Of a DNA stretch of 49,171 nt, positions 1 through 49,171 are shown one piece after another (position 1 is the first letter of the stretch; each line of letters starts with the position of its first letter). The stretch is from assembly GCA_903939765.1 (NCBI GenBank), contig CAJAIK010000051.1, positions 1 to 49,171 on the forward strand, written 5' to 3'. The notes under the pieces were generated by a model. That model saw nothing but the letters and a program-made list of their open reading frames with translations. It made no database searches and was not told the DNA's origin. The DNA comes from an uncultured Chlorobiaceae bacterium (GTDB lineage Bacteria; Bacteroidota; Chlorobiia; Chlorobiales; Chlorobiaceae). Made by a program: the position numbers and the translations under genes.

Positions 1-902
1 CGGCTCTTCTTCAGTGGGTCCCCAATGTATCATCTTTAACTCTCCCTTCCTAATCTTTTCTAAACCTTTCTTCCAAAAAAACTCCGGATTTGGCCAAATA
101 TCGCCTAAACAGCAGGGCTTTACGCTCTTTTGCGTGAATACTGGCAGTTCCAAAGTAAAATCCATAATAACCTTCGATTTTTAGACCTTGAAAACGTTGA
201 GGGCTTGCCGAAACACACCAATGTATTAAACTAAAGCATAAGTTTATTACCAATGAATCCTTGACAGCATTCGCACTCGAAGCTTTCCGGGGCATCAAGA
301 CGCTGCACTCTACCTGCCGCCGATTGACGTCCGCCGAAAAATAAAACATTACCTGCTCGGTCAGGGTTACAGGAGTTCTCAGCCCAATGCTTTTAGATGT
401 ATAGAGCATAAGCGGCAATGTGTTCGCGTGGTGCAATGACTGGTATGGAGAGAGGGCTATTTCCGCGATTGCAAAGATGCACGCACGGTGATCAACCCTC
501 TTTGTACTGCAACAGGATTACACCATGTGATTTATGGAGGGAATTGGGGCCGCTATGTGAAGAGCTTTCGGCCGGCTTCTCATCTCAGCATTGCTCCCGA
601 CTATCACAACTCTTGAACGGGTGAAATCCGGATATCCGGGAGAGCCCCATCATCCTTGCCCTTGTTGGCGGTTTCCTGTCTATTATTTCTTATCTTGACT
701 GTCGGTTTGCAGGCCGTTCAGACTGTTTTTCTGGCTGACGGCACTCGCTGGCAGTATGACGCAAAAAAAGTTATCTGTTGGAGTATGCTCACTTGCAGAG
801 GTCGGCATGATTTTGGGGACCGACATTTGTTACTGCTTATTTTTAAAACGGTTATGAGAGGACTTCTTCCCCTGGCCCTTGCCATCATAAAAGAGGAAAT
901 AC
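1..902. other. Leading region without a supported gene
   Basis: No protein here is recognisable on either strand. A 128-codon open frame on the minus strand (50-436) and short plus-strand frames (418-624, 656-922) have no motif, no good ribosome binding site and no recognisable family. The last one overlaps the start of the RNase gene in another frame. An AAGAGGAAAT stretch at about 890-899 is the ribosome binding site of the downstream RNase G/E gene. The region probably holds its promoter, but no convincing -35/-10 pair could be picked by eye. Confidence 0.5.
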
Positions 903-2597
903 ATGAAAAAAAGTTCGAATAAACAGTTGCTGATGAACAAGACCGGCGACGAGATCCAGGTTGCGCTGGTTGAGGAGGGTCGTCTGGTTGAGTTGATTAT
1001 TGAACGTCCCGAGAGCCGCAGAAGTATCGGTGATATCTATCTTGGTCGTGTGCATAAGGTTGTAGAGGGACTGAAGGCGGCTTTTGTTGATATCGGGCAG
1101 AAGTCAGACGGTTTCTTGCATTTTTCCGATGTGGGCACAACGAATGAAGATTATCGGGCGCTGATTGAGGATGATGATGATGATGAGAATGGCGGCGGGG
1201 AGGATTCCGATGCTGATGAAACACTCCATCCAGTCCGTTCAAGTGAAGAGCCTCCCTCCGGAACGGCCGTAAAGAGTGCGGCGCGCAGCGGAGCCAAAAG
1301 AAATCCTGTTGAGGAGCAGGAAAAAACAGAAAAGAGGCAGTCTTATACCCAGTTGATTGCCACCAAGCTCAAACCGAACGACTCCATCCTTGTGCAGGTC
1401 ATCAAAGAACCGATCAGCAGCAAGGGTTCACGCCTTACCTCCGATATTACCATTGCAGGGCGTTTCATGGTACTGCTTCCTTTTGGTGGCGGACAGGTTG
1501 CCGTTTCGCGCCGGGTCATTGCGCGCAAGGAGCGCTCAAGGCTGAAAAAGCTGGTCCGATCCATCCTTCCGGAAGGTTTTGGCGCCATTATTCGCACCGT
1601 TGCCGAAGATCAGGAGGAGACGCTGTTGAAGCAGGATCTTGAGAAGCTGCTTGCCAAGTGGACACAGATTGAGGAAAAGTTGCAGGATGCTGCCCCTCCC
1701 CAGTTGATTTTCAAGGAGGATACGATTATATCGAGTGTTCTGCGCGATTCGCTTACCTCTGACGTCACTGAAATTGTTGCAAATTCAGCGCAGATACACA
1801 AAGAGACGCTTAACTATATCCAGTGGGCTGCGCCAGAGATGGTAAAAAATGTAACCTTTTACCAGGGAAAGCTTCCCCTTTTCGAAGGGTACGGAATTGC
1901 CAAGGATGTTGAGTCAATCTTTTCTCGCAAAGTGTGGCTCAAGTCAGGCGGTTATATCATTATTGAGCACACCGAAGCGATGGTAGTTGTTGACGTCAAC
2001 AGCGGCAGGTATGCTGCCAAGCGGGAGCAGGAGGAGAACTCGCTGAAAACCAACCTTGAGGCTGCACGGGAAGTTGTGCGGCAGTTGCGGTTGCGTGATA
2101 TCGGAGGGATTATTGTGGTTGACTTTATCGATATGCTCGACCAGAAAAATGCCAAGAAAGTCTATGACTCCATGAAAACCGAGTTACGCAATGATCGGGC
2201 AAAATCGAATATTCTTCCCATGTCCGATTTCGGAATAATGCAGATTACCCGTGAGCGGATACGCCCAAGCCTGATGCAGCGGATGGGCGATCAGTGTCCT
2301 GCCTGCGGGGGAAGCGGCGTGGTACAGGCAAGGTTTACCACCATTAACCAGATTGAGCGATGGCTCAGGAAATACGCGCTTCAGCACCCCATGAAGTTTC
2401 AGCAGCTCGATCTCTATGTCAGCCCTACAGTTGTTGAACCATTGCAGAACAGTGACATGAAGACTGAACTGAAGTGGTTTCTTCAGCACATGCTGTTTGT
2501 ACAGGTAAAGCCGGATGAGAGTCTCAGAAGTGATGATTTCCGCTTTTACAGCAGAAAAAACAATAAGGATATTACCGCCGAATATGGCGATATTTAA
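903..2597 (+). CDS. rng: Ribonuclease G/E family endoribonuclease
   Basis: Single-strand-specific endoribonuclease for rRNA and mRNA processing, 564 residues, closer in length to RNase G than to full RNase E. The N-terminal S1 domain is recognisable from GDIYLGRV and AAFVDIG. It is interrupted at about residues 88-145 by a low-complexity acidic insert ([17 protein letters not shown]). The DNase I-like catalytic core has the two metal-binding acidic sites, VVVDVNSG (Asp364) and VVDFIDM (Asp407). The Zn-link CPAC (Cys465, Cys468) that holds dimers together follows. The start at 903 is preceded by AAGAGGAA about 5 bases upstream. No C-terminal degradosome scaffold is present. dapD starts 24 bases after the stop, so co-transcription is likely. 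The family call is sure; the G versus E label is a convention. Confidence 0.93.
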
Positions 2598-2621
2598 CAG
2601 TAAAACAGCAGAGCGAGCGTT

Positions 2622-3485
2622 ATGGGACAGTATGATACATTGAAAGAGTCAATTCTTGGTTTTTCATCGCTTGGAGCTGCCGCGCTCTGGGAAATTCCTG
2701 AAGCGCGGATAGTTTTTAACCAGTTCAAGCAGTTGCTCAATGAGGGGCTGGTAAGGGCTGCGGAAAAATCGGGCGACGAGTGGCAGGTCAACTTCTGGGT
2801 CAAGGAGGGCATTCTGCTCGGTATGCGTCTTGGAAGACTTCAGGGCAGTTATGTCTCTCTTGATGAGCATGGCACCGGATTTACCTTTATCGACAAGGAC
2901 ACCTGGCCTCTGAAAACAATAACAATGGAGAATCATGTCCGAATTGTACCGGGAGGATCGGCGGTTCGGGACGGCTCCTATCTGGCACCTTCGGTGGTGA
3001 TCATGCCTCCGGCCTATGTCAATGTCGGGGCTTACGTTGATGAGGGAACCATGATTGATTCCCATGCCCTTGTGGGAAGTTGTGCCCAGGTTGGCAAAAA
3101 GGTGCATCTTTCTGCCGGTGTTCAGGTCGGCGGTGTGCTTGAACCAGTGGGGGCCATGCCGGTTATTATTGAGAATGAGGTAATGGTTGGCGGGAACTGC
3201 GGCATTTATGAGGGAACCATTGTGAGTGAACGGGCGGTTATTGGTACAGGAGTCATCCTGAACGGCTCAACGCCTGTCTACGACCTGGTGCGCAATACCA
3301 TTTATCGCAAAAGCGCCGACGCTCCTCTTATTATTCCTGCCGGGGCGGTCGTTGTTGCCGGATCACGAAAAATCAAGGGGGATTTTGCTGCTGAACACGG
3401 ACTTTCCATCTATACGCCGGTAATTATAAAATACCGCGACGAGCGAACTGACAGTGCAACGGCTCTTGAAGAGGCTTTAAGGTGA
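2622..3485 (+). CDS. dapD: 2,3,4,5-tetrahydropyridine-2,6-dicarboxylate N-succinyltransferase
   Basis: Uses succinyl-CoA to succinylate tetrahydrodipicolinate in the succinylase branch of lysine and meso-diaminopimelate synthesis; cytoplasmic, normally a trimer. It has 287 residues, near the usual 270-280. The second half is a left-handed beta-helix made of hexapeptide repeats (residues about 95-240). Recognisable landmarks are the stretch around [20 protein letters not shown] and [15 protein letters not shown]. It lies 24 bases after the RNase gene. Its stop is immediately followed by the start of the S41 protease gene, so the three look like one transcript. The annotation is firm. Confidence 0.94.
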
Positions 3486-5234
3486 ATGATGCAGAGGAAC
3501 GGAAAGAATAACGGAGGATGGCTGCAGAGGGTCTCCATGCAGCAGAGTGTCGCATACTTAATGACGGCCCTTATTCTTTTCTGTTCCGTTCCCTCCGTAT
3601 CACTTTCCGCACCATCTACCCGCTCCGTTCCTGCAAATTCAACCGACAAAGAGTATTTCGAGATTGTAAAAAGCATCAATCTGCTGGGCGAGGTCTATCG
3701 CGAGGTTTCAAAAAACTATGTTGATACACTCAATGTCAGCGGACTGATGTATGCGGGTATTGATGGCATGCTTCGCACCCTTGACCAGTACACTGTTTTT
3801 CTTGATGAAAATGACTCCGATGAGCTTGATGAAATGACCAGCGGACAGTATGCCGGTATCGGCATCTCCATTGCCTCCATTGATGGTTCGGTTTTTGTCA
3901 CCTCCGTGCTTGATGGTTATGCTGCGGCAAAAGTGGGCATCAAAGTTGGTGACTGCATTGTGGCCATTAACAACGAGAGTGTCGAAAAGATATCGCTCGA
4001 CAAGGTCAAGGCATTGATCAAGGGTGCTGCCGGAACTCCTTTGCTTTTCAAGCTTGAGCGTCAGGGCACTCCCCCTTTTTCTATAAGGCTGACGCGGGAG
4101 GAGGTGCGGGTAAGCACGGTGAGTTATTCCGGGAATTTTGGCGGTATAGGCTACATTGAGATGAAAAGCTTCGGTGCCCGTTCGACGGCCGACCTGCGTG
4201 ATGCCTTTCAGGGGCTTGTGCGTCAGTCGGCAGAGCAGCATATCCCGCTGAAAGGGCTGGTCCTTGATCTCAGAAACAATCCCGGCGGACTGCTCAATGT
4301 TGCCGTTGATGTTGCTTCGCTCTTTGTGCCCAACGGCAGTGAGGTGGTCTCTATTCGCGGGCGATTGCTGGAAACCGCAAAATCCTATGTAACCGAGACG
4401 CCTCCACTTGATGCGCGGCTACCCCTTGCGATACTGATCAACGCTCAGAGCGCTTCTGCGGCAGAAATTGTTGCTGGCGCTATTCAGGATCTTGACCGGG
4501 GGATTATCATAGGAGAACGCTCTTACGGCAAAGGGCTGGTACAGTCGGTTGTAAGGCTCTCTTATAACACGGCACTAAAGGTGACAACATCGAAATATTA
4601 TACCCCTTCGGGCCGCTTGATCCAGAAAGAGAGCAATAATGCGGTGAAGGAATCACGCAAGGTACTGCTGAGGGTTCCGGAAAAAACGGTATCTGAGATG
4701 TTTTACACCAAAGGAAGAAGAAAGGTCTACGGTGGTGGTGGCATTATGCCCGATATTGAGTTCTCTGAACCACCGAAATCCCCCTACCTTTCGGAGCTCA
4801 GCAAAAAGGGGTTTTTCTTTCTGTTCGCCTCAGCCTATCGCTCGACTCACCCCCTTCGGCCATCACTGCCGCTCGACCGTCCTGCTCTGATGGCGTTATT
4901 CTCCGACTTTTTGCGGAGCAAAAAATTTGTTTACACCTCTGACCCTGAACGCCGCTTGAATGAGCTGAAAGAGAGCATGAAGAAAGTTCAGCCGGAGACG
5001 GCCGACAGTTCTCGGCAATACGTCTCGGCTTTTCAGCGGGAGATTGATCGGCTCAAAGAGCAGGAAATTGCAAAAGAGTCATCAGCAGTTGCAGAGGAAC
5101 TTGAAGTGGAGATTCTCCGCCATTATGATGAACGCATTGCACGGCATGCCGAACTTGACCACGACCCTGTGTTAAAAAAGGCCGTTGAGGAGCTTTCGGA
5201 TTCACGGAAATATGCAGGAATTCTTCATCCCTGA
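3486..5234 (+). CDS. ctpA: Carboxyl-terminal processing protease (S41 family, PDZ domain)
   Basis: Periplasmic Tsp/CtpA-type serine protease, 582 residues. A hydrophobic segment at about residues 20-42 looks like a signal peptide or anchor. A PDZ domain follows at about 105-190 (GIGISIASIDGSVFVTSV onward), then the S41 core. The catalytic Ser/Lys pair is visible: Ser324 in NAQSASAAE and Lys349 in SYGKGLVQ, 25 residues apart as in Tsp. The C-terminal about 150 residues are charged and probably helical. Two ATG codons sit in tandem at 3486 and 3489, directly after the dapD stop. The 3' end overlaps the convergent Ycf49-like gene by 10 bases. Family certain; substrate unknown. Confidence 0.9.
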   Translation: MMQRNGKNNGGWLQRVSMQQSVAYLMTALILFCSVPSVSLSAPSTRSVPANSTDKEYFEIVKSINLLGEVYREVSKNYVDTLNVSGLMYAGIDGMLRTLDQYTVFLDENDSDELDEMTSGQYAGIGISIASIDGSVFVTSVLDGYAAAKVGIKVGDCIVAINNESVEKISLDKVKALIKGAAGTPLLFKLERQGTPPFSIRLTREEVRVSTVSYSGNFGGIGYIEMKSFGARSTADLRDAFQGLVRQSAEQHIPLKGLVLDLRNNPGGLLNVAVDVASLFVPNGSEVVSIRGRLLETAKSYVTETPPLDARLPLAILINAQSASAAEIVAGAIQDLDRGIIIGERSYGKGLVQSVVRLSYNTALKVTTSKYYTPSGRLIQKESNNAVKESRKVLLRVPEKTVSEMFYTKGRRKVYGGGGIMPDIEFSEPPKSPYLSELSKKGFFFLFASAYRSTHPLRPSLPLDRPALMALFSDFLRSKKFVYTSDPERRLNELKESMKKVQPETADSSRQYVSAFQREIDRLKEQEIAKESSAVAEELEVEILRHYDERIARHAELDHDPVLKKAVEELSDSRKYAGILHP

Positions 5235-5911
5235 TCACCCAGCAACTGCTCCCGTTCATATTCTCTGATCTTGCGGTGTGCTCCGATGGCAATCATGAGA
5301 TTACTGACGCTCAGCAGGCTTTCGGCAGCGCCGTGCAGCAGGTCATCATGTGATAGCGTTGAATAACCCCTTACTTCAGTGGCGAGGTACATGCAAAAGA
5401 TGGTGACCGAGATGAAGATCAGCACAAACCAGAAGCCGACAACCGTCAACCCGGAAAAAATAGTCCGGTCACGACGGTAGAGTAACAGCAGCAGTACAAG
5501 AAAGGTGATATAAACAACGCTTGAGAGCTGCAGAATGGCGTCAAAGATATCTGCCCCGAGCCATGATTGTGGCTTTCCGGCAATCATGATAGCGGCAAGA
5601 GCGGCAACGGGAGTTGCAGAAGAGGTTTTCTTCGTCGATTTCAGCAGGTTCAGGGTTGCAAGCAGGAGCGCGGTGCTGCCAAAAAGGTTAATGAGCTCCG
5701 ACATGTCGAGAAGCAACGGAATGGAATCGCCGGAGATATGATAACCCAGTACAAAAAAGCTGCCACTCCAGTGTGGCAGCATGGCAAGACCAAAGAGACG
5801 GATATCGCGCCGCCCCGTTATTTTTCCATAATGAAAGAGCAGGGCTGCGGCAATTCCCCATTCAAGCGCCGAAGAGATATGGATAATCCAGTTTGGAAAG
5901 GAGAGCAGCAT
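5225..5911 (-). CDS. Ycf49-like membrane protein (DUF2499 + DUF3593 fusion)
   Basis: Integral membrane protein of 228 residues with about six or seven hydrophobic segments. The N-terminal half (FPNWIIHISSALEWGIAA, then AMLPHWSGSFFVLGYH) resembles the DUF2499/Ycf49 family of cyanobacteria and plastids. The C-terminal half (STLSHDDLLHGAAESLLSVS) resembles DUF3593. In phototrophs these are, to my knowledge, usually separate small proteins, so this reads as a natural fusion. The start codon abuts the stop of bchP with no gap, and the gene is the last of a glyS-bchP-ycf49-like run. Function is unknown. The location suggests a role in photosynthetic membranes, perhaps with the reductase encoded next door. 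Family recognition is by eye. Confidence 0.65.
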   Translation of the reverse strand: MLLSFPNWIIHISSALEWGIAAALLFHYGKITGRRDIRLFGLAMLPHWSGSFFVLGYHISGDSIPLLLDMSELINLFGSTALLLATLNLLKSTKKTSSATPVAALAAIMIAGKPQSWLGADIFDAILQLSSVVYITFLVLLLLLYRRDRTIFSGLTVVGFWFVLIFISVTIFCMYLATEVRGYSTLSHDDLLHGAAESLLSVSNLMIAIGAHRKIREYEREQLLGDQG

Positions 5912-7054
5912 TCAAGAACCCTTGATCAGATGGTAGACGTTTTTGGACATAATTTTGATCTGGGTCAACCATGACGCCGGCACCATTTTTTTATAGAGAT
6001 AAGAGTCGAAGGTTATCCGCTGCACATCATCGTCAGCGCAAATCGCAACAAAACTCTCCCTGACCCGGTCATTGCGGTAGTATACGGACTGTAAAACCTC
6101 AAGGCCAAAAAAGATCGGAGCATAGAGTTTGCGAAACTCTTTTTCATAGCTCTTCAGTGGTGTTTTATGGTTAAGGTGCTTGATCATGGCCTCAGCCCCA
6201 AGCTTTCCTGAGCGCATAGCGAAAAAAATACCCTCCCCGTTTGCAGGAGTAACCAGGCCTGCAGCATCACCGACCAGAATGGCCTTTTCCTGGGTAAATG
6301 ATTTCCGTGGTTTCATCGGAATTTTGGCCGCTTCGTCGAGGTAGGGCTCATCGGTGATCCCTATTTTTTCAAGAAAACGTTTCTGGAGAATTTTGATGTT
6401 GTGGTGCTTGTCATCAGTCCCTGTACCAATGGCCAGATGGTCGGCCTTGGGAAAAATCCAGCCGTAAAAGTCAGGTGAGACATCGCCATCAAACCAGATT
6501 TCAATGGAATCGCTGAAACTCTGGATGGCTGGAGTGTATTTGAATCGCTGCTGCATGGCAATTACCTTCAGCTCGTTGGGCGGAAAGTGCAGATCAATGG
6601 CCGTTTTTGAGTTTGCTCCATCTGCCCCGATAATCCTTCGGACACGCAGAGACGGAACCTTGTCGTCAAGTGTATTGATGACAAAGCCGTCGCCAGAGTG
6701 TGTAATTGATTTCACAAGCCCTTCGACCACAACGGCCCCGGCCCGTTCAGCTTCAGAACGCAGATAGTTGTCGAATTTTTCACGCCGTACCATGCCTACA
6801 TAGCCGTTTGGCATCTGCATCTCAATGATTCTCCCTTTTGGAGAGCGGGCTCTCATACTCGACAGTTTTTTTTCGATCAGTTCGTCAGGAATTTGAAACT
6901 CTTCGATAAGGCCAAGTGGAATTGCGCCTCCACAGGGTTTAATGTTTTCAAGGTTTCGCTCAATGAGAACTGTTGAGATTCCGGCTGTTGCCAGTACGGC
7001 TGCTGCGATGGCACCCGAAGGGCCGCCACCGATTACTGCGACATCGTAACGCAT
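5912..7054 (-). CDS. bchP: Geranylgeranyl reductase family FAD-dependent oxidoreductase (BchP-like)
   Basis: Flavoprotein of 380 residues that reduces the geranylgeranyl chain to phytyl, in bacteriochlorophyll or quinone synthesis. The N-terminus carries the FAD dinucleotide motif [14 protein letters not shown] (residues 9-22). A GADGANSK motif follows in the middle, and the second FAD motif is [17 protein letters not shown]. The gene lies 3 bases downstream of glyS and abuts the Ycf49-like gene, so it is probably part of that operon. Green sulfur bacteria carry more than one geranylgeranyl reductase paralogue. Which one this is, chlorophyll- or quinone-specific, cannot be decided from motifs alone. 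Confidence 0.82.
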
Positions 7055-7057
7055 GGC

Positions 7058-8533
7058 TTAAAGCTTGTTTATTTTTGATGCTATAAATTCCCGTACCCTC
7101 GAAATATCAATCCTCTCCTGTGTTGCCGTGTCGCGGTAGCGCACAGTAACACTGCCCTCTTCAAGTGACTGATGATCAACCGTGATACAGAAGGGTGTCC
7201 CAATCTCGTCCTGGCGGCGATAGCGTTTACCGATAGAGCCCGCATCATCATACTGAACAAGAAAATCCTGCGAAAGTTCATCCCGAAGCAGAGAAGCTTT
7301 TTCTCCCATCCCACCCTTTTTCATCAGAGGCAGTACTGCGGCTTTTACCGGCGCAACTTTCGGCGACAGCTTCAGGACCACACGCTCATCACCGTCAACG
7401 GTATCTTCCGTGTAGGCATCTGCAAGCAGCGCAAGAAAGAGGCGGTCGCACCCGGCGGAGGTTTCAACCACATAAGGGAGATAGCGCTCATTGGTTAGCT
7501 GGTCAATATACTCCATATTTTTGCCTGAAAACTCCTGATGCTGTTTCAGGTCAAAATCAGTTCTGGAGTGAATTCCCTCTATTTCCTCAACCCCAAAAGG
7601 GAATTCAAACTTGATATCGTAGGCAAGGTCAGCATAGTGGGCAAGCTTGTCGTGTTTGTACCAGTGGAGCTTTTTCTTGTTGATGCCGAGAGCAGTGGTA
7701 TACCAGGCAAACCGTTCTTCCCGCCAGGCCTCGAATGATTCCGCCTGGGTGCCGGGTTTGACAAAGTATTGCATCTCCATCTGTTCAAACTCCACCATGC
7801 GAAAGATAAAGTTTCCCTTCACAATCTCGTTCCGGAAAGCTTTGCCTATTTGCGCAATGCCAAACGGAACCTTCATGCGTGATGACTCACGAATGTTATG
7901 AAAGTTCACAAAAATCCCCTGCGCGGTTTCAGGGCGCAGGTAAACAATACTTGATTTGTCAGCCACAGCACCCATATTGCACTGGAACATCAGATTGAAC
8001 TGGCGCACCTCGGTCCAGTCACCTGATCCCGTATCCTGAGCCTTGATTCCTTCTGCGATGATGATGTCGTACAGTGCCCGGTTTGAATCCTCAGAAAAGG
8101 CAACAGCTTCATAAGCGCCCTGTACCCTCAGGAGCTCTTCGTCCTTGTTGTCTCTGCGCAGTTTTTCAATATGATTCTCGATCAGGTGGTCAGCGCGGTA
8201 GCGCCTTTTAGTGGTACGATCGTCAATCATCGGATCATTGAAACTCGCCACATGGCCTGAAGCCTCCCACACCCGAGGATTCATCATGATGGCGGCATCA
8301 AGGCCAACAATATTCTGATGGCGTCGGGTCATTGAGTTCCACCAAAGTTCCTTGATATTCCTTTTCATCTCACTGCCAAGCGGCCCGTAATCAAAACATG
8401 AGGAGAGCCCCTCATAGATCTCGGACGATGGAAAAATAAAGCCGCGTCGTTTGGCCAGGGAAACCAGTTTATGCATCACTTTATCAGGGGGCATATTCAC
8501 ACTCTGCACCCGTGCTTGATCGGTATTACTCAT
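7058..8533 (-). CDS. glyS: Glycyl-tRNA synthetase, single-chain (alpha2) type
   Basis: Class II aminoacyl-tRNA synthetase charging tRNA-Gly, 491 residues, the eukaryote/archaea-like single-chain form rather than the alpha2beta2 enzyme. Visible landmarks are RRGFIFPSSEIYEGLSSCFD near the N-terminus, the class II motif 2 region FGIAQIGKAFRNEI, and ETSAGCDRLFLALL (motif 3). The C-terminal anticodon-binding domain begins around APVKAAVLPLMKK. The start at 8533 has no good ribosome binding site. First gene of the minus-strand run with bchP and the Ycf49-like gene. The annotation is firm. Confidence 0.95.
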   Translation of the reverse strand: MSNTDQARVQSVNMPPDKVMHKLVSLAKRRGFIFPSSEIYEGLSSCFDYGPLGSEMKRNIKELWWNSMTRRHQNIVGLDAAIMMNPRVWEASGHVASFNDPMIDDRTTKRRYRADHLIENHIEKLRRDNKDEELLRVQGAYEAVAFSEDSNRALYDIIIAEGIKAQDTGSGDWTEVRQFNLMFQCNMGAVADKSSIVYLRPETAQGIFVNFHNIRESSRMKVPFGIAQIGKAFRNEIVKGNFIFRMVEFEQMEMQYFVKPGTQAESFEAWREERFAWYTTALGINKKKLHWYKHDKLAHYADLAYDIKFEFPFGVEEIEGIHSRTDFDLKQHQEFSGKNMEYIDQLTNERYLPYVVETSAGCDRLFLALLADAYTEDTVDGDERVVLKLSPKVAPVKAAVLPLMKKGGMGEKASLLRDELSQDFLVQYDDAGSIGKRYRRQDEIGTPFCITVDHQSLEEGSVTVRYRDTATQERIDISRVREFIASKINKL

Positions 8534-8731
8534 TATATATCAACAATATTATGGAAAACTTTACGGTAACTTTCTTTCAACAGGATAAAACATTCAAACT
8601 AAGAATGCAAGCAGGATAATCCGTGTATAGGTAAAGGCTCATTCTGCCGCGATATAAGCTATAGGATAAACCAGCAGGGGGCTAATACAGCTCTTCATAA
8701 ATTCTATACGATTTTTATCACAGGGTTACGG

Positions 8732-9049
8732 CTATCCAGTCTGAATTTCGGTTTTAAGAGCAATCTCTTCAAGAATTGAGCTTACCTTCAAACACTGGAA
8801 GATCGGACCAGCATATACAATGGTGCGACCACGGGTGTGAACTTCCCATGTATGTTTTTCAGCTTTCTGGCGAGGGCAACGTATCGCTTTGATTATCTGT
8901 TCAATCACTTCGTCGAAGCTATGCTCATCATCATTGAACAGAACGACACGGCATGCGTCATGCAGATCAGTTCCGGAGCGTTGTTCACTCTCTTTCGTGA
9001 CCGTGATTGATAAGGACGCCGTCCCTCTGTTTGCAGGTGAGGTGTTCAT
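8732..9049 (-). CDS. clpS: ATP-dependent Clp protease adaptor ClpS
   Basis: Adaptor that delivers N-degron substrates to ClpAP/ClpCP, 105 residues. The ClpS core is recognisable: [18 protein letters not shown] (the N-end-recognition loop region) and [16 protein letters not shown]. The first about 28 residues are a non-conserved, probably flexible tail, as is usual in the family. It stands alone between glyS and the LD-carboxypeptidase gene, with an untranslated gap of about 200 bases on the glyS side in which nothing was recognised. The family is clear. Confidence 0.9.
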
Positions 9050-9121
9050 AAGATAGCAACACGATATGTTATAAGAGCCGAAACAGGCAGTGTAACCTGG
9101 AAGCTCAACCGGAATTAATCC

Positions 9122-10072
9122 TCATGCAATGACCGGTTGAACCGCCCCGAGTGAAAAATTGCCAGCCTGAGAGAGCTCCATTTTGAAGCGGGCTCCAATC
9201 GGGATGGTCATCAGATTTCTGATATGGCCGTAAGAGAGCCCTCTCATGACCGGGCCGTCAATATGGGCCTCTTCACTGTAATAGTTAAAAATATGCTGCT
9301 GCCGAAAATTTTCCGCTTTTGTATTCTCGGCTTCATTGCCGAACTGACCGAAAAGAATCCCTTTGCACTGTGCCAGCAAACCGGCATTGTCGAGGTGTGA
9401 CAGCATTCTGTCTATGCGGTATGCCGGTTCGTTGATATCTTCCAGAAAAAGCAGCGAATCGTTCAGTATCGGCATGTAGGGCGTACCAATCATCGAAGAG
9501 AGAACGGAGAGATTCCCGCCAACGAGCATCCCTTCTGCCTTCCCGGATCTGATGCAGGTTATGGGGTGGTCAGGGTAGTTCTGAAGAGAAAGAGCATAAG
9601 CGGGAGAGGTCAACATGCCCCAGAAATGCTCTTCTGTATAGGGTGTCGGTTTGTAGAGTTCTGTCGCAAGCATCGGACCGGAAAAGCTGATCAGTCCGGT
9701 TTTGGCAAACAATGCAAGCGAGATTGCGGTTATGTCCGAATAACCGACAACTATTTTTGGATTGGCGGCTATAAGGTCATAATTTATTTTTTTTAATAAT
9801 CTTGATGCACCAGCGCCTCCCCTCAGGCAGATAATTGCCTTTATTGCAGGATCAAGGAACATCTCATGCAGATCGTGAAGCTTCTGCTGGTCAGCGATTG
9901 CCGGATCGGTATCAATGCAGTTGAGGTGGCGTGAGGGCTTGACCCGGTAGCCGTTATTTTCGAGATAGCCAACTGCCTGCCCGATTTTATCAGGATAGGC
10001 GCAATGTGAAGAGGGGGAGATGAGGCCGATAGTATCTCCCTTGCGCAGGGCTTTTGGGGTAAGGGTTTTCAT
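9122..10072 (-). CDS. ldcA: LD-carboxypeptidase (S66 family, muramoyltetrapeptide carboxypeptidase)
   Basis: Cleaves the terminal D-alanine from murein tetrapeptides during cell-wall recycling; 316 residues from the chosen start. The S66 catalytic set is visible: the nucleophile Ser112 in VVGYSDIT, the Glu in LLFLEDINEPAYRIDRML, and the His in LSYGHIRNLMTIPIG. The start is placed at the ATG at 10072. An upstream in-frame GTG at 10093 lies inside the atpC terminator hairpin (10083-10112) and is unlikely to be translated. The N-terminus MKTLTPKALRKGDTIGLISP is typical of the family. No signal peptide is seen, so it acts in the cytoplasm. Confidence 0.88.
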   Translation of the reverse strand: MKTLTPKALRKGDTIGLISPSSHCAYPDKIGQAVGYLENNGYRVKPSRHLNCIDTDPAIADQQKLHDLHEMFLDPAIKAIICLRGGAGASRLLKKINYDLIAANPKIVVGYSDITAISLALFAKTGLISFSGPMLATELYKPTPYTEEHFWGMLTSPAYALSLQNYPDHPITCIRSGKAEGMLVGGNLSVLSSMIGTPYMPILNDSLLFLEDINEPAYRIDRMLSHLDNAGLLAQCKGILFGQFGNEAENTKAENFRQQHIFNYYSEEAHIDGPVMRGLSYGHIRNLMTIPIGARFKMELSQAGNFSLGAVQPVIA

Positions 10073-10082
10073 AAAACCATAA

Positions 10083-10112
10083 AACACCAGCACCCGTGAA
10101 GATGCTGATGTT
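10083..10112 (-). terminator. Intrinsic terminator after atpC
   Basis: On the minus strand a 10-bp stem (AACATCAGCA pairing with TGCTGGTGTT, one G-T wobble) with a 10-base loop is followed by a T-run (TTTT). It lies 20-50 bases beyond the atpC stop and just before the ATG of the LD-carboxypeptidase gene, separating the two transcription units. Confidence 0.7.
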
Positions 10113-10132
10113 CTTTAATCATTGGCATAAAA

Positions 10133-10399
10133 TCAGGAAATAGTTTCGGTCAGCAGAATTGCCTTGTTGCCGCTGACTTCAAAAAAACCGTCGAGAATAG
10201 AAAACGATTGCTCACTGCGATCCGCCAAGGCAAGTTTGACCTTGCCTTTTGTCAGCGAGGAGAGCAGTGGCGCATGGTTTCTCAGTATCTGAAACTGCCC
10301 GAGATCACCCGGCACGGTTACACTGACGACCTCCCCGGAAAAATGGAGCTTCTGGGGAGTGACGATCTCTATCTGAAAGCCTTTATCGGAATTCGCCAT
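10133..10399 (-). CDS. atpC: ATP synthase F1 epsilon subunit (short form)
   Basis: Central-stalk subunit of the F1Fo ATP synthase, 88 residues. It contains only the N-terminal beta-sandwich domain ([20 protein letters not shown], then [20 protein letters not shown]). The C-terminal helical hairpin, which in many bacteria inhibits ATP hydrolysis, is absent. This short form is a known feature of green sulfur bacteria, not a local truncation. It starts 15 bases after atpD ends and forms an isolated atpD-atpC operon, with the other subunit genes elsewhere. Confidence 0.93.
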
Positions 10400-10414
10400 G
10401 GTTATTGCTTCTGT

Positions 10415-11824
<1,410 letters not shown>

Positions 11825-11928
11825 TTATGGTATAATCAAACGTTCGTGCTTCCGGGCTTTTCTGCCTGTTGACCAGAAGTGATCTGTTGCATTATTAATC
11901 TTCGCTTTTTTTGACTGTTCCGGAGACG

Positions 11929-12001
11929 AGCCACCTGAGGGAGTCGAACCCACGACCTACTATTTACGAAACAGTTGCTCTACCAACTGAGCTAAGGTGG
12001 C
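11929..12001 (-). tRNA. tRNA-Thr, anticodon CGU
   Basis: A 73-base cloverleaf on the minus strand. The acceptor stem is GCCACCT/AGGTGGC and the discriminator base is U. The D-arm is GCTC-AGTTGGTA-GAGC. The anticodon stem ACTGT/ATAGT holds the loop TTCGTAA, giving anticodon CGU for ACG codons. The T-arm GTGGG-TTCGACT-CCCTC has one T-T mismatch at its second pair. CCA is not encoded. It lies about 125 bases upstream of atpD, on the same strand. Confidence 0.93.
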
Positions 12002-12158
12002 TTAAGCAGAGCGAAAAATACAAGTCCAAATATAATTTTTTTGATAGAGAATCACAAAGACTAAATAACACATGATTTTATAGCAGTCAAAAAAAAGAAG
12101 AATTGTATATTATAGGAACGGTGGTTTTTTGTTTCTTTTGATATTTATTTGGACCGGT

Positions 12159-12773
12159 ATGAAAAAGATGTTCAGTCACTCCTGGAAGGTGTGGGCGATC
12201 ACGGCTCTTTTGTTCGGCTGTGTGGCAGGAGTGCTGTTTAAGGTTTCGCCATTCTTCTCTTCGACAATCCTGCCTGTTGAAAAAAAAGTGGACGGGGGGC
12301 TTCCGTTTCAGGCATTGCCATCGGCAGCGTTACCGTTGGCACCCTCTTTTGCTGCGCACTCCCTTGATGGAAAAACGGTGGAATCGACTCAACTTGTCGG
12401 AAAAGCCTATATCGTGAATTTTTTTGCATCATGGTGTCCCCCCTGCCGATCGGAGATTCCTGATATGGTCGCCCTGCAGAAAAAATATGAACGCAAGGGG
12501 TTTACCTTTATTGGCGTAGCCGTCAATGAGAATGTGACGGACATGCGCGCTTTTATCACAAAAAATCAGATAGGTTATCCGGTTGTCATGTCGGACGATA
12601 AACTCGTCTCTGCTTTTGGTCGGCATGTTACTGGCGGTCTTACTGGCATTCCGACCTCTTTTGTCGTTAACTCTTCTGGCCGTATTATTCTGGTCATTAC
12701 GGGGGGCCGAAGCAAAGAGGACTTTGAAAAAATAATTGTTGATGCTCTCAAAAAACCGGAACTTCCTCAATAA
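12159..12773 (+). CDS. TlpA/ResA-like thioredoxin-fold protein, membrane-anchored
   Basis: Extracytoplasmic thiol-disulfide oxidoreductase of about 204 residues. An N-terminal hydrophobic segment (residues about 10-30, ITALLFGCVAGVLFKVSPFF) anchors or exports it. The redoxin domain follows, with the active-site FASWCPPCRSEIP (Cys93, Cys96) and the cis-Pro region GIPTSFVVNSSG. Such proteins reduce apocytochrome c or other periplasmic disulfides. The start is set at the ATG at 12159; an upstream in-frame TTG at 12129 is less likely. It is monocistronic, ending before the terminator at 12848-12885. The partner is unknown. Confidence 0.85.
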   Translation: MKKMFSHSWKVWAITALLFGCVAGVLFKVSPFFSSTILPVEKKVDGGLPFQALPSAALPLAPSFAAHSLDGKTVESTQLVGKAYIVNFFASWCPPCRSEIPDMVALQKKYERKGFTFIGVAVNENVTDMRAFITKNQIGYPVVMSDDKLVSAFGRHVTGGLTGIPTSFVVNSSGRIILVITGGRSKEDFEKIIVDALKKPELPQ

Positions 12774-12847
12774 AGTCATCACCCCATGATTGATGGTTTT
12801 CATGTCCGGTGGCCACAGAATCCGGGCAATCAGTTTCTCTTCTCTAC

Positions 12848-12885
12848 ACGTTCGCAGTCAGTGATGATTGCGAACGTTTTTTTTT
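12848..12885 (+). terminator. Intrinsic terminator after the TlpA-like gene
   Basis: A perfect 9-bp inverted repeat, ACGTTCGCA (12848-12856) and TGCGAACGT (12869-12877), has a 12-base loop and runs into nine T (12877-12885). It sits 75 bases after the TlpA-like stop and 28 bases before pckG. It excludes the upstream TTG at 12868 as a pckG start. Confidence 0.88.
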
Positions 12886-12912
12886 ACAACCCTTAGCTAT
12901 ATAAGAACGATT

Positions 12913-14778
12913 ATGACTGTCATGCAGATCAATCCTCCAGACTATGTGAAAAACACAAAGCTGATCCAGTGGGTACAGGAGACGGCTGACCTTTGTCGCC
13001 CGAGTGCGGTGCACTGGTGTGATGGCTCCCAGGAAGAGTACGACACCCTCGCCCAACAGATGGTAGAAAGCGGTACCTTTATCAAGCTCTCCGAAGAGAA
13101 GCGCCCGAACAGCTATCTCTGCCGTTCTGACCCAAGCGATGTTGCAAGGGTTGAAGACAGAACCTATATATGCAGTATCCGTCGTCAGGATGCAGGTCCA
13201 ACCAACAACTGGGTTGCACCAAAAGAGATGAAAGAGACGCTGAAAGGGCTTTTCAGGAACTGTATGGTTGGCCGTACCATGTACGTCATTCCGTTCAGCA
13301 TGGGGCCGCTTGGATCACCCATTGCCCACATCGGTGTTGAAATTTCCGATTCGCCCTATGTTGTAACCAACATGCGTATCATGACGAGGATGGGAGTCAA
13401 GGTTATGGAGCTGCTTGGTGAAAACAGCGAATTTGTTCCTTGTCTGCACTCTGTCGGCGCGCCTCTTCAGCCCGGAGAACTTGATGTTGCCTGGCCGTGC
13501 AATGACACGAAATACATTGTTCATTATCCTGAAGAACGCTCAATTGTCTCTTTTGGAAGCGGTTATGGCGGCAACGCCCTGCTTGGAAAAAAATGCTTTG
13601 CGTTGCGTATCGCCTCTTCAATGGCACGGGATGAAGGGTGGCTGGCCGAGCACATGCTCATTCTTGGCGTTGAGTCTCCGGATGGGAAAAAAACCTACAT
13701 TGGCGGAGCATTCCCGAGTGCCTGCGGTAAAACTAATTTTGCCATGCTTATTCCGCCTCAATCTTTTGATGGCTGGAAGATTACCACTATTGGTGATGAT
13801 ATCGCCTGGATCAAGCCAGGTGAAGATGGACGTCTTCGTGCAATCAATCCGGAATATGGCTTTTTCGGTGTTGCTCCTGGCACGTCGGACAAATCAAATC
13901 CGAATGCCATGGCAACGCTGGCAAAAAACTGTATTTTTACCAACGTCGCCATGACGCCTGACGGTGATGTCTGGTGGGAAGGGATGACGGACAATGCTCC
14001 CGATCAACTGATCGACTGGCAGGGTCACTCCTGGACTCCTGATTGCGGCAGACTCTCGTCCCATCCAAATGCCCGCTTTACCTCTCCTGCAAGTCAGTGC
14101 CCGTCACTTGATGCTGATTGGGAAGATCCGAAAGGGGTGCCGATCAGTGCCTTTATTTTTGGCGGCCGCCGCGGAGATACGGTGCCGCTTGTTTACCAGT
14201 CAGCAAACTGGAATTCGGGAGTCTATCTGGCAGCCACAATGGGTTCTGAAAAGACCGCTGCGGCAGCCGGCACGGTCGGAGAAGTTCGTCGTGACCCTTT
14301 TGCCATGATTCCGTTCTGCGGTTATCACATGGGCGATTATTTCAACCATTGGCTCCATGTCGGCCGTACACTGCCCGAACTGCCAAGAATTTTTGGTGTC
14401 AACTGGTTCCGCAAAGACGAGAACGGCAAGTTCCTCTGGCCAGGTTTTGGCGAAAACATGAGGGTGCTGAAGTGGATTGTTGATCGTGTTCAAGGCAAAG
14501 CCGGTGCTGTAGAGAGTCCGCTTGGCTGGATGCCGAAATACGAGATGATTGACTGGACAGGTCTGGAGGAGATGACCGAAGAGAAGTTCATCAAATTGAT
14601 GTCGGTCGATCGTGAAGCATGGAAAAAAGAGCTGCTTTCACATGAGGCTCTTTTTGAAACGATTTACGACAGGCTTCCCAAAGAGTTCCCTCATATTCGT
14701 GAACTCATGCTCTCAACGCTCTGGATGTCTCCTGCACACTGGTCACTGGCTCCGGAAAATTATACTTCCGAAGGCTGA
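12913..14778 (+). CDS. pckG: Phosphoenolpyruvate carboxykinase (GTP)
   Basis: Interconverts oxaloacetate and PEP with GTP, linking the reverse TCA cycle to sugar synthesis. It has 621 residues from the ATG at 12913 (618 from the ATG at 12922), the usual length. Conserved pieces visible are CHWCDGS-like [27 protein letters not shown], and the P-loop [12 protein letters not shown] with the reactive Cys271 (ACGKT 270-274). [12 protein letters not shown] and FGVAPGTS are also present. An open frame extends upstream to TTG 12868, but that codon lies inside a terminator hairpin, so it is rejected. A strong terminator follows at 14801. The function is certain. Confidence 0.96.
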
Positions 14779-14800
14779 CGATTGTTTTTCCGTGAAGAGC

Positions 14801-14828
14801 AAAAAGGCGCCTGCAAGGGCGCCTTTTT
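14801..14828. terminator. Bidirectional intrinsic terminator between pckG and the dodecin gene
   Basis: A perfect 11-bp inverted repeat, AAAAAGGCGCC (14801-14811) and GGCGCCTTTTT (14818-14828), encloses a 6-base loop. A-runs and T-runs on either side let it act on both strands. It separates convergent pckG (ends 14778) and the dodecin gene (ends 14851). Confidence 0.9.
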
Positions 14829-14850
14829 CTTTTCTCACAAGCAGTTCCAA

Positions 14851-15063
14851 TCAGTTTTCGTCGAGGGTAAAGCCGATTTTAACGGTTACCTGCCAGTAGG
14901 CAACTTTCTGCTCCTCAACATGGCAACGGGTTTCAAGAATCTCTACCCAGCGGATGTTTCTGATGCTTTCAGCCGCTTTGGCAACGGCATTATTGACTGC
15001 CTCCTCAATACTTGTTGCTGAGGAACCTACCAGTTCAATTTTCTTATAGATGTGAGCGCTCAT
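14851..15063 (-). CDS. Dodecin family flavin-binding protein
   Basis: Small protein of 70 residues of the dodecin family, which form hollow dodecamers that store flavin or related compounds. The core HIYKKIELVGSSATSIEEAV, the NIRWVEI stretch with the flavin-stacking Trp, and the C-terminal strand WQVTVKIGFTL match the family. The start is set at the ATG at 15063 (MSAHIYKK), which gives the family length. An in-frame ATG at 15099 would add 12 unlikely residues. The gene is convergent with pckG and separated from it by a bidirectional terminator. Confidence 0.88.
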   Translation of the reverse strand: MSAHIYKKIELVGSSATSIEEAVNNAVAKAAESIRNIRWVEILETRCHVEEQKVAYWQVTVKIGFTLDEN

Positions 15064-15356
15064 GGCGAGTAATGGTTTTCGTACGTGAAAAAAAGTCATA
15101 AGACCTGCATTTATAATAGCAAATCAGGCGGAATCTGCAAAAAGCCTTCGTTCAGGAGGCGAGCTTGCTGATAAATTTTTGTTTTCGGCTTCTGATATCA
15201 CATAAATGGCCGCAAGGTGTTTCTATCGGTTTGTGGAGTCAATGGTAAAAGCCGTGAAATCAAGAGAGCAGCAAGAAGTGATGGAGCAAAAAGAGGGTCG
15301 GTGCGGCCCGAAACAGCCGTAAAACTGATGGCTGCTCCGGGCAAGATGGGCAAGGG
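15064..15356. other. Intergenic gap, nothing recognised
   Basis: About 290 bases between the dodecin and SatP genes (both minus strand). The dodecin promoter is presumably here. No protein frame with recognisable content, RNA structure or repeat was found. Confidence 0.4.
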
Positions 15357-15902
15357 TTACACGCCCAGGGCTTTGAAGAGGAGTGGAATAGCGCAGAGGC
15401 CGATGGCAACATTCGTTGCACCACAGATTTTAGTAATGATGGTGTTCTGCTTGTACCACGTAAACGGTAACAAAATTGTAAGCAGGTTGATAAGCAGCAG
15501 CACGGTGGCTAACGGCCAGATTTTACCAAGAAGAATGGCCTTGTAGCTGAAAACTGCCGTGATAAAAAAGATACCGAGAAACATGTGGGCATAGATCTTT
15601 TTGTCGCCGGGGTTGTAAAAATGCATGGCGACAATAACCCAGAAAAGCCCGTATGTAGCAAAGATGGTACCGAGGTAAACCCTGATGTCAGCAGGTAACC
15701 CCATGTCGAACAGAAACATGCAGACCGCCGTGAAAAGTTGCGCCACACCGCCGAACCAGAGGGCGATGTGGGCAAGATTCCGACCCAGCTTTGCATGATC
15801 TGTCTCCTTGTCAAGTCCGAATCCCAACTGTTCAAGTCCGAACACCCAGACGGTGATCATCAGCCCGAACAACCCGATAGCTTCCGGATTAACAACATTC
15901 AT
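15357..15902 (-). CDS. satP: GPR1/FUN34/YaaH (SatP) family acetate/succinate transporter
   Basis: Six-helix inner-membrane carrier or channel for acetate and succinate, 181 residues. The signature NPEAIGLFGL at residues 5-14 corresponds to the family NPAPLGL motif. Six hydrophobic segments follow. The start at 15902 is supported by AAGGAG 8 bases upstream of the ATG. In a green sulfur bacterium, acetate uptake for mixotrophic growth would fit, and pckG is close by, though the two are not in an operon. Substrate is inferred from the family. Confidence 0.85.
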   Translation of the reverse strand: MNVVNPEAIGLFGLMITVWVFGLEQLGFGLDKETDHAKLGRNLAHIALWFGGVAQLFTAVCMFLFDMGLPADIRVYLGTIFATYGLFWVIVAMHFYNPGDKKIYAHMFLGIFFITAVFSYKAILLGKIWPLATVLLLINLLTILLPFTWYKQNTIITKICGATNVAIGLCAIPLLFKALGV

Positions 15903-15940
15903 TGGAAGAGCTCCTTTTTTTTTGTTGTTGATAAAAGTTA

Positions 15941-15984
15941 AAAAATAGCCATCACAATGGCTGCGTAAATGTACGGCTATTTTT
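15941..15984. other. Hairpin in the leader region of the SatP gene
   Basis: A 10-bp inverted repeat, AAAAATAGCC (15941-15950) and GGCTATTTTT (15975-15984), has a competing inner repeat AGCCAT-CACA-ATGGCT (15947-15962). It sits 40-80 bases upstream of the SatP start codon on the minus strand, between divergent genes. The mutually exclusive stems could be an attenuator, but this is only a structural reading. Confidence 0.35.
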
Positions 15985-16151
15985 GTTGAAAGAGGAAGAG
16001 AATTACGGGGTGATCAATGGCGATCTCTTGCATTTGGGTTTACGTCGCCCTCCTTTTTCTCTGGTATCTGTTCTTAAGTCGCAAGAGATTTCGCTTTCTT
16101 TTGATAACTTTGAACGCGAAAGAATGAGATAACTGAAGATGTTTTGATGTG

Positions 16152-17462
16152 ATGACATTACCTGCTGAAACTGCCACCCCTGTCAATCCTGTTATGCCGG
16201 AGCCTCGAAGGCGCAGCGGCATGTCCGGCCAACTGCTTTCAGCATTTCCCGCCTTTGAGAGCCAGAACTTCCGCCGCTATTTTCCGGGGCAGGTGATCTC
16301 GATGATTGGCACCTGGATCCAGATGGTAGCACAAGGGTGGCTGGTGCTCGAAATAACCGGCTCAGCCTTCGACGTGGGGCTTGCCGCTGCGGCATCCACA
16401 CTGCCGCCACTCTTTCTCTCCCTTTTGGGCGGCGTTATTGTTGATCGCTATCCAAGACGCACCATTCTGCTCTGGACGCAGTCGGCGGCCATGCTGCTTG
16501 CGTTTGTGCTTGGTATTTTTGCCATGACCGACACGGTGACTCTGTGGATTATCCTTGTACTCTCCTTCCTGCTCGGCTGCGTGAATGCCCTCAATGTGCC
16601 CGCGCTCCAGGCCTTTCTGAGCGAAATTGTCGAGCGGGAGCATCTCCCCTCAGCCATCGCCATGAACTCGGCAATCTATAACGGCTCACGCATTATCGGC
16701 CCAGCCATTGCAGGCTTTCTTATATCGGCCACCGGTACGGGGACGGCCTTTCTGGTCAACGGTGTGAGCTTTTTTGCCGTCATACTCTCCCTGCTCTCCA
16801 TGAAGAGAACGCAAAAAGAGCCGGTTGCGAAAACTACCCAGAATCCCCTGCAGGCGATCAAAGAGGGACTGCTCTATTCATGGAACCATCCGCTGATCAG
16901 AACCAGTATCTTCTTCATCGCGGTCATCGCTATTTTTGCATGGTCATACGTTACCATGCTGCCTGTTATTGCCAAGCGGACCTTCGGCATGGACGCGTCG
17001 GGCATGGGCTACCTCTACGGCGTTTCCGGTCTCGGCTCGGTTGTCGGTACCGTACTGGTCTCCATCTACTCCAGAAAAATTGACCGCCTGGTCTTTATTG
17101 CCGGGGGAACAATTCTCTTCGCACTCGCCCTTATCGGTTTTACCTTTACCACGCACCTTCCTGCAGCGTTCTTCTTTCTCTTTGTCAGCGGATTCGGGCT
17201 TGTTTCGGCCGTTTCAACCCTCAGCGCCACCATCCAGAGCACGGTTGACGACCGTTTTCGCGGCCGGGTGATGAGCCTCTACATGATGATTTTCATGGGC
17301 TTCATGCCAATCGGCAACCTTGAAATCGGCTATCTCTCCGAACACTTCGGCACCAGTATTGCCATCCGCATCGGATGCATTGTAACGATTCTGGCTGCTC
17401 TGGCTCTCATCTTCACGAGCCAGGGGGTGCGCAGGGCCTACAGCCGTTATCAGGCGTCGTAA
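16152..17462 (+). CDS. MFS transporter (EntS/MFS_3-like exporter)
   Basis: Major facilitator with about 12 transmembrane helices and 436 residues. It resembles the MFS_3 group that includes the enterobactin exporter EntS. Visible features are FRRYFPGQVISMIGTWIQMV at the start of helix 1 and the loop 2-3 motif GGVIVDRYPRRTILL. AIAMNSAIYNGSRIIGPAIA and FRGRVMSLYMM are also typical. The start is set at the ATG at 16152; a GTG lies directly before it. The transported substrate is unknown. It is convergent with the Rieske-flavodoxin gene, 30 bases apart. Confidence 0.82.
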   Translation: MTLPAETATPVNPVMPEPRRRSGMSGQLLSAFPAFESQNFRRYFPGQVISMIGTWIQMVAQGWLVLEITGSAFDVGLAAAASTLPPLFLSLLGGVIVDRYPRRTILLWTQSAAMLLAFVLGIFAMTDTVTLWIILVLSFLLGCVNALNVPALQAFLSEIVEREHLPSAIAMNSAIYNGSRIIGPAIAGFLISATGTGTAFLVNGVSFFAVILSLLSMKRTQKEPVAKTTQNPLQAIKEGLLYSWNHPLIRTSIFFIAVIAIFAWSYVTMLPVIAKRTFGMDASGMGYLYGVSGLGSVVGTVLVSIYSRKIDRLVFIAGGTILFALALIGFTFTTHLPAAFFFLFVSGFGLVSAVSTLSATIQSTVDDRFRGRVMSLYMMIFMGFMPIGNLEIGYLSEHFGTSIAIRIGCIVTILAALALIFTSQGVRRAYSRYQAS

Positions 17463-17492
17463 CCTGCAAGGAAATGACATGAACTTGCTTTG

Positions 17493-18593
17493 CTACAGGC
17501 GATTGCGCCGCTCAAGCCCGGAGGCTTTCCTGCCAGCTTTTTCGAACTCCGGAGTGGCAACGTTCTGCAGGCGTTGCGCCAGATACAGAGAGCGGTCGAG
17601 CAGGGCCCAGGCACCGTCATGCAGAGCTTTGCTGTGTTTGACCATCTCAACATTGTGCTCCATATCCTCCGCCGTCCAGCCGCGACTGTGAGCAATGAAC
17701 GGAAACTGGGGAAAGTGCATGCCCAGCTCGCCAAAGAACAGCATCATCTGCCCAACGACGGCCTGAATGTTGTCCTGTCCTCCAGTCACTATGAACCCCG
17801 CAACTTTGTTCTTCAGCATGACGCGGTTTTTCAGCGTGATTTGGTTCTGCACCGTATTCAGGCGCTCCGCCATCTTAAAGTACAACGAACTCGCCGCACC
17901 CCAGCGGATGGGCGTCGCAATCAGAACAACGTCCGACCAGAATACCAGGTTCTCATACACCGCGTGCATGCCGTCAGCCGGGTCCATCTGAGAGATGCTG
18001 CACGGCCAGGTACAAGCCTGTGCGCTCTTGGAGTAGTAACCTTCGCAGGCACGAAAGGAGTGCTCACGCAGCTTGACCATGCGTGTCTCCAGAGAGTGGT
18101 TCATTCGCGCGTGTTCAAGAGCGCTTTCCAGCAGCGCCTCCGAAGTCGAATAGCGCGGGTTGTTGTTGTCCATGACCGTGGTCGAGATACCCAGCACGCG
18201 AATCGCCCCGGGCTCGCGTCGCGTATCGCGATCGAGCGGATGCGGCGCATGCGCCAGTTTCTGGCGATCGGTAGTCGGCATTTCGCGTATCAGAAGCCGG
18301 TCGCCCTCCACCTTTAGTTCGAAACGAGGAACACGGTCCGCCTCGAAGCCGGGTTCACCTTCTCCTGAGATGCGATGAAACTTCCAGTTGTGCCATGGGC
18401 AGACAATGTAGTCACCGTCGAGGGTGCCCTGCCCAAGCGGTCCGTTCACGTGATTGCAAGCCCCGTGGATTGCCCCAAAGCTCCCGCCAACGCATGAGAG
18501 CGCAATCCTCGTGCGACCTACCAGTATCTGCTGGAGTGGCTTCTTCGAAAGTTCGGCCACTTCGCCCACGTCATGCCACCTCTCTTCGTTCAT
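17493..18593 (-). CDS. Rieske [2Fe-2S] domain fused to flavodoxin-like NAD(P)H-dependent reductase
   Basis: Predicted redox protein of 366 residues built from two modules. Residues about 5-110 are a Rieske ferredoxin domain with ligands CNH (Cys46, His48) and CPWH (Cys65, His68). Residues about 130-330 form a flavodoxin-fold, NADPH-dependent FMN reductase domain, recognisable from IRVLGISTT, the central VLIATPIRWGAASSLYFKMAERL and VAGFIVTGGQDNIQ. An electron path from flavin to the Rieske cluster within one chain is the obvious inference. The start at 18593 is backed by GAGGAAG placed 5 bases before the ATG. The in-frame ATG-like start at 18656 has no such site. The substrate is unknown. Its leader is followed upstream by repeat copy 1. 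Confidence 0.8.
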   Translation of the reverse strand: MNEERWHDVGEVAELSKKPLQQILVGRTRIALSCVGGSFGAIHGACNHVNGPLGQGTLDGDYIVCPWHNWKFHRISGEGEPGFEADRVPRFELKVEGDRLLIREMPTTDRQKLAHAPHPLDRDTRREPGAIRVLGISTTVMDNNNPRYSTSEALLESALEHARMNHSLETRMVKLREHSFRACEGYYSKSAQACTWPCSISQMDPADGMHAVYENLVFWSDVVLIATPIRWGAASSLYFKMAERLNTVQNQITLKNRVMLKNKVAGFIVTGGQDNIQAVVGQMMLFFGELGMHFPQFPFIAHSRGWTAEDMEHNVEMVKHSKALHDGAWALLDRSLYLAQRLQNVATPEFEKAGRKASGLERRNRL

Positions 18594-18681
18594 TGGTACT
18601 TCCTCAATCGTTCGGGCATCCGTCTGAACTGCGGATTTTTGAAATTTTTCCACCACTTGCCTTCTCTCTCACGATACTTTA

Positions 18682-18810
18682 CTGAAAGTATAGCGAAATA
18701 ATGTTGGGCCTTCAAAAAAACAGAGCAGTACATATTCGAGGACTCCTGCGCAACGTGCCTGCGTCCAGCAGTCGCCGGTTACAATAAAGCGAGCTGTAAT
18801 CAGATGGTGG
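18682..18810. repeat. 129-bp direct repeat, copy 1
   Basis: Near-identical ends and a diverged middle compared with 20934-21062, in the same orientation and of exactly equal length. The left 35-40 bases (CTGAAAGTATAGCGAAATAA onward) and the right 30 bases (ACAATAAAGCGAGCTGTAAT onward) are almost identical, with one difference in the left block. The middle 55 bases are only loosely similar. It lies just upstream of the Rieske-flavodoxin gene. The two copies bracket a 2.1-kb set of gene fragments. Confidence 0.85.
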
Positions 18811-18933
18811 TTTTAAGTGGTCACTCTGCCCTCAAGCAAGATTTTGTCTTTTTTGTCTCTATCGGTATATGTTCTATCTTCGTTTTCATACCCGGCAGAA
18901 TATCGTACACGCTCAATTTTCGTTACATAATAA

Positions 18934-19212
18934 AGCATTGAAGCAATCCTGAATAACCTGGCCAAAGATGAAGATGGGAAGTCGCTGGGTTTCCATAACC
19001 ACAGCCAGCTCGATTTTCACAAGCTTAAGGGTGACCCCGACAACATTGGTCGCCATCTCACCGATTATATCAACGGCTTTTCAGAGAACATCACCATGGG
19101 GCTGATCTTCGAAGAGCTGATCCGTCGATTCAATGAAGCGGCAAACGAGAGATCCGGAGACCACTTCAACGCTTCCGCAGGGCAAAGAAATTCCTGGGCG
19201 AAAGCCCGCTGA
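18934..19212 (+). pseudogene. Internally deleted fragment of a type I methyltransferase subunit gene (hsdM)
   Basis: The plus-strand reading from 18934 gives an HsdM N-terminal segment (ILNNLAKDEDGKSLGFHNHS, then DPDNIGRHLTDYINGFSENI). It jumps directly to MGLIFEELIRRFNEA and ERSGDHF. In intact HsdM about 50 residues separate these blocks, and the motif continues as GDHFTPREV. Here it breaks off after GDHFN (about 19170) and ends at the stop at 19212. There is no start codon and no catalytic motif. It belongs to a different HsdM subfamily from the intact gene at 36653. A relic, not functional. Confidence 0.7.
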
Positions 19213-19267
19213 AACTTCTGTCTGGCTGTTTTCATGTTGGTCACTGGCAGAAAATGGTCACTGTTGC
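19161..19267 (-). pseudogene. Fragment resembling an ImmA/IrrE-type metallopeptidase C-terminal part
   Basis: Minus-strand reading gives DHFLPVTNMKTARQKFQRAF followed by AQEFLCPAEALKW. This resembles the segment after the zinc motif in ImmA/IrrE peptidases that accompany phage-type or toxin-antitoxin regulators. The match stops at about 19161, where the sequence becomes the antisense of the hsdM relic, marking a recombination junction. No start and no HExxH motif. The identification is tentative. Confidence 0.35.
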
Positions 19268-19290
19268 CTGGTTTACCCCTCTTTTGCTGC

Positions 19291-19440
19291 TCAATCAACC
19301 AGTGTTCCGTTGATGAACTTGTGAATAATACTTGATATATAAGTCTGATGCGGCAAACCTTTCTTGATGGCCTTTCTTTGCAACTCAGTGAGGTCTCTTT
19401 CAGAAATCCGAATATTCAGCCGCTTATTGATGCTTTTCAT
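19291..19440 (-). CDS. Small CopG-like (ribbon-helix-helix) antitoxin
   Basis: A 49-residue protein read from the ATG at 19440 to the TGA at 19291. It begins MKSINKRLNIRISERDLTEL, runs through a basic helix and ends HKFINGTLVD. The pattern of a beta-strand with alternating K/R/N/R residues, then two helices and the ISSIIHKFINGTL ending, is typical of small CopG-family antitoxins. The tail of a partner toxin gene overlaps its start by 17 bases on the same strand, the usual toxin-antitoxin layout. The toxin itself is truncated, so this is an orphan antitoxin. It would bind DNA and autoregulate, by inference from the family. Confidence 0.65.
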   Translation of the reverse strand: MKSINKRLNIRISERDLTELQRKAIKKGLPHQTYISSIIHKFINGTLVD

Positions 19441-19495
19441 TTAATCGATTTATCACCAGGCGCAGTTTGGCAACGGCATACAACTTGTTTTTGCG
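19424..19495 (-). pseudogene. C-terminal remnant of the partner toxin gene
   Basis: Minus-strand reading NKLYAVAKLRLVINRLNEKH ends at the TAA at 19424-19426, overlapping the antitoxin start by 17 bases. A stop codon lies just before it in frame, at the point where a new sequence with AAAAGGGGACAGACCC begins. Only about 23 residues of the toxin survive. The family of the toxin cannot be assigned with confidence from this tail; a RelE/ParE-like small toxin would fit the layout. Confidence 0.4.
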
Positions 19496-19550
19496 TTAGC
19501 CGGAACGCTTTCTGCTTATCTCAAATTGACTGCATTGGGTCTGTCCCCTT

Positions 19551-20354
19551 TTATTCCCGCTTGTTGACGTAGCGGCCACTGACCCAGCGCTGTGCTGTCG
19601 GATGGATGCGGTACCAGTTGTTACGCACCTCGTAGATCGCCAGCAGCGCGCCATTTGCAACGTTGCCGAGTGGGGTGCCGTCCAGACCAGACGAATCGCG
19701 GATACGGAGCGAGACGGTATTTACCTCGCCCTGGAACAGGGCTTGTGGCGGCGCAGGAGGATTGGCCGCTGCGCCCATCTCAGCGGCAATGAGTGGGAGA
19801 AAACCTGCTTGCGCGGCGGCCACGCTGTTGCCACCAAAGAAGGCGGTGCCAGGGCAAGACTTGGTGTTGCCGCTGCCGTTGGTGCGTTTTCCGGTACTCA
19901 GATCCCACCAGTGGTGATAGACCACGTGATCTGTGTCGCAGAACAGGCCAAAACGCATCAGTAGATGTGCGTTAGCTGTCACGATAGCGATGCGCTGCGC
20001 ATCGCTCATGGCGTCTCCACCAAGATCAAAGTTGCCCAGGTTCTCGATGCACAGACCATTTTGGTTAGTCCCCTTGATGCCGGCCGGAATCGTGTTGAAG
20101 CTGCGGCATAGAACAACGTCGCCATCCGGGAATATGGTGAGATTCTGGGCGATTTCAGCAAATCCTCTTTCCAAGTGGGAGCGCTCCATGCTTTCACACA
20201 GTACGATGTGGTTATTGCCTTTGAAATGGGCATAACCCGGTATATAGGTGTGGTGGTTCTGTATGACACCGATCTGCCGGTCGAAACGATTGGCTTTCAG
20301 CCAGCCAGCGAATTCAGCAAGCGTCATGTGGACGAACTTTCCTTTTTTTTCCAT
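19551..20354 (-). CDS. N-acetylmuramoyl-L-alanine amidase (amidase_2/PGRP) with C-terminal SH3-like domain
   Basis: Peptidoglycan amidase of 267 residues. The N-terminal amidase domain (residues about 15-180) shows the zinc-ligand pattern: His in QNHHTYIP, the internal HLERGFAEIAQNLTIFPDGD and GLCIENLGNFD, and the late Cys-containing KSCPGTAFFG. A Pro/Ala linker follows, then an SH3-like domain (VSLRIRDSSGLDGTPLGNVA to RWVSGRYVNK). There is no signal peptide. That fits a phage-type lysin or a secreted effector more than a housekeeping amidase. The start has AGGAG 7 bases upstream. It lies between gene relics and is probably horizontally acquired; no holin is next to it. Confidence 0.8.
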   Translation of the reverse strand: MEKKGKFVHMTLAEFAGWLKANRFDRQIGVIQNHHTYIPGYAHFKGNNHIVLCESMERSHLERGFAEIAQNLTIFPDGDVVLCRSFNTIPAGIKGTNQNGLCIENLGNFDLGGDAMSDAQRIAIVTANAHLLMRFGLFCDTDHVVYHHWWDLSTGKRTNGSGNTKSCPGTAFFGGNSVAAAQAGFLPLIAAEMGAAANPPAPPQALFQGEVNTVSLRIRDSSGLDGTPLGNVANGALLAIYEVRNNWYRIHPTAQRWVSGRYVNKRE

Positions 20355-20627
20355 GGAGTTCTCCTGATTTTAAGATATACATCATTGGTAAAATAACTAA
20401 CAACAATGGTCTGCCCCCTATTGTCTTAAGGGCTATAGTAGCCGTGTTCATGACGCCTAACAAGAATTAGACTGATCCGCCTATACTGCGGATTTTTGAG
20501 TTACAACCCATATAAGAGGTCATTTTCAAACTACTAAAAATATCGCCAACCGATTTTTTATAAATCACTTAAATCTATTGTTGCTTTTTATTTCAGCTTC
20601 TTATATGGATCGGCATAACACCGTTGA
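20355..20627. other. Intergenic DNA between amidase and integrase relic
   Basis: No protein frame is recognised here. It contains the amidase ribosome binding site (near 20362-20366) and the attC-like site at 20455-20506. Confidence 0.4.
20455..20506 (-). other. Possible degenerate integron attC-like site
   Basis: On the minus strand the segment ends in GTTAGGC (20455-20461), an exact match to the GTTRRRY core site of integron recombination. A short inverted repeat ATCCGC/GCGGAT (20475-20480, 20488-20493) lies inside, and a poor partner core (TTGTAAC, 20500-20506) lies at the other end. It is next to an integron-integrase relic. The second core does not fit RYYYAAC, so the call is weak. Confidence 0.25.
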
Positions 20628-20920
20628 CTACAAGCCGTCAACAGGGCAGCGAACTCCGGATGGCCCTCTATTTAAAACATGGGTGTAAGCACATGGTTGT
20701 TCGTACATCATTATGTCCAAGTAGTTCCTGTACGGTTCGAATATCATACCCACCCTCCAGCAAGTGAGTAGCAAAAGAGTGGCGGAAGGTATGGCAAGTG
20801 GCCCGTTTTGTCAATTGTGCATGAAAAGCCGCATCTTTCACAGCCTTTTGAATCAAAGACTCATCGATATGATGCCGTCCCTCTTCGCAGGTTTTTGTGT
20901 TTCCATCGCTTACACTTTAA
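20628..20920 (-). pseudogene. Truncated, frameshifted integron-type tyrosine recombinase (IntI-like)
   Basis: Only the C-terminal catalytic part remains: [39 protein letters not shown] (with the HxxR box) and [17 protein letters not shown]. One extra base then shifts the frame, and [19 protein letters not shown] continues in the next frame to the stop at 20628. YTHV contains the catalytic Tyr. The RRHH-like start and the VLNRG..GVRSP..L ending are characteristic of integron integrases. The N-terminal two thirds are missing; the break lies next to repeat copy 2, which starts at 20934. Confidence 0.75.
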
Positions 20921-20933
20921 TAACAACAGCTTG

Positions 20934-21062
20934 CTGAAAGTATAGCGAAATAATGTCGGGCCTTCAAAAAAACATGGCAATAAATATCCGCTAACTACTC
21001 CGCAAAGCGCCTGTTTTCAACAATCTTCTGTCACAATAAAGCGAGCTGTAATCAGATGGTGG
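20934..21062. repeat. 129-bp direct repeat, copy 2
   Basis: Partner of 18682-18810 in the same orientation, equal in length, with near-identical ends and a diverged middle. It directly abuts the truncated end of the integrase relic and lies about 95 bases beyond the end of the emrB-like gene. No open frame or clear terminal inverted repeat was found inside it. Confidence 0.85.
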
Positions 21063-21157
21063 CCACTACATGTGGTTATACAGAACTGAAGAAACGGCTG
21101 TTGGGGAGTGAATCCAAACACCCGTTTCAGGGGCGCTTTTGGCGACTTATACGACTG

Positions 21158-22777
21158 TTAATGTGTCGCCGAGAGGTCGACTGGTTCGTTCTTCTGTATC
21201 CTGATCAGGAGCAGCAGCGGCAAGCAGATGGTAAAGAGGAATGCAATGAGCATGAAAGCGTCCATATAGGCAAGGTGGTAGCTTTGGGCGGTGAGTGTTC
21301 CTTCAAGCGCTTTCAGGGCGGCAATTTCAGCTCCGGCTGGTGATAGCCCACCTCTCAGTGCGGCGGCTTGTTGCAGGACGTTGATCCTTTCTGCGGCTGC
21401 CGGATCGTAGGGCGAAAGGTGGCTGAGCAGCTCCACCCGGTGCGTTGCCATGCGGTTAGTGATGTAGGTGTTGGTGAGGGCGATGCCGAATGAGCCGCCG
21501 AGCTGGCGCACCATGTTGTTCAGGCCGGTGGCTTGGCCGATGTCGCGGCCGTGCAGCCCCGATACGGCAAGCATGGTGACGGGGATGAAGATGAAGCCAA
21601 GTGCCACACCACGCACAAGCAATACCCAGAAAAAGTTGGATGATCCGGACTGCATGGTCTGCTGGCTGAGTTCAAAGCAGAAAAAAATAAAGGCGGTCAT
21701 GCCAAAAGCCATCAGTTTTTTCGGCGAAACTCCCCGTTGCAGGGCGATGCCGAGCGGGAGAGAAATGATGCCGGTAACCATGGCGCTTGGAAAGAGTACT
21801 TCTCCTGTCAGTAAGGCGGTAAAGCCGAGTAGCCGCTGAACAAAGACCGGAAAGACAAAGAGTGAGCCATAGAGACCGTAACCGACGATAAAGGTAAGCA
21901 CTGCCGCAATGGCAAGGTTCTTGCTCCGTGCCAGGACGCGCAGATCGACGGCGGGCTCTTTGGTATGCAGTTCCCACCAGACAAATCCAAGGAGGGCAAC
22001 CACAGCGATGAAGGTGAAGAAGGTGATATAGGGGGTATCAAACCAGTCTTTTGATTGTCCGCGTTCAAGAATGAACTGGAGCGAGCCGATGCCGACGGCA
22101 AGCAGCCCAATACCCGTCCAGTCAATTTTTGAGACGGCATGACGCACCTTTGGCTCCTTGAGAAAGGTGTAGGACGACCATGCCGCGAGGAGCCCGACCG
22201 GGATGTTGACGAAAAAGCACCACTCCCACGAGAGGTAGTCGACCAGGTAGCCGCCAAGCAGCGGGCCAATGGTGGGGCCGAGCACGAGGCCCATCGAAAA
22301 GATGCCGGTTGCCTTGCCCCGCTCTTCGGGGCGGTAGGTTTCGTAGAGGATTGCCTGGGATGTTGGCAGCAGCGCTCCGCCGCCGAGCCCCTGAATGAAG
22401 CGGAAAAAGACGAGCGCCCAGATGTCGGTAGCCATGCCGCAAAAGAGCGAGGCGAGGGTAAAGAGCAGGATAGAGCCTATGTAGTAGTTCCGCCGTCCGA
22501 GCAGGTTGCCGAGGAAACCCGAAAGGGGGATGACGATGACGTTGGCGATGGCATAGCTGGTGACCACCCATGAAACATCTTCAATGCTTGCGCCAAGGTT
22601 TCCGCTGATCTGCGTGATGGCGACGTTGACAATGGTGGTATCGATCAGCTCAAGCATGGCTGAGACGATAACCGTCAGGGTGATGATAATCTTGCGCAGA
22701 CCGGTGTCGTAGGTCTGGGCTGGATTCGGCAGCATTGCCGCTACCGATGTGCCATTCTGTTGTTGTGGTCGAGCCAT
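21158..22777 (-). CDS. emrB: DHA2-family MFS multidrug transporter (EmrB/QacA-like)
   Basis: Drug:proton antiporter with 14 predicted transmembrane helices, 539 residues from the ATG at 22777. Motif C-like MLELIDTTIVNVAITQISGN starts helix 1. GFLGNLLGRRNYYIGSI is the loop 2-3 motif A, and FSMGLVLGPTIGPLLGGYLV is motif C of helix 5. It is the last gene of tolC-usp-emrA-emrB and would form the tripartite pump with the adjacent EmrA- and TolC-like proteins. An in-frame ATG at 22846 would add a long basic tail, so the shorter start is preferred, but no clear ribosome binding site decides it. Confidence 0.88.
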   Translation of the reverse strand: MARPQQQNGTSVAAMLPNPAQTYDTGLRKIIITLTVIVSAMLELIDTTIVNVAITQISGNLGASIEDVSWVVTSYAIANVIVIPLSGFLGNLLGRRNYYIGSILLFTLASLFCGMATDIWALVFFRFIQGLGGGALLPTSQAILYETYRPEERGKATGIFSMGLVLGPTIGPLLGGYLVDYLSWEWCFFVNIPVGLLAAWSSYTFLKEPKVRHAVSKIDWTGIGLLAVGIGSLQFILERGQSKDWFDTPYITFFTFIAVVALLGFVWWELHTKEPAVDLRVLARSKNLAIAAVLTFIVGYGLYGSLFVFPVFVQRLLGFTALLTGEVLFPSAMVTGIISLPLGIALQRGVSPKKLMAFGMTAFIFFCFELSQQTMQSGSSNFFWVLLVRGVALGFIFIPVTMLAVSGLHGRDIGQATGLNNMVRQLGGSFGIALTNTYITNRMATHRVELLSHLSPYDPAAAERINVLQQAAALRGGLSPAGAEIAALKALEGTLTAQSYHLAYMDAFMLIAFLFTICLPLLLLIRIQKNEPVDLSATH

Positions 22778-22904
22778 GCGTTTATGAGTGCTTCTTCGAG
22801 CGTTGTTCCGTTGTTGTCGGGTGCTCCCGGCCGCTCTCTCCATCACCTCAGAAGGGTGACTGGGGATGCGATGGCCGGGAGTTTCCGGGTGATTGCTGTC
22901 TGTG

Positions 22905-23903
22905 CTATTTTACCTTGACCTCGACCACGACGTTCATGCCGGCGGAAAGCGGGTGGCTTTTGTCGGGCTTTTCGGTAAAGATGATTTTTACCGGAATACG
23001 CTGCGTGACCTTCACAAAGTTGCCACTGGCATTATCGGGCGGCAGCAGGGCGAATTGTGCGCCGGTGCCCGATGAGAGCGACTCAACCTTGCCCTTGAAC
23101 TCTTTGTCAGGGTATGCGTCAACCTTGATAATGACCGGCAGGCCGGGAGCTATTTTGTCGAGCTGCGTCTCTTTGAAATTCGCCACAATCCAGAGTTCAT
23201 TGCTGCCGACCAGAGCGATGAGCTGCTGGCCGGGGGCTACGTACTGCCCCGGCTGGACACTCTTTTTTGCAATGTGACCAGAGGCTGGGGCGGTAATGGT
23301 GGTGTACGACAGTTGCAATTCCGCATTGCGCAGCTCTGCATCTTTCAACTTAACCTGTGCGTCGGCCGCACTGTGCTGGCTGGCCGCGGCGGCAAACTGT
23401 GCCGACGATGACTCTGCGCCTGCCTGGACAGCATCAAATTCGGCCTGTGAAATCACGTCCTGCTGCCTCAGGCTGCGGTTGCGCCGGAGATCAGCACTGA
23501 GTTTCCGCTCGGTCGCTGCAGCCGCACTGGCGGTCGCTCCGGCGGCAGAAACCGATGAACGTGCGTTCTGCAGGGCGGCCTCAGCCATGTCCCGTTTAAT
23601 CTGGTAGTCCGCAGGGTCGAGCGTGATAAGCGTATCGCCCTTTTTGACCTGCTCGTTATCGCCCGCCATGACCGTTTCGACTCTTCCCGGAACGCGGGAA
23701 ATGACCGGATAGATGTCGCCAACTATCTGGGCGTTGTCGGTCTCAACATAGAGGAAAGAGTGGTAGAGCTTGTTTCCGCCCCAGACCAGGGCGACAGCAA
23801 CGAGAGCGCCAATAATAACCATGCGCAGGGGCTTTGCTGCTTTCGGTCTCTCTTGTCCAGATGGTTTGTTTTCAGCCATTGTGTTTGATTCAGGTTGTTC
23901 CAT
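22905..23903 (-). CDS. emrA: HlyD/EmrA-family membrane fusion protein
   Basis: Periplasmic adaptor of a tripartite efflux pump, 332 residues. One transmembrane helix at about residues 27-45 (MVIIGALVAVALVWGGNKLY) anchors it. The biotinyl-lipoyl halves follow: SRVPGRVETVMAGDNEQVKK and the later TITAPASGHIAKKSVQPGQ. An Ala-rich helical hairpin (AGATASAAAATERKLSADL) lies between, and the beta-barrel ends in KVTQRIPVKIIF. Its start overlaps the end of the usp gene by 14 bases, suggesting coupled translation. It pairs with the EmrB-like gene downstream. Confidence 0.88.
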   Translation of the reverse strand: MEQPESNTMAENKPSGQERPKAAKPLRMVIIGALVAVALVWGGNKLYHSFLYVETDNAQIVGDIYPVISRVPGRVETVMAGDNEQVKKGDTLITLDPADYQIKRDMAEAALQNARSSVSAAGATASAAAATERKLSADLRRNRSLRQQDVISQAEFDAVQAGAESSSAQFAAAASQHSAADAQVKLKDAELRNAELQLSYTTITAPASGHIAKKSVQPGQYVAPGQQLIALVGSNELWIVANFKETQLDKIAPGLPVIIKVDAYPDKEFKGKVESLSSGTGAQFALLPPDNASGNFVKVTQRIPVKIIFTEKPDKSHPLSAGMNVVVEVKVK

Positions 23904-24309
23904 GGTCTTTGTTGTTGTTATCGGGTGTTTTCAGTATCACAACGGGGCATGTTGCGTGGCGCAAAACCGCTTCGGCCGTACTTCCTACCAAAAGCCTTGC
24001 TATTGCTGTGGTTCCGTGGGAGCCGAGCATGATCAAATCTGCATGGTGCTCTTTTGCATAACGGAGAATGACTGCTGCGGGTTCGCCGTGCTCAACCGTA
24101 AAGCGGGCACGGGCCCTGTTTTCGGAGAGCATGTCGCTGTACCGCGAAAATTCATGCAGGTGCATTCTGAACAGGCCAGTCTCATGTTCTTCTCCAGGAA
24201 CGACATAGAGCACAATGATTTCCGTATTGGCGCACTGCATTGCGGCAGCATAGTGCACAACGGCATCTGAGGATGCCGAAAAATCCACGGCGCAGATAAT
24301 TTTTGTCAT
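23890..24309 (-). CDS. Universal stress protein (UspA family)
   Basis: Cytoplasmic UspA-fold protein of 139 residues. The start MTKIICAVDFSASSDAVVHY and the ATP-binding type motif MLGSHGTTAIARLLVGSTAE, followed by TCPVVILK, are clear (G-2X-G-9X-G[S/T] pattern). The start at 24309 is supported by GGAGAAG about 6 bases upstream. It lies between the TolC-like and EmrA-like genes and overlaps emrA by 14 bases. An ATP-binding stress protein inside an efflux operon is unusual. It may tie pump production to stress, which is inference. Confidence 0.9.
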   Translation of the reverse strand: MTKIICAVDFSASSDAVVHYAAAMQCANTEIIVLYVVPGEEHETGLFRMHLHEFSRYSDMLSENRARARFTVEHGEPAAVILRYAKEHHADLIMLGSHGTTAIARLLVGSTAEAVLRHATCPVVILKTPDNNNKDHGTT

Positions 24310-24322
24310 AAGCTTCTCCATC

Positions 24323-25654
24323 TTACCAGAAGACCTCACCGGTTACTCGTTTCAGCGTATAGTTGCTCATCACATAAGCATAAACGGCCTGAATCCGGGC
24401 AAGTTCTGCCTGGGAAAGGGATGCTTCCGTGTTGAGCAGGTCGAGCGCAGTGGCCATGCCGTTTTCGTAGCGGGCCCTGACGTGACGTGCGGCAAGTTCA
24501 GCCTGCTGCACCTGTACTTCGGTCGTGGTTATTTTTTCTGAAGCTGTCCGGAGGGCATCCAGACTCTCTTCAACATCGCTTTTTACCTGCTGCTCGGTAT
24601 CGATTCTCCGCTGTGTGGCTGCCCGCATCAAGGCTGCGCTCTCCTGACGCTCTGCGCTGGTACGGAATCCGGTAAAGAGCGGAACTTCAAGGTGCAGGCC
24701 TGCGGCAACATTATTGCGCAGTTCATAGATATCTGGTTGATAGCCGTTCGTGACGCCCCAGGAGACACTCCCGGTAACGACTGGCACTCCCTGTTTCATG
24801 GCAAGCGAGCGATGCAGTTTTGCCGCTCTCTCATTCTCCCGCGAGAGTTGCAGCTCAAGGCGCTGCTCCAGCGCCTGTGCGACAAGACCGGAGTTATCAG
24901 AAACTTTCGGGGTCAGGGCAAACGATCCCTGGAGCGAGAGGGGCGTATTTTCCACTATGCCGGTCAGGCGCCGCAGGGTTAACTCGCTGCGACGAAGTTC
25001 ATGCTCAATATCAAGTGTTCTGTTCCGGGTTGCCGCGATACGCACTTCGGTGGAGAGGACATCGAAGCGGGTAGCCGATCCTGCCTTGTAACGTTTGGTT
25101 GTATAGTCGAGAGCCTTGTTGAGTGAGGCAACCTCTTTCTCTTCTACACGAAGATTTTCACGCAGAAACAGAATGCCGTAAAAGAGTTGCACGGTTTGAA
25201 AGGAGAGCTCCCGGCGAGCCAGTTCCAGCGATTCTTCGGCCGTTTTTTTGCCACTCTTGGCAAGATTGACATTGGTGCCTCTTTTTCCGAAATCAAGCAG
25301 GGTTGCCCGTGCCGTTACCTTGGCATCGTAGTTGTCATTCGGCATGAATTGAATTTCAGGGCTGCCGCCGAAACTCATTTTCGAGACCGTATCGAGCCAG
25401 GTGTATCCCGCGCTGGCGCTTATCTGCGGGAAATATGCGCTTCGGCTCTGGGTGATGCGGGCATCTGCCGCGTTAATCTCTTCAGCCGCGGCTTTCAGTG
25501 CCGGACTGTTTTCGCGGACAAGATGAATGGCTCGATCAAGGGTGAGTGGCACTTTTGCCGGGTCATCAGTTGCTGTCGCAGGCGCAGGCCATGCAAGCAT
25601 CAGTGCTGTTGCCGCAATACCGGCGGTTCTGGTCAGTATACTCTTCTTTGTCAT
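24323..25654 (-). CDS. tolC: TolC-family outer membrane efflux protein
   Basis: Outer membrane channel of the pump, 443 residues. A signal peptide (MTKKSILTRTAGIAATALML with cleavage after ATA) leads into the family pattern LTLDRAIHLVRENSPALKAA. Two long helical hairpin repeats follow, the second ending in the ALDLLNTEASLSQAELARIQ region. The start is placed at 25654. The in-frame ATG at 25693 lies at or before the expected start of transcription from the sigma-54 promoter at 25696-25713. First gene of tolC-usp-emrA-emrB. Confidence 0.87.
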   Translation of the reverse strand: MTKKSILTRTAGIAATALMLAWPAPATATDDPAKVPLTLDRAIHLVRENSPALKAAAEEINAADARITQSRSAYFPQISASAGYTWLDTVSKMSFGGSPEIQFMPNDNYDAKVTARATLLDFGKRGTNVNLAKSGKKTAEESLELARRELSFQTVQLFYGILFLRENLRVEEKEVASLNKALDYTTKRYKAGSATRFDVLSTEVRIAATRNRTLDIEHELRRSELTLRRLTGIVENTPLSLQGSFALTPKVSDNSGLVAQALEQRLELQLSRENERAAKLHRSLAMKQGVPVVTGSVSWGVTNGYQPDIYELRNNVAAGLHLEVPLFTGFRTSAERQESAALMRAATQRRIDTEQQVKSDVEESLDALRTASEKITTTEVQVQQAELAARHVRARYENGMATALDLLNTEASLSQAELARIQAVYAYVMSNYTLKRVTGEVFW

Positions 25655-25695
25655 GGAGCTATGGTTTGTTCCGTTATATCCGTTGCTCTTCATAA

Positions 25696-25713
25696 CGCAA
25701 TTTGTATGCCAGA
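25696..25713 (-). promoter_or_regulatory. Sigma-54 promoter for the tolC-usp-emrAB operon
   Basis: Minus-strand sequence CTGGCATACAAATTGCGT matches the sigma-54 consensus YTGGCACGNNNNTTGCW. The -24 GG is at 25709-25710 and the -12 GC at 25697-25698, with exactly 10 bases between them. It lies 40 bases upstream of the preferred tolC start. The divergent neighbour is a sigma-54 activator gene. Both facts fit well. Confidence 0.75.
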
Positions 25714-25860
25714 TCGTTCGAGTGAAGTAATAATGAGTGGAATCAATGCTTTGGAGGGCAGATCGACTCTTTTGTGCATCTCGCCGTTCTGAAAAAATAG
25801 GAATTTTCCGTATTATGTGTTCTTAATTTTCAGGAATATCATTCTCTTTTTGATAGTGCC

Positions 25861-27960
25861 ATGAGCAACTCTTCCGTCCATGAGGCCCATAAGCTGATGC
25901 AGTACATCAGCGATGCCGTCGGCTCAATCCGTGATCCCCAGGAGCTTTTCCGAACGGTTATCGACAAGCTTCGTCTCGTTTTTGAGTTTGATTCCGCAGT
26001 CATCATTACTTTTGACAAGGATGGGCGGTACAGTAATGTGTTTTTTGAAATGCTGCGCTTTCAGCTTCCCGAAACATTTGATCGCAGAAAGAGACTGATT
26101 GCAGGCTCGTGGATTGAACCCCATCTTGGCGATAAGGCAGTTTCGGTTATCACGATCGAAGAGGCTCTTGAACGTTACACGACGGACGTTCCGCTCCTGC
26201 AAATACTCTCCGACCTCGGTATGCGGCAGGTGGTGCTTTCGCCGCTGCGCACTGGCGGCAAGGTGATCGGCTTTCTCTCGTTTGTTTCAAAGGATAAAAA
26301 GAGCTGGTCGGAGAGCGAAAAAGAGCTTCTGGCAACGCTTTCATCGCCGGTCGCAGTTGGAGTCAGCAATGCCCTGGCCTACGAAGAGTTGAGGCAGCGT
26401 GAAGCGCAGACGGCCATGCAGCTCGCTATCAACAACGCCCTGCTCACCATAAAGGATCGAAGCCGAATGTTGCTGGCGGTCTGCGAGCAGATCGACAAGC
26501 TGGTGCCCTGCACCTTTCTTGGCATTCGCGTCATGGGAGAGGATGGAAGCTATCGCATTTTTGACAGTTTTATGCGTGAGGGTGGCGGCAGCTTTACGCC
26601 AGTCTCTCCAGGTGACATGCTAGCTGTTGATGATATTGATGAGATCACTCGGGAGAGTTTTGCCCTGATTTCCAATCCGGGTTGCTTTTGCGGCGAAGCC
26701 TTTCTCGATCTTTGCGAGGAGTACCGGATTCTTGCTTTGGTCAAAGAACGATTCGGTGTCTGCTCCCTGCTCACGGTTCCGCTCTGGGATACGCCTGGAA
26801 GCCGTGCCGGGCTGATCATCTCCGATACCTCCCGTTCGTTCGAAGAGCATGACCAGGCGACCGTAAGCCTGATTGTTCCCCAGCTCTCGCTTGCCCTGCA
26901 GAATTACCTTGCTTTTGAGGAGATTGATGAGCTGCGCCGCAAGCTTGAGGGGGAACGAACCTGCCTCATCGAGGAGATCAAGGCTGCGCACAACTTTGAG
27001 GAAATTATCGGCAGCAGCGCCTCCCTTTCGGTGGCACTCCGCCGGGTCAGCCAGGTTGCCCCGACTGACGCAACGGTACTGATCCAGGGTGAAACCGGGA
27101 CTGGAAAGGAGCTTTTTGCCCGTGCGCTGCACAATCTTTCGGCCCGCAGCAAGCGAGCCTTGATCAAGATTAACTGTGCAACCCTGCCTGGGCCGCTTAT
27201 CGAATCGGAGCTGTTCGGCCACGAAAAAGGAAGTTTTACCGGTGCCACAGAACGCCGCATCGGCAAGTTTGAGCTGGCTGAGGGCGGAACCATTTTTCTG
27301 GATGAAATTGGTGAACTCCCCCTGGAGTTGCAGGCAAAACTGCTGCGTGTGCTTCAGGAGCGTGAACTTGAGCGGCTTGGCGGGCGACAGGTGATCAAGG
27401 TTGATGTGCGTGTCATCGCGGCCACCAACCGTGATCTCGCGCGCGAGGTTGCCGAAGGGCGCTTCCGCGAAGATCTTTTTTTCCGGCTCAACGTCTTTCC
27501 TCTTGCCATTCCCCCGCTCTCTGAACGCCGGGAGGATATTGCCATGCTTGCCGCTCATTTTGCCGCCAAATTTTCAAGGGAGTTTGCCAGGCCGCTCCGC
27601 ACCTTCAGGGAGAGTGATCTGCAGCGTCTGGTCGGGCGGGAGTGGAAAGGTAATATCCGTGAACTTGCTCATCTTATAGAGCAGGCGGTTATTGTGTCTG
27701 AAGGGCCCTCGCTTGATTTTTCAACACTGCTTTCGTCGTTGCCTTCCGTTCAGAATGCGCAGCACTCTCTCCGGCAGAAAACCATGCACGATTTTGAACT
27801 TGATATGGCGGTGATGGAACGGGAGCTGATACTCGGTGCACTCGACCACTCAAATGGCCGGGTGAGCGGTGATGGCGGCGCGGCAGAAAAGCTTGCCATG
27901 CATCCAAAAACGCTCTATTCACGTATTGACAAGCTCGCTATCCGCAAAAAATTTTCGTAG
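25861..27960 (+). CDS. Sigma-54-dependent transcriptional activator with GAF domains (FhlA-like)
   Basis: Enhancer-binding regulator of 699 residues. The N-terminal half holds two GAF-like sensory domains (residues about 20-170 and 190-345). A short coiled region leads to the AAA+ core (about 375-610). The core has Walker A GETGTGKE (410-417), the sigma-54 contact loop as GSFTGA (457-462, instead of the common GAFTGA) and Walker B GGTIFLDEIGEL. The C-terminus (about 650-699) is a Fis-type helix-turn-helix (AAEKLAMHPKTLYSRIDKL). It is divergent from the efflux operon, whose promoter is sigma-54 type, so it probably controls that operon. The ligand of the GAF domains is unknown. Confidence 0.9.
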   Translation: MSNSSVHEAHKLMQYISDAVGSIRDPQELFRTVIDKLRLVFEFDSAVIITFDKDGRYSNVFFEMLRFQLPETFDRRKRLIAGSWIEPHLGDKAVSVITIEEALERYTTDVPLLQILSDLGMRQVVLSPLRTGGKVIGFLSFVSKDKKSWSESEKELLATLSSPVAVGVSNALAYEELRQREAQTAMQLAINNALLTIKDRSRMLLAVCEQIDKLVPCTFLGIRVMGEDGSYRIFDSFMREGGGSFTPVSPGDMLAVDDIDEITRESFALISNPGCFCGEAFLDLCEEYRILALVKERFGVCSLLTVPLWDTPGSRAGLIISDTSRSFEEHDQATVSLIVPQLSLALQNYLAFEEIDELRRKLEGERTCLIEEIKAAHNFEEIIGSSASLSVALRRVSQVAPTDATVLIQGETGTGKELFARALHNLSARSKRALIKINCATLPGPLIESELFGHEKGSFTGATERRIGKFELAEGGTIFLDEIGELPLELQAKLLRVLQERELERLGGRQVIKVDVRVIAATNRDLAREVAEGRFREDLFFRLNVFPLAIPPLSERREDIAMLAAHFAAKFSREFARPLRTFRESDLQRLVGREWKGNIRELAHLIEQAVIVSEGPSLDFSTLLSSLPSVQNAQHSLRQKTMHDFELDMAVMERELILGALDHSNGRVSGDGGAAEKLAMHPKTLYSRIDKLAIRKKFS

Positions 27961-27999
27961 GCTTCAGTTTTTCGCTTGAGCAATGAACATAGCGTGGCA

Positions 28000-28449
28000 C
28001 TATGGCATCACATGGATCTTGATGTGAAAACGGCCAATCACCGATGAGTCGCCCTCCCATGAGCGCCAATGCTTCAGCTTGATGTCTCCAGTTCCGCTCT
28101 TTTTTCCCTTGAAGATGAACCCGACTTCACCGCCGGAACCAACAGCCGTTGTTGCCGGATAGTGCGCCTCTGAAAAAAGTTCATTGAACAGCTCCTTGTC
28201 ATAGCTCTCAACCGTCCAGGAGTATCCTGTTGTTGCGTTTTCCGGCAGTGTTATCCTGACCGTTTCATTCAGGCCGATATCCACTGTAGTCCCATTATCC
28301 TTTTCAACGACTCTGTGCTCCATTTTCAGATGGGTTGCATGGTTGGAACAGGAAACTGTACTGGCGGAACAGAAGAACCATGTCCCCGCCAGTGCAGCCA
28401 TTCGCGCAAGGGAGAGAAAATTATGTTTTTGTCTCACAGGCACGGTCAT
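28000..28449 (-). CDS. Chagasin-like (I42 family) cysteine protease inhibitor, exported
   Basis: Protein of 149 residues. A hydrophobic N-terminal segment (about 12-30) followed by STVSCSN suggests export, perhaps as a lipoprotein at Cys34. The mature part has the chagasin loops: NATTGYSW (residues 71-78, family NPTTGYSW), a Gly-rich loop at GSGGEVG, and HWRSWEG (127-133, family RPW). Such proteins block papain-type proteases by inserting these loops in the active-site cleft. It starts 11 bases after the stop of a papain-like protease gene on the same strand, so the pair is probably co-expressed. Confidence 0.8.
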   Translation of the reverse strand: MTVPVRQKHNFLSLARMAALAGTWFFCSASTVSCSNHATHLKMEHRVVEKDNGTTVDIGLNETVRITLPENATTGYSWTVESYDKELFNELFSEAHYPATTAVGSGGEVGFIFKGKKSGTGDIKLKHWRSWEGDSSVIGRFHIKIHVMP

Positions 28450-28460
28450 ACAAATCAGGT

Positions 28461-29270
28461 TCAGAGTGTTATACCATAGCTCTCGTTAAAGAAACCGGCA
28501 GTGATATAAGCCTCACTGGCATAGCCGAAACCCTTATCACCCCAGGCCGTGCCCCAACTGTTGCGTACAATAAAGTGATTGTCGGCCGTATAGCCAACAA
28601 TCGCAATAGCGTGTCCACCTCGTGTCGTTTTGGGCTGGAAGAGCTCCAGCTTGCCTTTGGTTGATGTGGCGTTATCCCATGTGGCATCAACATTCAGGGC
28701 AGCAAGAATCGGACCGCGGGTTGCAAGCCAGCTTCGCCAATCGTTCAGATTTTTTCTAAGGTTAAAATAAGCCGCAATTTTACGGGTTGAGGCGGTAGCG
28801 TAGAAGGTGTTTTCGGCACCAAGGTAGAGATAGTTTGAGATGTGGAATGGAAGCAGGGAATCAAGGACGGCACCTTTATTTCTCAGAATATCAACGGCTC
28901 CTTTGAGTGTTGTCCCGGCAGATTCAATGAAGGTGTTTGGATTCGGGTCCGTATCGAGTTCCTTGGATCCCATCCAGGAGAGGCGAATCGACAAATGCTC
29001 TGTTGTGGCCAGTCTGCCAGCTTTTACGAAGTGATAGCGGGCAACGCTGTCAGTTGATCCCCAGCCGACGCACGAACCCGTTGGGCCCTGGTCGCCAATA
29101 TCCCACCATGATGGATCACGCAGATCCACACTTGCGGGCAGGGCTAAGGGAGCGGCAAGGGCATCGGAGGCAAATGCATTTTCGATGCCCCAGTCTTTCT
29201 CTGTATCGCGTGAAGGAATCAGATTGCAAATACGATCTGCTTCAGCTCTTGCACGATGTTTTACCGGCAT
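28461..29270 (-). CDS. Papain-like (C1A) cysteine protease
   Basis: Predicted cysteine peptidase of 269 residues. The catalytic set is visible: Gln61 of the oxyanion hole and Cys67 in DQGPTGSCVGWG, His220 in GGHAIAIVGY, and Asn237 in VRNSWGTAWGDKGFGY. The canonical CGSCWAF is changed to TGSCVGW. A short N-terminal stretch (residues 1-45) could act as a propeptide, but no signal peptide is seen. The start has AGGAGA about 8 bases upstream. The next gene encodes a chagasin-like inhibitor of exactly this protease class. The target is unknown. Confidence 0.85.
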   Translation of the reverse strand: MPVKHRARAEADRICNLIPSRDTEKDWGIENAFASDALAAPLALPASVDLRDPSWWDIGDQGPTGSCVGWGSTDSVARYHFVKAGRLATTEHLSIRLSWMGSKELDTDPNPNTFIESAGTTLKGAVDILRNKGAVLDSLLPFHISNYLYLGAENTFYATASTRKIAAYFNLRKNLNDWRSWLATRGPILAALNVDATWDNATSTKGKLELFQPKTTRGGHAIAIVGYTADNHFIVRNSWGTAWGDKGFGYASEAYITAGFFNESYGITL

Positions 29271-29759
29271 AACTTATTCTCCTGTATTTTATGAGAGAAC
29301 CGGGGATATACCCTGGTTTCCGTCATTCAGTTGTGAAAAAAATTATTTTTGCAATCGACCAGTTGGAGTGTTGATCACCACCTCCTTTACGTACAAGATT
29401 TGCTGTAGATGGATTGTGCGGTTTATTGGTTCATTTAGTTCAATTGGTTCTTTTGCTATGCAGTACATGCTTACCTCCAACCGTCCGCAACAATTCTGCA
29501 CCGATGCACTCTCCTTTTTCTGCCAGCGGGTGAAGGCGATGCGAGATCGTTATTCCGGGGTGTTGATACGCCACCCGAAGTTTTCTGGTTGATACTGCAA
29601 AAACTTTTTGGAGAAGAGTCATTTCAAGAGTGTAAGCTGAAAGCGCTCTGCAAACAGAAACGATCATCTTATAGAGCGACGTGACCAAAGGATTTTGGCA
29701 CGCAACTACCACCAATGTACTGTATTTTTTTATTTAGTAATTGAAATTATTTTTACTGC
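29271..29759. other. Intergenic region without a supported gene
   Basis: About 490 bases upstream of the protease gene. Open frames exist on both strands (for example 29440-29715 minus, 29185-29592 plus), but none has a recognisable motif or ribosome binding site. The protease ribosome binding site is at 29279-29284. Presumed promoter region of the protease-inhibitor pair. Confidence 0.4.
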
Positions 29760-29792
29760 ACCCTGCTCCTGCCTGTTCGGCAAGAGCAGGGT
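29760..29792. other. Strong hairpin downstream of the aminotransferase gene
   Basis: Perfect 9-bp outer stem ACCCTGCTC (29760-29768) / GAGCAGGGT (29784-29792), with an inner TGCC/GGCA stem and a 5-base loop. It lies 60-90 bases beyond the aminotransferase stop (minus strand). No T-run follows on the minus strand, so it may be a processing or mRNA-stabilising stem, or a rho-assisted terminator. Confidence 0.5.
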
Positions 29793-29850
29793 CTGCATGT
29801 GAGAGCAAGGCATTTCCAGTGGAGAAGAACAGTTTTGCGGCAAAGGAGTT

Positions 29851-31044
29851 TCAACCGCAGCACCTGGCGATGGCTTCGGCGACAATGGGAATGCCTTCGG
29901 CGATCTGCTCCGGAGTGTTGTTGCAGTAGGAGAGGCGCAGGGAGTTGTTGCGCTTTCCTGCAGGATCAAATGTTTTTCCGGCCACAAACACGGCGCCCTT
30001 TTCGACCGCCAGTGTCATGATTCGGGTTGCATCAGCTTCTTCGGGCAGCGTGAGCCATATATAGAACCCCCCTCGCGGTTCGTTCCACTGTACGTAATCC
30101 GGCAGGTACTGCCTGAGAGCGGCAACCATGGCCTCAGCCCTTCTTTTGTACTCCTGCCGTACCTGTTCAATATAGGTGTAGATCTGGCCGGAACGGATGA
30201 AGGCGTCGGCAAGCACCTGGGTAAAGCTTGGTGAGCAGGCGTCGGCCGACTGCTTGATGAGCTCACATTTCTGATAAATCTTTTCGGGTACAAGCATCCA
30301 GCCAAGCCGCAGGCCGGGGCCAAGAATTTTGGAGAAGGAGCCGGTATAGCAGACATTGATCCCTTCCGGGTTGATCGCCTTGATCGGCCTGAGTCGCGGG
30401 CGATCCTCTTCATAAAAGTAAAGGTCGCCATAGGCGTCGTCCTCAATGAGTGGAATATTTTTGCCCTGAAGCGCATTGATGAGCTGCTCTTTGCGCTCAG
30501 TCGTGTAGAGCAGCCCTGCCGGATTGTGAAAGTAGGGTGTGATATAGAGAAATTTTGCCCTCTCTTTCCTCTCGATCTCCTGGCGTAACAACTCCATCGA
30601 AATACCGTCACGGTCAACCGGTACCCCTCTCATCTCAGCTTCACTGGCTCGGAATGCCGAGAGCGCCCCGATAAAGCAGGGGTTTTCGACAAGAACTGGT
30701 TCCCCTGGGTCAATAAAGGCTTTGGCCAACAGGTTGAGCCCCTGCTGGGAGCCGGTGGTAATGAGCAGTCGGTTCTCCTCTACGGGCAACCCCTTTGTTT
30801 TAAGGAAGCCGCCGAGCGACTCAAGCAAGGAGGGTAGGCCGGGTGTCGGGCCATACTGAAACGCCGCCTGTTTCTTTTTAAGGTCGAGACCGCGAAAAAG
30901 TTCCTCAACCTCCTCAACGGGAAAAAGCTCATTGCCGGGCATTCCCCCAGCAAAAGAGATGATATCCGGCCTCGAAGCAAGGGTCATGAGATCCCTGATT
31001 TCCGAGGAACGAAGAGAGGATACCGCTTTTGAAAACCTTGGCAT
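29851..31044 (-). CDS. PLP-dependent class I/II aminotransferase (LysN/2-aminoadipate type)
   Basis: Fold-type I aminotransferase of 397 residues. The family start ISFAGGMPGNELFPVEEVEE, the ITTGSQQGLNLLAKAFIDPG stretch, the IEDDAYGDLYF cofactor Asp region and the PLP lysine in CYTGSFSKILGPGLRLGW are plain. The family includes LysN-like broad-specificity enzymes for aromatic, branched or 2-oxoadipate substrates. Exact substrate cannot be read from the sequence. An ACT-domain gene is 75 bases upstream on the same strand, so an amino acid-related job is likely. Confidence 0.87.
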   Translation of the reverse strand: MPRFSKAVSSLRSSEIRDLMTLASRPDIISFAGGMPGNELFPVEEVEELFRGLDLKKKQAAFQYGPTPGLPSLLESLGGFLKTKGLPVEENRLLITTGSQQGLNLLAKAFIDPGEPVLVENPCFIGALSAFRASEAEMRGVPVDRDGISMELLRQEIERKERAKFLYITPYFHNPAGLLYTTERKEQLINALQGKNIPLIEDDAYGDLYFYEEDRPRLRPIKAINPEGINVCYTGSFSKILGPGLRLGWMLVPEKIYQKCELIKQSADACSPSFTQVLADAFIRSGQIYTYIEQVRQEYKRRAEAMVAALRQYLPDYVQWNEPRGGFYIWLTLPEEADATRIMTLAVEKGAVFVAGKTFDPAGKRNNSLRLSYCNNTPEQIAEGIPIVAEAIARCCG

Positions 31045-31119
31045 GATGCATTGATTTTACAGACACTTCAAAAAAGTCCGGGGCTCGGGAGGAGCGCAAT
31101 GGCCGCAGTTTTACCTCGG

Positions 31120-31548
31120 CTACACCTGATAGACATCCCCCTCCTGAAGCAGCTCCATTTTATGCTCCTGCAGGACGTCAATAAGTTTCTGCAGCGATTC
31201 CGCCCTGATGACCACCGTCGCCTTGCACTCTCCGGAGGCGAAAGCGTACATATAGTCAATGGCGACATTGTTATCCGAGATGAGCTGCAGTGCCTTGTGC
31301 AAACCGCCGGGCCTGTGGGGAATAATCATCCCGACAACATCGGTGACTTTGACCGCAAACCCCGCCTTGCGCAAGATCTCGGCCGCAGCATCTGGCCGTC
31401 CAACAATCATGCGCAGAATGCCGTAGTCCGCCGTATCGGCAATGCTGAACGCCGAGATGTTGATATCGTTGTCCGCCAGGATGCCGGTCAGCTCGGTCAG
31501 CCGGCCAGTCCTGTTTTCAAGAAAGACCGACAATTGCTTGATAATCAT
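31120..31548 (-). CDS. Tandem ACT-domain protein
   Basis: Small protein of 142 residues made of two ACT domains (residues about 1-68 and 72-140). The first begins KQLSVFLENRTGRLTELTGI and the second IIPHRPGGLHKALQLISDNN. Stand-alone double ACT proteins of this type bind amino acids and regulate enzymes or transport. They are often found next to phenylacetate-CoA ligase genes; here the partner on the same strand is an aminotransferase. No catalytic domain is present. The ligand is unknown. Confidence 0.85.
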   Translation of the reverse strand: MIIKQLSVFLENRTGRLTELTGILADNDINISAFSIADTADYGILRMIVGRPDAAAEILRKAGFAVKVTDVVGMIIPHRPGGLHKALQLISDNNVAIDYMYAFASGECKATVVIRAESLQKLIDVLQEHKMELLQEGDVYQV

Positions 31549-34205
<2,657 letters not shown>

Positions 34206-34524
34206 TGACGTACACCAACCGATTCCAGCCGGCCCATTAACTTATTGGTCCGGATGACGGCGGCGGGCACTGCCCGGGAACGATTACCCAAGGCGCATCA
34301 ATGCAGAGAAGTTGCAGCCATGATGCCGATCATCCAGTCGGTGCTTGACGATAATCGCCCTGATCCTGAATTTTTAGTCCTCATGCTTTGTTTTTTAAAG
34401 TACGTATCAAAAGGGAGAGTGAGTGGTTTTTGTTCAGTCAAAAATCATATAGCGCCTGCTTACGGAAGCCGACATCTGAGATAGCTTTTTTGAAGAACTT
34501 GCCATTAACATTAAATAACATTGT
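34206..34524. other. Intergenic region between katG and the TMEM175-like gene
   Basis: About 320 bases. A possible small plus-strand frame (34245-34484) has no recognisable content. No repeat or clear terminator hairpin with a T-run was found. Confidence 0.35.
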
Positions 34525-35145
34525 ATGCGCCGGGATAATGAAACTGTCCGTCTTGAATCATTTAGTGATGGTGTATTTGCCATCGCCATGACACTGCTTG
34601 TCATACAAATCAAGGTTCCTCGCCATGAGGTCGTCGCAATCAAAGGGCTGGCGCAATCTCTTGCAGCACTTTGGCCCAGTTATTTAGCCTTCTCGACCAG
34701 TTTTATCACCATACTTGTTATCTGGATACACCATCACTGGATATTCAAGTTGATCAACAGAGATGGTCATGCCTTATTTTACTGGAATGGTCTTTTATTG
34801 TTTTGTGTCTCATTTATACCATTTCCGACGGCGTTGCTGTCAGAGTACCTGGTCCACCCCGAGGCAAGGGTGGCATCAACCCTCTACTCAGGAACATTTC
34901 TGGCTACGTCAGTCGCCTTGTATGCTCTATGGAGGCACGCTTCACTCCATCTGCTTTCTCCTTCAGCATCCGAGGCGAAAGCAGATGAAGCTGTTCAGCT
35001 CACCAATCAGTACCGGTATGCTCCTCCGCTCTATTTAATGGTATTCATGTTATCGTTTATATCGGAATCGTGGAGTGCAGGACTGTGTTTACTACTCGCA
35101 TTATTATTTGCATTTGGCGGATGGCCCGACAAAGGGAATCATTGA
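34525..35145 (+). CDS. TMEM175-family (DUF1211) putative potassium channel
   Basis: Six-helix membrane protein of 206 residues. The first helix carries the family signature RLESFSDGVFAIAMTLLVIQ, whose FSDG motif is conserved in bacterial TMEM175 potassium channels. Further helices include IHHHWIFKLI and the FPTALLSEYL region. Bacterial versions assemble as tetramers of such subunits. The start at 34525 (MRRDNETVRLES) fits the family, but no ribosome binding site is obvious. It stands between katG and the Fic gene. Confidence 0.83.
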   Translation: MRRDNETVRLESFSDGVFAIAMTLLVIQIKVPRHEVVAIKGLAQSLAALWPSYLAFSTSFITILVIWIHHHWIFKLINRDGHALFYWNGLLLFCVSFIPFPTALLSEYLVHPEARVASTLYSGTFLATSVALYALWRHASLHLLSPSASEAKADEAVQLTNQYRYAPPLYLMVFMLSFISESWSAGLCLLLALLFAFGGWPDKGNH

Positions 35146-35225
35146 CCAGATTGTTGATATCCTGTCACCAGTATTCAGGATTATACGGCAGAATGAAAGT
35201 TGGGCAAATTGTCACTTTTCTGAAT

Positions 35226-36275
35226 CTACCCCAGTTCGTACCAGACACCACGCCCACTGCCGTGCTGGATAAGATGATCGCGTTCGACCAGGGTTCGGAA
35301 GTGTCCTTTCAAGGTGTTGCGGCTGACGCCAGTTAACTTGATAGCATCGCCTATCGTGATGCGCCCATGTTCACGGGTAAACTCGACGATCTGAAGTGAG
35401 AGTTCTGGCAAGGAGGCTATAACGATCTTCTCACGTTCAACCTTTTTCTCAAGACGGTGTACCTGATCGGATAGCGAACGCAGGAAAAACAACAGCCACG
35501 GCTGCCAGTTTGGCGCAACGGTACGGATAGTACCCTGAGTTTGCCGCAGAGCCAGATAGTAGGCCTCCTTGTTGAGTTCGATGACACTTTCCAATGAACT
35601 GTACGGTACGTAGGCATATCCTGCCTGAAGTAACAGCAAGGTGTTCAGCACACGACTGAGCCGACCGTTGCCATCCTGGAATGGATGGATGGCCAGAAAG
35701 ACCACCACGAAGATGGCGATGATCAGCAGCGGATGCAGTTGCGCAGACTCACGTTCATCTTTCACCCAAGTCACCAGTTCAGCCATTAGACGAGCGGTGT
35801 CGAAGGGGGTTGCTGTCTCGAACACGATACCGAGCTGCTTGCCATTTTCATCAAAGGCTGCGACGCTGTTCGAGTTGGTTTTGTACTGTCCCCTGTGCCG
35901 GACATCCTTCTCACTATAGTGTAGCAAGATTTGATGTAACTGCTTGATGTGGTTCTCGTTGAACGGAATGCCCGGCCATGAGTCGAACACCAAATCCATC
36001 AGCTCTGCATAACCGGCAACCTCCTGCTCGTCACGCGTTTCAAAAGAGTGTATCGCCAGATTGGAAAGCAGGCGTTCCACCTCTCGATCGGATAGTTTGC
36101 AGCCCTCTATACGAGTCGATGATCCAATACTCTCGATGGTAGCGACCCTGCGTAAAGCTGAGAGGCGATCTGGGGCAAGCGTACCCAGAGCACGCCAGGC
36201 ACCTTTGAACTCGTCGATCTGAGCGATCAGGTTCAGGATCTCCGGGGTAATTTTAAGAGTGTCGGTTTGAAGCAT
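35226..36275 (-). CDS. Fic family protein (class II, N-terminal inhibitory helix)
   Basis: Predicted AMP-transferase or related enzyme acting on a protein target, 349 residues. The Fic core carries the full catalytic motif HPFQDGNGRLSR (catalytic His197). An inhibitory helix motif (S/T)xxxE(G/N) is seen as STRIEG at about residues 53-58, N-terminal to the core, which puts it in class II. A winged-helix domain follows at the C-terminus (GDAIKLTGVSRNTLKGHFRT). The ATG at 36275 is preferred to the GTG at 36290. It is next to the restriction-modification island and an integrase relic. The target is unknown. Confidence 0.88.
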   Translation of the reverse strand: MLQTDTLKITPEILNLIAQIDEFKGAWRALGTLAPDRLSALRRVATIESIGSSTRIEGCKLSDREVERLLSNLAIHSFETRDEQEVAGYAELMDLVFDSWPGIPFNENHIKQLHQILLHYSEKDVRHRGQYKTNSNSVAAFDENGKQLGIVFETATPFDTARLMAELVTWVKDERESAQLHPLLIIAIFVVVFLAIHPFQDGNGRLSRVLNTLLLLQAGYAYVPYSSLESVIELNKEAYYLALRQTQGTIRTVAPNWQPWLLFFLRSLSDQVHRLEKKVEREKIVIASLPELSLQIVEFTREHGRITIGDAIKLTGVSRNTLKGHFRTLVERDHLIQHGSGRGVWYELG

Positions 36276-36356
36276 AAACCAACAATACACCCATTAACAC
36301 CCATTTCCAAGTTGAACACTCAATAAAACGGAGCAAACTCCTGTTGAGCTGAAAAG

Positions 36357-36474
36357 TGTCTGTTCACTCTGGACATTGGCATACCATTCGAGTTCTGGAA
36401 GCATGGCCTTCAGAGCATAAAAACTCCAGCGCTGAAAGTGCCCGTTTTTCAAGGATCGGAAGGGTGTCTGCCAT
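36357..36474 (-). pseudogene. N-terminal relic of a tyrosine recombinase, frameshifted
   Basis: From the ATG at 36474 the minus strand reads MADTLPILEKRALSALEF. One extra T in a T-run then shifts the frame and YALKAMLPELEWYANVQSEQ follows. The two halves together resemble the start of phage-type tyrosine recombinases, where a LPxxEWFANxxNxRTRRAY segment opens the SAM-like domain. Similarity ends near 36357. It marks the left edge of the defence island. Identification is by memory of the family and moderately sure. Confidence 0.45.
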
Positions 36475-36652
36475 GGCGCTGGAACGTTGCTTTCGTTTAC
36501 ACACCTTCAATTATGATTAAAACAGCAGTAAACTTGAAAGAGAAGAACTTGCTTTTCCGGTGTAATCTTGTGAGCATAAATGCCGAAAAATCTATGCGAT
36601 TAACTACATTAAACAACTGTTCATACGCATAGAAAAAAAGGAGCTGACGCTG

Positions 36653-38218
36653 ATGGTAAGTAATAACGGAAATGGAAAATCCCTCGAATCCTGGATCTGG
36701 GATGCGGCATGTTCCATCCGTGGTGCCAAAGATGCGCCAAAGTACAAGGATTTCATCCTGCCACTGATCTTTACCAAGCGGTTGTGCGATGTTTTCGATG
36801 ATGAGGTCAACCGTATCGCGGGGGAGGTTGGTTCGCGGAGGAAGGCCTTTCAGTTGGTCAAGGCCGATCACAAGCTGGTGCGCTTCTTTTTACCCCTGCT
36901 GCCGGACGATCCGGATGAATCGGTATGGTCGATCATCCGCAAACTCTCCTTCAGGATTGGTGAAGGCGTCACCACCCATATGCGGGCCATCGCCAGAGAA
37001 AACCCGCTCCTGCAGGGTATCATCGACCGCGTCGACTTCAACGCCACCACGCACGGCCAGCGGGATATCGACGACGACCGACTCTCCAATCTCATCGAAG
37101 CCATCAGTACCAAGCGTCTCGGGCTCAAGGACGTCGAGGCCGACATCATCGGCAAAAGTTACGAATACCTGATCCGCAAGTTCGCCGAAGGCGGCGGCCA
37201 GAGCGCGGGCGAGTTTTATACACCACCCGAAGTCGGCACCATCATGTCGAGAGTGCTCGCACCCGAACCGGGCATGGAGATCTATGATCCCTGCACCGGT
37301 TCCGGAGGCCTTCTTGTGAAATGCGAAATCGCCATGGAAGAGGAGGCAAAAGGGAGGATGCGCAGCGTCGCTCCGCTCAAGCTCTATGGTCAGGAGTACA
37401 CCGCCGACACCTGGGCCATGGCCAACATGAACATGATCATCCACGACATGGAGGGTCAGATCGAGATCGGCGATACCTTCAAGAACCCCAAATTCCGCAA
37501 CAAACAGGGTAGGCTTCGCACCTTCGACCGAGTCGTCGCCAATCCCATGTGGAACCAGGACTGGTTCACCGAGGCCGACTACGACAACGACGAATTTGAC
37601 CGCTTTCCCGCAGGGGCCGGATTCCCCGGCAAATCCTCCGCCGACTGGGGCTGGGTTCAGCACATGCACGCCAGCCTTAACGAAACCGGCCGCGCCGCCG
37701 TTGTTCTCGATACCGGTGCCGCCTCCCGAGGCTCGGGCAATGCAGGCACCAACAAGGAAAAGAGCGTCCGCCAGTGGTTCGTCGACCACGACATCATCGA
37801 AAGCGTTCTCTACCTGCCCGAAAACCTCTTCTACAACACCACCGCTCCGGGTATTGTGCTGTTCCTGAACAAGGCGAAGGCAAAAGAGCGAGAGCGCCGC
37901 GTGCTGCTCGTCAACGCCAGCAAGATTTTCGAAAAGGGCGATCCCAAGAACTTCATTCCGGACGAAGGCATTCGGCGCATTGCCGATATCCTCATCGGAT
38001 GGAAGGAGGAGGAGAAGCTCAGCCGCATCGTCGATCACGCCGAGCTGAAGAAAAACGACTACAACATCTCCCCCAGCCGCTACATCCACACCAACGACGC
38101 CGAAACCTACCGGCCGATTGCCGAGATCGTCGAAGAGCTGAACGCCATCGAGCTGGAGGCCAAAGAGGCCGATGAAGCCCTGCGGAATATCCTCAGGCAA
38201 CTGGGAGTCGGCGTATGA
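36653..38218 (+). CDS. hsdM: Type I restriction-modification system, methyltransferase subunit
   Basis: N6-adenine methyltransferase of 521 residues. The N-terminal helical domain (SLESWIWDAACSIRGAKDAP, ILPLIFTKRLCDVFDDE) precedes the SAM-binding motif I YDPCTGSGGLL (211-221). Catalytic motif IV reads VVANPMWNQDW (Asn297), with NPMW in place of the common NPPF, a form used by this subfamily. The GEFYTPPEVG link region is intact. AAGGAG lies about 9 bases before the ATG. Its stop overlaps the next start (ATGA at 38215-38218). It is the first gene of a long coupled operon. The base composition is richer in G+C than the hsdS-ABC block. Confidence 0.94.
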   Translation: MVSNNGNGKSLESWIWDAACSIRGAKDAPKYKDFILPLIFTKRLCDVFDDEVNRIAGEVGSRRKAFQLVKADHKLVRFFLPLLPDDPDESVWSIIRKLSFRIGEGVTTHMRAIARENPLLQGIIDRVDFNATTHGQRDIDDDRLSNLIEAISTKRLGLKDVEADIIGKSYEYLIRKFAEGGGQSAGEFYTPPEVGTIMSRVLAPEPGMEIYDPCTGSGGLLVKCEIAMEEEAKGRMRSVAPLKLYGQEYTADTWAMANMNMIIHDMEGQIEIGDTFKNPKFRNKQGRLRTFDRVVANPMWNQDWFTEADYDNDEFDRFPAGAGFPGKSSADWGWVQHMHASLNETGRAAVVLDTGAASRGSGNAGTNKEKSVRQWFVDHDIIESVLYLPENLFYNTTAPGIVLFLNKAKAKERERRVLLVNASKIFEKGDPKNFIPDEGIRRIADILIGWKEEEKLSRIVDHAELKKNDYNISPSRYIHTNDAETYRPIAEIVEELNAIELEAKEADEALRNILRQLGVGV

Positions 38219-38412
38219 TTTATAACAATGCAACAGGATTAAACAGGGCCCAGTCAGGGGTCCAGTCGGAACTAAGTCAGCACCATGTTGGCACTAAGTG
38301 GGCAACAGCCAGAGTAACAGGTCACCCCACCAGTCGCTTCCAAATTTACCGGCTTACGGAAAAAGGCCACAGATTACTGGAAGAGTTGGGCAAGGAAGGA
38401 GGTCGGTTATGA
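38215..38412 (+). CDS. Small ORF ending in a winged-helix tail (copy 1)
   Basis: A 65-residue frame starting in an ATGA overlap with hsdM and ending in an ATGA overlap with the next ORF. The N-terminal half has no recognisable content. The C-terminal part PTSRFQIYRLTEKGHRLLEE LGKEGG resembles the last strand-helix of the winged-helix tail found in AlbA_2/GHKL regulators and Fic proteins (KYRLTxKG pattern). The same tail recurs in the next ORF, so this is probably a degraded duplicate. Translation is likely, function doubtful. Confidence 0.45.
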   Translation: MIYNNATGLNRAQSGVQSELSQHHVGTKWATARVTGHPTSRFQIYRLTEKGHRLLEELGKEGGRL

Positions 38413-38648
38413 GCATTCTCTTGCCCACCGGACAAGTCACGTCACCAGTTACGGCACCAGTCACGGCACCAGTGGGAGAATATGTCACATGGCTCCTTCG
38501 TGACACCTATATCGACCCATCCCTTGCCGACGGACTGGTGGTGCCTACCATCCCTGACAAACCAACCAGTCGCCTCCAGAAATACCGGCTAACTGAAAAA
38601 GGCCGCAGATTGCTGGAGCAGTTGGGTAAGGAAGGAGGACTGTCATGA
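38409..38648 (+). CDS. Small ORF with winged-helix tail (copy 2)
   Basis: A 79-residue frame with AAGGAGG about 5 bases before the ATG. It starts and ends in ATGA overlaps, with the preceding ORF and with hsdS. It opens with a V-T-x-P-V linker repeat (VTSPVTAPVTAPVGEYVTW). A piece like the winged-helix tail of AlbA_2/GHKL regulators follows (LVVPTIPDKPTSRLQKYRLT). Such regulators are often encoded between hsdM and hsdS; here only the tail remains. It may be a vestige kept because it maintains translational coupling to hsdS. Confidence 0.5.
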   Translation: MSILLPTGQVTSPVTAPVTAPVGEYVTWLLRDTYIDPSLADGLVVPTIPDKPTSRLQKYRLTEKGRRLLEQLGKEGGLS

Positions 38649-39907
38649 GCGATTGGAAAAAAACCACAGTTGGTATGGTTTCCACCGGATTTCTCAGCGG
38701 CGGAACTCCAACTACCTCGCGAGCTGATTACTGGAAGGGAGAGATTCCTTGGATTACGAGTAAGTGGCTCGGTGTCAAACTGGAACTCACAAACGGGGAA
38801 AAATTAGTTTCAAAAGAAGCGATTAAACACTCGGCAACCAAAATTGTTCCAAAAGACAGTATCATTTTTGCAACGCGGGTTGGTGTCGGAAAAGTCGGTA
38901 TCAACCGAATCGATCTTGCTATCAATCAGGATCTTGCAGGTATCCTGATCGACAACAAAAACTACGACATCAAGTTTCTCGCTTACCAATTGGGGCTCGA
39001 CTCGATTCAGCAATACGTTGCGATGAATAAGCGTGGAGCTACAATCAAAGGGATCACGCGAGACTGTCTTGAACAGATACGGCTCAACATCCCGCCACTC
39101 CCCGAGCAGAAAAAGATCGCGCACATCCTTTCGACAGTGCAGCGGGCGATCGAAGCGCAGGAGCGGATCATTCAGACCGCCACCGAGCTGAAAAAGGCCC
39201 TCATGCACAAGCTTTTCACCGAAGGCCTCCGAAACGAACCCCAAAAACAAACCGAAATCGGCCCCGTGCCTGAGAGTTGGGCTCTTATAACGTTGGGCGA
39301 GTTATGTGAAAAGCCAAATGGCGCTTTGCAAACAGGGCCGTTTGGTAGCCAGCTTCATAAAGACGAATATCAGGAAACCGGAATCGCTGTGGTGAACCCC
39401 ACCCATCTTGCCGGAAACCGTATCAATCATGAGCGTGTTCCTCATGTCAGTGAGGAGGTTGCGCAGCGCTTAAAGAAACACCGTCTTCGAAAGTTCGATA
39501 TCCTTTTCGGACGACGGGGCGAAATCGGGCGACAAGGCTTGGTCACTGAAGCGGAGGTATCATGGCTTTGTGGAACTGGCTGTTTTCTTGTGCGCGCAAG
39601 CAAACCTTTTATCGATAATCGATTTTTGGCGATCTATTTTGCTACTGATCGGCTTGTGAAGTGGCTCTATTCTCATGCTGCGGGTGCAATCATGCCCAAC
39701 CTCAACAATAGTGTGATGAAACGCTTACCGGTGTTTTATCCTGATCAGGTGACACAAGCCACGATCATCGAAACGTTCGCCATAATTGACCAGAAATTGA
39801 GTGCTGCCATTCAGAGGCAAACCGCGCTCCAAGACCTTTTCCGCACTCTTCTTCAAGAACTGATGACTGCAAAGACCCGCGTTCAAGAAATGGAGATCAA
39901 CAAATGA
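38645..39907 (+). CDS. hsdS: Type I restriction-modification system, specificity subunit
   Basis: DNA-recognition subunit of 420 residues with the usual two target recognition domains. TRD1 (about 1-145) ends in the conserved helix PPLPEQKKIAHILSTVQRAI. TRD2 (about 205-370) begins GPVPESWALITLGELCEKPN and leads to the second helical spacer (TIIETFAIIDQKLSAAIQRQ). AAGGAGG precedes the start. It begins and ends in ATGA overlaps. Codon use is visibly richer in A+T than in hsdM, as is common for exchanged hsdS genes. The target site cannot be inferred. Confidence 0.93.
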   Translation: MSDWKKTTVGMVSTGFLSGGTPTTSRADYWKGEIPWITSKWLGVKLELTNGEKLVSKEAIKHSATKIVPKDSIIFATRVGVGKVGINRIDLAINQDLAGILIDNKNYDIKFLAYQLGLDSIQQYVAMNKRGATIKGITRDCLEQIRLNIPPLPEQKKIAHILSTVQRAIEAQERIIQTATELKKALMHKLFTEGLRNEPQKQTEIGPVPESWALITLGELCEKPNGALQTGPFGSQLHKDEYQETGIAVVNPTHLAGNRINHERVPHVSEEVAQRLKKHRLRKFDILFGRRGEIGRQGLVTEAEVSWLCGTGCFLVRASKPFIDNRFLAIYFATDRLVKWLYSHAAGAIMPNLNNSVMKRLPVFYPDQVTQATIIETFAIIDQKLSAAIQRQTALQDLFRTLLQELMTAKTRVQEMEINK

Positions 39908-41133
39908 GAAGCCCTATCGATTCCCGTAATCAATCTGATCCTGGTGATCATGTTATCAGGAAATTCCGCTATCAGCATGCTTATGGGGTGATTCTTTCAG
40001 TCATGATGATTAACAAGGATCGTCCCTACCGCGCGATTTGGTGTGAGCAGCACGAAGACTTGTTAGCTGAACGCGAAGATGATAAATTTGATGCGTTTCA
40101 GGTGAAAACCCGCAAAGCTGAAAATGGATCGTGGAATATTACAGATGAGGCTTTTGTCAAAAGTATCAAACGCTTCGTGGATTTTGACATCAAGTTCCCT
40201 GACAAGGTCAGGAAATTCTATTTTGTGTCCAACGCCGAGTATTCCATCTCTGATTCGAAAAAGAGTTCCCATCTGAGTCCAGTGAAGCTCTTAGATGCGG
40301 TGAGTAGCACTCAGATCCATAGAGACCTCGTCGGTGACGCAGCAAAAGGATTCGATGCTTTAAGGAGAGCGACAAAGAAACCCGATGATGATCTGTTTTT
40401 AGTTCTTTCACGAGTGGAGCTGGTCAATGGGCCAACTGAGAAGGCATTTGATGACGAGATTTGCCAGAATCATCTTCCGAGAATCAAGGAGTGTCAAGGA
40501 TTGACTCCAAAGTCGCTCTCTAAGGTATTAAACTCACTAATAAGTTTAATGGAGCGTGCAGCTGATGTGCAGTGCTCTGATCCCATGAGGCACTGCTTCA
40601 GCATTACTTCGTCTGACGAAGTTGATCCAGTTCTTCTCGGGAAGAGGATTCTCTCTGAGCATGTTATTTGTACCATTCGAGAAGCATGTGATCTTGGGGT
40701 TCAGTATCCGGAAGAACTCGCAACCTTGAATTTGAATCCCAGCGACAAGGCCCATAGTGTACTTAAAAAAAAGATGGAACGAGGGGGGTTATGGGCGCAA
40801 TTCGAAGCAATGCGAAGACAGGCTCTTACGGCTGAAGCTGAGCTGTTGGAAGTTGCTTCAAGAACGGCAGACGGGAAACAGAAGGTTTCTCAAGTCGAAA
40901 ACGTCGTGCTGTCGGAGTGTGCTGAAGCCAGCCTACGAATGGATCCTCAGGCAAACCCAATTGGCCCTTCTATGCTAATCGATGTTCAGGATCGCTTAAA
41001 GCGGATAGCGAAGGAAACCCCTTCAAAGGTGAATTATCAACCTTATGAAGTGTTAGTTGGAATGGCTGGAATGCTAACGGAAGCCTGCAAAGTTTGGTGG
41101 AGTGAAAAATTCGAACTGGAGGGTGATCAATGA
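39904..41133 (+). CDS. DUF4297/Cap4-like dsDNA nuclease, effector of an ABC-3C system
   Basis: Protein of 409 residues. The N-terminal domain (about 15-200) fits the DUF4297 PD-(D/E)xK nuclease pattern: YQHAYGVILSVMM, an acidic pair in CEQHEDLLAEREDDKFD, and the QVK core in AFQVKTRK (Gln66-Lys68). This type of nuclease is the effector of Cap4 and of several ABC three-component systems. The C-terminal half is helical and not recognised; it may be the partner-binding domain of the system. It is coupled by ATGA overlaps to hsdS and to the middle component. Confidence 0.7.
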   Translation: MRSPIDSRNQSDPGDHVIRKFRYQHAYGVILSVMMINKDRPYRAIWCEQHEDLLAEREDDKFDAFQVKTRKAENGSWNITDEAFVKSIKRFVDFDIKFPDKVRKFYFVSNAEYSISDSKKSSHLSPVKLLDAVSSTQIHRDLVGDAAKGFDALRRATKKPDDDLFLVLSRVELVNGPTEKAFDDEICQNHLPRIKECQGLTPKSLSKVLNSLISLMERAADVQCSDPMRHCFSITSSDEVDPVLLGKRILSEHVICTIREACDLGVQYPEELATLNLNPSDKAHSVLKKKMERGGLWAQFEAMRRQALTAEAELLEVASRTADGKQKVSQVENVVLSECAEASLRMDPQANPIGPSMLIDVQDRLKRIAKETPSKVNYQPYEVLVGMAGMLTEACKVWWSEKFELEGDQ

Positions 41134-41684
41134 GCTTAAAGACAATTTATTTAGCCGCTGACATCGAGAATTCGGATGCGTTTCATTTATCTCGTCTGCT
41201 GCTTCTCCTTCAAGCATGTGGGAAAAAAAACAACAAGCCCGTAGATGGAATTATGAAGCTTGCGAAGCTCGATTTCTTGCTCCGCTATCCTAACTGTCTG
41301 GTCCGTGTTCTCAAAGCGCTCAGGAAAGATAGTCTTGCGGATGGCATTAGCGAAGAGGAACGCAATACGATTGAGGCGCGGATGATTAGGTTTCGATTTG
41401 GACCGTGGGATGATCGATACAGAAAATGGATCAGCCTGTTAGTCGCCAAGCGTTTGGCTCAAACATTCCTTGAGGGCCGTACGGTGAAAATTGTTCTGAC
41501 AGAGAAGGGGCTTGAGCTCGCTGAAAGCCTTGGGAAGAGAGCTGAATTTCATGACCTCTCAGCTCGTAGCAAAATAATATCGATTGTCGTCGGTGATTAC
41601 AATGCGACGAAGCTAAAAGACTTTATATACAGTGTGTTTCCAGAGATTACCACAATGAAATGGGGAGAGGAGATTGAGTTATGA
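41130..41684 (+). CDS. ABC-3C system middle component
   Basis: A 184-residue protein with winged-helix character. The motif GIMKLAKLDFLLRYPNCLVR at about residues 40-59 is the hallmark of the middle components of ABC three-component systems. A winged-helix hairpin follows (GRTVKIVLTEKGLELAESLG). In such systems it is thought to link the SMC-like ABC ATPase to the nuclease. It overlaps both neighbours by ATGA. The family call rests on this motif and the context. Confidence 0.7.
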   Translation: MSLKTIYLAADIENSDAFHLSRLLLLLQACGKKNNKPVDGIMKLAKLDFLLRYPNCLVRVLKALRKDSLADGISEEERNTIEARMIRFRFGPWDDRYRKWISLLVAKRLAQTFLEGRTVKIVLTEKGLELAESLGKRAEFHDLSARSKIISIVVGDYNATKLKDFIYSVFPEITTMKWGEEIEL

Positions 41685-43660
41685 GATTCGTTCTTCAGGA
41701 GTTGCATGTTACTTTCAAGAAGAGCAAAGAGACGATAAAGTTTGCGGATTTCACCTATTTTTATGGCCCGATGGGTGCAGGGAAATCAACGATCGCAAGA
41801 TTGGTTGATTTTTGTCTTGGAGGGCACTTCGGTGAGAAAGAGATGACTCCAGCGTTACAGTCTGAATTCGTTTCTGCAAGTTTATCACTAAAGGTTGAAG
41901 ATACGGAGCTAAATTTGAGACGAGATTCTGGTTCCAACCTCATTCGTGCTAATTGTACCTACGAGAATGAGCCGTTTGAAGTCATGATTCCTGCTCGTAC
42001 CAGCAATGGTGAAGTGATTCCCAAATCCGGAATCGAGGTACTTTCGGACTTGATTTACGTATTGAGTGGTAGAACGCCTCCGAAGGTTCGAAAGAGTAAG
42101 ATCAAGGAGGATTCCGATCTGGCTAGGTTGAGTCTGCGAGATCTTCTCTGGTATTGCTACCTTGACCAGGATTCAATGGACAGTAGCTTCTTCCATCTCG
42201 ACGGAGACGCGCATCCTCACAAAAGACTCAAGAGTCGGGATGTCCTTCGGTTCCTTGTAGGATTCCATCAAGAGCAAGTTTCAGAGCTTGAGGTGAAACT
42301 CGAGCGTCAGCGTGCCGAGAGAGTGAAATGCGAAGCTGGAGCCCAAGCGATAAAAGAAGCCCTCAGCGAAGCAGAGATAGCAACAGAAGTTGAGTTTTCC
42401 GGAATTCGTCAGGAACTGGAACGAAAACTGGCAGCAGTGGATGCCTTGATTCTCTCAATCCGAGAGGATATTGGTTCTACTAAGCCACATGCAATGGACG
42501 GCCTTCAAGTTGAGGCAAGAGCGCTTGCCGAGAAATCATCCGCGATTGAAGAAGCTTCCCGCGAACTAAAGGAAGTTTTGGGTAGAGACAAGTCTCATCG
42601 CAACGAAATCCTCTCACTTTCAACTCGATTTCGACGTTCCCAATCTGCGCGGGAAGTTCTCAGCGGAGTAAATTTTGAGGATTGTCCTCAATGTGGCCGA
42701 GATCTCCCTCAAAGAACAAGCGATGATTGTTCGGTCTGCGGACAAAAGCACTCGAAAGATCCGACAGGGAGTTTGGATGAAGCTAGCGCTGAAAAAGACA
42801 TGGATGCTCGGGTCGCAGAGCTAAATTACCTGATCAAGTGTCACGAAACAGCACTCCGGAGAAATGATCGAATACTTCGGGAACTTAAAGCACAGAAGAC
42901 TTTGGTTGATAGCGAATTAAATCGTGTGGCACGAGATTACGATTCTGCCTATCTTTCAGCCGCCCTTGAATCGGAGAAACAACGAGCGGCAATTCTACAG
43001 CAGCTGTCTGATTTATATAGAATAGAAGTTTTAATCCAAAAAATTGGAGCGCTAAACGACAGGGTCGAACGACTGATTGTGGAAGAACGCAATACGAGGT
43101 CAGAGCTCAAGGACGCGAGAGAAAAGGCTGAAAAGGACACTCAAAACATCAGCCTTCTCAAGAAGCTGTTTCTTGACTGTTTATTGCGCTCCAAGCTATC
43201 GGGATTTTACGCTGACGATTGTGTAGAAATGAAGTCGCCACATTTTCTGCCAGAGGTGACTTCCGCTGGAGGTGGTGATTTGGCGGTGACTTCTTTCAGT
43301 AATCTTGGTAGCGGTGGAAAGAAGACCCTATTTAAGTGTTGTTTTGCTGTCGCCGTTCATCGTCTTGCGTCGAAGATTGGAGCGCTTCTTCCGACTATTT
43401 TGATCATCGACTCACCTATGAAGAATACCAGTGAGCGGCAGAATAGAGAGCAGTTCGAAGGCTTCATAAAGATGCTTTATGAGCTTTCCCAGAAGGAGTT
43501 AAGTAACACCCAATTTGTAGTGGTAGATAAAGAGCTTTTTGCACCTCCTAGTCAGTATTCTCGGTTGTTTTGTTCGCGCCAGATGCAGCCAAATGAGAGA
43601 GGAATGGATTCGAAGAAGAATCCATACCCACCTTTGATTCCATATCATCAAGACAAGTAA
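41681..43660 (+). CDS. SMC/Rad50-like ABC ATPase of an ABC-3C system
   Basis: ATPase of 659 residues. Walker A is GPMGAGKST (29-37). Long coiled coils (about 195-320 and 370-500) flank a central zinc-binding turn with CPQC (Cys335, Cys338) and CSVC (Cys350, Cys353), like a zinc hook. The ABC signature is SNLGSGGKKT (540-549) and Walker B is TILIIDSPM (Asp577). This is the ATPase component of ABC three-component conflict systems, together with the middle component and the nuclease upstream. It probably senses invading DNA structures and gates the nuclease, which is inference from the family. Confidence 0.8.
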   Translation: MRFVLQELHVTFKKSKETIKFADFTYFYGPMGAGKSTIARLVDFCLGGHFGEKEMTPALQSEFVSASLSLKVEDTELNLRRDSGSNLIRANCTYENEPFEVMIPARTSNGEVIPKSGIEVLSDLIYVLSGRTPPKVRKSKIKEDSDLARLSLRDLLWYCYLDQDSMDSSFFHLDGDAHPHKRLKSRDVLRFLVGFHQEQVSELEVKLERQRAERVKCEAGAQAIKEALSEAEIATEVEFSGIRQELERKLAAVDALILSIREDIGSTKPHAMDGLQVEARALAEKSSAIEEASRELKEVLGRDKSHRNEILSLSTRFRRSQSAREVLSGVNFEDCPQCGRDLPQRTSDDCSVCGQKHSKDPTGSLDEASAEKDMDARVAELNYLIKCHETALRRNDRILRELKAQKTLVDSELNRVARDYDSAYLSAALESEKQRAAILQQLSDLYRIEVLIQKIGALNDRVERLIVEERNTRSELKDAREKAEKDTQNISLLKKLFLDCLLRSKLSGFYADDCVEMKSPHFLPEVTSAGGGDLAVTSFSNLGSGGKKTLFKCCFAVAVHRLASKIGALLPTILIIDSPMKNTSERQNREQFEGFIKMLYELSQKELSNTQFVVVDKELFAPPSQYSRLFCSRQMQPNERGMDSKKNPYPPLIPYHQDK

Positions 43661-43663
43661 CCG

Positions 43664-43891
43664 ATGCCCATATCTTTCAAACAAAAAACCGTCGAAACGA
43701 GAATAGTGACGTATACACAAAACGTCGGATGGAACTTTGTGCCCCGTGAGGAGGCCGAAGGATGGCGAGGGTTTGATCCAGAGATGCCGCATCGACGATG
43801 GCCGTTTTCCTATTTGAAACTCACGAACAAACGAAATGATCATCATGAACATCGTCATCACGATCTACATCTTGATTATCACTTTCATTGA
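43664..43891 (+). pseudogene. Truncated 5' end of an hsdR gene
   Basis: Starting 3 bases after the ABC ATPase stop, the first 42 residues (ETRIVTYTQNVGWNFVPREE, then GFDPEMP) align with the start of the intact HsdR at 45708 ([26 protein letters not shown]). After about 43790 the similarity ends abruptly and the frame runs to a stop in unrelated His-rich sequence. At DNA level the two copies differ at many positions, so this is the remains of a related but different hsdR, not a recent duplication. It would be the original end of the coupled operon. Confidence 0.8.
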
Positions 43892-43930
43892 CAATTCTGA
43901 CTTTCAATCGAATCAAGCGATCACCTAAAC

Positions 43931-45418
43931 ATGGCAGCTAAACAGAAATTTAATTCTCGCGAGCTGATGGAGAAAGCCATCGCTGCAATGAAGCAATCGA
44001 TCAGTGAGCCGCGCGTAGACGGAAATGTGACACCTAAAGTGGGCGCGGCTCTTTGGAAGCCGGACGGAACCATCGAGACTGCTTTCCGTGGCGAACTGCG
44101 ATATGGAGATCATGCGGAATTCACTTTACTGGAGCGGAAGAATCGGCCAAATGCCCTTGATCGTTGCATTCTGTTTGCTACTCTTGAACCCTGCGCTCCC
44201 GGAGCTCGGAACCATCCGAAGCTGAGTTGTGCTGAGCGTATCGTGAATGCCCGAATCAAGGAAGTCTGGGTCGGTTGTCAGGATCCACATCCAAAGGTGG
44301 CTGGAAAAGGATTTCGGTTTCTTAAAGACAAAGGTGTCATTGTTCATTTCTTTGACCGTGACCTGCAGGAGGTGATTGAAAAGGAGAACGATGAGTTTTT
44401 CAGGCAAGCCCAAGCCGCAGCCGAAAAACAGAAGCACGAATGGACGCCAGCCATAGCGGAGTATGACAAGGTCATGCAGGACGTTGATGTTAACGATTTG
44501 TCATCGGATGCTCTTAACAGCTATCAACTTATGCTTATGGGCAAAGGGCGCCACAAGGAGGATGAGTTTTATCGGAGGCTTTGCCATCAAGGGTTGCTCG
44601 AAAAGGTAAAAGACAAGATTCGCCCGACGGGTTTTGGCCTGCTCTTGTTCGCCCGGCATCCTCGTGACATGATGGCCCAGGCAGGAATTCTTGGCTCTAT
44701 CTTCAAAGATGGTAAGGAGGAACTGAAAGATTTTGATGGACCGATGGTTCTCGCACCGCAACAGACGATTCAATGGCTCCGGGACAAATTGCCAAATCCG
44801 ATTTTACGGACGGAGGCGCAACGTAAAGAGCAGAACGAAATTTATTATGAGCTTATTCGAGAAGGGGTGGTGAATGCCCTCGTTCATCGTGATTATGGAA
44901 TCAAGCAAGCTAAGATTCAACTTGTGGTGACAGAGGAGAAAACGGTGATCCGTAGTCCTGGAACGCCTATGGAACCGGTCACCTTAAAGCAGTTGCAGGA
45001 ATTTAACGCTCCAATGTTCAGCCGAAATCCGAGGCTTCATGCGGTTTTCAATACTATGGAGTTGGCCGAGGAACGAGGGTTTGGGCTTCACTCAATGCGG
45101 GAGCGTGCCAAGCAAGCAGGGCTACCTCTTCCCAAGTATGCATGGAATGATCCCTATCTTGATTTGACGATATATCGGACGGCTGAAAGTGCGACGAAAA
45201 CATTAGACGAAGTCATTCTCACAGAACTTAATAACGCAGAGAAAAATGGTTGGTCGTTCATAGTGAGCTCAGGAACCATAACTCAAAGTGAATATGTCCG
45301 AGAAATGGATGTTACGCCACGTACGGCGCAACGGCATTTGTCCCATTTCGTCGATTTGGGATTGCTTCAGCGAATAGGGAGCGGGCCAGCTACAACATAC
45401 CAGGTAATTCAGTCATAA
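43931..45418 (+). CDS. RibD-like deaminase fused to GHKL ATPase-like and winged-helix domains
   Basis: Protein of 495 residues with three parts. Residues about 10-150 form a RibD/CDA-type deaminase with zinc ligands and proton carrier His61-Glu63 (GDHAEFTLL), Cys88 and Cys100 (TLEPCAPGARNHPKLSCAER), then VWVGCQDPHPKVAGKGFRFL. Residues about 215-400 match the HATPase_c_4 half of AlbA_2-type regulators: N-box EGVVNALVHRDY (311-322), IRSPGTPMEPVTL, FSRNPRLHAVF, GFGLHSM. The C-terminus (about 415-495) is a winged helix (VTPRTAQRHLSHFVDLGLLQ). It has no riboflavin reductase domain and no rib genes nearby. Its place inside the restriction island points to defence. The substrate is unknown. Confidence 0.8.
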   Translation: MAAKQKFNSRELMEKAIAAMKQSISEPRVDGNVTPKVGAALWKPDGTIETAFRGELRYGDHAEFTLLERKNRPNALDRCILFATLEPCAPGARNHPKLSCAERIVNARIKEVWVGCQDPHPKVAGKGFRFLKDKGVIVHFFDRDLQEVIEKENDEFFRQAQAAAEKQKHEWTPAIAEYDKVMQDVDVNDLSSDALNSYQLMLMGKGRHKEDEFYRRLCHQGLLEKVKDKIRPTGFGLLLFARHPRDMMAQAGILGSIFKDGKEELKDFDGPMVLAPQQTIQWLRDKLPNPILRTEAQRKEQNEIYYELIREGVVNALVHRDYGIKQAKIQLVVTEEKTVIRSPGTPMEPVTLKQLQEFNAPMFSRNPRLHAVFNTMELAEERGFGLHSMRERAKQAGLPLPKYAWNDPYLDLTIYRTAESATKTLDEVILTELNNAEKNGWSFIVSSGTITQSEYVREMDVTPRTAQRHLSHFVDLGLLQRIGSGPATTYQVIQS

Positions 45419-45422
45419 AAGT

Positions 45423-45608
45423 GACATAAATCATGATGTTGTGTTTCGATGTAATGGTAAAAACGTATAAGTGGTAGTTATCGCGACATGAATCACGACA
45501 CTATGTCGCGATGTAATGGTAAAAATGTATAAGTGGTAGTTATCGCGACATGAATCACGACATTATGTCGCGATGTAACGGCAAAAGTGAATAAGTAATA
45601 GCAATCGC
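45423..45608. repeat. 62-bp tandem repeat array with internal hairpins
   Basis: Three full copies start at 45423, 45485 and 45547, exactly 62 bases apart, and a decayed fourth begins at 45609. Copies 2 and 3 hold a perfect 9-bp inverted repeat TCGCGACAT/ATGTCGCGA around 13 bases (45481-45511 and 45543-45573). In copy 1 this stem is degraded. The rest of the unit (GTAATGGTAAAA, GTATAAGTGGTAGTTATCGC) is well conserved. It fills the gap between the deaminase fusion and hsdR. It could be a set of operators or structured RNA. It is not CRISPR, because the whole unit repeats. Confidence 0.9.
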
Positions 45609-45707
45609 GACAGTAAATAGTGATTTGTTGACGAAAGTAAAAGCAATGCGAGTTTCTGTATAATTGCTGCTAAATATAATTTCAATAAGAGCCTATACGA
45701 GAACACG

Positions 45708-48629
45708 ATGCCCATACCCTCCGAACATAAAACCGTCCAGGCCCGCATTCTTGCCTACGCGCAAAACGTCGGATGGACCGTTGTTCCCCGCGAGGAAGCG
45801 GAGAGGCGGCGCGGGTTTGATCCAGAGCTACCGTCTGTCGAGCGAGCCAGAAACCTCTCGCTCTTTTTCGACGATCTGTTCGACGCCAAGGTTCGGGAGT
45901 TCAACCCGTGCTATTCCGAGGCCGAGGGCGCCCTGCTCGGACAGTTCCGCCATCTTCATGCAGATATTTACGGCAACCGGGAATTTGTGGAGCACCTGCG
46001 CAATCGGGGCAAGTTCTTCGACCATGAAGAAAACCGTGAGCGCGACCTGATCCTGATCGATTACGATGAACCGGCGCGGAACGTTTACGAAGTTACCGAG
46101 GAGTGGGCCTTTCACAACGGCCACTACGGCACGCGGGAGGATGTTGTTTTTCTCATCAACGGCATCCCGGTGCTGGTGATCGAGTGCAAGAATGCCGGCA
46201 AGGAGGAGGCGATTGCCCTCGGGGTTGATCAGATCCGCCGATACCATCGTGAAACGCCTGAGCTGTTCGTGTCGCAGCAGCTATATACTGCCACCGACGC
46301 CATCGGTTTTTCCTATGGGGTGAGTTGGAACACGGTGCGGCGGAACATTTTCAATTGGAAGGACGGGGAGCTTGGCAAGCTGGAGGCGAAGGTGAAGAGC
46401 TTCTGCGCCATCCCGCAGGTGCTCGACTTCCTGAAAGAGTACATCCTCTTTGCCGAGAAGGACGAGGAGCTGAACAAATACATCCTGCGTCAGCACCAGA
46501 CCGGCGCGGTGGAGCAGGTGGTCAGGCGCGCCCTTGATCCCGCTCGCAGACGCGGTCTCGTCTGGCATACCCAGGGGAGCGGCAAGACCTTCACCATGAT
46601 CAAGGCTGCGGAGCTGCTCTTTCGCGCACCGGATGCAGAGAAGCCGACCATCCTTCTGATGATCGACCGGAACGAGCTGGAAGACCAGATGCTCAAAAAT
46701 CTTGCTGCGCTGGGGCTGGGCAATCTGGAACATGCCACCAGCATTACCCGGCTCAATAAGCTGTTGCGCGACGACTACCGGGGCATCATTGTCTCCATGA
46801 TCCACAAGTTCCGTGATATGCCTGCCAATATCAACACCCGCACAAACATCTATGTCCTGATCGACGAGGCGCACCGCACAACGGGTGGTGATCTGGGTAA
46901 CTTCCTCATGGCCGGGCTGCCGAACGCCAGTTACATCGGTTTTACCGGTACCCCGGTTGACAAGACCGTCTACGGCAAGGGTACCTTCAAGACCTTCGGC
47001 TGCGAAGATGACAAAGGCTACCTGCACAAGTATTCCATTGCCGAGAGCATTGGCGACGGCACGACGCTGCCGCTCTACTACGCTCTTGCCCCGAACGAGA
47101 TGCTGGTGCCGCATGAAATCCTCGACAAGGAGTTCCTTTCCCTGGCCGAAGCCGAGGGTGTTGCCGATATCGAGGAGCTGAACAAAATCCTTGATCGGGC
47201 GGTGAACCTGAAGAACTTCCTCAAGGGCAAAGCGTGCATTCGGGAGGTGGCCCGATTTGTTGCGGATCACTACCGGGAAAATGTTGAGCCGCTGGGGTAC
47301 AAGGCTTTTCTGGTCGGCGTCGACCGCGAGGCCTGCGCCCTCTATAAACATGCGCTGGATCAGTTCCTGCCTCCAGAATATTCCGAGGTCGTCTACACCG
47401 GCAACAACAATGACTCTGCACTGCTCAAGGAGTTTCACCTCGACCCCAAAAAGGAGCGGCAGATCCGCAAGAGCTTTGGCAAACTCGACCAGCAGCCGAA
47501 GATCCTGATCGTCACAGAGAAACTGCTCACCGGCTTCGACGCGCCCGTGCTCTATGCGATCTATCTCGACAAGCCGATGCGCGACCATACCCTGCTGCAG
47601 GCCATCGCAAGGGTGAACCGTCCCTATGAAAACGAGTTGCTGGAGATGGTGAAGCCGCACGGCTTTGTGCTCGATTTTGTTGGTATTTTCGACAAGCTGG
47701 AGAAGGCGCTCTGTTTCGACAGCGAAGAGATTAATGCCATCGTCAAGGATATCAAGCTCCTGAAGGTGCTGTTCCGGAACAAGATGGAGCAGCAGGCCCC
47801 TGGATACCTTGGGCTGATTGAACGGAACTTTGACGACAGGGATGTCGATACCCTGATCGAGCACTTCCGCGATCCGGAACGGCGCAAGGCCTTTTTCAAG
47901 GAGTACAAGGAGATCGAGATGCTCTACGAAATCATCTCCCCTGATGCCTTTCTGCGCCCCTTCATCGATGATTACAGCTCTCTTTCGGCGATGTATGCTG
48001 TTGTGAGAAATGCCTATACCCGGCGCGTTATGGTCGATCGCGCATTTCAGAGAAAGACCAGTGAGCTGGTTCAGAAGTATGTCGGAAGCAGTTCCATTCA
48101 GCCTGTCAGCGAAATACTGGAAATCAACGAAGAGACCGTAAGGTATATTGCCAACCGCAGAGGCGGAGATGGGAAAAAGGTCATTAACCTGGTCAAGAGT
48201 ATTGAAAAAATAGCGGAAGATGAGAGCGATGACCCGTATCTGATCGCCATGGCCGAGCGGGCTCAGGCGGTACAGCAGAGTTTTGAGGATCGCCAGACCA
48301 GCACGGCTGAAGCGCTGGATACATTATTGAGGGAAGTTGAGGCGAACGAGGCTCGAAAAAGGGAGCAGGCAGAGAAGGGCTTTGACGGGCTGACCTACTT
48401 TGTCTATCGTACGCTCCTTGATGCACAGATAGAAAACCCGGAAGAGGTGAGCCGCAGGATCAGGCAGGCCTTCATCGAGTTTCCCAACTGGAAAAAGAGT
48501 GAAAATTCCCTGCGCGAATTGCGCAAGAAGGTGACCTTCGCCGTTCTTGCCCATAGTGATGACCTGGAGCAGGTGACGGCTCTGGTGGAGCAGCTTTTCA
48601 GGCTGCTTGAAAAGGCAAACAGGATATAA
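45708..48629 (+). CDS. hsdR: Type I restriction-modification system, restriction/translocase subunit
   Basis: ATP-dependent translocase-endonuclease of 973 residues, full length. The N-terminal PD-(D/E)xK nuclease shows [10 protein letters not shown] (Glu159, Lys161). The SF2 helicase motor has Walker A QGSGKT (289-294), DEAH-type IDEAHRT (386-389 DEAH) and FTGTPVDK. The second motor domain has [20 protein letters not shown] and [10 protein letters not shown] (motif VI). The C-terminal helical region binds the methylase. It is separated from hsdMS by the ABC-3C genes, the truncated hsdR start and the deaminase gene. A metallopeptidase gene follows 4 bases later. Confidence 0.96.
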
Positions 48630-48633
48630 GGTG

Positions 48634-48969
48634 ATGGCAGTACTGGATCAAAAACGAGCGTTTAAAAAACGCACTTATCAATGGGCAGAAAAACTTGATG
48701 TCAAGGTGGCATGGCTTGGTATGCGCATGATGCGGAATAAATGGGCATCCTGTTCCACCAATGGCCACATGAACTTTAATGTCGAATTGCTGGTGCTCGA
48801 CCCTGAACTCTGGGATTATGTCATTGTACACGAACTGCTCCATTTTTTCGTCCCCAACCACGGCAAGCTCTGGAAGAGCCTGATGCGGCTTCACCTGGGC
48901 GAGTATGAGCCGTATGAAGCAGAGTTAAAGAAGTTGGCACGTATCAAGCCGCCGCAGCGGACACGCTGA
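48634..48969 (+). CDS. Small M48/YgjP-like zinc metallopeptidase
   Basis: Protein of 111 residues with the zinc motif HELLH (66-70) in DYVIVHELLHFFVPNHGKLW, and the strand SCSTNGHMNFNVELLVLDPE typical of YgjP (DUF45) proteins. It is about half the length of ordinary YgjP proteins and lacks their N-terminal part. Compact versions are commonly encoded right after hsdR in type I operons. It starts 4 bases after the hsdR stop, so co-expression is likely. The ATG at 48634 is chosen; a GTG at 48631 is possible. The target protein is unknown. Confidence 0.85.
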   Translation: MAVLDQKRAFKKRTYQWAEKLDVKVAWLGMRMMRNKWASCSTNGHMNFNVELLVLDPELWDYVIVHELLHFFVPNHGKLWKSLMRLHLGEYEPYEAELKKLARIKPPQRTR

Positions 48970-49171
48970 CGCACTCTCATCCTGAAAGGGCCCCTTATTC
49001 GCCGATAATCTTGATGAGCACCCGTTTTTTTCCTGAGTTGTGCCACTTTTTGAAAATCTGCCGACCCGAAAAATTAAGTCATTTTTTTCTTTGTGGTTAG
49101 CATTTTCTGATTTCCGAGTTTTCGCACTAATGGTATCTTGCGTCCATGCGCGGAGACTTGACAATCAGAAC

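Follow-up and report, generated by a model that had tools for sequence, protein, structure and literature searches.

What does a tandem array of 62-bp repeats do between two genes of a type I restriction locus? The question is raised by a stretch of 49,171 bp from an uncultured Chlorobiaceae bacterium, the whole of which is called the window here. The locus is arranged in the order hsdM, hsdS, three Lamassu-type genes, a gene for a deaminase-GHKL-wHTH fusion protein, the array and hsdR (Table 1). Little is known about the transcriptional control of type I restriction genes, and no description of the array or of the fusion was found in the open-licence literature. We give a probability of about two in three to the reading that the array is an operator, which is read by the wHTH domain of the fusion protein and controls the next gene, here hsdR.

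Table 1. Features of the restriction locus and of the array, in positions of the window
Feature	Position	Strand	Basis or remark
hsdM	36653..38218	+	domain profiles (Pfam/NCBIfam)
hsdS	38645..39907	+	domain profiles
Lamassu-type LmuA, LmuC, LmuB	39904..43660	+	PADLOC; between hsdS and fusion gene
Truncated copy of hsdR 5' end	43662..43789	+	75% identical to 45706-45833; precedes fusion gene
Fusion regulator gene, 495 aa	43931..45418	+	Pfam/NCBIfam, AlphaFold model, structure matches
wHTH-coding part, candidate array reader	45212..45415	+	structure model; changed together with array, G440 vs G441
Array copy 1	45419..45480	+	decayed
Array copy 2	45481..45542	+	intact; half-sites 45481-45488 (+), 45493-45500 (+), 45504-45511 (-)
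Array copy 3	45543..45604	+	intact; half-sites 45543-45550 (+), 45555-45562 (+), 45566-45573 (-)
Array copy 4	45605..45640	+	remnant: first half-site 45605-45612 only
hsdR, putative target gene	45708..48629	+	Pfam HSDR_N, SWI2_SNF2; TIGR00348

The fusion protein consists of a RibD-type deaminase (residues ~1-165), a linker, a GHKL ATPase (HATPase_c_4, PF13749, E 9.6e-15; ~296-425) and a C-terminal wHTH (~432-495). Its AlphaFold model (pLDDT 81.7) places the wHTH at residues 435-492, with the recognition helix at 463-475. The preliminary description of this DNA, made from the letters and open reading frames, had already placed the array behind a winged-helix protein that is a deaminase fusion, and the wHTH is indeed present at the C-terminus of the model. 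The model matches RibG over residues 8-163 (VIA-align Z 20.6) and DIP2311 (3lmm) over 120-419 (Z 21.2, 225 residues). The zinc site of the deaminase, HAE plus PC...C, is formed by H61, E63, C88 and C100, which are invariant in 11 aligned proteins.

Two further features of the locus lie outside the fusion gene and its array. Tandem repeats of 11 and 12 bp are found between hsdM and hsdS (window 38264-38304 and 38435-38473). This region seems to be what is left of a DUF4062-type regulator; in close relatives, 12-bp repeats are present in the coding linker, ahead of the C-terminal domain. The hsdS-hsdR interval of Chlorobium type I loci houses varying defence cargo (window 39904-43660; L037 7896-11091; L038 8123-10354; L073, L081, L082), which includes Lamassu, SIR2 with a short pAgo, a PrrC-like AAA protein and HipA-like genes, the last identified by reading only.

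The period of the array is exactly 62 bp, as had been described. TRF reports 2.7 copies at 45447-45612 (90% matches, score 262), and ungapped 62-bp copies begin at 45423, 45485 and 45547. When counted by its half-sites, the array begins directly after the stop codon of the fusion gene and comprises two intact and two decayed copies between this gene and hsdR. The TCGCGACAT/ATGTCGCGA stems that had been noticed in two copies are located in copies 2 and 3, and it is the outer copies 1 and 4 that have decayed, again as described. The arms of the palindrome thus stand, but the simple palindrome does not, because a third, direct half-site, TCACGACA, lies 12 bp past the first and had been overlooked. 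An intact unit therefore contains three near-equal half-sites, two direct ones 12 bp apart and then an inverted one, in the order TCGCGACA, TCACGACA at +12 bp and inverted TGTCGCGA past a 3-bp gap. Two units are observed in 250 bp of the window, versus 0.005 expected from dinucleotide shuffles. When the unit was sought elsewhere in the 2.98-Mb genome, the whole 218-bp array was found once only. The pattern CGACA N7 CGACA N3 TGTCG has matches in only 5 of 65 Chlorobium genomes. A looser palindrome gives scattered single matches in the same genome at about twice the control count, and so no regulon is claimed.

The array was compared among 12 homologues of the fusion gene, taken from the window, which its named relatives place in a Chlorobium genome, from three further Chlorobium genomes and from eight genomes that are more distant but belong to the same phylum. 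All 12, which are not independent since they include the four Chlorobium loci and two close pairs, have between one and three units in the 250 bp that follow the stop codon (0.0025-0.01 expected from dinucleotide shuffles), and none carries a unit in the 250 bp on the 5' side. The palindromes, whose absence near homologous genes had been set beforehand as part of what would overturn the operator idea, are therefore conserved beside every homologue found. An array upstream of the gene was at one point read in G100; this was rejected after the orientation of the locus was corrected, and the array is downstream there too. The half-site words differ by lineage (TCGCGACA, CTTGGACA, CATAGACA, TCTCGCCA, ATCCCGCA, TTCCGGCA), and the geometry is nearly constant, with a direct spacing of 12 bp (11 in the TCGCCA type) and a gap of 3-4 bp. 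The period is 60-63 bp, or 72 bp in G100 and G455, which is one helical turn more; in these two a fourth half-site makes the unit fully symmetric. No full-length homologue of the fusion was found in the plasmid collection, the phage collection or the E. coli genomes.

The homologues G440 and G441 point to the wHTH as the reader of the array. The deaminase, middle and ATPase parts of the two fusion proteins share 79-90% identity, whereas their wHTH domains share only 29%. At the DNA level, they agree mostly at 70-88% up to codon ~420 and at 27-58% over the wHTH and the array, and agreement is back at the start of hsdM. The half-site changes along with the wHTH, from CATAGACA to TCTCGCCA, and one unit of the old CATAGACA type is left in G440 beside hsdM. 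A second case is provided by G364. Its protein is sister to the Chlorobium proteins in the tree (support 100/99), and its xNH recognition helix and xGCA sites are as in G100 and G455. Proteins with an xRH recognition helix pair with GACA words, and G482 has QRQ. Because the letters of the half-site change together with the wHTH in these cases, the comparison argues that the wHTH would be what binds the array. The independent co-changes number two or three only, and the G440/G441 difference is a single contiguous block, through which the array may have come by linkage.

The gene behind the array was compared in the same way. In Chlorobium, hsdR genes accompanied by the fusion gene (n=4) or by a wHTH remnant only (n=2) have one to three units upstream, and hsdR genes without the fusion have none (0/6). 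The units thus follow the fusion or the wHTH remnant and are missing at other hsdR genes, which indicates that the array belongs to the regulator gene and not to hsdR. The idea of an operator for hsdR, as first proposed, is accordingly strengthened by the conservation, by the regulator-linked presence and by the co-change with the wHTH, and is qualified in one respect, in that the array is tied to the regulator and not to hsdR as such. The gene after the array is hsdR in the four Chlorobium loci, hsdM in G440 and G441 and a DprA-like gene in G067 and G482; in G455 it is the start of an unread gene, and G364, G100 and G509 have no clear target. In 8 of the 12 loci, and likewise in several relatives, the array separates the regulator from a closely following gene on the same strand, which is mostly hsdR, hsdM or DprA-like. 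A restriction gene is absent near the G100 array, and in G509 (L065 3127-6345) a CBASS cyclase and a 2TM effector precede the fusion gene, which has attC-like repeats on either side. No consensus promoter was found on the + strand near the array, although Chlorobium promoters may differ from the consensus.

Partial forms of the module also occur. A fossil in L044 (G005:C4:92734-92758) retains the last ~20 codons of the fusion gene and one array unit, without hsdR. In L035 and L036, from two genomes, a 45-codon ORF joins the start of the post-hsdS gene to the wHTH end, and one array unit precedes hsdR. Apart from these, a related RibD-type deaminase is encoded on a viral contig (L053 4282-5316); its N-terminal part differs, and no GHKL/wHTH part was seen in it.

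Other GHKL-wHTH genes of the phylum show a comparable arrangement. Among 21 loci analysed, 6 have 11-bp direct repeats no more than 300 bp past the stop codon, and 4 have 11/12-bp repeats in the coding linker. Repeats at 10 or 13 bp were not found in the same loci, and other spacings, e.g. 9 bp, do occur. In L231, L234, L237, L238, L240 and L252, the 11-bp direct repeats lie within ~31 bp 3' of the GHKL-wHTH stop codon. It is hsdM that comes next in L237 and L238, and hsdR in L234; the following gene has a weak SWI2_SNF2 match in L231 and no Pfam match in L252. That regulator, array and restriction gene recur in this order is our main reason to propose an operator of the next gene. A control found no three-half-site units beside other GHKL-wHTH genes, which suggested an array limited to the deaminase branch; this reading was too narrow, as many relatives have 11/12-bp direct repeats instead.

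Single units are also found in phages. The exact Chlorobium-type unit is present in six viral contigs, and a version with 13-bp spacing in none. Four viral contigs carry a TCTCGCCA-type unit beside tRNA-like sequences (read by eye). Single three-half-site units in L097-L102, L122, L131 and L223-L226 share the words ATCGCGACA, TCTCGCCA, CATAGACA and CACGACA with the bacterial arrays. They are mostly intergenic, some adjoin tRNA genes, and differing words stand side by side in L098 and L122. Among the matches listed, which come mostly from a few phage clades and carry no enrichment figure, TGGACA-type units lie between ssb-like and uvsX-like genes (named by eye; L103, L106, L116, L127, L136, L145 and others), with variable but matching outer stems, a retained inner half-site and a T-rich tail. 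No clear wHTH relative was found in eight viral records that carry units. Since the phage copies share both words and geometry, neither is confined to the fusion module.

We would go beyond this locus only with considerable doubt. It is conceivable, if rather speculative, that the GHKL-ATPase wHTH proteins make up a large class, so far undescribed, that regulates restriction and other defence genes, each with its own operator array at the 3' end of the gene, in the linker-coding part or just past the stop codon. The wHTH and array would then be a swappable specificity cassette, and the single matching sites of phages might be decoys or might serve the phages themselves.

For the operator itself, the following mechanism is proposed. 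The wHTH domains of an oligomer would bind the three half-sites of a unit cooperatively, and the 62-bp period, about six helical turns, would set the units on one face of the helix. Once bound, the fusion protein would control how the gene that follows the array, hsdR in this case, is transcribed, and the restriction subunit may thereby be set apart from the upstream hsdM, hsdS and Lamassu genes. The GHKL ATPase and deaminase domains might sense a nucleotide or an infection signal that alters binding. The comparison of homologues supports the tie between array and regulator gene and the joint change of half-site letters and wHTH, and it suggests the binding step; control of hsdR, its sign, the oligomeric state and the signal are inferred, and repression is the more likely sign.

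The same binding could serve another end. The wHTH-bound array might act on the fusion gene itself, as a roadblock in autoregulation at its 3' end or as a tether or sponge that keeps a deaminase-ATPase effector inactive until DNA is attacked, with hsdR a mere neighbour. We regard this as unlikely, although several observations agree with it: the array accompanies the fusion gene in every homologue, even where no restriction gene follows (G100, G509), direct repeats flank gene and array as one unit in 6 of 12 loci, relatives hold direct repeats within their own coding linker, and the four zinc-site residues of the deaminase are invariant. The position of the array 3' of the fusion gene, and not at its promoter, speaks against it, as do the same-strand genes, mostly hsdR, hsdM or DprA-like, that follow shortly past the array in 8 loci and several relatives. 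The flanking repeats are 103-520 bp long and 74-90% identical (0/200 random pairs at E 1e-15). They derive from the hsdR 5' end in the window (Table 1), G012 and G001, from the 5' end of the DprA-like gene in G067, from part of another gene in G100 (L041, up to 520 bp) and from an attC-like repeat in G509 (L065). It is as if a module of gene and array had been inserted with target duplication; restriction systems are known to insert with target duplications of roughly 100 bp (PMC3874152). The flanking repeats, the G005 fossil with its gene end and one unit, and the deletion derivatives G055 and G034, which lost units, could also suit a non-regulatory array that marks the terminus or scar of a mobile element, as a recombination site. 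This we consider highly improbable: the module contains no recombinase, the flanking repeats vary in sequence and length and lie away from the array edge, and recombination sites need not change together with a wHTH.

A structured RNA had been offered from the beginning as the alternative to an operator, and it is now the less supported of the two. The repeats would then fold into hairpins, within the 3' UTR of the fusion transcript, the hsdR leader or a small RNA, and the fusion protein might bind them. In its favour, the outer arms are complementary at 8/8 positions in 17 of 29 listed units, while the two direct sites agree in 4 of 29, and the TGGACA-type phage copies have variable matching outer stems followed by T-runs, which resemble terminators. 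In contrast, the fold energy of the array is ordinary (z -1.4; 19 of 200 shuffles equally good), G-U pairs are rare among the stem mismatches (2/13), and most units keep the inner half-site, which is superfluous for a single hairpin. No terminator was found near the array by scan, the array matches no Rfam RNA (the only match in the window is a tRNA elsewhere), and relatives display direct repeats. Taken together, an RNA role seems improbable to us, and the most likely reading is that the array is the operator of a restriction-gene regulator of a new type.

On the operator reading, regulator and operator can be tested here as a pair, for which G440 and G441 supply a natural change of specificity. 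The deaminase and ATPase are a likely built-in sensor, and the DNA signature of the array may help to find regulator and target across many defence loci.

Known systems resemble this one in part. The array does not look like the RNA of a type III toxin-antitoxin system, as it lies behind the gene, has no terminator and accompanies a gene outside the ribonuclease families. With RibD/RibG, the fusion protein shares the deaminase fold and the zinc-binding residues, which predict a deaminase here; unlike RibD/RibG, it has no reductase domain, is joined to a regulator and has a PC-x11-C spacing, which is longer than the usual deaminase spacing. The GHKL-wHTH proteins that resemble DIP2311 (3lmm), which annotations often call ATP-binding or RNA-binding domain proteins, have the same ATPase fold, with HATPase_c_4 followed by a C-terminal wHTH, and several of them also have 11/12-bp direct repeats at the 3' end of the gene. 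The deaminase branch differs from them in its three-half-site unit in tandem and in its N-terminal RibD-type deaminase, which takes the place of the AlbA_2 (Schlafen-like) domain of classical members.

Two regulators of restriction genes are closer in logic. RptR, too, is a regulator dedicated to a type I restriction locus. Its sites form a short series of repeats there, and the locus has defence genes embedded in it, DarTG2 lying between hsdS and hsdR as Lamassu does here (PMC12255303). RptR is a 9-kDa single-domain protein, for which binding was shown, and its TAGCTA sites overlap the promoter before its own gene (PMC12255303). In contrast, the protein here is a 495-aa deaminase-GHKL-wHTH fusion with inferred binding, and its sites are TCGCGACA-type units of three half-sites with a 62-bp period behind the gene, with no units in the 250 bp 5' of it. 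The C proteins and C-boxes of type II systems are also regulator-operator pairs for restriction genes that exist in several specificities (incompatibility groups), and C proteins are small lambda-cI-like HTH proteins (PMC3874152). No small XRE-type domain of this kind was detected in the neighbour genes scanned with Pfam/NCBIfam. The fusion protein and its array would follow a logic similar to that of RptR and the C proteins, but they belong to neither group.
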